A program made the translations under genes and the position numbers. 44,315 bases of DNA. It comes from Candidatus Delongbacteria bacterium (GTDB lineage: Bacteria; UBA4055). The notes below the pieces were generated by a model. It was not told where the DNA came from, did no database searches, and saw only the letters and a list, made by a program, of their open reading frames with translations. The DNA is taken from contig JAFGVM010000051.1 of the NCBI GenBank assembly GCA_016937995.1, positions 1 through 44,315 of the forward strand, in the 5' to 3' direction. Positions 1 through 44,315 of this stretch are shown here, piece after piece; the first letter of the stretch is position 1; the number at the start of each line of letters is the position of its first letter.

Positions 1-158
1 TACTTACTTCGTCGAATGAGGAGAAAGACATAGTCAGTGCTTACGAACTCGGAGTTAACAGCTATATCGTGAAACCGATAGATTTTCTGAAATTCAGTAA
101 TTCGATCAAGGAAATCGGATATTACTGGCTGGTCTTAAATAAAACGGTTCAAAAATAA
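1..158 (+). CDS. Response regulator receiver domain, C-terminal part (cut by window start)
   Basis: This is the last 51 codons of a receiver-domain protein, read from base 3. The fragment begins L-T-S-S, which is the beta-4 Thr/Ser switch region, and continues to SYIVKPIDF, whose K-P is the conserved lysine-proline of beta-5. A final helix ([12 protein letters not shown]) and a short tail follow. The ending is like that of the single-domain receivers at 6857-7270 and 16926-17354, so this is probably another stand-alone Rcp1/CheY-like phosphate carrier, although an N-terminal extension cannot be excluded. It ends 12 bases before the REC-PAS kinase at 171 and is likely cotranscribed with it. 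The phospho-accepting aspartate lies outside the window. Confidence 0.8.
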
Positions 159-170
159 AAGGTAATTATT

Positions 171-2831
171 ATGGAAAAACTTAAGATACTTATTCTTGAG
201 GATAACGACAGCGATCTTGATCTTGTGCTTTATGAGCTTAAGAAACTTAAGGCAGAAAAAGATTTCATAATCTGTAAGAATAAGGAAGAGTTCATAAAAG
301 CTTTGAATGAACATGATCCGGATATTATACTTTCTGATTTCAACCTCCCTGACATTGACGGTGAGGAAGCACTTTTTATGTTAAGAGATAAAGACCGGAA
401 CATCCCTTTTATTTTAGTTTCTTCCATGATCGGAGAGGAAAAAGCTGTCGAACTGATGCGTAACGGGGCAAATGATTTCATCATGAAAGACAAGCTGAAG
501 AAGCTCGTTCCGACGATAGAAAGAGAACTTAAATCATATGAGAGTATAAAAAGATCTGAGATCGAACATAATGAAGTTATACAATCTCAAATAAGAATTT
601 CGATCCAGAAAGATTTTTATGAAAGCATTCTTGAGAATATAACCAACGGCGTCTGGGTAACCGATAAGTATGATAAAATAAAATATACAAATGAAGAAAT
701 GACGAGGATCGCGGGTGTTCCAAAAAACAAGATCGTCGGGAACTCGGTCATTGACGGATTCGAAGAAAAAACCATATCTGAGTTTAAAAATCGTTATCTC
801 AAAGTAAAGAATACCCTGTTCCCTTCGGAGTATGAAGTTCAAGTTGTTACACCTGACGGGAAGAACTCAATACAGAGAGGATGGTTGATCCCTTATGTAA
901 AAGATAATAAATTTGACGGAATGATTTGTACGGCCGAAGATGTGACCGAAAAAGTTAGTATTCAGAGGAAAATAATTGATAGCGAAGCAAAGTACAAGAG
1001 CCTAGCAGAAAATTCATTAGACAGAATAGAGAGATATGATTCAGAATGCAGGCATATTTACATAAATCAGGAGTCTTTGAGAATAACAGGTTTTAAGTTT
1101 GAAGATGTGATCGGTAAAACTCATAAAGAACTCGGTTATCCGGAAGAAACAGCAAAGGAATGGGACGAGTTTATAAAAAGTGTTTTTAAAAGTAAAAAAC
1201 CTGATAGTAAAATTCTTGAGATCCGTAATGAGGAAAAAACAACTTATTATGATTGGCGTTTGTATCCCGAGTTCGATAACAATAATTCTGTAAAAAGTAT
1301 TTTAAGTGTTTCAAGAGATATTACTGAATTACAACAAAAAGGGCTAGAATTAAAAGAGAGTGAGATCAAATTAAAGAAAGGTGAAAAAATTGCCAAATTC
1401 GGCTATTGGCAGATCGATCTTAATGATAATTCTGTTGAACTTTCTGAAGGAGCTAAATCCATATTTGAGCTTGAGGGTGTGTTTTATGATCTTCCGATGA
1501 TAAGAAAACTTCCTCTGGAACCATATCGTATAACAAACTCTATAGCTTTTAATGATCTTGTTAAGGATGGTATTCCGTATATCGTTGAGTATCAGGCTCG
1601 CGGCTTAAGATCTCAGCAACTTAAATACTTAAGATCTATTGCAGAAATTGATAAAGAAGGTAAAAAAGTCTTTGGCGTGGTCCACGATATAACAAATCAT
1701 AAAATTCTTGAACTTGACCTTATTGAAAGTCAGAGAAAATTTTACTCGTTGTACAACAATGCTCCTGATATGTATGCATCGGTAGATGCTGATTCTGGAA
1801 CAATAATAGAATGTAACGATACCTTGCTGAATAGAACGGGTTATAAAAGAGAAGAAGTTATTGGAATTAATATTTTCGATATTTATCATGAAGATTCTTT
1901 AATTGATGCAAAGAACACCAGAGAAGAATACTTAAAACTGGGCAGTATTAAAAATAAAAGGTTGATCCTAAAAAAGAAAAATGGTAATAAACTTCATGTA
2001 AATCTAAACATTGAATCGGTTAGAGATGAAAATAATAAGATAATTCATTCTTTATCTGCCTGGAGAGATATTACCGAGCAGAAAGAACATGAAGAACTGC
2101 TTTTAAAACAAAAACAGGACCTTGAAAGATCGAATAAGGAACTGGAAGAATTTGCCTATGTTGCATCTCATGACCTGCAGGAACCGTTAAGAATGATCTC
2201 AAGTTTTAATCAACTTCTCGCTGAAAATCATTCTTCTGATCTGAATGATGAAGCTAAGACCTATATGAGTTTTGCTGTTGAAGGCGCAAAGAGAATGCAG
2301 AATTTGATCCTTGGTCTTCTTGATTACTCAAGAGTTTCTACTCAGGGAAGTAGTATGAAAATCACAAAACTTGACACTGCCTTACATATTGCAAAATGCA
2401 ATCTTCAAATGCTGATCGATGACACCTGTGCTGAGATAGTTTCTGATAAACTTCCTGAAGTTATGGCTGATGAAACTCAAATGACCATCGTATTTCAGAA
2501 TTTAATTCAGAATGCTATAAAATTTAGAGATCCTGATAAAAAAATTAAAATTCAGATAAGTTCAAAATTTTTAGAGACTGAAGATAAATGGGAAATTACA
2601 GTAGAAGATAACGGAATTGGAATAAACAAAAAGCATCTTGATAAAATTTTTACGATCTTTCACAGATTACATAATCAGCAAACTTATCCTGGTACGGGTA
2701 TAGGTTTATCTATCTGCAAAAGGATCGTACAAAGACATTGCGGTACTATCAGAGCAGAATCCTATGGAATTGGTAAAGGAACCAAAATGATATTCACAAT
2801 TCCATCTGATTTTAGCAATGATCACATATAA
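171..2831 (+). CDS. REC-PAS(x4) hybrid sensor histidine kinase
   Basis: A soluble hybrid kinase of 886 residues with no signal peptide or membrane segment. Residues 4-122 are a receiver domain with acidic pair E10/D11, phospho-acceptor D56 (SDFNLPDIDG) and K106. About four PAS domains follow (roughly 143-265, 270-395, 400-510 and 515-640), several ending in the D-I-T-E type linker. HisKA carries the H-box VASHDLQEPL with H667. The HATPase has the N-box NLIQNAIKF, then DNGIGI and GTGIGLSICKRIV. Both transmitter and receiver are intact, so it should take a phosphate at D56 and autophosphorylate at H667. The start has AAGG eight bases upstream. The receiver and first PAS are closely related to those of the protein at 8877-11333, indicating domain shuffling between neighbours. 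The ligand is unknown. Confidence 0.93.
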   Translation: MEKLKILILEDNDSDLDLVLYELKKLKAEKDFIICKNKEEFIKALNEHDPDIILSDFNLPDIDGEEALFMLRDKDRNIPFILVSSMIGEEKAVELMRNGANDFIMKDKLKKLVPTIERELKSYESIKRSEIEHNEVIQSQIRISIQKDFYESILENITNGVWVTDKYDKIKYTNEEMTRIAGVPKNKIVGNSVIDGFEEKTISEFKNRYLKVKNTLFPSEYEVQVVTPDGKNSIQRGWLIPYVKDNKFDGMICTAEDVTEKVSIQRKIIDSEAKYKSLAENSLDRIERYDSECRHIYINQESLRITGFKFEDVIGKTHKELGYPEETAKEWDEFIKSVFKSKKPDSKILEIRNEEKTTYYDWRLYPEFDNNNSVKSILSVSRDITELQQKGLELKESEIKLKKGEKIAKFGYWQIDLNDNSVELSEGAKSIFELEGVFYDLPMIRKLPLEPYRITNSIAFNDLVKDGIPYIVEYQARGLRSQQLKYLRSIAEIDKEGKKVFGVVHDITNHKILELDLIESQRKFYSLYNNAPDMYASVDADSGTIIECNDTLLNRTGYKREEVIGINIFDIYHEDSLIDAKNTREEYLKLGSIKNKRLILKKKNGNKLHVNLNIESVRDENNKIIHSLSAWRDITEQKEHEELLLKQKQDLERSNKELEEFAYVASHDLQEPLRMISSFNQLLAENHSSDLNDEAKTYMSFAVEGAKRMQNLILGLLDYSRVSTQGSSMKITKLDTALHIAKCNLQMLIDDTCAEIVSDKLPEVMADETQMTIVFQNLIQNAIKFRDPDKKIKIQISSKFLETEDKWEITVEDNGIGINKKHLDKIFTIFHRLHNQQTYPGTGIGLSICKRIVQRHCGTIRAESYGIGKGTKMIFTIPSDFSNDHI

Positions 2832-2861
2832 CTTCTTAATTCACATGAAAAGGGACTGATC

Positions 2862-5800
2862 ATGAAAAATAATAAATTACCTGTAATAGCTGTTGGTGCA
2901 TCTGCAGGAGGTTTGGAAGCAATTGAACAGTTTTTGTCAAATATTCCAAATGATATTGAAGCTGCGATAGTAATTATCCAGCATCTTGATCCTAATCATG
3001 AAAGTAATATGCCCGGACTTATCTCGAAATATTCAGGGATAAAAACAAAGAAGATTAAATCCGGATTAACCCTAAAAAAGAGAACGATCTATACTATTCC
3101 GAATGATAAAGATGTCACCATTATGGGAGGACACTTTGTACTTCAGAACAGACCGACAAAAGCAGTACTTCACTTTCCTGTTGATAAATTCTTTATCTCT
3201 CTTAAGGAAGAATACGGTAGAAATGCGATTGGAGTAATTCTTTCCGGTGCAGGTAGTGATGGGGCTAAAGGTATAGCTGAAATAAATAAAGGTGGTGGTT
3301 TAACTCTCGCTCAGGATCCGTCAACAGCTGCTTATAATGGAATGCCTTCCAGTGCAATAGCCACCAGAATGATAGACTATGTACTTCCACCTGAGGAAAT
3401 GGCTGAAAAAATAATTACACATATTCAATGTACATTAAATGAAGGGTCGCTGATATCACCCGAAGACCCCAAAACACTCTTATTGATCCGTGATATATTG
3501 AACCTTGTCCGGCAACAGACAAGACATGACTTTTCCGAATATAAAAAAAGCACTATTTGCAGAAGAATAGAACGCAGGATGGTAGCTTTGCAATTATCTG
3601 ATCTTGATAAATATCTTGAAAAATTAAAAACAGACAAGGATGAAGTAGTAGTTTTATTCGATGAACTTCTTATTAATGTTACCAATTTTTTTAGAGATCC
3701 TTCTGTTTTTGAATATATTGATAATCACATACTCGAAAAAATTATCTCCTCATGCGAAGATAATAGAATAAGGGTATGGGTACCCGCATGTTCTACCGGA
3801 GAAGAGGCATATACCTGGGCTATTTTAATAAAACGGTACATCGAAAATAATCATTTGAGTGTTGAACTGACCGTATTCGCCACAGATATCGATCTTAAAG
3901 CTCTTGAAGTTGCAAGAGCAGGGAAATATTCTCTGAATATATCTGAAGATATTCCTGAAGACATTCTCGAACATTATTTTATTAAAAACGATAATACATA
4001 TGAAGTAAAGAAATACATCCGGGAAATGATAATTTTTGCAGAACAGAATGTTCTACAGGATCCTCCTTATTCAAAGCTGGACGTTGTCAGCTGCAGAAAT
4101 TTTTTGATCTATTTAGAGGATACTTTTCAACAGAAAGCAATATCTGTTTTTCATTATTCACTAAAAATGAACGGTTATTTACTTCTTGGTGATTCTGAAT
4201 CACTCGGCGGATCTGCAAAATATTTTAAGATAGATGATAAAAAATACAAGACTTTTAAGAAAATTGAAAGCAACCTTGCAGGTATAAGAATTTGGGATAT
4301 GACAAAATATCATACCACCAAAAAAAGTTTGTCCGGTGAGTTTAATCGTGAAATGCCATTAAAAGATATTGCTCAGAAAGCAATACTGGATAATTATTGT
4401 CCTGCAGGCATTATTATTAATCATAATGCCGAGATCCTTTATGTTCAGGGTCGGACGGGAAAATTCCTTGAACTTTCTACAGGCCGGGCAACAAATAATA
4501 TTATTAATACAGCAAGAGAAGGTTTAAGGATACCGTTAACCAATGCGATCCTGAAATCAAAGACCACAATGAAGGAAGTTAAACATAACAGGATCAGAGT
4601 CAAAACAAATGGAGATTTTGAACTGATAGATCTTTCTGTAATGCCATTAAAATCCGAGATCATTGATTCCGATCTCATCCTTGTTGTCTTTAAAGAATCT
4701 CAAATAACTGCTATAGGTTCAGAATCTGACAATAATGATCCATCCGAGGTGAAAAACATCAAACATCTCCAAAAAGAACTTGATGAAGCTAAAGAGTATC
4801 TGCAAAGCACAATTGAAGAACTGGAATCAACTAACGAAGAATTAAAATCGTCGAATGAAGAGGCTCAATCGACTAACGAGGAGCTGCAGAGTACTAATGA
4901 AGAACTTGAAACATCCAAAGAGGAATTACAGTCGGTAAATGAAGAACTTTTGACCACAAATTACGAACTGCAGAATAAAGTTAAGGAACTTACTGATGTT
5001 AATAACGATATCATCAATTTACTTTCAAGTACGAATATAGCTACAATTTTTCTTGACAGGCAACTTAGAATATTCAAATTCACTCCGTGTGCAAACCAGA
5101 TAATTGGCTTGCTGGATTCAGATATCGGAAGACTTATTACACATTTTGCACACAATCTTACATATAATGATCTCGAATCAGATTTGAAAGAAGTTTTAAG
5201 AACACTGATACCGAAAGAGATAGAAGTGACAACTTTGAACGGAAATTACTATTGGATGAGGATTCTTCCATACAGAACTATCGATGATAAAATAGAAGGT
5301 GTAGTCATAACATTTACTGATATTACAGTCATAAAACAACAGGAAGTTGAGCTGAATAATTACAGGAATCACCTTGAAGAAATAGTCAAGCAGAAAACAA
5401 TTGAAGTTATCGAAAAAGAAGATAAGTTCAGGGCATATATTCAGAACTCGCCAATAGCTATTTTTGTTGCAAATAAAATAGGGATTTATACTTATGTCAA
5501 TGAAGCAGGCATTAAACTTCTTGGTTACTCTCTTGATGAAATTACAACAAAATCCTTTAAGGATGTAAGTAAGAACAGAAATTTAAATATATTTAACAAA
5601 ATAAAGAAAGATGGTAGAGTAAATTCTATTGAGACTGAATGGAGAAAAAATGACGGATCGCTTGTTCCTGTATTATTTGATGCAGTAAAAGTTTCGAATG
5701 ATGAAATAATTGTATTTTGTAAGAATATAGCAAATATAAAAGAGGCAGAATCTAAACTTATATCCGAAAAAGAAAAAGTACAGCATTGTCTGGATATTGC

Positions 5801-6839
5801 AGGATTTATGTTCCTTGCATTAGATAAAGAAGGTAATATAACACTGGTAAATAAGAAGTTTTGTGAAATTACAGGCTATAGCGAAAATAAAGCGTTGGGT
5901 AAAAACTGGTTCGATAATTTCATTCCAAAAGATGATTTGAAAGAGGTAAACAGTGTCTTCAAAAAAATAATTTCCGGAAAAGATAAGAATCTTGAATTTT
6001 ATAAAAATACTATAGTAACTAAATCCGGTGAAGAAAAAATCATCTCATGGCATAATTCTTTGCTGAAAGATGAAAATGGAAAGATCATCGGAGTCCTTTG
6101 CTCAGGTGAAGATATTACCGAAAAAGAAAAAGTTGAGCAAAAATTAGAAAGATCCAATGCGGAACTTGAACAATTCTCTTATGCTGTTTCACACGACCTG
6201 AAGGAACCTTTAAGAATGATTTCAAGTTTTGCAAAATTACTTGAACAAAATTATGGCAATATGCTTGATGACACTGCAAAAACATACCTTAATTTTATTT
6301 CTGACGGTTCCGTAAAAATGCATAAAAAGATCCAGAATGTTCTTGAATACTCAAGACTCTCGAAGTTTGAAGAGAAACCTGTCAAAACAGATCTGAATAA
6401 TATGCTTCTTGAAGCATTAGATAATTTAAAAATTCTTATCGGTGAATCTAAGGCAGCAATAACAAACAAAGGACTTCCAAAGATCACGACTCATCCTCAC
6501 CAGATGGTCGAATTACTACAGAATTTAATATCGAATGCTATAAAATATAAAAGTGAAGATAAATTGTGCAAAATAACCATTGATTCAAAATATGACGATA
6601 AAAGTAAGGAATGGATAATCTCAGTAAAGGACAATGGTATCGGAATAGAAAAAAAGCATTTTAATGATATATTTGTTATATTCAACAAACTGAACAAAGA
6701 TAAGAAATATGAAAGTAACGGGATAGGATTAGCACTTTGCAAAAGAATTGTCGAATTAAATAAAGGAAATATCTGGGTTGAATCAAAAGGTATCGGGAAA
6801 GGTTCTACATTCAAATTCACTTTACCAAGGATAAACTAA
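2862..6839 (+). CDS. CheB-CheR-PAS-histidine kinase fusion
   Basis: A 1325-residue cytoplasmic fusion. Residues 6-190 are a CheB-type methylesterase domain with the triad S14 (GASAGG), H41 (QHLDPNH) and D133 (GAGSDG), and no receiver in front. Residues about 210-480 are a CheR-type methyltransferase (SAM motif ACSTGEEAY near 307, SCRNFLIYL near 410). A PAS-like segment, a long heptad coiled coil (about 628-710, repeating S-T-N-E-E-L) and three PAS domains precede HisKA (AVSHDLKEP, H1111) and HATPase (NLISNAIKY, DNGIGI, NGIGLALCKRIV). This CheB/CheR-PAS-kinase arrangement is a known family whose role is poorly defined. No methyl-accepting receptor or CheA/CheW is in the window, so classical chemotaxis is not implied. 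AGGG lies upstream of the start. The adjacent single-domain receiver at 6857 is the likely partner. Confidence 0.92.
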   Translation: MKNNKLPVIAVGASAGGLEAIEQFLSNIPNDIEAAIVIIQHLDPNHESNMPGLISKYSGIKTKKIKSGLTLKKRTIYTIPNDKDVTIMGGHFVLQNRPTKAVLHFPVDKFFISLKEEYGRNAIGVILSGAGSDGAKGIAEINKGGGLTLAQDPSTAAYNGMPSSAIATRMIDYVLPPEEMAEKIITHIQCTLNEGSLISPEDPKTLLLIRDILNLVRQQTRHDFSEYKKSTICRRIERRMVALQLSDLDKYLEKLKTDKDEVVVLFDELLINVTNFFRDPSVFEYIDNHILEKIISSCEDNRIRVWVPACSTGEEAYTWAILIKRYIENNHLSVELTVFATDIDLKALEVARAGKYSLNISEDIPEDILEHYFIKNDNTYEVKKYIREMIIFAEQNVLQDPPYSKLDVVSCRNFLIYLEDTFQQKAISVFHYSLKMNGYLLLGDSESLGGSAKYFKIDDKKYKTFKKIESNLAGIRIWDMTKYHTTKKSLSGEFNREMPLKDIAQKAILDNYCPAGIIINHNAEILYVQGRTGKFLELSTGRATNNIINTAREGLRIPLTNAILKSKTTMKEVKHNRIRVKTNGDFELIDLSVMPLKSEIIDSDLILVVFKESQITAIGSESDNNDPSEVKNIKHLQKELDEAKEYLQSTIEELESTNEELKSSNEEAQSTNEELQSTNEELETSKEELQSVNEELLTTNYELQNKVKELTDVNNDIINLLSSTNIATIFLDRQLRIFKFTPCANQIIGLLDSDIGRLITHFAHNLTYNDLESDLKEVLRTLIPKEIEVTTLNGNYYWMRILPYRTIDDKIEGVVITFTDITVIKQQEVELNNYRNHLEEIVKQKTIEVIEKEDKFRAYIQNSPIAIFVANKIGIYTYVNEAGIKLLGYSLDEITTKSFKDVSKNRNLNIFNKIKKDGRVNSIETEWRKNDGSLVPVLFDAVKVSNDEIIVFCKNIANIKEAESKLISEKEKVQHCLDIAGFMFLALDKEGNITLVNKKFCEITGYSENKALGKNWFDNFIPKDDLKEVNSVFKKIISGKDKNLEFYKNTIVTKSGEEKIISWHNSLLKDENGKIIGVLCSGEDITEKEKVEQKLERSNAELEQFSYAVSHDLKEPLRMISSFAKLLEQNYGNMLDDTAKTYLNFISDGSVKMHKKIQNVLEYSRLSKFEEKPVKTDLNNMLLEALDNLKILIGESKAAITNKGLPKITTHPHQMVELLQNLISNAIKYKSEDKLCKITIDSKYDDKSKEWIISVKDNGIGIEKKHFNDIFVIFNKLNKDKKYESNGIGLALCKRIVELNKGNIWVESKGIGKGSTFKFTLPRIN

Positions 6840-6856
6840 AAAATAATGGAAAATAA

Positions 6857-7270
6857 ATGATGAATAACAAAAAAACAGTAAATGTACTTCTGGTCGAGGA
6901 TAACGAAGGTGATGTTGTTCTTGCCAGAGAAGCCTTTAGAAGAGTTAGCTCTGATATAAATATAATTCACATTTATGATGGAGAAGATGTATTTGATTAC
7001 CTTAATTCCAAGATTATTACACTGCCTGATCTTATAATTCTTGATCTGAACTTACCGGGTGTGAGCGGTCTGGAGATCCTGCAATTTATTAAGACCACCG
7101 AAAAAATAAAAGATATTCCAGTAGTAGTTTTTACCACTTCAAATAATCTTAATGATATTTCTAAGTGTTCGGAACTTAAGGCAGAGAGCTATGTAATTAA
7201 ACCGATAGATCTTATGGAATACTTTGATGTAGTGTCAAAAATGAACAAATCATGGCTACAGAATAAATAA
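6857..7270 (+). CDS. Single-domain response regulator (Rcp1-like)
   Basis: A 137-residue protein that is only a receiver domain: acidic residues E14/D15 (LVEDNEGD), phospho-acceptor D63 (ILDLNLPG), switch FTTSN and K-P in SYVIKPIDL. The E-D-N-x-G-D signature is typical of the Rcp1 group, which are stand-alone receivers often encoded next to PAS or phytochrome-type hybrid kinases. It begins 17 bases after the CheB-CheR kinase and is probably cotranscribed as its phosphate acceptor. Two consecutive ATG codons (6857 and 6860) are equally possible starts. With no output domain it must act by protein contact or as a phosphate shuttle. Confidence 0.92.
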   Translation: MMNNKKTVNVLLVEDNEGDVVLAREAFRRVSSDINIIHIYDGEDVFDYLNSKIITLPDLIILDLNLPGVSGLEILQFIKTTEKIKDIPVVVFTTSNNLNDISKCSELKAESYVIKPIDLMEYFDVVSKMNKSWLQNK

Positions 7271-7304
7271 CGATCAAATATCAAATAAAACTCAGGGAAG
7301 TAAA

Positions 7305-8603
7305 ATGGTTAGAAAAACAATCTCAATAATTGTGATCGAAGACAATCTTGCCGACGCAGTTATTATAAAAGAAATGTTAAAAAATGATCAGAGATATTTA
7401 GTTGATCACTGTATCGACCTTGAGAGTGCCATTGAAAAAATTGAAGAGAACAATTATGATATAGCACTTGTTGATCTTGGACTACCTGGATGTGCAGGAA
7501 CTGATGCTCCAAATATGCTGATAAAAGCGAAACCGCATCTGCCAATAATAGTTCTTACCGGAAGTGATGACCCAAAGCTAATACAAACACTTATGAGTTG
7601 TGGAGTTCAGGATTATTTGATCAAAGGAATATTTGATAAAGAAATATTATCCCGTTCTATAAGATATTCTATTGAAAGGCAAAAAGTATTTCGGGAATTA
7701 TACATTCAGAAAGCTTTAGCAGAAAATATTATCGAAACTGCTCATGCGATCGTTCTACTGCTTGATCTGAGTGCTAATATTTTAAGTTCAAACAGGTTCT
7801 TTGGAGAAATTACCGGCTATCAGTATCCGGAGATAAAAGAAAAGAACTGGTTCGAATTATTTATTCACGGTGATAACAGAAGAAATACAGAAGATATTTT
7901 TGACAGGTGTTTGAATGAAGAAATTGAACAGGGATTTATAAACCATGTTAAGAAAAAAAACGGTGACCTTATTCCTATTGAATGGTATTATAGTGTTTTA
8001 AAAAATGAGAAGAACGATTTGATTGGAGTATTGAAAATAGGTCATGATATTACCGAAAGAAAAAGAACAGAGAATGAAATAAATAAGCTGTCTACTGCTG
8101 TAGATCAAAGCCCGTCTATAGTTGTTATGACAGATACTTCAGGAGATATTATTTATGCAAATCCAATATTTTCAAAGATAACCGGTTATAGTTTTGAAGA
8201 AGTAAAAGAGGAAAATCCGAGAATATTAAAATCCGGTGAAATGGAAGATGAATTTTACAATGAACTTTGGTCAACAGTATCTTCAGGGAATATTTGGTCA
8301 GGCGAAATGATCAACAAGAAAAAAGACGGTACTATCTATTGGGAAAAGGCTATTATCAGTCCTGTTTTTGATAACGATAAAAAGATCATAAATTATTTGA
8401 AAATTGCTGAAGATGTTACTGAGAAAAAGAGAATGGAGTATGAACTTGAGCAGCACCGTGAGCATTTAGAAGAGCTTGTGGAGCAAAGAACAAAAGAACT
8501 GAATGATAAAAATACTGAACTGGAAAGAATAAATAAACTTTTCTTTAACAGGGAACATCGAATAAAGGAATTAAAAGAACAGTTGAAAAAATATGAGAAA
8601 TAA
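7305..8603 (+). CDS. REC-PAS-PAS protein without kinase or DNA-binding output
   Basis: 432 residues. REC at 6-125 has E12/D13, D57 (LVDLGLPG), switch VLTGS and a K in DYLIKGIFD. Two PAS domains follow (about 140-260 and 265-385), the second with the SPSIVVMTD and NYLKIAEDVTEKKR signatures. The protein ends in a coiled coil of about 50 residues finishing with the basic-acidic motif NREHRIKELKEQLKKYEK. No HisKA, HATPase, GGDEF or HTH is present, so the output is probably mediated by the PAS/coiled coil. The second PAS and tail resemble those of the protein at 8877-11333. GGGAAG precedes the ATG, and the gene lies 34 bases after the single-domain receiver. A ~120-bp repeat follows. Confidence 0.9.
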   Translation: MVRKTISIIVIEDNLADAVIIKEMLKNDQRYLVDHCIDLESAIEKIEENNYDIALVDLGLPGCAGTDAPNMLIKAKPHLPIIVLTGSDDPKLIQTLMSCGVQDYLIKGIFDKEILSRSIRYSIERQKVFRELYIQKALAENIIETAHAIVLLLDLSANILSSNRFFGEITGYQYPEIKEKNWFELFIHGDNRRNTEDIFDRCLNEEIEQGFINHVKKKNGDLIPIEWYYSVLKNEKNDLIGVLKIGHDITERKRTENEINKLSTAVDQSPSIVVMTDTSGDIIYANPIFSKITGYSFEEVKEENPRILKSGEMEDEFYNELWSTVSSGNIWSGEMINKKKDGTIYWEKAIISPVFDNDKKIINYLKIAEDVTEKKRMEYELEQHREHLEELVEQRTKELNDKNTELERINKLFFNREHRIKELKEQLKKYEK

Positions 8604-8621
8604 TTGACAATGGCAAAAACC

Positions 8622-8763
8622 GTCATCCTGAACTTAAGCTCCGTCATACTGAATTTATTTCAGTATATATCTTGTAATCGTCATTGAGAGGATTTTATTT
8701 TAAATCCGCGGCAATCCTGTTTTTAACGCTAGGTTTTATCCCGTAACGGGCGAATGTTGATTC
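8622..8763. repeat. Intergenic ~120-bp repeat, copy A (REP-like)
   Basis: Bases 8643-8763 match 11348-11467 along their whole length with scattered differences and few indels. Shared blocks include the GTCAT-CTGAA start, a GAGGATTTTATTTTAAATCC palindrome, a CCGCGGCAATC block and CGTAACGGGCGAATG. A further GTCATCCTGAA half-unit lies at 8622-8632, and TACTGAATTTATTTCAGTA is an internal inverted repeat. The element is non-coding and lies just after the REC-PAS gene ending at 8603. The GTCAT-CTGAA / GTCATTG-GAGG wording resembles dispersed palindromic repeats seen in many bacterial genomes. Confidence 0.75.
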
Positions 8764-8876
8764 AACCCTGCGGAAAAACCTTACTTTGAAATGAATTCAG
8801 TATCTTAATTTTAATTTTGTGAAATGTGAGACGCAAAATGTCCATCGCTACTTAAAAACAACTTGGATAACAAATT

Positions 8877-11333
8877 ATGAAAAAAATTTTAGACATACTC
8901 ATATTGGAGGATAATAAAGATGATCTTGACCTGATCAAGCATGAGCTTATGAAACTGGATCAGAAATATGAAACGAGATCGGTTGATAATAGATCAAGTT
9001 ATCTAAAACTTCTCGAGGAAAAACTCCCTGATATAATTCTTTCTGATTATAACTTACCTGATATTGATGGTGAGGAGGCTTTGAATATATTACGGGAAAG
9101 AGATCAGAACATACCCTTCATCTTGACATCTTCTTTGATCGGAGAGGAAAAGGCTATTAAGATGATGAGAGATGGGGCAAATGATTTTATTATGAAAGAT
9201 AAGCTCGGAAGACTCATTCCTGCTATTCAGAGAGAGATCAGAGATTATTACGATAAGATTCAGGCTATAGAAGATCAGGACGAATTACTGCTTTTTAATC
9301 AGATATTTATCAATTCAACAAGTGCGATCTCTATTCTTGATGAAAAGGGATTTATCATTTCTCATAATTTGGCTGATGAAAAATTGTTTGGTTATACGAT
9401 CAAAGAATTAAAAGGAAAAACCCCGGCCATTTTTTTTGGAGAAAAAGATTTTGAAATAAATCTGAGACTCTCAAAACAAAAAGGATTTGTAAAAAGACAT
9501 AAGCAATTCACAAATAAATCAGGTGAATTGAAAACGATAGACCTTAGCATTATAAAGATTGAAGACCAGTCCGGTCGTATCAGATTTGCATGCATAAATC
9601 ATGACATCACAGAGTTGGAAAAGAAGAAAGAAGAAATATCAAATACTAAAGATTTTTATGAAAGTATTCTGGAAAATATCTCGAGCGGAGTATTGGTAAC
9701 CGACAGAAATGATCAGGTTTTATATGTGAACAAAGAAATGGAGCGTATTGCAGGTGTTCCCGCAAGCAGGATCATTGGACAGTCAATTCATGAAGGTTTC
9801 GATGGAGAAACATCAGTGGAATTTAAAAAAAAATATTTAACCGTAAGGAATTCTCTATTCCTTTCCCAATATGAAGCTTCCAATGGTGCTTTATCTTCAA
9901 ACAGAGATAATATTCAAAGAGGCTGGCTTATTCCTCTGGTTGAAAATAACACCTTCAATGGTATGATCTGTACTGCAGAAGATGTGACTGAAAAAGTAAA
10001 TATTCAAAAAAAACTGAATGTACAAAAAAGACAGCTGGATACTTTAGTATCAAATCTTCCCGGTATGGCATACAGGTGCCTAGTTGATGATAACTGGACT
10101 ATGTTGTATATAAGTGACGGGGTAAAGAAATTAACAGGTTATGAACCTGACGAATTGGTCAACAATAAAAAACTGTCTTATAATGATATTATTGATCCGG
10201 ATGAAGCAGAAAAAAACTGGAGCTCAATATATAAGGCAATGGATGAAGGAAAACACTATGAGATCGAATATAAAATTATTACAAAAGATGGCATAAAAAA
10301 ATGGGTTTGGGAAAAAGCTTTCCCTGTCGGAAAAGATGAAAACGGGTACATTATAACTGAAGGTTTCATAACAGATATTACTGATCGAAAAATGATCGAA
10401 AAAATGCTGGAAACAAGTTACAATATTATTACCCGTAGTCCATCAGTAGCTTTTAGGTGGAAAAACGATAAAGATTGGACTGTAGATTTTGTTACTGATA
10501 ATGTAGAAAATATTTTTGGATACACTAAAGAGGAATTTTATAATAAGAAAATTTTTTATGCTGATGTAATTTTCAAGGAAGATCTTGGAAATATTATTAA
10601 GGAGATGGCAGAATACTCTTCAAAAAAAGAAGTAAATAGTTTTACACATAAATCTTACCGGATAGTAACTAAAAATGATGAAATCAAGTGGGTAAAGGAT
10701 GATACCTACATTTTAAGGGATAACGATCGTAATATTATTGCTTATGAGGGTATAATTACAGACGTCACAAACATAGTTGAAACACAGAAAGACTTATTGA
10801 TCTTATCAACTGCCGTAGACCAAAGCCCTTCAATCATAGTATTGACTAACATCTTTGGAGATATTGTTTATTCAAATCCTGCATTTACTAATATTACCGG
10901 TTATGCTTTCAAAGAAGTTGAAGGTAAAAATCTTCGTGTTTTGAAATCGGAAAACATGGATGATGAATTATATAACGAATTATGGGACACTATTTCCTCG
11001 GGGAAAGTATGGTCAGGGGAAATAACTAATAAAAAAAGAGACGAAACGATTTATTGGGAAAAGGCAATTATCAGTCCGATATTTAATAAACAGAAAGAAA
11101 TTATTAATTATTTAAAGATCGGTGAAGATATTACGGAACAAAAAAGAATGGAATCAGAATTGAACAAACATCGAGACCATCTGGAAGAATTAGTAAAGAG
11201 CAGAACAGCAGAACTGAATGCAAAATTTGATGAGGTTGAAAAGTTAAATAAATTATTTTTAAACCGGGAGCATAGAATTAACGAATTACGGGATGAATTG
11301 AAGAAGATCAAAAAACGATTTAAATTAGATTAA
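8877..11333 (+). CDS. REC-PAS(x5) protein without kinase output
   Basis: 818 residues, cytoplasmic. REC at 5-125 has E11/D12, D57 (SDYNLPDIDG) and K-D in DFIMKDKLGRL. Five PAS domains follow, at about 135-250, 258-380, 385-510, 512-640 and 645-765. Two have the PAS_3-like ending with K-W-V between strands. The C-terminus is a coiled coil finishing with NREHRINELRDELKKIKK. There is no HisKA, HATPase or other known output. The N-terminal REC and second PAS are close to the kinase at 171-2831, while the last PAS and tail are close to the protein at 7305-8603, so the gene looks like a mosaic of its two neighbours. It starts 273 bases after the previous gene, beyond repeat copy A, and may have its own promoter. 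It presumably passes receiver and PAS signals to a partner through the coiled coil. Confidence 0.9.
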   Translation: MKKILDILILEDNKDDLDLIKHELMKLDQKYETRSVDNRSSYLKLLEEKLPDIILSDYNLPDIDGEEALNILRERDQNIPFILTSSLIGEEKAIKMMRDGANDFIMKDKLGRLIPAIQREIRDYYDKIQAIEDQDELLLFNQIFINSTSAISILDEKGFIISHNLADEKLFGYTIKELKGKTPAIFFGEKDFEINLRLSKQKGFVKRHKQFTNKSGELKTIDLSIIKIEDQSGRIRFACINHDITELEKKKEEISNTKDFYESILENISSGVLVTDRNDQVLYVNKEMERIAGVPASRIIGQSIHEGFDGETSVEFKKKYLTVRNSLFLSQYEASNGALSSNRDNIQRGWLIPLVENNTFNGMICTAEDVTEKVNIQKKLNVQKRQLDTLVSNLPGMAYRCLVDDNWTMLYISDGVKKLTGYEPDELVNNKKLSYNDIIDPDEAEKNWSSIYKAMDEGKHYEIEYKIITKDGIKKWVWEKAFPVGKDENGYIITEGFITDITDRKMIEKMLETSYNIITRSPSVAFRWKNDKDWTVDFVTDNVENIFGYTKEEFYNKKIFYADVIFKEDLGNIIKEMAEYSSKKEVNSFTHKSYRIVTKNDEIKWVKDDTYILRDNDRNIIAYEGIITDVTNIVETQKDLLILSTAVDQSPSIIVLTNIFGDIVYSNPAFTNITGYAFKEVEGKNLRVLKSENMDDELYNELWDTISSGKVWSGEITNKKRDETIYWEKAIISPIFNKQKEIINYLKIGEDITEQKRMESELNKHRDHLEELVKSRTAELNAKFDEVEKLNKLFLNREHRINELRDELKKIKKRFKLD

Positions 11334-11347
11334 TCATATTTGATTTT

Positions 11348-11480
11348 GTCATGCTGAAATTGTTTCAGTATTTAGCCTTTAACCGTCATTGCGAGGATTT
11401 TATTTTAAATCCGCGGCAATCTTGTTTTTATCGCTATGTTAACTCGGTAACGGGCGAATGATGATTCGCTTCTGCGAATC
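11348..11480. repeat. Intergenic ~120-bp repeat, copy B, with terminal hairpin
   Basis: Bases 11348-11467 repeat 8643-8763 in the same orientation, including the GGATTT/AAATCC palindrome, the CCGCGGCAATC block and the CGTAACGGGCGAATG end. Copy B runs into a perfect hairpin at 11463-11480, GATTCGC-TTCT-GCGAATC, which copy A lacks. It lies between the convergent gene ends at 11333 and 11499, so it could also terminate transcription. No T-tract follows the hairpin, so that role is unproven. Confidence 0.75.
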
Positions 11481-11498
11481 AATTTCCGGCGGCTAATT

Positions 11499-13187
11499 TT
11501 AATTCTCTTCCAACATTGGCAATTTGAAGAAAAAAGTAGCTCCTTGTCCCTTTCCTTTTGACTCAGCCCATATTTTACCTCTATGAATCTCTAGTATCTT
11601 TTTGCAGAAAGTTAAACCCATACCTGTTCCCTCTACTTCATTTTCTTTCAATCTTTCACCCGGTATAAAAATTCTTTCAATATAATCCTTTTTTATACCT
11701 ATACCATCATCCTTAACATAAAATCCTTTGCTAGGATTATAACCTATTTCTACATTTTTTCCACCATAATTGATAGCATTAAGCACTAGATTTCTAAAAA
11801 CAAGATATATTCTTTGCTTATCACCATATATTTCAGGAATTTCCGGGAATGTTTTCAATGCTATTATAACTTTCCGATCAGAAATAATTTCTATTTCCTG
11901 TTCCAAATCAGTAATCATTAATTGAGTATTAAATTTTTCATGAGGGTACTTAACTGTATTTAATCTTGAAATATCTAAAATAGAATTTATCAATTTCTTC
12001 ATGCTCAGAGCGTTAGTATTTATTCTTTCAAGGTAATATGACATTTGCTTGTCAAATTTATCTTTATAATTTTCAAGAATCAGAGTACTGAATCCTTCCA
12101 TAGTCACTAAAGGTGTCTGTAACTCATGTGCGACTATGTGAAGCATCTCTTTTAAGTCATTGTTAGCAGTTTCAATTTCAATTTCTTTATTTTTTTTATC
12201 GGTAATATCCTGAATAATACCCCTTAGCATATTTTTTGAATAATTATTATCAGTAGACATTTTTCCAATTACTCTTATTATCTTTAATACTTTTTTGGTG
12301 AACTGATCAATTACATAACATTCTTCATCAAAAGATGAACCTGTTTTTTTACTATCCAGACTCTCTCTGAGTATTTTGATGTAATTTGAAGTAACTTTTG
12401 ATATTTCTTTTAAACTGATATTTCCTTGATCTTTATACGGAAGTTTAATAATATTAAAAAATTCAGGCGATCCGTTTATAATTCCCTCTTCATAATTTAA
12501 TTCCCATGAGCCTAAAGATGCAATCTCTTGTGCTTGTTGCAGTAACTTTTGATTATTTACTAATTCTTTTTCAGTTATTTTTCTTTTTTCAACTTCTTGA
12601 ACAAGCTCTTCTAATAGATCATCCAAATCTTCCTGACGTTTTTTTATATTATCAGCATATTTATCTTTTTTAATTGTTACGAATATCATGTAAGCAAATG
12701 CAGCAGAAATAAATAAAATCATTATTCCAACTATGATTATAAATTTATTTGAATTTGTAAGTGAATTTTCGAGATCTATTATCAATTGGAGTTTCATTTT
12801 TTTATCATATAAATAGTCAATATCTCTATCTACTGTATATGTATTTTTGAATTGCAGCTGATCATTATGAATATTAACCAGGACAAAACCATTATCTTCA
12901 GTTAAAGTTACATCACTCAAATGGTCTTTATGCCCTTCATACCAATTATTTATAAAATATTCAATCTGACTGAAGTTATTATTCTCCAAATAAGATTTGA
13001 TGATCTTCTGTAAAAAATTAGCACTCTGTTCAGATTCTTTTTTTTGTGTAATAATAGCACTACTACGATGATAACTTATCATATTGTAAAAAAAAATGAT
13101 TTCTGTAATGATGAAAATTAATAACAATATCCAATAATACTGATCTTTAGTAATTCTGGCTGGTGCACTTTTTGTTTCTTCTGCCAT
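11499..13187 (-). CDS. Membrane-bound PAS sensor histidine kinase
   Basis: 562 residues. A first membrane helix at about 19-40 (WILLLIFIITEIIFFY) and a second at about 149-170 enclose a periplasmic segment of roughly 105 residues with no recognised fold. A coiled coil (EELVQEVEKRKITEKEL) and one PAS_3-like domain (about 220-335) lead to HisKA, H354 in VAHELQTPL, and HATPase (NLVLNAINYGGK, DDGIGIKKDY, GTGMGLTFCKKI). The transmitter closely resembles those at 13280-15823 and 15854-16912, a triplet sharing one catalytic core with different sensors. It is the last gene of the leftward run and starts 92 bases after the preceding gene, the widest gap in that run. AGGAAG lies before the ATG. No receiver domain is attached, so the single-domain receiver at 16926 is a likely acceptor. 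Confidence 0.92.
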   Translation of the reverse strand: MAEETKSAPARITKDQYYWILLLIFIITEIIFFYNMISYHRSSAIITQKKESEQSANFLQKIIKSYLENNNFSQIEYFINNWYEGHKDHLSDVTLTEDNGFVLVNIHNDQLQFKNTYTVDRDIDYLYDKKMKLQLIIDLENSLTNSNKFIIIVGIMILFISAAFAYMIFVTIKKDKYADNIKKRQEDLDDLLEELVQEVEKRKITEKELVNNQKLLQQAQEIASLGSWELNYEEGIINGSPEFFNIIKLPYKDQGNISLKEISKVTSNYIKILRESLDSKKTGSSFDEECYVIDQFTKKVLKIIRVIGKMSTDNNYSKNMLRGIIQDITDKKNKEIEIETANNDLKEMLHIVAHELQTPLVTMEGFSTLILENYKDKFDKQMSYYLERINTNALSMKKLINSILDISRLNTVKYPHEKFNTQLMITDLEQEIEIISDRKVIIALKTFPEIPEIYGDKQRIYLVFRNLVLNAINYGGKNVEIGYNPSKGFYVKDDGIGIKKDYIERIFIPGERLKENEVEGTGMGLTFCKKILEIHRGKIWAESKGKGQGATFFFKLPMLEEN

Positions 13188-13279
13188 ATGCTTCCTGTTT
13201 TAACTTATCTTCTGTTAAACCTGACAATGTGTAATCCCTAAACTCATTTCTGCGTTCACTACAAACGCTGTCCACTGAC

Positions 13280-15823
13280 TTACCCCTTCCCTATTGTGAA
13301 ATAGATCGTAGTTCCTTCTCCCCGCCCTTCCGATTCTGCCCAGATAATTCCCTTGTGCATTTCAATAACTTTTTGGCAAAAAGTAAGTCCCATACCTGTT
13401 CCTTCAGTTTTAATATCATTTATCCTTTCTCCAGGTTTAAATATTCTTTCAAGATGGTCTTTATTGATCCCTATACCATCATCTTTTACAAAATATCCCT
13501 TTCCGTTCTCATACCCGAATGAAATATTTTTAGCACTGTAATTTATTGAATTTGATATCAGATTTCTTATCACTATCATCAGTCTTTGCTTATCTCCAAA
13601 TGCACCCGGGATATTTTCTTCATCCACTATATTTAATTCTACATTCTTATCCTGCAGGCTTAACTCCAGTTCTTTATTTACAATATTTACCAGTTTCACA
13701 ATATTCAATTCTTCAAAAGGATTTTCCACTGAATTCAATCTGGAAATACTGAGAAGACTGTTGATTAATTTTCTCATACTTGTAGTATTGGCCAGTATCC
13801 TCTTTAGATAGTATATACCTTTATCATCAAGTACTTTACTATACTGGTCGAGTAATATCGATGCAAATCCTTCCATTGATACAAGAGGCATCTGCAGATC
13901 ATGTGAAGCAACATACATCATATTCTTAAGATCATTGTTCGTATTTGTTATTTCGATCTCAATTTCTTTCCTTTCTGTTATATCCTGAATAACTCCCTGT
14001 ATTTTTTCAGGGATTTTACCATCTTTTACAAGTTGAGCGATACATTTAATAATTTTATTTTTTTTGCCTGTTCCTGATTTTATACTGTATTCGTAGTCAA
14101 ACAATTTTCCGTATTTCAGTAATCCTGTAATATCCTTCAAAAGTTTTCTCGGATTTTCAAATATCATCAGCAGATCCTTAATTGGTATCTGATTTTGTAT
14201 GTCAGGTTTGATATTGAGCAACGTGAAAAATTCATCTGAACCGCTGATAATATTAGATTTAATGTCCAATTCCCAGTTGCCTATTTTTCCTATCTCTTGA
14301 GCTTTCTTTAAATTATACTGATTCTGCCTTAAGGCTTTTTCAACCTTTTTTATAGACGAAACATCAATTATTGATGCAAGTTGCTCTGAAGTTGTTCCAA
14401 GAACTCTAACTGTTAATAATACACTCTTAAATGTTCCGTCTTTCCTCTTCAGATCAAATTCATACTCATTTGGTGCTGCATTGTGATCTTTCTTTCTTGT
14501 ACTGTCATACCCCACAACTCTTTCTAGGTCCTGATCTGATATAATATCCTGCCACTTCATTTTCCTGATAACTTCATCCTCGGAATAACCGGTCAACTCG
14601 CAAAACATACTGTTACAGGCTGAAATATAGTCAGTTGGCAATACTGTGCAAATTGCGGTAGTATTAACTTCAAAAAGATCTTTGAACTTTTGTAAACTTT
14701 CATCCAGTTTTTCTGTACTTGAATGTAATTTTTCCAGAAAAGCTAATTTTGTTTTGTAAATTATCCTCTTTTTCATCAAATAAAATATAATTATCACCAG
14801 AACTGTGAATGCAATAAGTATTAATCCAACATAACCATAAGTATACATTGAATTGATAATATACGGCTTAGCTATTTCATAGTATGAGTATGAATTTACG
14901 ATCATCCATGTTTTATCTTCGATCCTCAGTGGATAAAATGCGCATATTTTTTTATCATCTTCCCATTTATTGTCAAGCCACCATGCATAATCGAATATAC
15001 CTGTAGCTTTTTCACCTTTCTTCAGTATGTCAATAAATTCAGCAAAATCCTTACCGCTGACATTACCTCTTTGTCTTTCCGAAATGAACTTCGCATTTTT
15101 TCCGACAGCTCTTTTTGAGTCATTGTAGACAATATCACCATTAACATCAATAATGAAACTGTCTGCTTTATAATCATACATTGAAGAAGGAAATACAAAT
15201 TTTTCCAGGTAATCAAGATTTACAATAATCTTTACAAATCCAAGGAGAGAATCATTCTTGAAAAACTTAGTATAAATATCTACTGTCGGTTCATTTTCTT
15301 CGGTCATTGAGATCTTGGATATGAATACATCTGATTTTGACTCTAGGATATTTTTTGGCATTTCCATATCATCCTGAGAGAATTGAACTCTGGATGTATC
15401 ACTTACTTCAGTAATGATATTACCATTCGGAGCATATATTGATACTGCAATAATATTCCCTGCGTAGTTTTGAAAATAAGAGCCTATAAATTCATTCAGT
15501 TCTTCGTCATTTTTCAATTTGATACTTTTTTCAACCATGCCGGTGAATTTAGGTGATGATGAGAATATTTTTATCTGTGTTATACCTTCGTTATAATGAG
15601 ATCGTATATTTTGAGAAATATTTTCTGAAATAGTCAGTAGTTCTTTGTAGGATTTTTCTACTACCTCATTATAAAATATTGTCTGATATTTCCATGAACC
15701 AAATATAATAATACCTATGATCTCCAAGGCAAATATTGTCAAATATATAAAGTAGTTCCTGTTACTTTTCAAGTTATATTCAACCTCATCACTACCATAT
15801 TCACTTGCTTTAAGTTTGGACAT
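13280..15823 (-). CDS. Cache-type membrane sensor histidine kinase with two PAS domains
   Basis: 847 residues. A membrane helix at about 24-45 is followed by a large periplasmic domain (about 46-325) with features of a double Cache sensor (SIYAPNGNIITEVSD, FIIDVNGDIVYND), which in this superfamily binds small molecules. A second helix lies at about 328-350. Two PAS domains follow (about 380-495 and 510-615), then HisKA (VASHDLQMPLVSMEG, H641) and HATPase (NLISNSINYSAK, DDGIGINKDH, GTGMGLTFCQKV). All catalytic motifs are present. It starts 30 bases after the hybrid kinase gene at 15854-16912 with AAGGAAA ahead of the ATG. It is the only protein in the operon with an obvious extracytoplasmic ligand-binding domain, so it may be an input point. 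The ligand is unknown. Confidence 0.93.
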   Translation of the reverse strand: MSKLKASEYGSDEVEYNLKSNRNYFIYLTIFALEIIGIIIFGSWKYQTIFYNEVVEKSYKELLTISENISQNIRSHYNEGITQIKIFSSSPKFTGMVEKSIKLKNDEELNEFIGSYFQNYAGNIIAVSIYAPNGNIITEVSDTSRVQFSQDDMEMPKNILESKSDVFISKISMTEENEPTVDIYTKFFKNDSLLGFVKIIVNLDYLEKFVFPSSMYDYKADSFIIDVNGDIVYNDSKRAVGKNAKFISERQRGNVSGKDFAEFIDILKKGEKATGIFDYAWWLDNKWEDDKKICAFYPLRIEDKTWMIVNSYSYYEIAKPYIINSMYTYGYVGLILIAFTVLVIIIFYLMKKRIIYKTKLAFLEKLHSSTEKLDESLQKFKDLFEVNTTAICTVLPTDYISACNSMFCELTGYSEDEVIRKMKWQDIISDQDLERVVGYDSTRKKDHNAAPNEYEFDLKRKDGTFKSVLLTVRVLGTTSEQLASIIDVSSIKKVEKALRQNQYNLKKAQEIGKIGNWELDIKSNIISGSDEFFTLLNIKPDIQNQIPIKDLLMIFENPRKLLKDITGLLKYGKLFDYEYSIKSGTGKKNKIIKCIAQLVKDGKIPEKIQGVIQDITERKEIEIEITNTNNDLKNMMYVASHDLQMPLVSMEGFASILLDQYSKVLDDKGIYYLKRILANTTSMRKLINSLLSISRLNSVENPFEELNIVKLVNIVNKELELSLQDKNVELNIVDEENIPGAFGDKQRLMIVIRNLISNSINYSAKNISFGYENGKGYFVKDDGIGINKDHLERIFKPGERINDIKTEGTGMGLTFCQKVIEMHKGIIWAESEGRGEGTTIYFTIGKG

Positions 15824-15853
15824 AAGATTTCCTTTGATTAAGTTGTACGACCG

Positions 15854-16912
15854 CTACTGCTTAAACTTCATGCAAATTGTTGAACCCTGACCTATACCCC
15901 CGGATTCTGCCCAAATTTCACCATTATGTAATTCCACTACTTTTTTACAAAACGAAAGCCCCATACCGACACCTTCAATTTTTACTGTTTGCAATCTTGA
16001 TCCCGGTTTGAAAATATTTTCGAGCTGATCAGCATCAATTCCGACACCATCATCTTTTATATAAAATATATTTCTTGAACTATCAAATCCGATCTCAATA
16101 TTCTTCCCCCCATATTTAATTGCATTGGAAATAATGTTTCTTAACAGGACTTCAAGGCGAATTTTATCACCATATATGTTTGGAAGATCATTTCTTACTA
16201 TATTAACTCCTTTTTCAGCTATATTGATATCTAAGGTTGCATAAATATTCTTGAATAGTTCATTGCAATTGACATCAGTAAATTCATTCTTTACTGTATT
16301 AAGCCTTGATACATCCAGCAGAGCTTTTATTAATTCCTGCATTTTTTTTGAATTTGCCTCGATCCTTTTTACTGGAAATAACTCTTCCTCAGTAAGCTTG
16401 TCTGAAACACTATCAATGAACATAGACGCAAATCCGGACATTGAAACTAACGGAGACTGAAGATCATGAGATGCGATATACATAAAATCCTTAAGGTCCT
16501 GATTTACTTTTTGGAGCTCTGATTTTGATCTTTTTAGTTCAATATTTGATCTGATCCTCAGTACTAATTCTTTTACATTAAAAGGTTTGGTTACAAAATC
16601 CTGTCCACCGGCTTCAAATCCTTTTACGATACTGTCCTCATTTTTATTTGCACTCAAAAATATTACCGGAATTTCTTTAAATTTCTGATCCGATTTTATG
16701 AGTTTGCATACTTCGTAACCATCCATATCTGGCATAATTACATCCAGCAATATTAATTCAATATTATTATTTTCAAGTGTTTCAATAATATTTTTACCAC
16801 TGTCTAAGGATATTGAATCTACATTATTTTTTTTAAGCACTTCCTGAGCCAAGATTCTGTTTATCTGTTCATCATCCACTATAAGAATTTTTGTTTTAAT
16901 ATCTTTAAGCAT
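15854..16912 (-). CDS. REC-histidine kinase (receiver at N-terminus)
   Basis: 352 residues, soluble. REC at 7-125 has D13/D14, D57 (LLDVIMPDMDG) and K-P in DFVTKPFNV. A short coiled coil precedes HisKA (IASHDLQSPLVSMSG, H149) and HATPase (NIISNAIKYGGK, DDGVGIDADQ, GVGMGLSFCKKV). There is no PAS or membrane sensor, so the receiver itself is the likely input. That makes it a phosphate-fed kinase of the kind used as a middle step in relays. Its transmitter is closely related to those of the two kinases downstream. The gene starts 13 bases after the single-domain receiver at 16926-17354, with AAGGAAA as ribosome binding site. Confidence 0.93.
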   Translation of the reverse strand: MLKDIKTKILIVDDEQINRILAQEVLKKNNVDSISLDSGKNIIETLENNNIELILLDVIMPDMDGYEVCKLIKSDQKFKEIPVIFLSANKNEDSIVKGFEAGGQDFVTKPFNVKELVLRIRSNIELKRSKSELQKVNQDLKDFMYIASHDLQSPLVSMSGFASMFIDSVSDKLTEEELFPVKRIEANSKKMQELIKALLDVSRLNTVKNEFTDVNCNELFKNIYATLDINIAEKGVNIVRNDLPNIYGDKIRLEVLLRNIISNAIKYGGKNIEIGFDSSRNIFYIKDDGVGIDADQLENIFKPGSRLQTVKIEGVGMGLSFCKKVVELHNGEIWAESGGIGQGSTICMKFKQ

Positions 16913-16925
16913 ACAATTTCCTTTT

Positions 16926-17354
16926 TTATATTTGTTGTTGCTCTCTTATTGAGCTTGCAATAGATTTAAATTTTAGAAGATTCAACGGCTTAACCATGTA
17001 AGCACTAACACCGAGTTTAGAGGTTTCGTTGATATCCTCCTGATAAACTGAGGTAGTTAAAACTATGACCGGAATATCTTTTGCGTCATTATTCTCTCTT
17101 ATCAGTTTTAAAACTGCCAACCCATCAATTTTTGGCAATCTAAGGTCCAAAAGTATCAAATTCGGGAGATCAGGATTAATGTCATTGTTGTAACTATCTG
17201 TGATTTTCCTTATCCTGAGATACATTAAAGCTTCTTCACCTGTTTCTACATGGACTACAGATTCAACATCATCAATATTTTTCAAACTGAATTTTGTGAT
17301 CATTGCATGATCTTGGTTATCCTCCACTAAAAGAATTTTCAGTTTTTCTTTCAT
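16926..17354 (-). CDS. Single-domain response regulator (Rcp1-like)
   Basis: 142 residues, receiver only: LLVEDNQDHA with its acidic pair, phospho-acceptor in ILLDLRLPKIDG, switch VLTTS and K-P in AYMVKPLNL. A seven- to nine-residue insertion after the first beta-alpha pair is typical of the Rcp1 group. The start lies three bases after the stop of the propeller-like gene, and its AAGGA ribosome binding site is formed by the last codons of that gene, so translation is probably coupled. It is a candidate mobile phosphate carrier among the kinases of this operon. Confidence 0.92.
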   Translation of the reverse strand: MKEKLKILLVEDNQDHAMITKFSLKNIDDVESVVHVETGEEALMYLRIRKITDSYNNDINPDLPNLILLDLRLPKIDGLAVLKLIRENNDAKDIPVIVLTTSVYQEDINETSKLGVSAYMVKPLNLLKFKSIASSIREQQQI

Positions 17355-17357
17355 AAG

Positions 17358-19271
17358 TTATCCTTCTATCTCTAATTTTTTAATTTCTAATTTATTTCCC
17401 AGATCATTTTCAATAAATTCATCCATTCTTATCTGATGTTCATATAAGTAAACAATATACAGTTTATTTTCTACAAATACATACTCCCCTTCTCCGAATG
17501 GTCCGTATATTTTATCGTTTATGTTGAAGAACACACTTCCTTCCTTTAAATACTTAAAAACAACTATTTTACCATCAGGACTAAAAGAAGGTGCTACTGC
17601 AAAATCGAATGGACCGTAAGTTTTATCAGTTACCTGAACAAAATATTTTTCATTTTCATAATGGATCAAACCATACTTTTGATTATCCTGACTGAACATC
17701 GGGTAAAATACAGTATTGAATTTGCTCATTGAATAAAATTTTTTATCCCCGATCTGAAGATGCTCCAATCCCTTTTGCTCTTCTGTGAATTTAAATGAAA
17801 AATAATTATCATTTTTTAAGAATTTAGGATTTGTGATCGAATAATAAGGACCGAATGTTTTGCCGTCAAAGTAAACATTAGTTTCTCCATTGAACATGTA
17901 TATTAAAGCTTTTTGGTCAATTGAATTACTTTGATAACTTAAAATTTCCCAATATTCATCAATGATCTCACCATCTATAGAAGTGAATACTTCATCCTTT
18001 TTGAATATATTTGCCAGACTTTTCATGGCTTTAACAAAATTATACGAAAATCCTGTTCCGTTATCACTCACATGCAAATTGAAAGCATTATCGTATAGAC
18101 CAAATACTTTTGATGATATTCTAACGTAAAACTTCTTATTTTTGAAATAGATGAAACCAAAATAACCATGATCATTACTGATAGATATTTCTGTAATATT
18201 CTCATAAGGTCCGTAGATCGTACCATTTATATTTGCATATTCATAACTGTCCTTTTCAAAAATAAAGCAAAAGTTTTCTCCATTTGTACTGATCTTCGCA
18301 ATTTTTATCTCATCGAAGGGACCATATTTTTTATTATTTCTTATAACATAAATTTGATCATTCTTACGGTATGTAAAAAATAGTGTGTTCTCAGAAATAT
18401 CATGTACCAGAAAATCAACTTCATTATAAATTCCGACATCTTTTAAAATTACGAGATATTTTTCTGAACCGTCTTTCATATAGTCAATATACAGGAAATT
18501 TTTTGTCGGTGAAAAATGAGGTGAACCGGATGATTCGAAAGGTCCGAACAATTTTTCATTGAATTGAACATAACTGCCTACTTCAGTTGAGAATTTAAAA
18601 AAAGACATTTTAAATTGTGTGTTATATTCCAAACCTTCTGCCTTAGTATAAGGACCATAAACTTTTTTATTTATGTTCATATAAATATCGGTATCTTTTT
18701 TAAAACAGAATCCAAAAAAATCATGCTCATAATTTACAATTATGTTTTCTAATTTATCAAATTCACCATATACTGAAGAATTATATCTGAAATAATTTTT
18801 TGATCCGTCAGTATAACGAAATGAAAAATTATTGCCATCATCAGAAATCGAAATATTGGCTACTTTATCAAAACCACCGAACTTCTGTTTATTGATTTTG
18901 ATAAAGGTTTTAAAATAATCACGATATGCAAGATAGTAAGTTGAATTGCTGTTCAATTTAAATGAATGAACATTCCCAAATGCCCCATACTCTCTTCCAT
19001 TGATGTTCAAATACTCTTTGTTATCGTCTTTTATTATACCGATTATCTTTTTAAAGGACGCATATTTAAATGAGTATAATCTTCCGTTAGGTGTGAAGGA
19101 CACATTTTTGATCTCTGTGTAACCACCGAACATATCATTTTTTACCTGGGCAAAATATTGTCCGTTCTTTTTATAGACAAATACAAAATTATTTCCTTTA
19201 GGAGAAATATAGAAAATGGCTTCCTCAAAATTTTCTTCAGATGCATATTCACATATTCTGTTTATTACCAT
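17358..19271 (-). CDS. Cytoplasmic repeat protein, probable beta-propeller, unknown function
   Basis: 637 residues with no signal peptide or membrane helix and no family that I recognise by name. The whole protein consists of about 15 units of roughly 42 residues. Each has a strand rich in F/Y with S-x-D/N-G-x-x-F-x-F, a second strand ending Y-V-x-I-N, and a closing Y-G-P-F/Y-D-x-I motif. Closing motifs seen in order include MFGGYTEI, KFGGFDKV, VYGEFDKL, VYGPYTKA, LFGPFESS, KYGPFDEI, IYGPYENI, TFGPYYSI, TYGPFDFA and IYGPFGEG. Units near the middle and at EIIDEYWEI and KFYSMSKF are degenerate. The pattern is like PD40/WD40-type propeller blades; fifteen units would suit two stacked propellers. 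It lies between a histidine-less REC-kinase and a single-domain receiver, so a scaffold or sensor for the relay is the best guess. Confidence 0.85.
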   Translation of the reverse strand: MVINRICEYASEENFEEAIFYISPKGNNFVFVYKKNGQYFAQVKNDMFGGYTEIKNVSFTPNGRLYSFKYASFKKIIGIIKDDNKEYLNINGREYGAFGNVHSFKLNSNSTYYLAYRDYFKTFIKINKQKFGGFDKVANISISDDGNNFSFRYTDGSKNYFRYNSSVYGEFDKLENIIVNYEHDFFGFCFKKDTDIYMNINKKVYGPYTKAEGLEYNTQFKMSFFKFSTEVGSYVQFNEKLFGPFESSGSPHFSPTKNFLYIDYMKDGSEKYLVILKDVGIYNEVDFLVHDISENTLFFTYRKNDQIYVIRNNKKYGPFDEIKIAKISTNGENFCFIFEKDSYEYANINGTIYGPYENITEISISNDHGYFGFIYFKNKKFYVRISSKVFGLYDNAFNLHVSDNGTGFSYNFVKAMKSLANIFKKDEVFTSIDGEIIDEYWEILSYQSNSIDQKALIYMFNGETNVYFDGKTFGPYYSITNPKFLKNDNYFSFKFTEEQKGLEHLQIGDKKFYSMSKFNTVFYPMFSQDNQKYGLIHYENEKYFVQVTDKTYGPFDFAVAPSFSPDGKIVVFKYLKEGSVFFNINDKIYGPFGEGEYVFVENKLYIVYLYEHQIRMDEFIENDLGNKLEIKKLEIEG

Positions 19272-19311
19272 AATTTCATACTACCCATTTTTATGCTGTA
19301 GACCCTTAATA

Positions 19312-20469
19312 TTAGACAGGTATTTTTATTGTGAAAATGCTGCCCTTTCCAAATTGACTTTCTACCGAGATCTCTCCGTTATGAGCTTCAACTATTTTCT
19401 TAATTATCGGTAAACTGACACCTGATTTTTTTTCATTATCTGAATTGTATTCAAATAAAGAGAGCATTTCTGCTTCAGTCATTCCAATTCCATTATCTTT
19501 TATCTTAAATATTATCTTTGAATCCCGGTAATTTAAATGGAATTCAACATCAGAATTTTCTGATGAATATTTTATCGCATTTTCCAATAAACTGAAAATT
19601 ACGATCCTGAATTTAGTTTTATCTATATCTATCTCAATAGGAAGGATATTATCATTAAAGAACAATAAATTCACTCCTTTTTGCACATACCAGTCCTTTA
19701 CATCATTAAAGCAGTCATTCACATATCCCAGTAAATTGACCTTGGAATACTTCAACTTTAATTCACCGGAAGTAATATCTGTAACATTCATCAGTTTAGT
19801 GAATATTCCAAGCATACTTTCTGATATTTCTATTATTTTTTCCACAATTTCAATTTTGTCAGTATCTCTTTCCTGATCCATTCTATTTATTAAAACATTG
19901 GAATTGTTTAATATCATTTGAGCTGAATTTTTGAAATCGTCCATTGCGATCTCAATAAATTGACTTTTTGTATTGTTCAATTCCTCCAGTTCCGATTTTT
20001 GTTCTTTCACTGTTAGGTATAACTTTTTTAACTCTTCATTATTTTCCTCAATCTTGTCTGACTTTTCTTTGATCACTGTATGAAGATTTTTCAGTTTAAG
20101 AACATTTTCTATTCTTAGAACGAACTCGTCAGGAATTACTGGCTTATTAACAAATTCGATTATACCTGATCTTAATGCATCTTTCCTCATTTCTTCATCT
20201 ACATATCCTGTGAGCATAATAGTAGGAATATCTTTAGTGTCTTCCCTTTCTCTCAATTTTTGCAACAATTCAATACCGCTCATACCGGGCATTTTACCGT
20301 CACTTACGATCAGATCAAATTTGTGATCATTTACTAACTCTAAAGCCTCAGCCCCGCTATTTGCAAAGAGCAACTCCCAGTCATTTCTATGCGTATGGAA
20401 TATCCTTTTTATTCCATTTAGAACAGGCTGTTCATCATCAACGAAAAGAATTTTTACACTATTTTCCAT
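19312..20469 (-). CDS. REC plus kinase-like module lacking the phospho-accepting histidine
   Basis: 385 residues. REC at 6-125 looks intact: D11/D12, D57 (IVSDGKMPGMSG), switch MLTGY and K-P in EFVNKPVIP. A coiled coil (about 130-170) leads to a dimerisation helix reading FIEIAMDDFKNSAQMI. The usual S-H-D is replaced by M-D-D, so D177 sits where the phosphorylated histidine should be. The ATPase domain keeps LLENAIKYSSE and DNGIGM, but the last glycine-rich loop is weak (KSGVSLPIIKKIV instead of G-T-G-x-G-L). It is therefore unlikely to autophosphorylate in the normal way and may be a pseudokinase that senses phosphorylation at D57 or binds partners. GAGG precedes the ATG. It lies directly upstream of the propeller-like gene. 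Confidence 0.9.
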   Translation of the reverse strand: MENSVKILFVDDEQPVLNGIKRIFHTHRNDWELLFANSGAEALELVNDHKFDLIVSDGKMPGMSGIELLQKLREREDTKDIPTIMLTGYVDEEMRKDALRSGIIEFVNKPVIPDEFVLRIENVLKLKNLHTVIKEKSDKIEENNEELKKLYLTVKEQKSELEELNNTKSQFIEIAMDDFKNSAQMILNNSNVLINRMDQERDTDKIEIVEKIIEISESMLGIFTKLMNVTDITSGELKLKYSKVNLLGYVNDCFNDVKDWYVQKGVNLLFFNDNILPIEIDIDKTKFRIVIFSLLENAIKYSSENSDVEFHLNYRDSKIIFKIKDNGIGMTEAEMLSLFEYNSDNEKKSGVSLPIIKKIVEAHNGEISVESQFGKGSIFTIKIPV

Positions 20470-20490
20470 TACAACACCTCAATTTTATAT

Positions 20491-22065
20491 TTACTGATCT
20501 TCAATCGGAACCTTAATAATAAATGTAGTTCCACTCCCTTTTTTTACATCAATATCAATTTTACCGTTATGCTTATTTACAATTATATCATAGCTGATAG
20601 CCAATCCCTGGCCTGTACCTTTACCAACTTCTTTTGTTGTAAAGAATGGTTGGAATATTTTTTCCCTAAGTTCATCAGGTATACCTGTACCTGTATCGGA
20701 TATCTGTATATAAACAAATTTACCATCATGCCTTGTTGAAATTTTTATTATACCTTTTTCACCTTTTTCAGCTATAGCATCTGAGGCATTTGTTATCATA
20801 TTCAAAAAGACTTGGTTTATATCACCAATATGACATTTTACTTCCGGTAATTTTTCACAGAGGTCAGTCTCTATATCCGCGGTGAATTTCCAGACATTTT
20901 TTGTGATGGTTATCGTTGAATTTATCGCTTTATTCAGGTCAGCATATTGTTTATCAGCTTTCCCGGGGTGAGAAAAATTCTTCATCGCAGCTACAATTTC
21001 CCTGACTATTTTCAAACCGTTCAAACTTTCTTCTATGGATTGAGGTATTTCTTGTTTTAAAAAATTGAGATCTAATTCCTTAAAATACACCATTAGTTCG
21101 TTTATCTTATATGAATCACAAGACCCTGTTTCACTGAACTCAACCATTTTATCAAGTATAGGTATAAATTTTAAAAATGAATCTTTGATGAATAAGGTAT
21201 TATCGGATAAATATTGAAGAGGTGTATTTATCTCATGGGCAATACCAGCTGCCAATGTACCTACACCTTCCATTTTCTGGGCATGTCTAAGCTGATTTTC
21301 CATCTGTATCCTTTCGGAAATATCTCTTTTTACAGCAACATAATTCGCTATCTTTCCCTGTTCGTCCAATACCGGTGAAATTGCTGCTTCCTCCTCGTAA
21401 AATGTACCGTCTTTCTTCCTGTTTATAAAATTTCCTTTCCAGGTCTTCCCGCTCTTGATCGTTTCCCATAACTCTTTATACATTTTTTTACTCTGTCTTC
21501 CGCTATTCAGTATCGAAGGAGTTTTCCCGATCAGTTCTTTTTTATTGTATCCGGTAATTTTTTCGAAAGATGGATTAACAAATTCTATAACTCCTGCACT
21601 ATCAGTTATAACTATAGCGTCTGGAGAATAATCCATGGCTATACTTAATTTTTTCCTTTCTTCCTCGGCTTTTTTTCTTTCCAGCTGCATTTTCCATAAT
21701 TTATTTACATTATCAGCTGTGTCAGGCAGTTTCATAAATGCCTGATTTGATTTTAGCACATAATCTGCTGCTCCGGATTTCATAAGATCTACAACTATTT
21801 CCTCTCCTCCAAAGCTTGTCATTATTATTACAGGAATATTATTTCTGATATTTTCATTTTGCAAAAGTGCTTTTCCGTTACCATCAGGAAGATTCAGATC
21901 GGATATTATCAGATCTGTATTTGTGATATGGCTTAAAGCATCCTTAAGATTGTCAACTATGCTTAATTGAAATTTATTACCGAATTTAATGAACGAACTT
22001 TCAATAAGTAGAACGTGATCAGGGTCGTCTTCGACCAATAATATTCTTATGGGTTTTATAGCCAT
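20491..22065 (-). CDS. REC-PAS hybrid histidine kinase
   Basis: 524 residues, soluble. REC at 6-125 has E12/D13/D14 and D56 ([12 protein letters not shown]), with switch IMTSF and K in DYVLKSNQ. One PAS domain (about 140-255) has the SPDAIVITD and [12 protein letters not shown] motifs. The dimerisation helix carries [13 protein letters not shown] with H277, the H-E-I-N-x-P-L type also found in NtrB-like kinases. The ATPase has [27 protein letters not shown] and [12 protein letters not shown]. All active-site motifs are intact. It begins 15 bases after the kinase at 22081-24000 and ends 21 bases before the histidine-less protein, so the three are probably one transcript. AAGG lies upstream of the ATG. 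Confidence 0.93.
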
Positions 22066-22080
22066 GCTGAAACCTTCATA

Positions 22081-24000
22081 TTAATTAATTCTGCTTAATA
22101 ACTTTTTGATGTCAAATGGTTTATCCAGAATATCCTCTGTGTAACATGGATTATCCTTGTACTTGGATAGATTGTCAGAACCGTATCCGGACATAAGGAC
22201 AATTTTGATACCGTCTACTCTACCAGTGATATATTCTTTCAGATCAAAACCATTACCGTCTTCAAGTATAACATCTATCAAACCTATATCTATTTTTCCT
22301 TTATAATTGTCCACTGTGTATTGTGCAACTTTACAACTAGGAGAGTAGAGTACTTCATAACCTGCTTTGAGCAGCATTTCTCCTATTGTCAATCTCAGAT
22401 CATCGTTATTTTCCACTAACAGGATCGTTTTATTGGTTATGTTAACGTGTTCTGTATAATCATCTTTAAAATTATTCTCAATATATCCGACATGTTCAGG
22501 GAAATAGATTTTAAAAGCTGATCCCTTGTCTATCTCAGATTCAACTTCTATAACTCCATTATTTTGTTCCAGTATATTAAAAACAGTTGATAATCCCAAA
22601 CCGGTTCCTTTACTTTCAGATTTAGTTGTAAAAAATGGGTCAAATATTTTTTCAATTGTTGACTTATCCATTCCTGTTCCTGAATCAACAATGCTGAGAC
22701 AGATCAGTTGCTGGTTGTTTTTTAAATTTTTAAGATCTCCGTATATTTTGTGTTTTTCTCTTGAAATTTCTAGCTTTAACATTCCTCCATTCGGCATAGC
22801 ATCTCTTGCGTTAACGACCATGTTAATAACTACCTGCTCAAAATGAATTGGATCACATAGTACCAATGCTTTATCGTTCGTAAAAACAAGTTCCAGTTGA
22901 ATTCTTTCATCCAGTACTGCTTTTATCATGTTCTTCATTTTATTTATATTTTCGTTGAGGTCCGTTACTACAGGTTCAAACTTATGCTTACGACTTAATG
23001 TAAGCAGAGATCTTGTCAGTTTAGATGCACTTTGAGTTGTATCTATAATATTTTTTAATCTTTCTTTTGTCTTTTCTGATAGTTGTCCATCCAGTAGTGA
23101 TAACTGGGCGGATACTAAAATGATCTGAAGATAATTGTTATAATCATGGGCAACACTTCCGGACAACTTACCTATAGCATCCATTTTTTGTGCCTGAAAA
23201 AACATTTCCTCAAGTTTTTTATACGTTGATATATCTCTTATCGTACCCACATATTTATAATTTTGTGAATTATCTATCTGTTTCCTTGAAATATTCAGTG
23301 AGCACTTTATGTCTGCATCATCATTATTTATTAGATCAATCTCATAATTGATTAGATCCTCTCCTGAAGCCAATCTGGAAATAATATTATCGTAATCTGA
23401 TCTTTGCTTAAATAGAAAACTGAAAAGAGAACCTTTGAGTTCATATCTGCCGTATCCTAAAATATTCTTCACTGAAGGGGTTATGTCTAACAGTTGTCCA
23501 TTACTGGTGATCTCAAAGTATATATCCTGTATGTTCTCGAACATCATTCTATATTCTTTTTCGCTTGAAACTAAAGCTTCCTTAAGGATTTTTGATTCCA
23601 GCAATTGAGAATATCTGGCATGAATTTTAATTATCTGGTCATAAAGAGTTTTATAATCCTTGAATTTCGGGAAAAAATCCATTGCACCCAGTTTCATGGC
23701 TTCAACAGCTGTTTCAACTAAAGTATCTGCAGTAAGGAATAGGAGGGCAAAATTTTCCATTTTAGTATCAAGTTTTTGCATGATCTCAAAACCGTCCATA
23801 CCCGGCAGTTTATAGTCTAAAAGCACAACATCAACATTATTACCATCGGTATTTAAGTATTCAAAAGCTTCAATACCGTTCGTAATTATTTTTAATTCGA
23901 TATTGTAAACATTTAAAGCTTTTGATATCAGATAAATATCATCTTCACTGTCTTCTGCTAAAAGGATCTTTAGGGTTGGAATGTCTGTTTTATAGTTCAT
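22081..24000 (-). CDS. REC-PAS-kinase-REC hybrid
   Basis: 639 residues with receivers at both ends. REC1 (10-130) has E16/D17 and D62 (LLDYKLPGMDG), with K in DFFPKFKDY. A PAS domain (about 150-265) precedes a dimerisation helix with LSGSVAHDYNNYLQII, H285, of the H-D-x-N-N class. The ATPase has NMVVNARDAMP, DSGTGMDKSTIEKIFDPFFTTK and GTGLGLSTVFNI. REC2 (about 520-639) has a phospho-acceptor aspartate in GLIDVILEDGNG and K-P near the C-terminus, but one residue of its usual acidic pair is Asn (LVENND). It is the first gene of the eight-gene leftward run, with AGGAAA ahead of the ATG. I found no convincing promoter in 24001-24177. The double-receiver layout suits passing phosphate both in and out. 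Confidence 0.93.
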   Translation of the reverse strand: MNYKTDIPTLKILLAEDSEDDIYLISKALNVYNIELKIITNGIEAFEYLNTDGNNVDVVLLDYKLPGMDGFEIMQKLDTKMENFALLFLTADTLVETAVEAMKLGAMDFFPKFKDYKTLYDQIIKIHARYSQLLESKILKEALVSSEKEYRMMFENIQDIYFEITSNGQLLDITPSVKNILGYGRYELKGSLFSFLFKQRSDYDNIISRLASGEDLINYEIDLINNDDADIKCSLNISRKQIDNSQNYKYVGTIRDISTYKKLEEMFFQAQKMDAIGKLSGSVAHDYNNYLQIILVSAQLSLLDGQLSEKTKERLKNIIDTTQSASKLTRSLLTLSRKHKFEPVVTDLNENINKMKNMIKAVLDERIQLELVFTNDKALVLCDPIHFEQVVINMVVNARDAMPNGGMLKLEISREKHKIYGDLKNLKNNQQLICLSIVDSGTGMDKSTIEKIFDPFFTTKSESKGTGLGLSTVFNILEQNNGVIEVESEIDKGSAFKIYFPEHVGYIENNFKDDYTEHVNITNKTILLVENNDDLRLTIGEMLLKAGYEVLYSPSCKVAQYTVDNYKGKIDIGLIDVILEDGNGFDLKEYITGRVDGIKIVLMSGYGSDNLSKYKDNPCYTEDILDKPFDIKKLLSRIN

Positions 24001-24177
24001 TTATTTCCTGTTTCGTTATTCATATTTCAAAAACAATCTTTTAATTTTTCTCAACTAAATTTTCAGCGGTACTGAATATTCCTAAAATATAGCGATCGTA
24101 ATTATGCTTACCCTTGTTTAGAATATAATAAATCGGGGTACTTAGTGCAATATTTATAATTTTGCTTTTACTCAGGC

Positions 24178-24393
24178 TCAATTGAACAATGGGTTGTTAG
24201 ATCTACAGAAACCTTTCTTAAACTTATACTTTTTTAACAAAATAGTCATGGAATGATCTTCATTTTCCATTTTAACTGCGTGGATCTTCTTAACATTTTG
24301 TGGTGTATCCTTTACAAAATATGCAGCAACTAGATTTATGCTTGTTATCTGCAAAATTATGACCAGTACGATCTGAATAATTTGTTTTCCCAT
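24178..24393 (-). CDS. Small secreted or membrane-anchored protein, unknown
   Basis: A 71-residue protein. Residues about 4-24 are strongly hydrophobic (IIQIVLVIILQITSINLVAA), consistent with a signal peptide cleaved near V-A-A or with a single membrane anchor. The rest is short, basic and ends CRSNNPLFN. A clear AAAGGAAG ribosome binding site precedes the ATG, which supports a real gene. It lies 111 bases after the pilin-like gene at 24505-25002 on the same strand, with no obvious terminator between them, so it may belong to the pilus locus. I do not recognise the family. Confidence 0.6.
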   Translation of the reverse strand: MGKQIIQIVLVIILQITSINLVAAYFVKDTPQNVKKIHAVKMENEDHSMTILLKKYKFKKGFCRSNNPLFN

Positions 24394-24504
24394 TTTACTT
24401 CCTTTCTTTTTGGTTCTATTGAATTATTTAACTTTGTAGTAAGACCAGTGTAATCAACCTTACTCCTTTTTCTGCTGTTCATTATTACTTTTTTCCAGTT
24501 CTCT

Positions 24505-25002
24505 CTAATCATTTGAGTATAATGTTAAGTTTATTGTATCCTTATACGAACCTGCCAACTTTTCTTTTGTAGGAAAATTTGATTTTTGACCAAGACTGAT
24601 ATTGAGAACGAAATTTTCAGATCCTAATTTCCCCAAACCATCAGTAGACATTATTCTTACAGGGTTCTCCAAATTTGATTTTTCTTTACCTACGTTTATC
24701 GAATAAGACAGATCATTGTTGCCGTTACTAAGTTTTCCCTTATTTGATGATTCTGCTGTTAATTCCCAACCTGTTAATGTGCTGTTGGAAATATTTATAC
24801 CTTCAATTATTTTTATGTCATCGTAATTCATACGTTCGTTTGATCCAAGATCTATCGATCTGTTATTGTAATTACCTACAGTAATCTCGTTTGCAGGAAT
24901 TATTCTCACTGCTATTTCACCCTTACTTGTAGTTTCGGCATTCATTTGCAACATAACGACCAAGAGTGCTATTGATATGATATGTTTTAATATGCTTTTC
25001 AT
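24505..25002 (-). CDS. Secreted pilin-like protein (second subunit candidate)
   Basis: 165 residues from the ATG at 25002. A GTG at 25011 is in frame, but the AGAGG ribosome binding site overlaps it and suits the ATG. A signal peptide (MKSILKHIISIALLVVMLQMNA) is followed by a beta-rich domain of about 140 residues with no cysteines in the mature part. The C-terminal strand GSYKDTINLTL resembles the G-x-Y-x-D-T-x-x-x-x-x ending of spore-coat-U/archaic pilins, and matches the ending GTYVETLTITLAAD of the major pilin at 28652. Together with the usher and chaperone next door this suggests a minor pilus subunit. It is not a typical two-domain tip adhesin, being too short. A sigma-54 promoter match lies 33 bases upstream of the start. 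Confidence 0.75.
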   Translation of the reverse strand: MKSILKHIISIALLVVMLQMNAETTSKGEIAVRIIPANEITVGNYNNRSIDLGSNERMNYDDIKIIEGINISNSTLTGWELTAESSNKGKLSNGNNDLSYSINVGKEKSNLENPVRIMSTDGLGKLGSENFVLNISLGQKSNFPTKEKLAGSYKDTINLTLYSND

Positions 25003-25034
25003 TTTTTGCACCTCTTCTCTATAACTTCTTATAA

Positions 25035-25050
25035 AGCATATTCTATGCCA
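25035..25050 (-). promoter_or_regulatory. Sigma-54 promoter for the pilin-like gene
   Basis: Reading leftward the sequence is TGGCATAGAATATGCT. It has the invariant GG at -24 and GC at -12 separated by exactly 10 bases, against a consensus of TGGCAC-N5-TTGCA/T. A transcript would start near 25025, just before the AGAGG ribosome binding site of the gene at 24505-25002. A downstream factor-independent terminator of the usher operon separates this promoter from the genes to the right. Confidence 0.8.
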
Positions 25051-25122
25051 ATCTTTTTTTATCGATAAGCATGCCCGTAATTTTTCAATTCAATACTTTT
25101 TTTGTAACAATTCAACTATTTT

Positions 25123-25137
25123 AAGTATCCAATACTT
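25123..25137. promoter_or_regulatory. Palindrome, candidate activator binding site
   Basis: AAGTAT-CCA-ATACTT is a perfect inverted repeat (6-base arms, 3-base spacer) about 73-87 bases upstream of the sigma-54 promoter at 25035-25050, a normal distance for an enhancer-binding protein site. Related words (AAGTAT, then ATCCATACTGGAT) occur at 33090-33110, about 90-110 bases upstream of the sigma-54 promoter at 32985-33000. No clear copy is seen upstream of the pilin promoter, so the assignment is tentative. Confidence 0.3.
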
Positions 25138-25175
25138 GATCAATAAAATCATTAATTCATCATTCAGTTTTTTAG

Positions 25176-25209
25176 AAAAAAAAAGATGAACACGTTATTC
25201 CTGTTCATC
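25176..25209 (-). terminator. Factor-independent terminator of the pilin-chaperone-usher operon
   Basis: On the minus strand, GATGAACA pairs with TGTTCATC around a nine-base loop and is followed at once by nine T residues. It lies 34 bases after the usher stop codon. This is a textbook intrinsic terminator and isolates the usher operon from the sigma-54 promoter at 25035. Confidence 0.85.
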
Positions 25210-25242
25210 CTTTTAATTTACCCTATATGAATTTAAAAGCTG

Positions 25243-27795
25243 CTATTTCTTCAGATAATTATATTTAAATTTTTTATTTTCATTTACTTCTAAAGAACCA
25301 AGCTGGCTGTAGCCATGCTTATTTTCTTTTAAAATTTTGATCTTGATGGATTGATATTTATCTGAATCAAATTCTATTGTATAACTGCCCGGATTCAATC
25401 CATTGATGAAAAAATAACCACCCTTATTTGTAAATATATCTTTTTCTTCTTCTTGCGATTTACCGAACGGCACAACTCTTGCGGTAACATTTTCCAAAGG
25501 CCGGTTGTCCTTATCTACCAGACGTCCACGTGCAAACACATAAGGTTTAGCCTCAATATCTATCAGAAAACCACTTTTATATGTAGGTAACAATATTTGT
25601 TCACCTGCATTCGCTTCATATCCAACCGGGATATCCGGTAGCTCAATATCAAATTGGTGAACTTTGTATGGTGTTAAACTAGAATATACAGCCGGTCCGA
25701 ACAGATCGGATGAGTATTGATACAATCCCTTACCATATCTTTGAATTCCAACTCTATGCCCTTCGAGCACACTGTTGGTCCTTACTATCGCAAAACTGTT
25801 CCTCACAGGTTTGCACCAGCCAAATTTACCATTAACAAAAACTAAAGCAGTATTGGCAGACATATTAATTTCGTTATCAATTGATCCTTCAAATGTATTT
25901 TCAAATCTATAGTTCAATGAAATATCACCCCTATTCCCTGAATATGAGGCCTTTTCACTTACTGTAATTTTATTAATTTCTGAATAGTTCGATGTAATAT
26001 CATTCCTGAATTTATTATTTGTTGAATTATAATACCAACTTAAGCTGGACCTGTTATCTGTACTGTTGTAAGTTGAATTCAACACATTGCCCGTTTTGGG
26101 TTTGAAGATAAAATTCAGACTGGCACGCCAATCATTTTTTTCTCCAATTGCTTTGAAATTACTTACTGAGCATGAGATCTTAAAGCTTGATGAAAATATT
26201 TTTGACATTGATAATGAATAAGAATAGAAGTCAGAATTACTAAGTTCATTAAAGCCGTAAGATGTACTCAATGCTGAATTAATTGATCTTGTAATATCCT
26301 GACTCACAAATCCCGTCAATATATAGTTAATATTGTTATCTGGGATCAGAACATTTAAATTTGAGAATTGATTCCCTTTGTATTCAAAAGAAGCTTTCCA
26401 TTTTCTTCTGTAAGGATTTTTATTTAAACTGTTATTGTAATAATCATAGGATAATTTACACGCATAATCTATGCTTACGGAATCAGTTTTACTTATTGCC
26501 ACATCAGTATTAAAATTACCAAGACCTGTACTAAAATTACTTCCCACACCAAAAAGCATTTGATCCAATTTTACCTGAGCATAACTTCCAAGCGTTATCT
26601 TATTGTTAAAACCTCTTCTGAAGAACATTGACAATACCGGATCCTTCTGATCGTATTCATACATATTATCACCATAATAGCTAGCAAATCCTAAATTGAA
26701 TGAATATTGATTAAGTCCTTCTTGTAATTGCTGACCATTACAGAACGAATCAATATTTATTTCCTGAATTTCACCCAGATCATTCTCTATTTTTAATCTC
26801 ACCTCGTTTATTCCATGCTGATATGAAATTTGCCTAAGATTAAAAGGTCCGGGATCGACCTTGATTTTCTCTACTAATATATCATTAGAGTATATTTCAA
26901 TATTGGAAGTCCTGTAAATAATAATTTCATTCATAGAGATCGGTTTTGTTGATGAATAAGGTTGCAGATTAAATTCCTTTGTTATGGAAATACCACCAAT
27001 AGAAGGTGATGTCTGATAACCTGTAATCGGGATATTGAGATCTCCCAGATAATACCTTAACATTCTATCCGGCTGATCATAAACAATACAGGTTTTACCT
27101 ATTTTATAAGTATCTCCTTCTGAAAAATCACCTACACTTTCAAGAACTAATCCATTAATATTTAAAGCACCGTCTAAATGCAAACTGAAAGGATATCTTT
27201 CAAATTCTTCAGTTTCTATATTATTCTTAACGATCTGACTGCTTCTAATATTCAGGAATGAACTCACAATATCAGGTCTAACTGCAAATTCCACATTTTT
27301 TGGTGCACCGTCATTACCATATTTGGTAACATTTACCTTTCTAAGATCCGGAGGAATGATCAATTTGAATTCAAGATCATTTTCATCATAATTCGATACT
27401 ATTCTATTTTCCAGTAGGAACGATAAACTTACAGTACTCTCTTTTAATGTTTTACTGACAAGATTTTCCAGAGATTTTCTATCTAAATATTCCTTTAATT
27501 CATTTAACAGAACATTTTTTCTTACATGAATTTGACCACCGCTTTTTTTAAGGAATACTTCTATTTTACCTACTTTTTGGTCGTTTATATAGAATGGCAC
27601 TAATAATTTGAATGGTTTTTTTTCTTCATAGCCAAATACTTTTTTGAACAAAGTGTCATAGTCAGTATCGTTCAAATTTGGATCACTTGACGCAAAATAC
27701 TTCTTATTAGCAAATGTTACTTGCATAGTCACAAGTAAAATCAATATTATCGATCTGGCTATAGTTTTCAATTTATCTTTCCTTAAGCTCAACAC
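25243..27795 (-). CDS. Outer-membrane usher of a chaperone-usher pilus
   Basis: 850 residues: a signal peptide (IARSIILILLVTMQVTFA), then an N-terminal domain, a long region of alternating aromatic beta-strands suited to a 24-stranded barrel (about 190-700), and C-terminal beta domains. Usher hallmarks include the plug-type stretch IYSNDILVEKIKVDPGPFNLRQI followed by G-I-N-E-V-R-L-K-I, matching the family's V-x-P-G-P-F-x-L pattern, and GDLNIPITGYQTSP near the start of the barrel. The C-terminus (ARGRLVDKDNRPLENVTARV, then TNKGGYFFINGLNPGSYTI) resembles the family's carboxypeptidase-regulatory-like end domain. It would translocate and polymerise pilin subunits. The start overlaps the end of the chaperone gene by 23 bases, so the two are translationally coupled. 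Sequence is divergent from proteobacterial ushers; length is typical. Confidence 0.85.
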   Translation of the reverse strand: MLSLRKDKLKTIARSIILILLVTMQVTFANKKYFASSDPNLNDTDYDTLFKKVFGYEEKKPFKLLVPFYINDQKVGKIEVFLKKSGGQIHVRKNVLLNELKEYLDRKSLENLVSKTLKESTVSLSFLLENRIVSNYDENDLEFKLIIPPDLRKVNVTKYGNDGAPKNVEFAVRPDIVSSFLNIRSSQIVKNNIETEEFERYPFSLHLDGALNINGLVLESVGDFSEGDTYKIGKTCIVYDQPDRMLRYYLGDLNIPITGYQTSPSIGGISITKEFNLQPYSSTKPISMNEIIIYRTSNIEIYSNDILVEKIKVDPGPFNLRQISYQHGINEVRLKIENDLGEIQEINIDSFCNGQQLQEGLNQYSFNLGFASYYGDNMYEYDQKDPVLSMFFRRGFNNKITLGSYAQVKLDQMLFGVGSNFSTGLGNFNTDVAISKTDSVSIDYACKLSYDYYNNSLNKNPYRRKWKASFEYKGNQFSNLNVLIPDNNINYILTGFVSQDITRSINSALSTSYGFNELSNSDFYSYSLSMSKIFSSSFKISCSVSNFKAIGEKNDWRASLNFIFKPKTGNVLNSTYNSTDNRSSLSWYYNSTNNKFRNDITSNYSEINKITVSEKASYSGNRGDISLNYRFENTFEGSIDNEINMSANTALVFVNGKFGWCKPVRNSFAIVRTNSVLEGHRVGIQRYGKGLYQYSSDLFGPAVYSSLTPYKVHQFDIELPDIPVGYEANAGEQILLPTYKSGFLIDIEAKPYVFARGRLVDKDNRPLENVTARVVPFGKSQEEEKDIFTNKGGYFFINGLNPGSYTIEFDSDKYQSIKIKILKENKHGYSQLGSLEVNENKKFKYNYLKK

Positions 27796-28519
27796 TTATA
27801 TTTCCGAATGGAATTTCTTCAGGCCATAGTATCTTGTATCTGCGAGTACTTTTGGCTAAGATAGAAGATATCATTTTTGGAATATCTTTTGATGTTAACG
27901 TAATCTTTTTTGAACCTTTCTCAGGATCATCGTCACTCACATAACTAATTTCAAAGCAATAAGATGAAAGATCCCCATGCTTATTTCCGGAATTTTCAAC
28001 AATTATTTCAAGTTCCTGTTCTCCATCTGAATTCACTGGAGAATTTATTTCTTTTAAAGCTATTTTAGGAGCACTGTTTTCTGATTCTATATACAGTCTC
28101 CCTTCATAATTTTTTTTAACTTTTACTATTGCGACCTTATTATTATTTTTCCTTTCATTTTCAGGGAGTAATACTTCTTTGCATAGTACTGTGTAACTTT
28201 TCTCAATATCAAACGAAGGCTCCCCTGCCCATCTGATTTGAACGGATCTTTTCTCACCTGCATCAAGGATGAATTGAGCAGGATAAATTATAAAATCATC
28301 ATAAACCACTTCTCCCTGAATATGATTACCGTCAATATCTTTAGAAAATTCGTTTACGCTTATGTCAATTGGAACAACATTTTCTGATTCATTTTTCAAC
28401 GTGTAAATAAAGCTTGAATTTATCCCTGAAGGTGATAAAGTTACAGTTGGTGGAGAAAATGTGTATGAATATAATATCCCGTTCAGCAATATCGATATCA
28501 GTACAATAATTTTATTCAT
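27773..28519 (-). CDS. Periplasmic pilus chaperone (PapD/FimC-like)
   Basis: 248 residues from the ATG at 28519, which has GGGAA six bases upstream and begins a good signal peptide (MNKIIVLISILLNGILYS). An upstream in-frame ATG at 28621 would add 34 residues, encoded inside an inverted repeat, and is unlikely. The mature protein starts FSPPTVTLSPSG and has the first immunoglobulin-like domain features of pilus chaperones: N-E-S-E-N-V-V-P-I-D-I-S, DFIIYPAQFILDAGEKRSV (the F-x-x-x-P-x-x-x-x-L-x-x-x-x-x-x-x-V pattern) and QIRWAGEP. A second beta domain contains LKEINSPVNSDGEQELEI. It would donate a strand to pilin subunits and deliver them to the usher. Its stop overlaps the usher start. Confidence 0.85.
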   Translation of the reverse strand: MNKIIVLISILLNGILYSYTFSPPTVTLSPSGINSSFIYTLKNESENVVPIDISVNEFSKDIDGNHIQGEVVYDDFIIYPAQFILDAGEKRSVQIRWAGEPSFDIEKSYTVLCKEVLLPENERKNNNKVAIVKVKKNYEGRLYIESENSAPKIALKEINSPVNSDGEQELEIIVENSGNKHGDLSSYCFEISYVSDDDPEKGSKKITLTSKDIPKMISSILAKSTRRYKILWPEEIPFGNISVELKER

Positions 28520-28542
28520 TTTTATTCCCTTTTTGTTGCAGG

Positions 28543-28640
28543 CTAAATAGGTAATACCGGTTATAATGATCATAACTTTAGGGAGAAAAGTTATAATTTT
28601 ATGTAAAATACTGAATAACATTATACCGGTATCCTATTAG
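28543..28640. repeat. Nested inverted repeat between pilin and chaperone genes
   Basis: Outer arms lie at 28543-28568 and 28619-28640. One reads CTAAATAGGTAATACCGGTTATAATG and the other, read in the opposite sense, CTAATAGGATACCGGTATAATG; they pair apart from small bulges. An inner perfect hairpin has ATAACTTT at 28572-28579 and AAAGTTAT at 28587-28594. In the operon mRNA this would form a long double hairpin 12 bases after the pilin stop and 24 bases before the chaperone start. It could set the pilin-to-chaperone ratio by termination, attenuation or mRNA protection, or be a small MITE-like insertion. Confidence 0.8.
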
Positions 28641-28651
28641 CTTGTTAAGAA

Positions 28652-29182
28652 TTAATCTGCTGCCAGTGTGATTGTTAGGGTTTCAACGTATGTACCTACC
28701 AGTTTAGTTGAATGAGCTGCAGAAGCAATATCCATTACCAGATCGAACGAGTAATCTACTGTTGGAGTTGTAGCTGTTCCGGTTGGTGATATGGTCGCTG
28801 TACCTGAAACAAAAGTCAGATCAGCACCTGCTGCAGGAGCAAGTGTAAGGCCTGTTCCAAGAGTCCCACTAACATTAGCAATTTGCATTGTGTATGCAAT
28901 TGTTTGGTCCGGAGTATGATCAGCACAAGTAAGAACTTCCGACCCATCAATACTCATTGTCCATCCGAGTTCGCTATTATCGTTTACTGTCAGACCGGAA
29001 ACTACTGTTAGATCTGTAACATCCGCTCCTACAGTTAAAGCTGAGGCATTACCATCTGTAGGGAAAGTTCCGCCTGAAAATGCAAAAGTTGATGCTATTG
29101 AAACCTCTGCATCTCCACTTATTGCAAACACATTTGTTAAACCCAGTAGCATCATTGCTACGATCATTACCATTTTTTTCAT
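28652..29182 (-). CDS. Major pilin of the chaperone-usher locus
   Basis: 176 residues with a signal peptide (MKKMVMIVAMMLLGLTNVFA, cleaved after V-F-A). The mature part of about 156 residues is rich in Thr, Ala, Gly and Val, beta-strand in character, with a single cysteine and therefore no disulfide. The C-terminal strand KLVGTYVETLTITLAAD fits the G-x-Y-x-D/E-T-x-T-x-T ending of spore-coat-U/archaic pilins. Its base and residue composition is less AT-rich than its neighbours, as expected for an abundant surface protein. It is first in the operon, has a strong AAGGAG ribosome binding site and a sigma-54 promoter match 61 bases upstream. The chaperone and usher follow, so it is most likely the main shaft subunit. 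The fold is inferred from context and the C-terminal motif. Confidence 0.8.
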   Translation of the reverse strand: MKKMVMIVAMMLLGLTNVFAISGDAEVSIASTFAFSGGTFPTDGNASALTVGADVTDLTVVSGLTVNDNSELGWTMSIDGSEVLTCADHTPDQTIAYTMQIANVSGTLGTGLTLAPAAGADLTFVSGTATISPTGTATTPTVDYSFDLVMDIASAAHSTKLVGTYVETLTITLAAD

Positions 29183-29242
29183 TTTTTTCTCCTTGTTTTT
29201 TTCTGGAATTACCCGATTAATTTGTGTACTACAATCATTCTT

Positions 29243-29258
29243 TGCAAACAGTATGCCA
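29243..29258 (-). promoter_or_regulatory. Sigma-54 promoter for the pilin-chaperone-usher operon
   Basis: Reading leftward the sequence is TGGCATACTGTTTGCA, with GG and GC separated by exactly 10 bases and the preferred TTGCA at -12. It differs from TGGCAC-N5-TTGCA by one base. Transcription would start near 29232, about 50 bases before the pilin ATG. The divergent gene upstream encodes a sigma-54 activator. Confidence 0.87.
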
Positions 29259-29377
29259 AAGTTCTTCTAAACAATGTTTTAGACTCATTTTATCTACATT
29301 TCAACTTAAAATGGAGATTTTATTTAACAATGATCTAAATTTGAACGACCTTGCCTAAATACTATTTTTATTACATG

Positions 29378-29406
29378 TTGCACAATTATATTACATTACT
29401 TATATT
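29378..29406 (+). promoter_or_regulatory. Sigma-70-type promoter for the sigma-54 activator gene
   Basis: TTGCAC at 29378-29383 and TATATT at 29401-29406 are separated by 17 bases, each hexamer one or two bases off consensus. The predicted start near 29413 leaves a leader of about 29 bases with GGTGGAG before the ATG at 29442. Confidence 0.6.
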
Positions 29407-29441
29407 ACTTTCCTTACATTTAATTTTTTGGTGGAGCAAAT

Positions 29442-31286
29442 ATGAAGAAATTGTGTTTTGTCTTTAACAGTAAAGAGAATACCAAGCGGTTTCCCGTTCT
29501 TATCGAAGAGCTTAACAGGACAAAGCTCAAAAAATCGGATTATGATATTTTTGACTCTGTTCTGGAAAAGAACAAACCTATTAATTGGAATAAATACAGT
29601 ATTATATTTGTACATTATACTGATCTTCAAAAATATGAGGAAGAATTCTATGATTCCGTTAAGAATTATAAAGGTAAAGCTGTTTATTTTTCAGGTGGAG
29701 TGTATAACTTTAAAGAAATCTCGGATAATGAATTCTCTTTGAACTACACTTATATGATAAAAGGTCTTCATGATTTTATTTCCAACTATCTAAAAACTAA
29801 TGAACCTGACTTTTCAATATTCAAAAAAATAATCATTAACAAAGACGATTATAATGAGATCATTAAAAGTAGCAACCTTCATAAAAAACTTGATAATTTT
29901 AATTATAACAAAATCATTGAATATTTAGAAACAAATTCTCAGGATAAAAAGATCTTATTCGTTGATGATGATATTTCTAATGAACTTCTAAAAAAATCCA
30001 ATAGAAACTTATTTTTAGCTAATAATTATAACTTGGCTGTTGAGTTTATCAAAAATGAGAATATTGAAATAGCATTATTGGATATTGAGTTGGAAAGTAT
30101 TGAATACAGTGGCTTTGACCTGATCAAACTACTACTGAACAGATCAAAAAATACAAAGATCATAATGCTCTCTGGATATGATAATTTTGAGATAACCTAT
30201 AAAACTTATCTTGCAGGTGCAAAACATTTTATATCAAAAGATAATTTTAATTTTGATTATTTTAAGTGCATCTTTAATTTGATCGATCTTGAAAATGCTC
30301 CGTTTATTGTAGGTAAAAGTCCGGTGACATTAAAAATGCACGAGTATCTGGCTTTCTACTCAAGATTTCATGAAGATGTAATGATTTACGGTGAAAATGG
30401 TACTGGCAAGGAACTTATAGCCAGATCTCTCTATCATATGGGAAAACATAAAGGGAAGATGATAACCAAAAATTGTGCAGGTATACCTGAAACATTATTT
30501 GAAAGTGAAATGTTCGGTTATAAAGACGGAGCATTTACCGGCGCATTAAAGGGCGGAAAAATCAGTCCTTTTGAAGAAGCAAAAGACGGAATATTGTTTC
30601 TTGATGAGATCGGAGAGCTACCATTAAATCAGCAGGTGAAATTACTTAGAGTTATTCAGGAAAGAGCTGTAACACATTTAGGTACAAGCATATCAACAAA
30701 ATTCAACACACGGCTCGTATTTGCAACTAATAAAAATCTGTTAAAAGAAACTGAGAACAACCTCTTCAGAGTAGACCTGTATTACCGTATCTCTGGAGCA
30801 GCTATCAATGTTCCACCTCTAAGAGATAGAAAAGAGGACCTTGAATTATTAATAGCATTCTTTACAAGTAAATTTTTCAAACGGAATAAGGAATTTTTAA
30901 AAATCGCACCATCAGTGTCACTGCATGATAAGACAATTGAAAGATTACTGAATTATGATTTTCCCGGAAATATACGTCAGCTTGAAAAATTGATCTATCA
31001 ATCAATAATGAAAATGATCGTTGAGAATAAGAAGATCCTTACAATAGAGATCCCTCAAAAAATAAATACTGATAATTCAAGAACAGATAAATCCCATATC
31101 GTTATCGAAGAGATAATTGAACTGCTTAGAAACAAAGTTTTTACAGCTAAAGGATTGCAAAAAGAATTAAAAAAAGATGTGATCAGATATTTGGTCAACA
31201 AGAACCATACAAACAAAGATATTGCAGAACTTTTCAATATGAATGAACAATCAGTAAGGAACCTTCGATTCGAACTAAAGATTTAA
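29442..31286 (+). CDS. Sigma-54-dependent transcriptional activator with receiver domain
   Basis: 614 residues. The first ~165 residues match no family I recognise. REC at about 170-290 has the acidic cluster LFVDDD, phospho-acceptor D214 (LLDIELES) and K in HFISKDNF. The AAA+ domain (about 300-530) has Walker A GENGTGKE at 317-324, an intact sigma-54-contacting loop GAFTGA at 363-368, Walker B LFLDEIGEL, and the arginine-finger region FRVDLYYRISG. The C-terminus (about 560-614) has a helix-turn-helix (NKDIAELFNMNEQSVRNLRF). It should bind upstream DNA as an oligomer and use ATP to open sigma-54 promoters. It is divergent from the pilin operon and is the only receiver protein here with a recognisable DNA-binding output, so it is the likely end point of the kinases in this window. 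Confidence 0.93.
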   Translation: MKKLCFVFNSKENTKRFPVLIEELNRTKLKKSDYDIFDSVLEKNKPINWNKYSIIFVHYTDLQKYEEEFYDSVKNYKGKAVYFSGGVYNFKEISDNEFSLNYTYMIKGLHDFISNYLKTNEPDFSIFKKIIINKDDYNEIIKSSNLHKKLDNFNYNKIIEYLETNSQDKKILFVDDDISNELLKKSNRNLFLANNYNLAVEFIKNENIEIALLDIELESIEYSGFDLIKLLLNRSKNTKIIMLSGYDNFEITYKTYLAGAKHFISKDNFNFDYFKCIFNLIDLENAPFIVGKSPVTLKMHEYLAFYSRFHEDVMIYGENGTGKELIARSLYHMGKHKGKMITKNCAGIPETLFESEMFGYKDGAFTGALKGGKISPFEEAKDGILFLDEIGELPLNQQVKLLRVIQERAVTHLGTSISTKFNTRLVFATNKNLLKETENNLFRVDLYYRISGAAINVPPLRDRKEDLELLIAFFTSKFFKRNKEFLKIAPSVSLHDKTIERLLNYDFPGNIRQLEKLIYQSIMKMIVENKKILTIEIPQKINTDNSRTDKSHIVIEEIIELLRNKVFTAKGLQKELKKDVIRYLVNKNHTNKDIAELFNMNEQSVRNLRFELKI

Positions 31287-31321
31287 CTAGTGAATTACAC
31301 TATAATTTAATATATTCTGCT

Positions 31322-32386
31322 ATGGAAAAAGTTAAAGTACTGATATCCGACAATAATACTCAATTGCTTAATTTGAACGCAGATCTTCTGTTAAGTGCGT
31401 TCAATGACGATATACGGGCAACACCAAACAAAGATGAAGCTATTGAACTTCTTAAGACATTCAAACCTGACATTCTTGTAACTGATATTAATTTCAATTC
31501 AGATGATGACCCAAAGCAATCAGACCTGATGGCAATAGCCGGTGTAACTATCGCAAGGGCCGCCAGAATTAACTGCCCGTTCATAAAGATCATTGCGAGC
31601 AGCGGCTATAGAAATGATGATCTTGTATTTCAGAAAATACTGGAAAAGGACTGGTACGATGAATTTCATACAAAAGGAACTGTCGGCTTACTTGATCTTT
31701 ATAAAAAACTAAGGTACGAAGTATTAGTTTTTAAAACAGGATTAATTCCGAAATTATCAAAATTTTTTGCTCCTACGAATTTTGGATGGGAGATCAATAA
31801 AAGTATTTACCGTTTATTGCATACGAACTATACAAGAGAAGAAAATCTGCTTTACCTTGATGATATAGTTGAATATTACAATTCTTTTAAGGATATGCTG
31901 GATAAAAAGAATATGCTTCTGCTTGATAATTTCTTTGAAACATACAAAGAAAGAGATGTTACAGACCATGAGAGAGAATATGTAAAGGAATCATTTTATT
32001 TTTCACCACATGAATTACCTTATTCAAATAATTTTCCGAGAAGAACTTTATACTGTGAAAAAAATATTATCCTTGGCATCTGGAATAAAATAATCAGTGA
32101 AAGCAGAGATAATTCAGTAATTGATAAAGTAACTTTTTCATGTGATAAGAGCGATTTCATAATGAAGTTCACAATAATTCAACCTAATGAATTCGATTTT
32201 AAAAAATTTATCAGCTCGAACAAAACTTACTATCTCTATAAAACCATAAACAATTACGGAAACATGATAATAAAAAGTAATGATAAGGAATTAGATATTT
32301 TAACAGGTGTAATTAAGGAGAATGAGAATAAAATTGATGGTACGATCATTGACCTTTCTCTTAAGATCATACCCACATCAAAATAG
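31322..32386 (+). CDS. Receiver protein with unusual, possibly kinase-derived C-terminus
   Basis: 354 residues. REC at 4-135 has D10, D55 (ILVTDINF), switch IIASSGY and K in FHTKGTVG, with an insertion of charged residues after D55. The remaining ~220 residues have no clear family. The end (NIILGIWNKIISES, then YYLYKTINNYGNMIIKS, then DLSLKIIP) follows the order of a histidine-kinase ATPase domain (N-box helix, last helix plus G-x-I, final strands) but lacks the D-x-G-x-G and G-x-G-x-G motifs and any H-box. A degenerate HATPase is therefore possible but unproven. It starts 35 bases after the sigma-54 activator, is probably cotranscribed, and has no clear ribosome binding site; a TATAAT lies at 31301. 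Its neighbour makes it a candidate modulator of the activator. Confidence 0.8.
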   Translation: MEKVKVLISDNNTQLLNLNADLLLSAFNDDIRATPNKDEAIELLKTFKPDILVTDINFNSDDDPKQSDLMAIAGVTIARAARINCPFIKIIASSGYRNDDLVFQKILEKDWYDEFHTKGTVGLLDLYKKLRYEVLVFKTGLIPKLSKFFAPTNFGWEINKSIYRLLHTNYTREENLLYLDDIVEYYNSFKDMLDKKNMLLLDNFFETYKERDVTDHEREYVKESFYFSPHELPYSNNFPRRTLYCEKNIILGIWNKIISESRDNSVIDKVTFSCDKSDFIMKFTIIQPNEFDFKKFISSNKTYYLYKTINNYGNMIIKSNDKELDILTGVIKENENKIDGTIIDLSLKIIPTSK

Positions 32387-32394
32387 CAGGATAT

Positions 32395-32859
32395 TTATGA
32401 AATAAAGCTCATTGTTAACCAATTGAGATTTTCTGTGGATTTGTTTTTAAGATTCCCGATCTCTCCCAAAGATTCAAGTATTTCACTTAATCTGTTCTTA
32501 TCTAACGGTTTTACAAAATACTCAATAATTCCTAGATCAATGGCTTTTCTAACATCAGAATCGTTCCTGGAAGTAGTTAATACAACTACTGGCAACCCAC
32601 TCAGTAATTCATGTTTTCGAATTTCTTTTAGAACTTCAAAACCATCAAATTCAGGCAGATTCAGATCTAATATCGTAAGATTTGGCAGTGCTTTTGCTGA
32701 TGCTCGGTCATGGAATAAATAATTCAGTGCTTTTTTACCATCATCAACATGATCTATCGTAGATATCTTTTCTATTTTTTCCAAGGTCATTCTAGCGATC
32801 ATGGCATGATCCGGATTATCTTCTACCAGCAGTACTTTAAATTCTTTATCCGTTTTCAT
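32395..32859 (-). CDS. Single-domain response regulator (Rcp1-like)
   Basis: 154 residues, receiver plus a short tail: LLVEDNPDHAMIAR, phospho-acceptor in TILDLNLPEFDG, switch VLTTSRND, and K-P in EYFVKPLDKNRL. It is a close paralogue of the first 150 residues of the protein at 33126-33728 but lacks its cysteine-rich tail. It is convergent with the gene ending at 32386, only eight bases away. A sigma-54 promoter match lies 126 bases upstream of its ATG, which would place a phosphate-carrying receiver under the control of the neighbouring activator. Confidence 0.92.
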   Translation of the reverse strand: MKTDKEFKVLLVEDNPDHAMIARMTLEKIEKISTIDHVDDGKKALNYLFHDRASAKALPNLTILDLNLPEFDGFEVLKEIRKHELLSGLPVVVLTTSRNDSDVRKAIDLGIIEYFVKPLDKNRLSEILESLGEIGNLKNKSTENLNWLTMSFIS

Positions 32860-32984
32860 AATTTTACCTGTTCTTTTTATTTATAAAATTTCATAAATCT
32901 CTTTGCTCACGAACCTTTACTCCTGAATGTACTCATATTTTATTTCAATATGTATTCGGTTATTCTTTCCTGACAATACTAATT

Positions 32985-33000
32985 TGCAATATTTATGCCA
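32985..33000 (-). promoter_or_regulatory. Sigma-54 promoter for the receiver gene at 32395-32859
   Basis: Reading leftward the sequence is TGGCATAAATATTGCA. GG and GC are 10 bases apart and the -12 element is a perfect TTGCA, with one mismatch to TGGCAC-N5-TTGCA. The start would be near 32974, leaving a leader of about 115 bases. The surrounding 32860-33125 holds no gene. Confidence 0.85.
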
Positions 33001-33125
33001 ACTATTTCCCATTGTGTTTTTCATAGCTAAATATCAATTTCTACAACTGTTTTGAATTGTTGGAATAATATTAATAGTACAAATTTCAAAGTATCAAATC
33101 CATACTGGATATTTATCGTATCGGA

Positions 33126-33728
33126 TTAGTTTAGGTGATTTTTATAATGTTTTTCAAGACACTCAGGACAAACACTATGACTAAATTCAACTTTTATATC
33201 ATCTGAATATTTTTTGTCAAATAATTCCCAAAGACCTTTTTGATTTCTGATCTTTTGACAATGACAACAAATAGAAATAATTCTTTTACAATTAAGTTCT
33301 TCCAAAGATTTATTTTTTAAATTTTTAACCCTATCAATTGAATCAAGAATCTCTGAAAGTTTTTCATGATCTAAGGGTTTTATTAAATATTCTATTACTC
33401 CTAGATTTATGGCTTTACTCACATCAGATTCATGTTCAGAAGTTGTTAGAACTACAACAGGTAACTGACTAATATTTTCATGATTTCTTATCTCTTTTAA
33501 TACTTCAAAACCATTAACTTCAGGAAGATTGAGATCAAGTATTGTTAGATTTGGAAGAACTTTTGCTGAAGAATCCAGATCAAATAAGTAATTCAGTGCC
33601 TTTTGACCGTCTACAACATGATCAACTTTAGATATCCTATCTAATTTTTTTAATGTCATTTTAGCTATCAGTGCATGATCAGGATTATCTTCGACCAACA
33701 AAACCTTACATTCTCTTTTTTCATTCAT
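33126..33728 (-). CDS. Response regulator with C-terminal cysteine-rich (zinc-type) tail
   Basis: 200 residues. Residues 6-150 are a receiver (LLVEDNPDHALIAK, TILDLNLPEVNG, VLTTSEHE, EYLIKPLDHEKL). Residues about 155-200 contain ICCHCQKIRNQKGLW and, 25 residues later, SHSVCPECLEKHY. This C-x-x-C ... C-P-x-C arrangement, with the preceding K-I-R-x-x-x-G-x-W, recurs at the C-termini of many PAS and receiver signalling proteins and is suited to bind zinc; its role is not established. The receiver closely matches that of the gene at 32395-32859, so the pair arose by duplication with loss or gain of the tail. AGGA precedes the ATG. No sigma-54 match lies upstream; a 12-base inverted repeat does. 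Confidence 0.9.
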   Translation of the reverse strand: MNEKRECKVLLVEDNPDHALIAKMTLKKLDRISKVDHVVDGQKALNYLFDLDSSAKVLPNLTILDLNLPEVNGFEVLKEIRNHENISQLPVVVLTTSEHESDVSKAINLGVIEYLIKPLDHEKLSEILDSIDRVKNLKNKSLEELNCKRIISICCHCQKIRNQKGLWELFDKKYSDDIKVEFSHSVCPECLEKHYKNHLN

Positions 33729-33772
33729 GATACATCCTATGATTAAAACTTAATTAATTGTGTGTAATTAAA

Positions 33773-33823
33773 ATGCTATGCTAACTCAGTGAGGAGGGGG
33801 AGAAAATTAAATTAGCATAGCAT
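33773..33823. repeat. Perfect 12-base inverted repeat with purine-rich loop
   Basis: ATGCTATGCTAA at 33773-33784 pairs perfectly with TTAGCATAGCAT at 33812-33823 around a 27-base loop. The loop is GAGGAGGGGGAG-rich on the plus strand and therefore CCCCCTCCTC-rich in leftward transcripts. It lies between the end of the gene at 33842 and the start of the receiver gene at 33728. It could be a terminator (TTTTAATT follows on the minus strand), or a leader hairpin whose pyrimidine loop can pair with ribosome binding sites. Confidence 0.7.
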
Positions 33824-33841
33824 CTTGTGAAGTCCATTAAT

Positions 33842-34156
33842 TCAAAATTTCCCATCCTTCAGATATTCGTTATTTATGTATATGCTCACTAAATTGTTGG
33901 TCCATTTCAAAACTAAAGAATGCAAACTTTGAATTTTAGAATTTTTTACAACGGTAGAAATTATTGTTCTTTCTTTATTGCTCCCGAGATCTAAAACTAC
34001 AGACACCTTATTACCTTCGGATATTATGCTGCATTCTTTTCCTGTAAGATCAAACTTTTTCCATATGTAATTTCGACCTGATTGAAAAATACCTGTGTTG
34101 TGATCATTCTTAAACCATAACGCAACACTTCCATACCAGTTAATTGAATCCCTCAT
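33842..34156 (-). CDS. Hypothetical protein, possibly a small beta-sandwich
   Basis: 104 residues from the ATG at 34156, with AAGGA six bases upstream; a TTG at 34159 is in frame but closer to the binding site. No signal peptide or membrane segment is present. The sequence is rich in alternating hydrophobic residues; the end LVLKWTNNLVSIYINNEYLKDGKF is reminiscent of LamG/concanavalin-type strands (W-x-N-x-x-x-x-I-Y-I-N), but that is a weak resemblance. It stands between a receiver gene and the transposase-TPR gene, all leftward. A loose -35/-10 pair (TTGAGA, 17 bases, TAAATT) lies near 34219-34247. The function is unknown. Confidence 0.6.
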   Translation of the reverse strand: MRDSINWYGSVALWFKNDHNTGIFQSGRNYIWKKFDLTGKECSIISEGNKVSVVLDLGSNKERTIISTVVKNSKIQSLHSLVLKWTNNLVSIYINNEYLKDGKF

Positions 34157-34371
34157 CAATTTTCCTTATTTTCATTAGGTATCGTTAATTCCTATGCATC
34201 TTATAAATCTTCATATTCAATTTAGTTCATAGTGATCTCATTCTCAATACGACAACATTTATGAACACTTAATTTGTGCAAACGGAATAGGACATATTTA
34301 CAACTCACATTGTATTGTGTATTTATTTTGACAGTTAGATATTATGGATTACTAAAATGATTTATCCAATA

Positions 34372-36606
34372 CTATTTTTGAATCATTTCGAACTGAGACA
34401 ACAGTCCTTTGATCTTTTCAATATATCCACCAACGTGTACGTTGTTCTGATCTTTCTTGATATTAGTATACTCTTCAAGAGAGTTTTTGAGATATTTTGA
34501 TGCTTTTTTGATCTTTCCTTTTTCTATGTAAATTTCTCCTAGGTACATTTTTGCATTCGCAGATATTACTTCAAGTTTTTGATCTTTGGAATTTTTAATA
34601 GCCCGGTTGAAATAGTACACAGCTTTATCGTAGCTACCCATAGATGCCAGAGATTTTGCAATTGAGTTCTCAAGATAAGTAAGATAGAATTTTATTTCTT
34701 TTTTCTCACACTCAATACGAGCTTCGTGGAAGTACTTAAGTGATTTTTTATACTCTTTTCTTAAATAATGGATATTTCCCAGATAGTGTAGATTTACTAT
34801 ATATTCGACAGGATAATACTTTTTCCATTTATTTACAGGAATGGATGTGATCGATTTCGAAAAATACTCATTTGAAAGTTCATATTTGGAGTTTTTATAA
34901 TAATACATACCCAATATTCTGCAACTGTCAGACAAATACCTCGGTTTCTTCAGCTCAACTGACAGTTCTTCTAATCTCGTTATTAATAATTTTATTGTCC
35001 TTGGATTTTTTTTCATCGCAAAGGTATATATATTTAAAAGATCTGCTGTGCTTTTAGCTTCAAGTTTTTTTTCTCCTATTTTATTAGCAAGTTTATTGAC
35101 TATTAGAGATGCTTTTTCAGACTCCTCATATTTGTTTAAATAGTAAAACAAGATACTTTTCAATCCATATCCTAAGGCTAGCTCTCGATCATTTCCTTCA
35201 CTTTTTGCTTTTAAAATATAATTATCAGCTACTACCAATCCTGAATTAAATTCAGTTAAAGCTATGTGTTTATATATTTCAGAGCTATATAATTTGTAAA
35301 TTCCCTTAACAGCTTTACTTTTTGAATATGCTTTCATCGCATAATTAAAAAACAATACTGCCGAAATCATATCAGATTCACTCAGTTTTATCATACCCAT
35401 AATGTGAAACGAATCACCAAGTTCCATCAGATAAGACCTTTTTGATGATAATTTGATATTTTCTGTCAACAACTTTTCGGCAACATCATAATTTTCAATG
35501 TAATAATAAAGATCAGCTTGCTTGATATTTACTTTTGTTCTCAATTCATCACTGTCATTTAAATTATTGCATGTTACCAGAATTTTATGATAAATATTTA
35601 TTGCATTTTCAAAATCAAAATTTATTTGTGCTCTATCTCCATATGCTTCGATTTCTTCTAGAGTCTCCAGGAGCAGTTTATTTTGATTACTGGGAATAGA
35701 TACAGTTTGCCAAAAATCTGTAAATCGTACTATTTTATCAATATCCTGAATGAAATTATCAACAAATATTGGTGGTATAATAATATTCTCTGCATATATT
35801 CCGCCTGCAGAATCAACTTTATTATTGCCTAATACAAGCTCTTTATAAATACTTTTTATGAGATGCTTATGTGAAAACAGATCCGATCCAATTTCAATAT
35901 TACTTTTTGATGTGTTTAGATCTTTGTTAATAGTAAGATTCGTATCGTGCTTGGAAGTTACAAAACGTTTAATGTTTGTATCATAAATTTCGTTTCTTTT
36001 AAGATTTGGTATATTACTTTGGATCGCATAATTCGAATTTATTAAACCCTTATTTTTCAAACTTGAAAGAACATAGTCGATGAATATGCTGATATTCATA
36101 CTGTTTTTCTCAAGAGAATATCCTATAAATTTATTATGTGAAATGTTATCCTCTATGTTGATCTGATAAACAGAGTGAATCTGACCTTCAATATTGACTT
36201 TTGATAAAACATTTATGTAAACACTAAAACTCTGCACAGGGTTAAATTTGGAGATATCTCTTTTATTTTTTTCATACCTTATCCTTTTTAATTTTCTTGA
36301 AATTAAAGCTAAACTACAATCCAGATTAAATTCTTTTTTAATATTCTTTAAGCTTTTTTTTGGATTATCTTGTTTGAATTCCCAGATAATGTTTACTAGC
36401 TTTTCATCAAGTTTCTTTTTCTGATTATCTTGTTTCTTTTTTCGTACAAGCCCTTCTAAACCTTGATTTTTATACCGTTTTATCCAGTTGGCAACAGTGT
36501 TCCTTCCCAGCTTATAATGCTCAGCAGCAGTAATGATATTATGGAGTTGAGCATAACCTATCACTTCATTTTTAAAATCTACTGAGTAAGATCTTTGTTT
36601 TTTCAA
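34372..36606 (-). CDS. Transposase-derived N-terminus fused to TPR repeats
   Basis: 744 residues, TTG start (no in-frame ATG upstream before a stop). Residues 1-60 form a transposase-type helix-turn-helix (YSVDFKNEVIGYAQ, then NTVANWIKRYKNQGLEGL). Residues about 65-110 are a second basic helical segment, and about 125-215 follow the layout of an IS3/IS481 integrase core (VYQINIEDNISHNKFIGYSL, then FIDYVLSSLKNKG). The catalytic positions appear lost: the first Asp region reads YINVLSKVN and the expected T-D-N-G reads QSNIPN. Residues about 320-740 are at least eight tetratricopeptide-like helical pairs (for example YYYKNSKYELSNEYFSKSI and AKMYLGEIYIEKGKIKKASKYL). It lacks flanking inverted repeats that I can see, so it is not an active insertion sequence but probably a domesticated regulator. 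Confidence 0.8.
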   Translation of the reverse strand: MKKQRSYSVDFKNEVIGYAQLHNIITAAEHYKLGRNTVANWIKRYKNQGLEGLVRKKKQDNQKKKLDEKLVNIIWEFKQDNPKKSLKNIKKEFNLDCSLALISRKLKRIRYEKNKRDISKFNPVQSFSVYINVLSKVNIEGQIHSVYQINIEDNISHNKFIGYSLEKNSMNISIFIDYVLSSLKNKGLINSNYAIQSNIPNLKRNEIYDTNIKRFVTSKHDTNLTINKDLNTSKSNIEIGSDLFSHKHLIKSIYKELVLGNNKVDSAGGIYAENIIIPPIFVDNFIQDIDKIVRFTDFWQTVSIPSNQNKLLLETLEEIEAYGDRAQINFDFENAINIYHKILVTCNNLNDSDELRTKVNIKQADLYYYIENYDVAEKLLTENIKLSSKRSYLMELGDSFHIMGMIKLSESDMISAVLFFNYAMKAYSKSKAVKGIYKLYSSEIYKHIALTEFNSGLVVADNYILKAKSEGNDRELALGYGLKSILFYYLNKYEESEKASLIVNKLANKIGEKKLEAKSTADLLNIYTFAMKKNPRTIKLLITRLEELSVELKKPRYLSDSCRILGMYYYKNSKYELSNEYFSKSITSIPVNKWKKYYPVEYIVNLHYLGNIHYLRKEYKKSLKYFHEARIECEKKEIKFYLTYLENSIAKSLASMGSYDKAVYYFNRAIKNSKDQKLEVISANAKMYLGEIYIEKGKIKKASKYLKNSLEEYTNIKKDQNNVHVGGYIEKIKGLLSQFEMIQK

Positions 36607-36851
36607 ATCCTTTCACCTATCGGTTACACCATCAACTAATCCATGCCAAAGAGTAATTGATAATAATATATTCCAGAGTAAGCAAGACATTTTTTACACT
36701 TATTTGGTGCATAGCACTTTCATTGACCGGCATAGTAAATTATAGTATTGTTTTTATTAATAATTTTTGTTATTTTGTTGTAGCATATACAGTAAACTAT
36801 TATATTGAAGTAGAAGGCGTAATAACAGTTATGATAATTAAGGGATGCTAA
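36607..36851. promoter_or_regulatory. Divergent intergenic region with candidate rightward promoter
   Basis: This 245-base region separates the leftward transposase-TPR gene from the rightward gpmI cluster. A possible sigma-70 promoter is TTGACC at 36723-36728, 17 bases, TATTGT at 36746-36751. A 64-codon open frame (36657-36851) covers it but has no good ribosome binding site and is probably not a gene. AAGGG precedes the ATG at 36852. Confidence 0.35.
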
Positions 36852-37601
36852 ATGAGTAAGTGTTTATTCTATACAATATTGATCGCTGTTCTTTCATTGT
36901 ATTCAGCCAGAACTGGCAATGAAAAATTCAAAGGATTTGAAAAAGGCTTTCTGTCATTCTCATGTAATTACCTGCCCTCAAATATTTCAAGCGTAAATAA
37001 TGCAATTGAAGATTATGGTCTTAATGGATTTGATGATTTTATACTGACGTGGGGAGCTGAGCTAACAGGTAATATGAATTCCAACATAGGTGCCGGTATT
37101 CAATACTATACCGGTTGGGATACTACTCAAAAAATTGTGGACGTTCCTGATACGAATTCATCATTTATTAGACTCGACAGGTGTATAGAGTATAAAATTT
37201 CATATTATGGCATGATAATCAATTACAGAAAAAATTTCACTGGAAATATTGAGTACTTTGGATCGTTTTCAGGGAATTACGGCAACATAGAATTAATTAT
37301 AAGTCAGGATGAAGGGGATCAAAGATTTGATGATCTTTTTGATTCTTTTGAACCTGTAAGCGGAATATTTGAATATAACAGATCCTCCAGTTTAAGCATT
37401 GGTTTCTGGATGCTCACTGTTAACAGTGGAGTTAAATTTTATTTTTCAGACCGGCTCGCGATCGGAGGAAGTATAGGATATGTGTACGGTTTTGTCAGTG
37501 ATGATGGTACAATAAATTACGAATTCGAAAGTATCAAGAGTATACCTGACCTTGATTTTGAAGGTCTTACGTATTCCATATCAATTTACTACGGAAGTTA
37601 A
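36852..37601 (+). CDS. Probable outer-membrane beta-barrel protein
   Basis: 249 residues. An N-terminal hydrophobic stretch (CLFYTILIAVLSLYSA) is a likely signal peptide. The rest alternates polar and hydrophobic/aromatic residues as in a small outer-membrane barrel, with glycine-rich turns (NIGAGIQYYTGW, RLAIGGSIGYVYGF) and a C-terminal strand ending YSISIYYGS. I do not recognise a specific family. It begins a rightward cluster and ends four bases before gpmI, whose GGAAG ribosome binding site lies at its very end, so the two are coexpressed. That pairing with glycolysis has no obvious functional reason. Confidence 0.75.
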   Translation: MSKCLFYTILIAVLSLYSARTGNEKFKGFEKGFLSFSCNYLPSNISSVNNAIEDYGLNGFDDFILTWGAELTGNMNSNIGAGIQYYTGWDTTQKIVDVPDTNSSFIRLDRCIEYKISYYGMIINYRKNFTGNIEYFGSFSGNYGNIELIISQDEGDQRFDDLFDSFEPVSGIFEYNRSSSLSIGFWMLTVNSGVKFYFSDRLAIGGSIGYVYGFVSDDGTINYEFESIKSIPDLDFEGLTYSISIYYGS

Positions 37602-37605
37602 ATAG

Positions 37606-39150
37606 ATGACAAAGGGCAACATATCAAATAAGAAAGTTTTACTATGCATTCTCGATGGTTATGGTATTGGGAAGGACAGCCCGTATAACGCGATAAAGAA
37701 TGCTGCAACACAAAATCTTGATTCACTTTTTGAGCGATTCCCTTCTTCTGAGCTTACCTGTTCAGGACCAGATGTAGGATTACCTTCTGATACGATGGGA
37801 AACAGCGAAGTCGGACATTTGAATATTGGTGCAGGCAGAGTAATTTATCAGGATATCTCCAGAATTGACAGATCAATCGATGACGGTTCTTTTTTTAAGA
37901 ACCCTGTCTTGAATAAAATGATCCAGGAAACAAAAATTAATAATTCGTCTCTGCATTTATTAGGTTTGGTTTCTGGCGGGAATGTTCATTCATCTTTTGA
38001 CCATCTAAAAGCTATCATAAGAAAATGCACAATCGAAGATCTGAAGAATGTTTATATCCATGTTTTTACAGATGGCAGAGATACACCTCCTGAAAGCGGA
38101 CTTGGTTACGTTCATGAGCTTCAAAATTTTATCAAAGACCAGACAGCTGAGATCGCATCAGTATCCGGAAGATATTACGCAATGGACAGGGATAAAAGAT
38201 GGGACAGGATCAAATTAGCATATGATATGCTTACAATTCCTGTCAATGGAAAAGATATATCTGCTGAAGAAATAATTTCAAGTTCATACTCAAACAATGT
38301 TGCAGATGAGTTCATATTACCCCGGAATGTAATAGTAAACGGGGAATCAGTATCAAATATTAAGTTTGGCGACAGTGTTCTCTTTTTCAATTTTCGATCT
38401 GACAGAGCAAGAGAGTTAACTTTAGCTTTGAATAATCTGGAGGGTGTCGGATTCAATACAATTGATCTTAGCCTGAATTTTGTTACATTAACACAATATC
38501 GAGAAGATTTCCAATTTGGGATAATATCACCTAAAGAGCATTATAAAAATATTCTGGGAAAAGTGATTTCCGATCATGGGCTATCTCAGCTTCGAATCGC
38601 AGAAACGGAAAAATTTGCACATGTGACTTTTTTCTTTAACGGAGGTGAAGATGCTATTTTCGAAAATGAGGAAAGAATACTGGTACCTTCTCCCAAGGTG
38701 GCTACATATGATCTTCAGCCTGAAATGTCAGCTTTTCAGGTCACTACAGAATTAGTTGAAGAAATAAAAAAAGAAAAGCACTCCTTGATCGTATTAAACT
38801 TTGCAAATTGTGACATGGTCGGTCATACAGGAGTCTATGAAGCAGCAAAAAAAGCCGTTGAAACAATAGATATCTGTATTGAAGAAATATACAGGATCGC
38901 AAATAAAAAAGGTTATACTTTGATAATTACCGCTGATCACGGTAATGCTGAAAAAATGAGAGAGAACAATGTTCCTTTTACAGCTCATACTAAAAACAAA
39001 GTACCTTTCCTTATCACTGATGCTAATTTAACTCTTAAAAACGGAAAGCTGGCAGATATTGCACCGACAATACTTAAACTTTTAGAAATTGAAATACCGG
39101 AAGAAATGAGCGGTAATGTACTAATTGATCCGGAACAGGAGTCAGAATAA
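37606..39150 (+). CDS. gpmI: 2,3-bisphosphoglycerate-independent phosphoglycerate mutase
   Basis: 514 residues, the normal length for this family. It interconverts 3- and 2-phosphoglycerate in glycolysis/gluconeogenesis with two Mn ions. Seen here: the metal-binding start CILDGYGIG with D17, the catalytic-serine motif TMGNSEVGHLNIGAGR with S67, the substrate loop VFTDGRDTPP, GRYYAMDRDKRWDR, the second metal set NFANCDMVGHTG and TADHGNAEKM, and VPFTAHTKNKVPF near the end. All catalytic residues are in place. Its stop codon overlaps the ATG of the next gene by one base (TAATG), so the kinase downstream is translationally coupled to it. Confidence 0.97.
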   Translation: MTKGNISNKKVLLCILDGYGIGKDSPYNAIKNAATQNLDSLFERFPSSELTCSGPDVGLPSDTMGNSEVGHLNIGAGRVIYQDISRIDRSIDDGSFFKNPVLNKMIQETKINNSSLHLLGLVSGGNVHSSFDHLKAIIRKCTIEDLKNVYIHVFTDGRDTPPESGLGYVHELQNFIKDQTAEIASVSGRYYAMDRDKRWDRIKLAYDMLTIPVNGKDISAEEIISSSYSNNVADEFILPRNVIVNGESVSNIKFGDSVLFFNFRSDRARELTLALNNLEGVGFNTIDLSLNFVTLTQYREDFQFGIISPKEHYKNILGKVISDHGLSQLRIAETEKFAHVTFFFNGGEDAIFENEERILVPSPKVATYDLQPEMSAFQVTTELVEEIKKEKHSLIVLNFANCDMVGHTGVYEAAKKAVETIDICIEEIYRIANKKGYTLIITADHGNAEKMRENNVPFTAHTKNKVPFLITDANLTLKNGKLADIAPTILKLLEIEIPEEMSGNVLIDPEQESE

Positions 39151-40724
39151 TGAGTGAATTAAAAGAAATTTATCTTAGAAGAGGATTTGTTGCTCAGGAC
39201 TATATTGACATATCAAGCGAGATTTTTGTTGAGATCAACAATTATTTTAAGATTGTTGATTGTAATTTAAATTTTTGTAAACTATATAATTTACCCCGTA
39301 CTCAAATTTTCGGTTCAGAGATCACAGATGTAATAAATGAACCAGATAAGATCAAATTTCTGGATATTATAAGAAGGATCCAGAGAAGAAAATTCAAAGA
39401 CGGTCTGATCAAAATTGAACTTGTCGATTATAAGAAAAGAGTATCCGTTTATGCAATGAAATATAATCCTGTCGTAGACGATAATAACGTAATTCGCGGT
39501 GTATTTTTAAAATTTTCCAACTTCGTAAAAAGAACTGAAGATTCCGAAGTGAACACATTGTTCCTTTCAATCTATAACTCTTTGACAAATTTATATACCA
39601 TATACGCTACTGATACAAAACTCAGGATCAATCATGTGAATTCCTCTTTGACCAACATTCTGGGATACACTAAAGAGGAGATGCTGACCAAAGAAATTAT
39701 CGAATTTCTGGTTAAGAATAAAAAAACTGAGGATAATATTAAAAAATTATTTTTATCATTGGATAATAATGGTAAATTTGCCGGTGAAGTACTGTATAAA
39801 GCAAAGAACGGCGAGGAGATTCCGATCTATCTGGCTGTTTCCTCTCTGATACATAACGGCAAGGTCATCGGTAGTCTCGGGATCGGTAGGGATATGAGGG
39901 ATGAGAAAAAACTTGAAGCTGAAAATCAGGCATTTGCATTAAAGTTACAATCGCACTCGAAACTGGCTGAATTTGGAATGATGTTGCAGGGTGTTGCACA
40001 CAATATGAATACTCCTTTGACCGGTATCAAAAGCCGAGCTCAGCTGGAGCATGCAAAACTTGCTAAATTCAAAAAAATGATAAATGAAAAGTATGGGCAT
40101 GAAGAGGATCTTGGTAAAGTAACCGACAGTATTTCAAAGTTTCTGAGCATGATAGATCAGTCGGTTAGTAAACTTGCTAAGATAATCAAGAACATGATGG
40201 CCAAATCAAGAGATCAGCAATCTCTTGTTAAAGAAGGTTTGAATTTAGCTAATGTTATGGAACAGGAGCTTGAATTCATCATGTCAAATCAGTTCTTCAA
40301 ACATAAGGTTGAAAAAGTAATAAAGATCCAGTCAGATCTTCCATTGGTATATGGACTTTATTCCGATTTTTCTCAAAGTTTCGTAAATATTATTAAAAAC
40401 GCTATCGATTCAATGTATGATACTCCTGAGAAAGTACTTACTGTTAAGTTATATCAGCATGAGGATAATATTGTTGTTAAGATAAAAGATACCGGAAAAG
40501 GTATTCCTAAAGAAGTCGGAGACAAAATATTCCAGCCATTCTTTACCACAAAACCAAAGATAGGTCAATCTGTCGGAGAGGAACCTACAGGAACAGGAAT
40601 TGGCCTTGACAGTGTAATTAGTTTACTCAAACCCTATAAAGCAAAGATTTCTTATGAATCTGAAGTCGGCAAAGGAACTCAATTCACAATTATTATTCCG
40701 ATCTCTGTAAATAAAAATAAATAA
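39150..40724 (+). CDS. Soluble PAS-PAS sensor histidine kinase
   Basis: 524 residues with no membrane segment. Two PAS domains (about 18-130 and 140-258) lead to a dimerisation helix with GVAHNMNTPLTGIKSRAQLE, H284, an H-N-x-N-x-P-L variant. The ATPase has [34 protein letters not shown] and GTGIGLDSVISLL. The active-site motifs are intact. It is sandwiched with 1-base overlap after gpmI and 15 bases before ribH in an otherwise housekeeping cluster, and it has no receiver gene beside it. GGAG precedes the ATG. Its partner is unknown and may be one of the stand-alone receivers elsewhere. Confidence 0.92.
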   Translation: MSELKEIYLRRGFVAQDYIDISSEIFVEINNYFKIVDCNLNFCKLYNLPRTQIFGSEITDVINEPDKIKFLDIIRRIQRRKFKDGLIKIELVDYKKRVSVYAMKYNPVVDDNNVIRGVFLKFSNFVKRTEDSEVNTLFLSIYNSLTNLYTIYATDTKLRINHVNSSLTNILGYTKEEMLTKEIIEFLVKNKKTEDNIKKLFLSLDNNGKFAGEVLYKAKNGEEIPIYLAVSSLIHNGKVIGSLGIGRDMRDEKKLEAENQAFALKLQSHSKLAEFGMMLQGVAHNMNTPLTGIKSRAQLEHAKLAKFKKMINEKYGHEEDLGKVTDSISKFLSMIDQSVSKLAKIIKNMMAKSRDQQSLVKEGLNLANVMEQELEFIMSNQFFKHKVEKVIKIQSDLPLVYGLYSDFSQSFVNIIKNAIDSMYDTPEKVLTVKLYQHEDNIVVKIKDTGKGIPKEVGDKIFQPFFTTKPKIGQSVGEEPTGTGIGLDSVISLLKPYKAKISYESEVGKGTQFTIIIPISVNKNK

Positions 40725-40739
40725 ATTTGAGGTTTTAAA

Positions 40740-41204
40740 ATGAAAAAAATCGAAGGTCAGTTAAACGCTTCCAAACTAAAAATTGCTATTGTTGGGTCCA
40801 GGTTCAATGAGTTGATCACTACAAAGCTGATAAATGGATCAGAAGATTGTTTCATCAGGCATGAGGGTGATAAAAAAAATCTTGATCTGATCATGGTTCC
40901 CGGTGCATATGAGATACCGTTAACTGCAAAAAAACTATGTAATACAAAAAAATATGATGCTGTAGTTTGTCTTGGTGCTGTTATCAGAGGAAATACACCT
41001 CATTTTGATTACGTTGCAGCAGAAGTATCAAAAGGAATAGCTCATGTGGGTTTGGATTCAGAAATACCTGTAATTTTTGGTGTTCTAACCACAGATACTA
41101 TTGAACAGGCTATCGAAAGAGCCGGAACAAAATCCGGAAATAAGGGTTGGGATGCAATGTTGAGCGCTATTGAGATGATAAACCTTTTTAAACAAATCAA
41201 ATAG
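40740..41204 (+). CDS. ribH: 6,7-dimethyl-8-ribityllumazine synthase
   Basis: 154 residues, standard length. It condenses 5-amino-6-ribitylaminouracil with 3,4-dihydroxy-2-butanone 4-phosphate, the step before riboflavin synthase. Family motifs seen: [50 protein letters not shown] (with the active-site histidine in P-H-F-D) and [23 protein letters not shown] lies upstream of the ATG. No other riboflavin genes are in the window, so the pathway is split on the chromosome. Confidence 0.97.
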
Positions 41205-41216
41205 ATTGAATAATAT

Positions 41217-41969
41217 ATGATTAAAATAAAATCACCGGAAGAGATCAAAAAAATGAGATCGGCCGGAAAACTTGCTGCAGAAGTACTGGAGTATATAGAA
41301 AAATATGTAGTCGAAGGTCAGAACACTGCTGAAATTGACAGACTGTGCCATGAATTTATTGTGAGTAAGGGAGCGATCCCTGCACCTCTGAATTATCATG
41401 GTTTTCCAAAAAGTATTTGTACTTCAGTCAATAACATAGTATGTCATGGCATCCCCAGCAATAAACAAATATTGAACAACGGTGACATTGTCAATGTGGA
41501 TGTAACTGTTATCCTGGATGATTATCATGGTGATACTTCAAGAACTTATTTAATAGGTGACGTTAAAGAATCCACCCGATTATTGGTAGAACGCAGTGAG
41601 AACGCAATGATGAGGGGTATTCAGGCAATAAAACCAAACTCTTTTTTATACGAGGTAGGCAAAGCAATTGAGAAATACGTTAATAAATTCAAATATTCAA
41701 TCGTGAGAGACTATGGTGGTCACGGTATAGGAAGAGAATTTCATGAAGACCCCCATGTTTATCATTTTTATACTCCGGCTAACCGGATAAGGCTTAGACC
41801 AGGAATGATATTTACTGTTGAACCAATGATCAACGAAGGTGGCTATGAAGTAGTGACATCTCAGACAGACGGTTGGACGGTAACAACAAAAGATAATTCT
41901 CTAACTGCTCAGTTTGAACACACTGTTCTTGTAACAGAAAAAGGTTATGAAATCTTGACTAAATTATAG
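41217..41969 (+). CDS. map: Methionine aminopeptidase, type I
   Basis: 250 residues, standard for bacterial type I. It removes the initiator methionine from new proteins. Seen: CTSVNNIVCHGIP with the substrate-binding histidine, the metal ligands in NVDVTV and HGDTSRTYLIG, YGGHGIGREFHEDP, FTVEPMI and FEHTVLVTEKGYEIL. All five metal ligands are present. It starts 12 bases after ribH with only a weak ribosome binding site, consistent with cotranscription. Confidence 0.97.
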   Translation: MIKIKSPEEIKKMRSAGKLAAEVLEYIEKYVVEGQNTAEIDRLCHEFIVSKGAIPAPLNYHGFPKSICTSVNNIVCHGIPSNKQILNNGDIVNVDVTVILDDYHGDTSRTYLIGDVKESTRLLVERSENAMMRGIQAIKPNSFLYEVGKAIEKYVNKFKYSIVRDYGGHGIGREFHEDPHVYHFYTPANRIRLRPGMIFTVEPMINEGGYEVVTSQTDGWTVTTKDNSLTAQFEHTVLVTEKGYEILTKL

Positions 41970-41983
41970 ATCTTTCCCGTAAA

Positions 41984-42003
41984 GACGTGATTTATCACGT
42001 CTC
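41984..42003 (+). terminator. Hairpin after map, possible weak terminator
   Basis: AGACGTGA-TTTA-TCACGTCT is a perfect 8-base stem with a 4-base loop, 14 bases after the map stop codon and within the 75-base gap before queH. It is not followed by a run of T, so it may instead slow transcription, protect mRNA ends or be a protein site. Confidence 0.4.
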
Positions 42004-42044
42004 AAAATAGGAGTGAACACATCAAAGTAAACTATCAAAACATA

Positions 42045-42641
42045 ATGGAAGAAGAACTTCAAAAGATCAAAGTTCTTCCCAATAAACCATCTTTATTACT
42101 CCATGCATGTTGTGCTCCCTGCAGTTCATATGTTTTAGAGCTTCTCAGGGATATCTTTGATATAACCATTTATTTTTACAACCCCAATATTTATCCGGAG
42201 AAAGAATATTTCCGGAGACTCAACGAACTGAAATCTTTTCTATCAGAATTTGATAAAGGCTCAGAAGTAAAACTTATTGAAGAAAATTATACACCTATGG
42301 AGTTTGCTGCCTGTTCTTCAGGAATGGAAGAAGAAACGGAAGGTAGTAAGAGGTGTTTCAGCTGCTATGAACTTAGAATGTCAAAAACTGCTCAGAAAGC
42401 AAGTGAAGAAAAATTTGATTATTTTTGTACAACTTTATCAATAAGTCCTCATAAGAATGCTGAAAAAATAAACGAAATCGGAAGAGAATTATCAAAAATC
42501 TACAATGTTAAATTCCTTTATTCTAATTTTAAAAAGAAAAATGGTTTTATAAGATCTTTAGAAATAAGTAAAGACTTCGACTTATACAGACAGGAATATT
42601 GCGGTTGTGAATACTCAATTAGAGACATCTTGCCGGAATAA
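42045..42641 (+). CDS. queH: Epoxyqueuosine reductase QueH
   Basis: 198 residues, formerly the DUF208 family. It reduces epoxyqueuosine to queuosine in tRNA and is a non-orthologous replacement of the cobalamin-dependent QueG. Seen: LLHACCAPCSS near residue 20, FYNPNIYPEKEY, RCFSCYELRM and EYCGCEYSIRD, the cysteines that hold the iron-sulfur cluster and non-haem iron. No clear Shine-Dalgarno sequence lies before the ATG, which is the only reasonable start. It is followed 11 bases later by a DNA methylase gene. Confidence 0.95.
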   Translation: MEEELQKIKVLPNKPSLLLHACCAPCSSYVLELLRDIFDITIYFYNPNIYPEKEYFRRLNELKSFLSEFDKGSEVKLIEENYTPMEFAACSSGMEEETEGSKRCFSCYELRMSKTAQKASEEKFDYFCTTLSISPHKNAEKINEIGRELSKIYNVKFLYSNFKKKNGFIRSLEISKDFDLYRQEYCGCEYSIRDILPE

Positions 42642-42652
42642 AAATCACTCCA

Positions 42653-44315
42653 ATGAAAAAAAATAAATTTATTACAATTGAACGATCCTCTGAAATTTTT
42701 AAAGTCTCAACAGCTACAGTAAATAATTGGATCAAAACAGGACTTCTGATAAAAGAAATTAACGGTATCAGAATAGATTCTGTTGAAGAACTTCTGAAAG
42801 ATATTAATTCTGGCAGGATCAAAAGACTTAATTCTAGAGCTAATAAAAAAATATCAGATATAACTTTCATTCCGAAAGAGTTGTTTTCAAAAGAAGATGA
42901 TCATAACATTGCAAGTTTAATATCAAAGATAAAAAAGAACAGATTCAATATAGACGAATTCATAAGTGAATTATTAAATATTAAAAATGGGGAAAAGCCG
43001 TTAAATAATAATATTTCATCTTTTATCCATAAGAATAATTTAATACTGGACATTGATCCTGAGCTTATATACCAATCACTTAAAAGTGAAGGTAATAAAT
43101 CTAGAGACGGATCATATTACACACCTCAATTCATCGTAACTGACATATTAAATGATCTCAAGATCTTAAATAATTTCAAAATTTACGATCCATGTTGCGG
43201 AACAGGTCAATTTTTAAAATCGATCGATCAAAATTTTAATGATATAAGCATCTATGGTTCTGACATTGATCTGACCGCTGTTAATATTACTAAATTTCAT
43301 TTGGGAATAAAAAACAAGAACAGATTTACCATAAACCATAATAATTCCCTGGAAGTAAATGAGAGATCAAAGTACGATATTGTTGTTACAAATCCGCCAT
43401 GGGGTGCACATTATTCAAACACCGAAAAGAATTTGCTGAAGAAATTATTTCCAGAGGCAGGTTCGGGAGATTCTCTTGAATATTTTCTGTTAAAAGGTTT
43501 TTATTCCCTAAAAAATAATGGAGTAATGTCTTACATTTTACCGGAATCCCTCCTATACGTTAAAAGATTTTCGAATATTAGAAAATTTTTTCTAGAAAAT
43601 TCTTCAATACTGAAAATAAAAAATTACGGTCGAGTATTTTCCCAGGTTTTCACAAATACAATAAGAATTGATATCAAGAGATCCATACCTGAAAAGAAAC
43701 ATTTTATAACTTTGAACAATAATTTAAAAATTGAGCAAAAATGTTTTCTGTATGAATTCGACTATCAATATAACATAAACACAACAGAAAAAGACCGGTT
43801 AATTATAAAAAAGGTGTTTGCTCATTCACATTTTACCTTAAAAAATAAATCAGAATGGAGCCTTGGAATTGTTACAGGAAACAATTTTAAATATGTTAAT
43901 CCGGGAAAAAGTAATTTCCATACCATTCCAATTATAACTGGCAGGAATATTGAACAATTCATAGTCAACCGTAAAGTAAACTACCTATATAATGACATAT
44001 CTAAATTTCAACAGGTACCTAAGAATAATTTGTACATAGCCAAGGAGAAACTAGTATATAAATTTATTTCCAACAAACTTGTTTTCGCCTACGATAACAC
44101 CGGAACATATACATTGAACAGTGCAAATATTTTAATACCTGATCTAAAGAATTACCCGATAAAAGTTGTTCTGGCAATAATGAACTCTGAAATTATGGAC
44201 TTTATTTACAGAAATAAATTTAACAGTCTAAAAGTATTAAGATCAAATCTTGAAAAACTTCCTTTCCCTGTCGATCCCGATAAAAAAATAATAAAAGAAA
44301 TTGAATTGTATGTAA
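42653..44315 (+). CDS. N6-adenine DNA methyltransferase with N-terminal HTH (cut by window end)
   Basis: 554 codons are visible and the frame is still open at the end. Residues 1-60 resemble a MerR/excisionase-type helix-turn-helix (ERSSEIFKVSTATVNNWIKT), followed by a helical linker. The methylase core starts with GSYYTPQFI, then the SAM motif DPCCGTGQFL at 179-188 and the catalytic NPPWG at 247-251, marking a gamma-class N6-adenine enzyme. The following region (GIVTGNNFKYV, PIITGRNIEQF, LVYKFISNKLVFAYD, LNSANILIPD) matches the TaqI-like target-recognition domain of type IIG/BREX-like enzymes. No nuclease domain is seen in the visible part. It could be a solitary methylase or one half of a restriction system beyond the window. 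It starts 11 bases after queH. Confidence 0.88.
   Translation, partial: MKKNKFITIERSSEIFKVSTATVNNWIKTGLLIKEINGIRIDSVEELLKDINSGRIKRLNSRANKKISDITFIPKELFSKEDDHNIASLISKIKKNRFNIDEFISELLNIKNGEKPLNNNISSFIHKNNLILDIDPELIYQSLKSEGNKSRDGSYYTPQFIVTDILNDLKILNNFKIYDPCCGTGQFLKSIDQNFNDISIYGSDIDLTAVNITKFHLGIKNKNRFTINHNNSLEVNERSKYDIVVTNPPWGAHYSNTEKNLLKKLFPEAGSGDSLEYFLLKGFYSLKNNGVMSYILPESLLYVKRFSNIRKFFLENSSILKIKNYGRVFSQVFTNTIRIDIKRSIPEKKHFITLNNNLKIEQKCFLYEFDYQYNINTTEKDRLIIKKVFAHSHFTLKNKSEWSLGIVTGNNFKYVNPGKSNFHTIPIITGRNIEQFIVNRKVNYLYNDISKFQQVPKNNLYIAKEKLVYKFISNKLVFAYDNTGTYTLNSANILIPDLKNYPIKVVLAIMNSEIMDFIYRNKFNSLKVLRSNLEKLPFPVDPDKKIIKEIELYV

Follow-up and report, generated by a model that had tools for sequence, protein, structure and literature searches.

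A predicted sigma-54 regulon of pilus and signalling genes in a Delongbacteria genome

In the genome of an uncultured Delongbacteria bacterium, one activator appears to act through three sigma-54 promoters on the genes of a chaperone-usher pilus, of a second protein resembling pilins and of a small signalling protein. The window, the whole stretch of 44,315 nucleotides analysed here, corresponds to contig C95 in a draft genome of 2.75 Mb (G000). The case that its activator has a sigma-54 regulon is good at the level of sequence, being made by the predicted promoters, an enhancer motif, conservation in relatives, an rpoN gene and an intact activator. The original prediction of a pilus regulon held for the promoters and for the receiver-bearing activator, and gained from a motif shared upstream and from a divergent gene arrangement kept in a member of the same genus (G001). 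Its picture of a regulon gathered around one cluster held for the three promoters of the window and was too narrow beyond them, where a surface protein on contig C36 and a polysaccharide operon on contig C18 also appear to belong. A broader regulon of surface structures and signalling proteins is well supported at the level of sequence. The features concerned are collected in Table 1.

Table 1. Predicted genes and regulatory elements of the pilus locus (window coordinates).
Feature	Coordinates	Strand	Remarks
Hybrid histidine kinase after pilin 2, candidate cognate kinase	22081..24000	-	Gene order also in G001 (L082)
Pilin 2, pilin-like secreted protein	24505..25011	-	18% identical to pilin 1; G-W and G-x-Y columns in common
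Putative sigma-54 promoter, pilin 2 gene	25035..25050	-	TGGCATAGAATATGCT, one mismatch
Putative tandem enhancer, pilin 2 promoter	25093..25128	-	ATACTTAAAATAGTTG, GTTACAAAAAAAGTAT, 20 bp apart
Predicted intrinsic terminator in the usher-pilin 2 gap	25176..25214	-	Fold -16.2 kcal/mol, z -5.1, then T run
Outer-membrane usher with C-terminal carboxypeptidase-regulatory-like domain	25243..27795	-	PF00577 1.2e-14, 54.6 bits against cut-off of 27.1
Probable periplasmic chaperone	27773..28621	-	PapD_N E 3.1e-4; true start probably 28519
Pilin 1 (176 aa)	28652..29182	-	80% identical in G001
Putative sigma-54 promoter (-24/-12), pilin 1-chaperone-usher operon	29243..29258	-	TGGCATACTGTTTGCA, exact match
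Putative enhancer, pilin 1 promoter	29359..29394	-	Strong copy 29359-29374 (GTAATAAAAATAGTAT), weak copy 29379-29394
Sigma-54 activator	29442..31286	+	PF00158 1e-51; PF00072 receiver 9.8e-11
Partner protein beside activator	31322..32386	+	Degenerate receiver, helical region, possible kinase-like C-terminus
Single-domain receiver	32395..32859	-	PF00072 3.4e-23
Putative sigma-54 promoter, receiver gene	32985..33000	-	TGGCATAAATATTGCA, exact match
Putative tandem enhancer, receiver promoter	33044..33080	-	GTACTATTAATATTAT, CAATTCAAAACAGTTG, 21 bp apart

Promoters were sought with the pattern TGGCAYN5TTGCW, with GG-N10-GC spacing, and the counts given here come from pattern searches over the whole genome and from a control sample of 400 kb. 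The three leftward sites originally predicted are present, two exact and one with a single mismatch, and a check of the sequence placed GG and GC ten bases apart in each. Every one lies in an intergenic gap and, as had been claimed, before a gene, at 24 bp (pilin 2), 61 bp (pilin 1) and 126 bp (receiver) from the listed start. Across the genome there are 9 exact matches against 2.9 expected under a second-order Markov model, a surplus that is modest in number; the 8.5-kb region has 2 against 0.009 expected under the same model. The placement of the exact matches is more telling than their number, all nine being intergenic compared with an intergenic share of 8.1% in the 400-kb control, and the genome-wide check thus spoke against random density in coding sequence. 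A weight matrix at a score of at least 14 gave 20 hits per Mb of control, or about 0.17 expected in the region, where three leftward upstream sites reach this score; a further match lies within the usher gene and points in the opposite direction. One-mismatch matches are mostly noise (109 genome-wide versus 70 for the reversed pattern). The seven exact sites outside the window lie before clpB, groES-groEL, htpG, hsp20, a receiver-PAS gene, a polysaccharide-type operon and a secreted protein, of whose gene only the start is present before the contig end cuts it.

The sigma factor and activator that such promoters call for are both encoded. The genome has a single rpoN, an intact frame of 492 codons on contig C11 (PF04552, E 4e-56), and the original description of an activator with an intact GAFTGA loop and a receiver domain was borne out by the Pfam matches and by conserved residues. 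The protein consists of an N-terminal domain of about residues 1-165, a receiver, an AAA+ domain with GAFTGA, a lid and C-terminal helices. GAFTGA, the Walker A motif and the Walker B DE are invariant in the three homologues, and the receiver pocket (D175-D176-D177, D214, S244 and K266 in the numbering of the window protein) is equally so at D175-D177, D214 and K266, with S or T at 244. The homologues in G006 and G011 are 45% and 43% identical, and a search turned up no named relative of the activator. At the C-terminus the structural model has four helices, with a conserved Q-S-x-R-N segment and no Pfam match to a helix-turn-helix (HTH). The nearest solved structures to the receiver and AAA+ part are NtrC4 and NtrC1 of Aquifex and NtrX of Brucella (3dzd, 1ny5, 4l4u, 5m7p), relative to which the window activator has about 165 extra N-terminal residues. 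This segment (29442-29940) is alpha/beta in the model, gave no Pfam match, and is present in G006 and in part in G011. The genome holds just two convincing sigma-54 activators, judged by strong scores to the sigma-54 interaction domain: the window protein and a protein of 384 residues on contig C66, which adjoins an LptE-like gene. Homologues of the partner protein adjoin the activator in G006 and G011; its model is of low confidence (pLDDT 57) and weakly matches the fold of the hybrid response regulators LvrB and PorX, too uncertain a fold for a function to be drawn from it.

Upstream of the promoters lies a candidate enhancer of two tandem 16-mer copies, about RTAMTWWWAATAKT, 20-21 bp apart. 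The copies have their centres some 50 to 128 bp ahead of the -24 element in five pilus-group promoters of this genome, namely all three in the window, with a weak second copy at pilin 1, and those of the C36 surface protein and the C18 polysaccharide operon; they also precede two orthologous promoters in G001 and pilin genes of a related genus. Each promoter was scored with its own orthologue group left out of training and compared with a 400-kb control. Scores of 30.7 (C36 protein), 22.0 (pilin 2) and 20.1 (C18 operon) were equalled by no control hit, and that of the receiver promoter (16.8) by one. Pilin 1 scored 9.7, with 40 equal control hits, because one copy alone is strong; that copy falls within the longest block upstream of the promoter conserved with G001. 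The seed copies were first chosen by eye, which leaves the held-out scores of the training promoters short of full independence. The sister species G002 was not used in training. Two of its promoters, retrieved with one half-motif and the promoter pattern and having their second copies outside that pattern, scored 31.2 and 28.2 with no equal control hit in 400 kb. One stands before a gene that seems orthologous to that of the C36 surface protein, the other before that of a STAS-domain protein (G002 C74, L148), which has the full enhancer and a sigma-54 promoter and suggests that the regulon may include further signalling proteins. The enhancer evidence is strong, yet not wholly independent, and it supports the view that a common motif ties the three window promoters to one regulator. 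The receiver-PAS gene on contig C25 has an exact promoter and was left out of the regulon, the tandem motif being unconvincing there, with a score of 7.3 and 84 control hits.

Comparison with twelve further members of the Delongbacteria phylum (G001-G012) answered in part the question of whether relatives keep the three promoters. G001 retains promoter and enhancer at both pilin 1 (TGGCACGTAATTTGCA, L081:267) and pilin 2 (TGGCACAGTATTTGCA, L082:1818), and the first copy of the pilin 2 enhancer is identical there. In G001 an activator reads divergently from pilin 1, its first 27 residues being visible before the contig breaks off. An activator divergent from a sigma-54 promoter recurs in G006 and G011: in G011 the neighbours are pilins with a sigma-54 site, and in G006 an unrelated gene, not a recognisable pilin, with a consensus-perfect site. 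No sigma-54 site was found upstream of the closest homologues of the receiver in G001, G002 and contig C75, orthology in G001 and G002 being uncertain, so that support for the third promoter comes from its own sequence.

The pilus genes were identified with differing certainty. The usher exceeds its Pfam cut-off, its profile found no match among solved structures, and among named sequences its nearest relatives come from Candidatus Delongbacteria MAGs. An usher 41% identical (L153, JAFDLS010000184.1) is filed under Deltaproteobacteria, possibly from a misassigned Delongbacteria bin. The chaperone, at 21.2 bits, is slightly below the curated PapD_N cut-off of 23, and a homologous gene stands next to the usher in the C36 locus, G001 and G003. 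Pilin 1 can be aligned to the pilins at the C36, G003 and G011 loci. Neither pilin nor any of the homologues has a significant Pfam match to a known pilin family, and identification as pilins is based on position and a common C-terminal pattern only. The ATG at 25002 is probably the true start of pilin 2. The pilin 1-chaperone-usher operon is predicted to end at the terminator between usher and pilin 2, a similar hairpin being readable in G001, and pilin 2 would therefore need a promoter of its own. Contig C36, which begins with the sigma-54 promoter of the surface protein, has a second pilus operon of two pilins, a chaperone and an usher 48% identical to that of the window (L085, L086). No sigma-54 site was found upstream of this operon or of that in G003, and we therefore dropped the notion that sigma-54 drives every chaperone-usher pilus in these bacteria.

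The surroundings of the locus are rich in signalling genes. Pilin 2 is followed in both the window and G001 by a small ORF (located by eye at about 24178-24393 in the window) and then by the hybrid histidine kinase, which makes the latter a candidate cognate kinase. About a dozen two-component genes form an island beside the pilus locus (171-24000), including hybrid kinases, receiver-PAS proteins, single receivers and a CheB-CheR-kinase-like fusion. The receiver gene has a tandem relative at 33126-33728, 69% identical and with a C-terminal CxxC...CxxC extension, upstream of which no sigma-54 site was found. A single fused frame at 34372-36606 combines a transposase-like helix-turn-helix, an integrase-like part and a TPR region.

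By their upstream DNA, the sigma-54 promoters of the genome separate into this pilus group and a heat-shock group. The latter has -24/-12 sites at clpB (C6, L094:270), groES-groEL (C37, L092:8049), htpG (C39, L091:9287), hsp20 (C90, L093:7106) and, as a near-match, dnaK (C14, L129:8163); hsp20 of G005 likewise has a consensus site (L137). These five promoters carry one to four TGTCA/TGACA repeats each, and the tandem 16-mer gave no signal at the four of them that were tested, as would be expected if the second activator serves them. This heat-shock regulon probably belongs to the C66 activator. Such a group was to be expected, since sigma-54 control of heat-shock genes is already known in Bacteroidota (PMC12316311).

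The existence of a second full activator on C66, together with the ability of such activators to act far from their own genes, leads to the alternative that the promoters are real and that the C66 protein drives the pilus and receiver genes while the window activator serves something else. We regard this as improbable: the tandem motif is shared by the pilus-group promoters and missing from the heat-shock group, and in G001 and G011 it also precedes the promoter from which the activator homologue diverges. On this correlation, the window activator rather than the C66 one would bind the motif.

A somewhat better, though still unlikely, alternative would limit the true targets to pilin 1 and pilin 2 and make the receiver promoter recent or non-functional, with no part in feedback. 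The missing sites at the nearest receiver homologues would fit it, as would the long spacing of 126 bp to the start codon; against it are the exact -24/-12 match combined with an enhancer score equalled once in 400 kb, and the recurrence of the enhancer copy GTACTATTAATATT in the promoter of the G002 STAS gene. The view that a degenerate consensus was simply matched by chance in AT-rich DNA is hardly credible. It would agree with the merely mild enrichment of one-mismatch matches, and we rejected it because the exact matches are all intergenic, two of the three window promoters are kept in G001 and the enhancer motif accompanies them.

In our view the activator encoded at 29442 is likely to be a sigma-54 enhancer-binding protein that is controlled by its receiver and drives the regulon through the tandem 16-mers. 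Bound at these probable sites upstream of the -24/-12 promoters, it would reach the RpoN polymerase by DNA looping and so activate the pilin-chaperone-usher operon along with pilin 2, a separate gene, and the receiver gene, as well as at least two promoters elsewhere, those of the surface protein and the polysaccharide operon. Phosphorylation of its receiver would be the input, and the receiver product (32395) may act back on the relay. Control by the activator of its own gene is plausible because the pilin 1 enhancer sits 48-83 bp before its start codon. More tentatively, the whole may be a surface-identity switch in Delongbacteria, in which one phosphorelay-controlled sigma-54 activator would govern the pilus, the second pilin, a large surface protein, polysaccharide genes and signalling parts of its own (the receiver and, in the sister species, the STAS protein), and would thereby feed back on the relay by which it is driven. 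The predicted targets lend themselves to individual tests, since the genome has just two convincing activators and the two enhancer motifs are separable.

Type IV pilins and flagella are under sigma-54 control by receiver-bearing activators such as PilR, FlrC/FleR and FlbD. The system predicted here shares with these an activator that joins a receiver to an AAA+ domain, possibly with a C-terminal HTH such as theirs, as well as the -24/-12 promoters and a surface appendage as target; it differs in that the appendage would be a chaperone-usher pilus and that the regulon would also take in a surface protein, a polysaccharide operon and a receiver gene. To our knowledge, the regulators PprA-PprB and BfmRS are not sigma-54 activators. 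Both place chaperone-usher pili under two-component control (PprA-PprB on CupE, BfmRS on Csu), and the sources cited do not present them as sigma-54 activators (PMC5507470; PMC7315123). The window activator would resemble them as a phosphorylation-controlled regulator of a chaperone-usher operon. The claim that no such control had been described stood, the literature searched, which left subscription journals largely outside, yielding no sigma-54 activator of a chaperone-usher pilus and no description of a combined sigma-54 and receiver control logic for such pili. The phylum itself is mentioned there only in passing, and the present prediction gives it a motif-defined regulon of one activator. 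The sigma-54 regulons predicted in Bacteroidota and Planctomycetota include GroEL, GroES, DnaK and small heat-shock proteins, with CheY-like receivers (COG0784) among the targets; that study offers promoter predictions rather than a motif-defined regulon of one activator, and its main text has no words beginning with usher or fimbria (PMC12316311). Sigma-54 has been linked to flagella, pili and the bacterial exterior (PMC3162934), and the regulon proposed here would extend this known theme, sigma-54 governing the cell exterior, to a new class of appendage.
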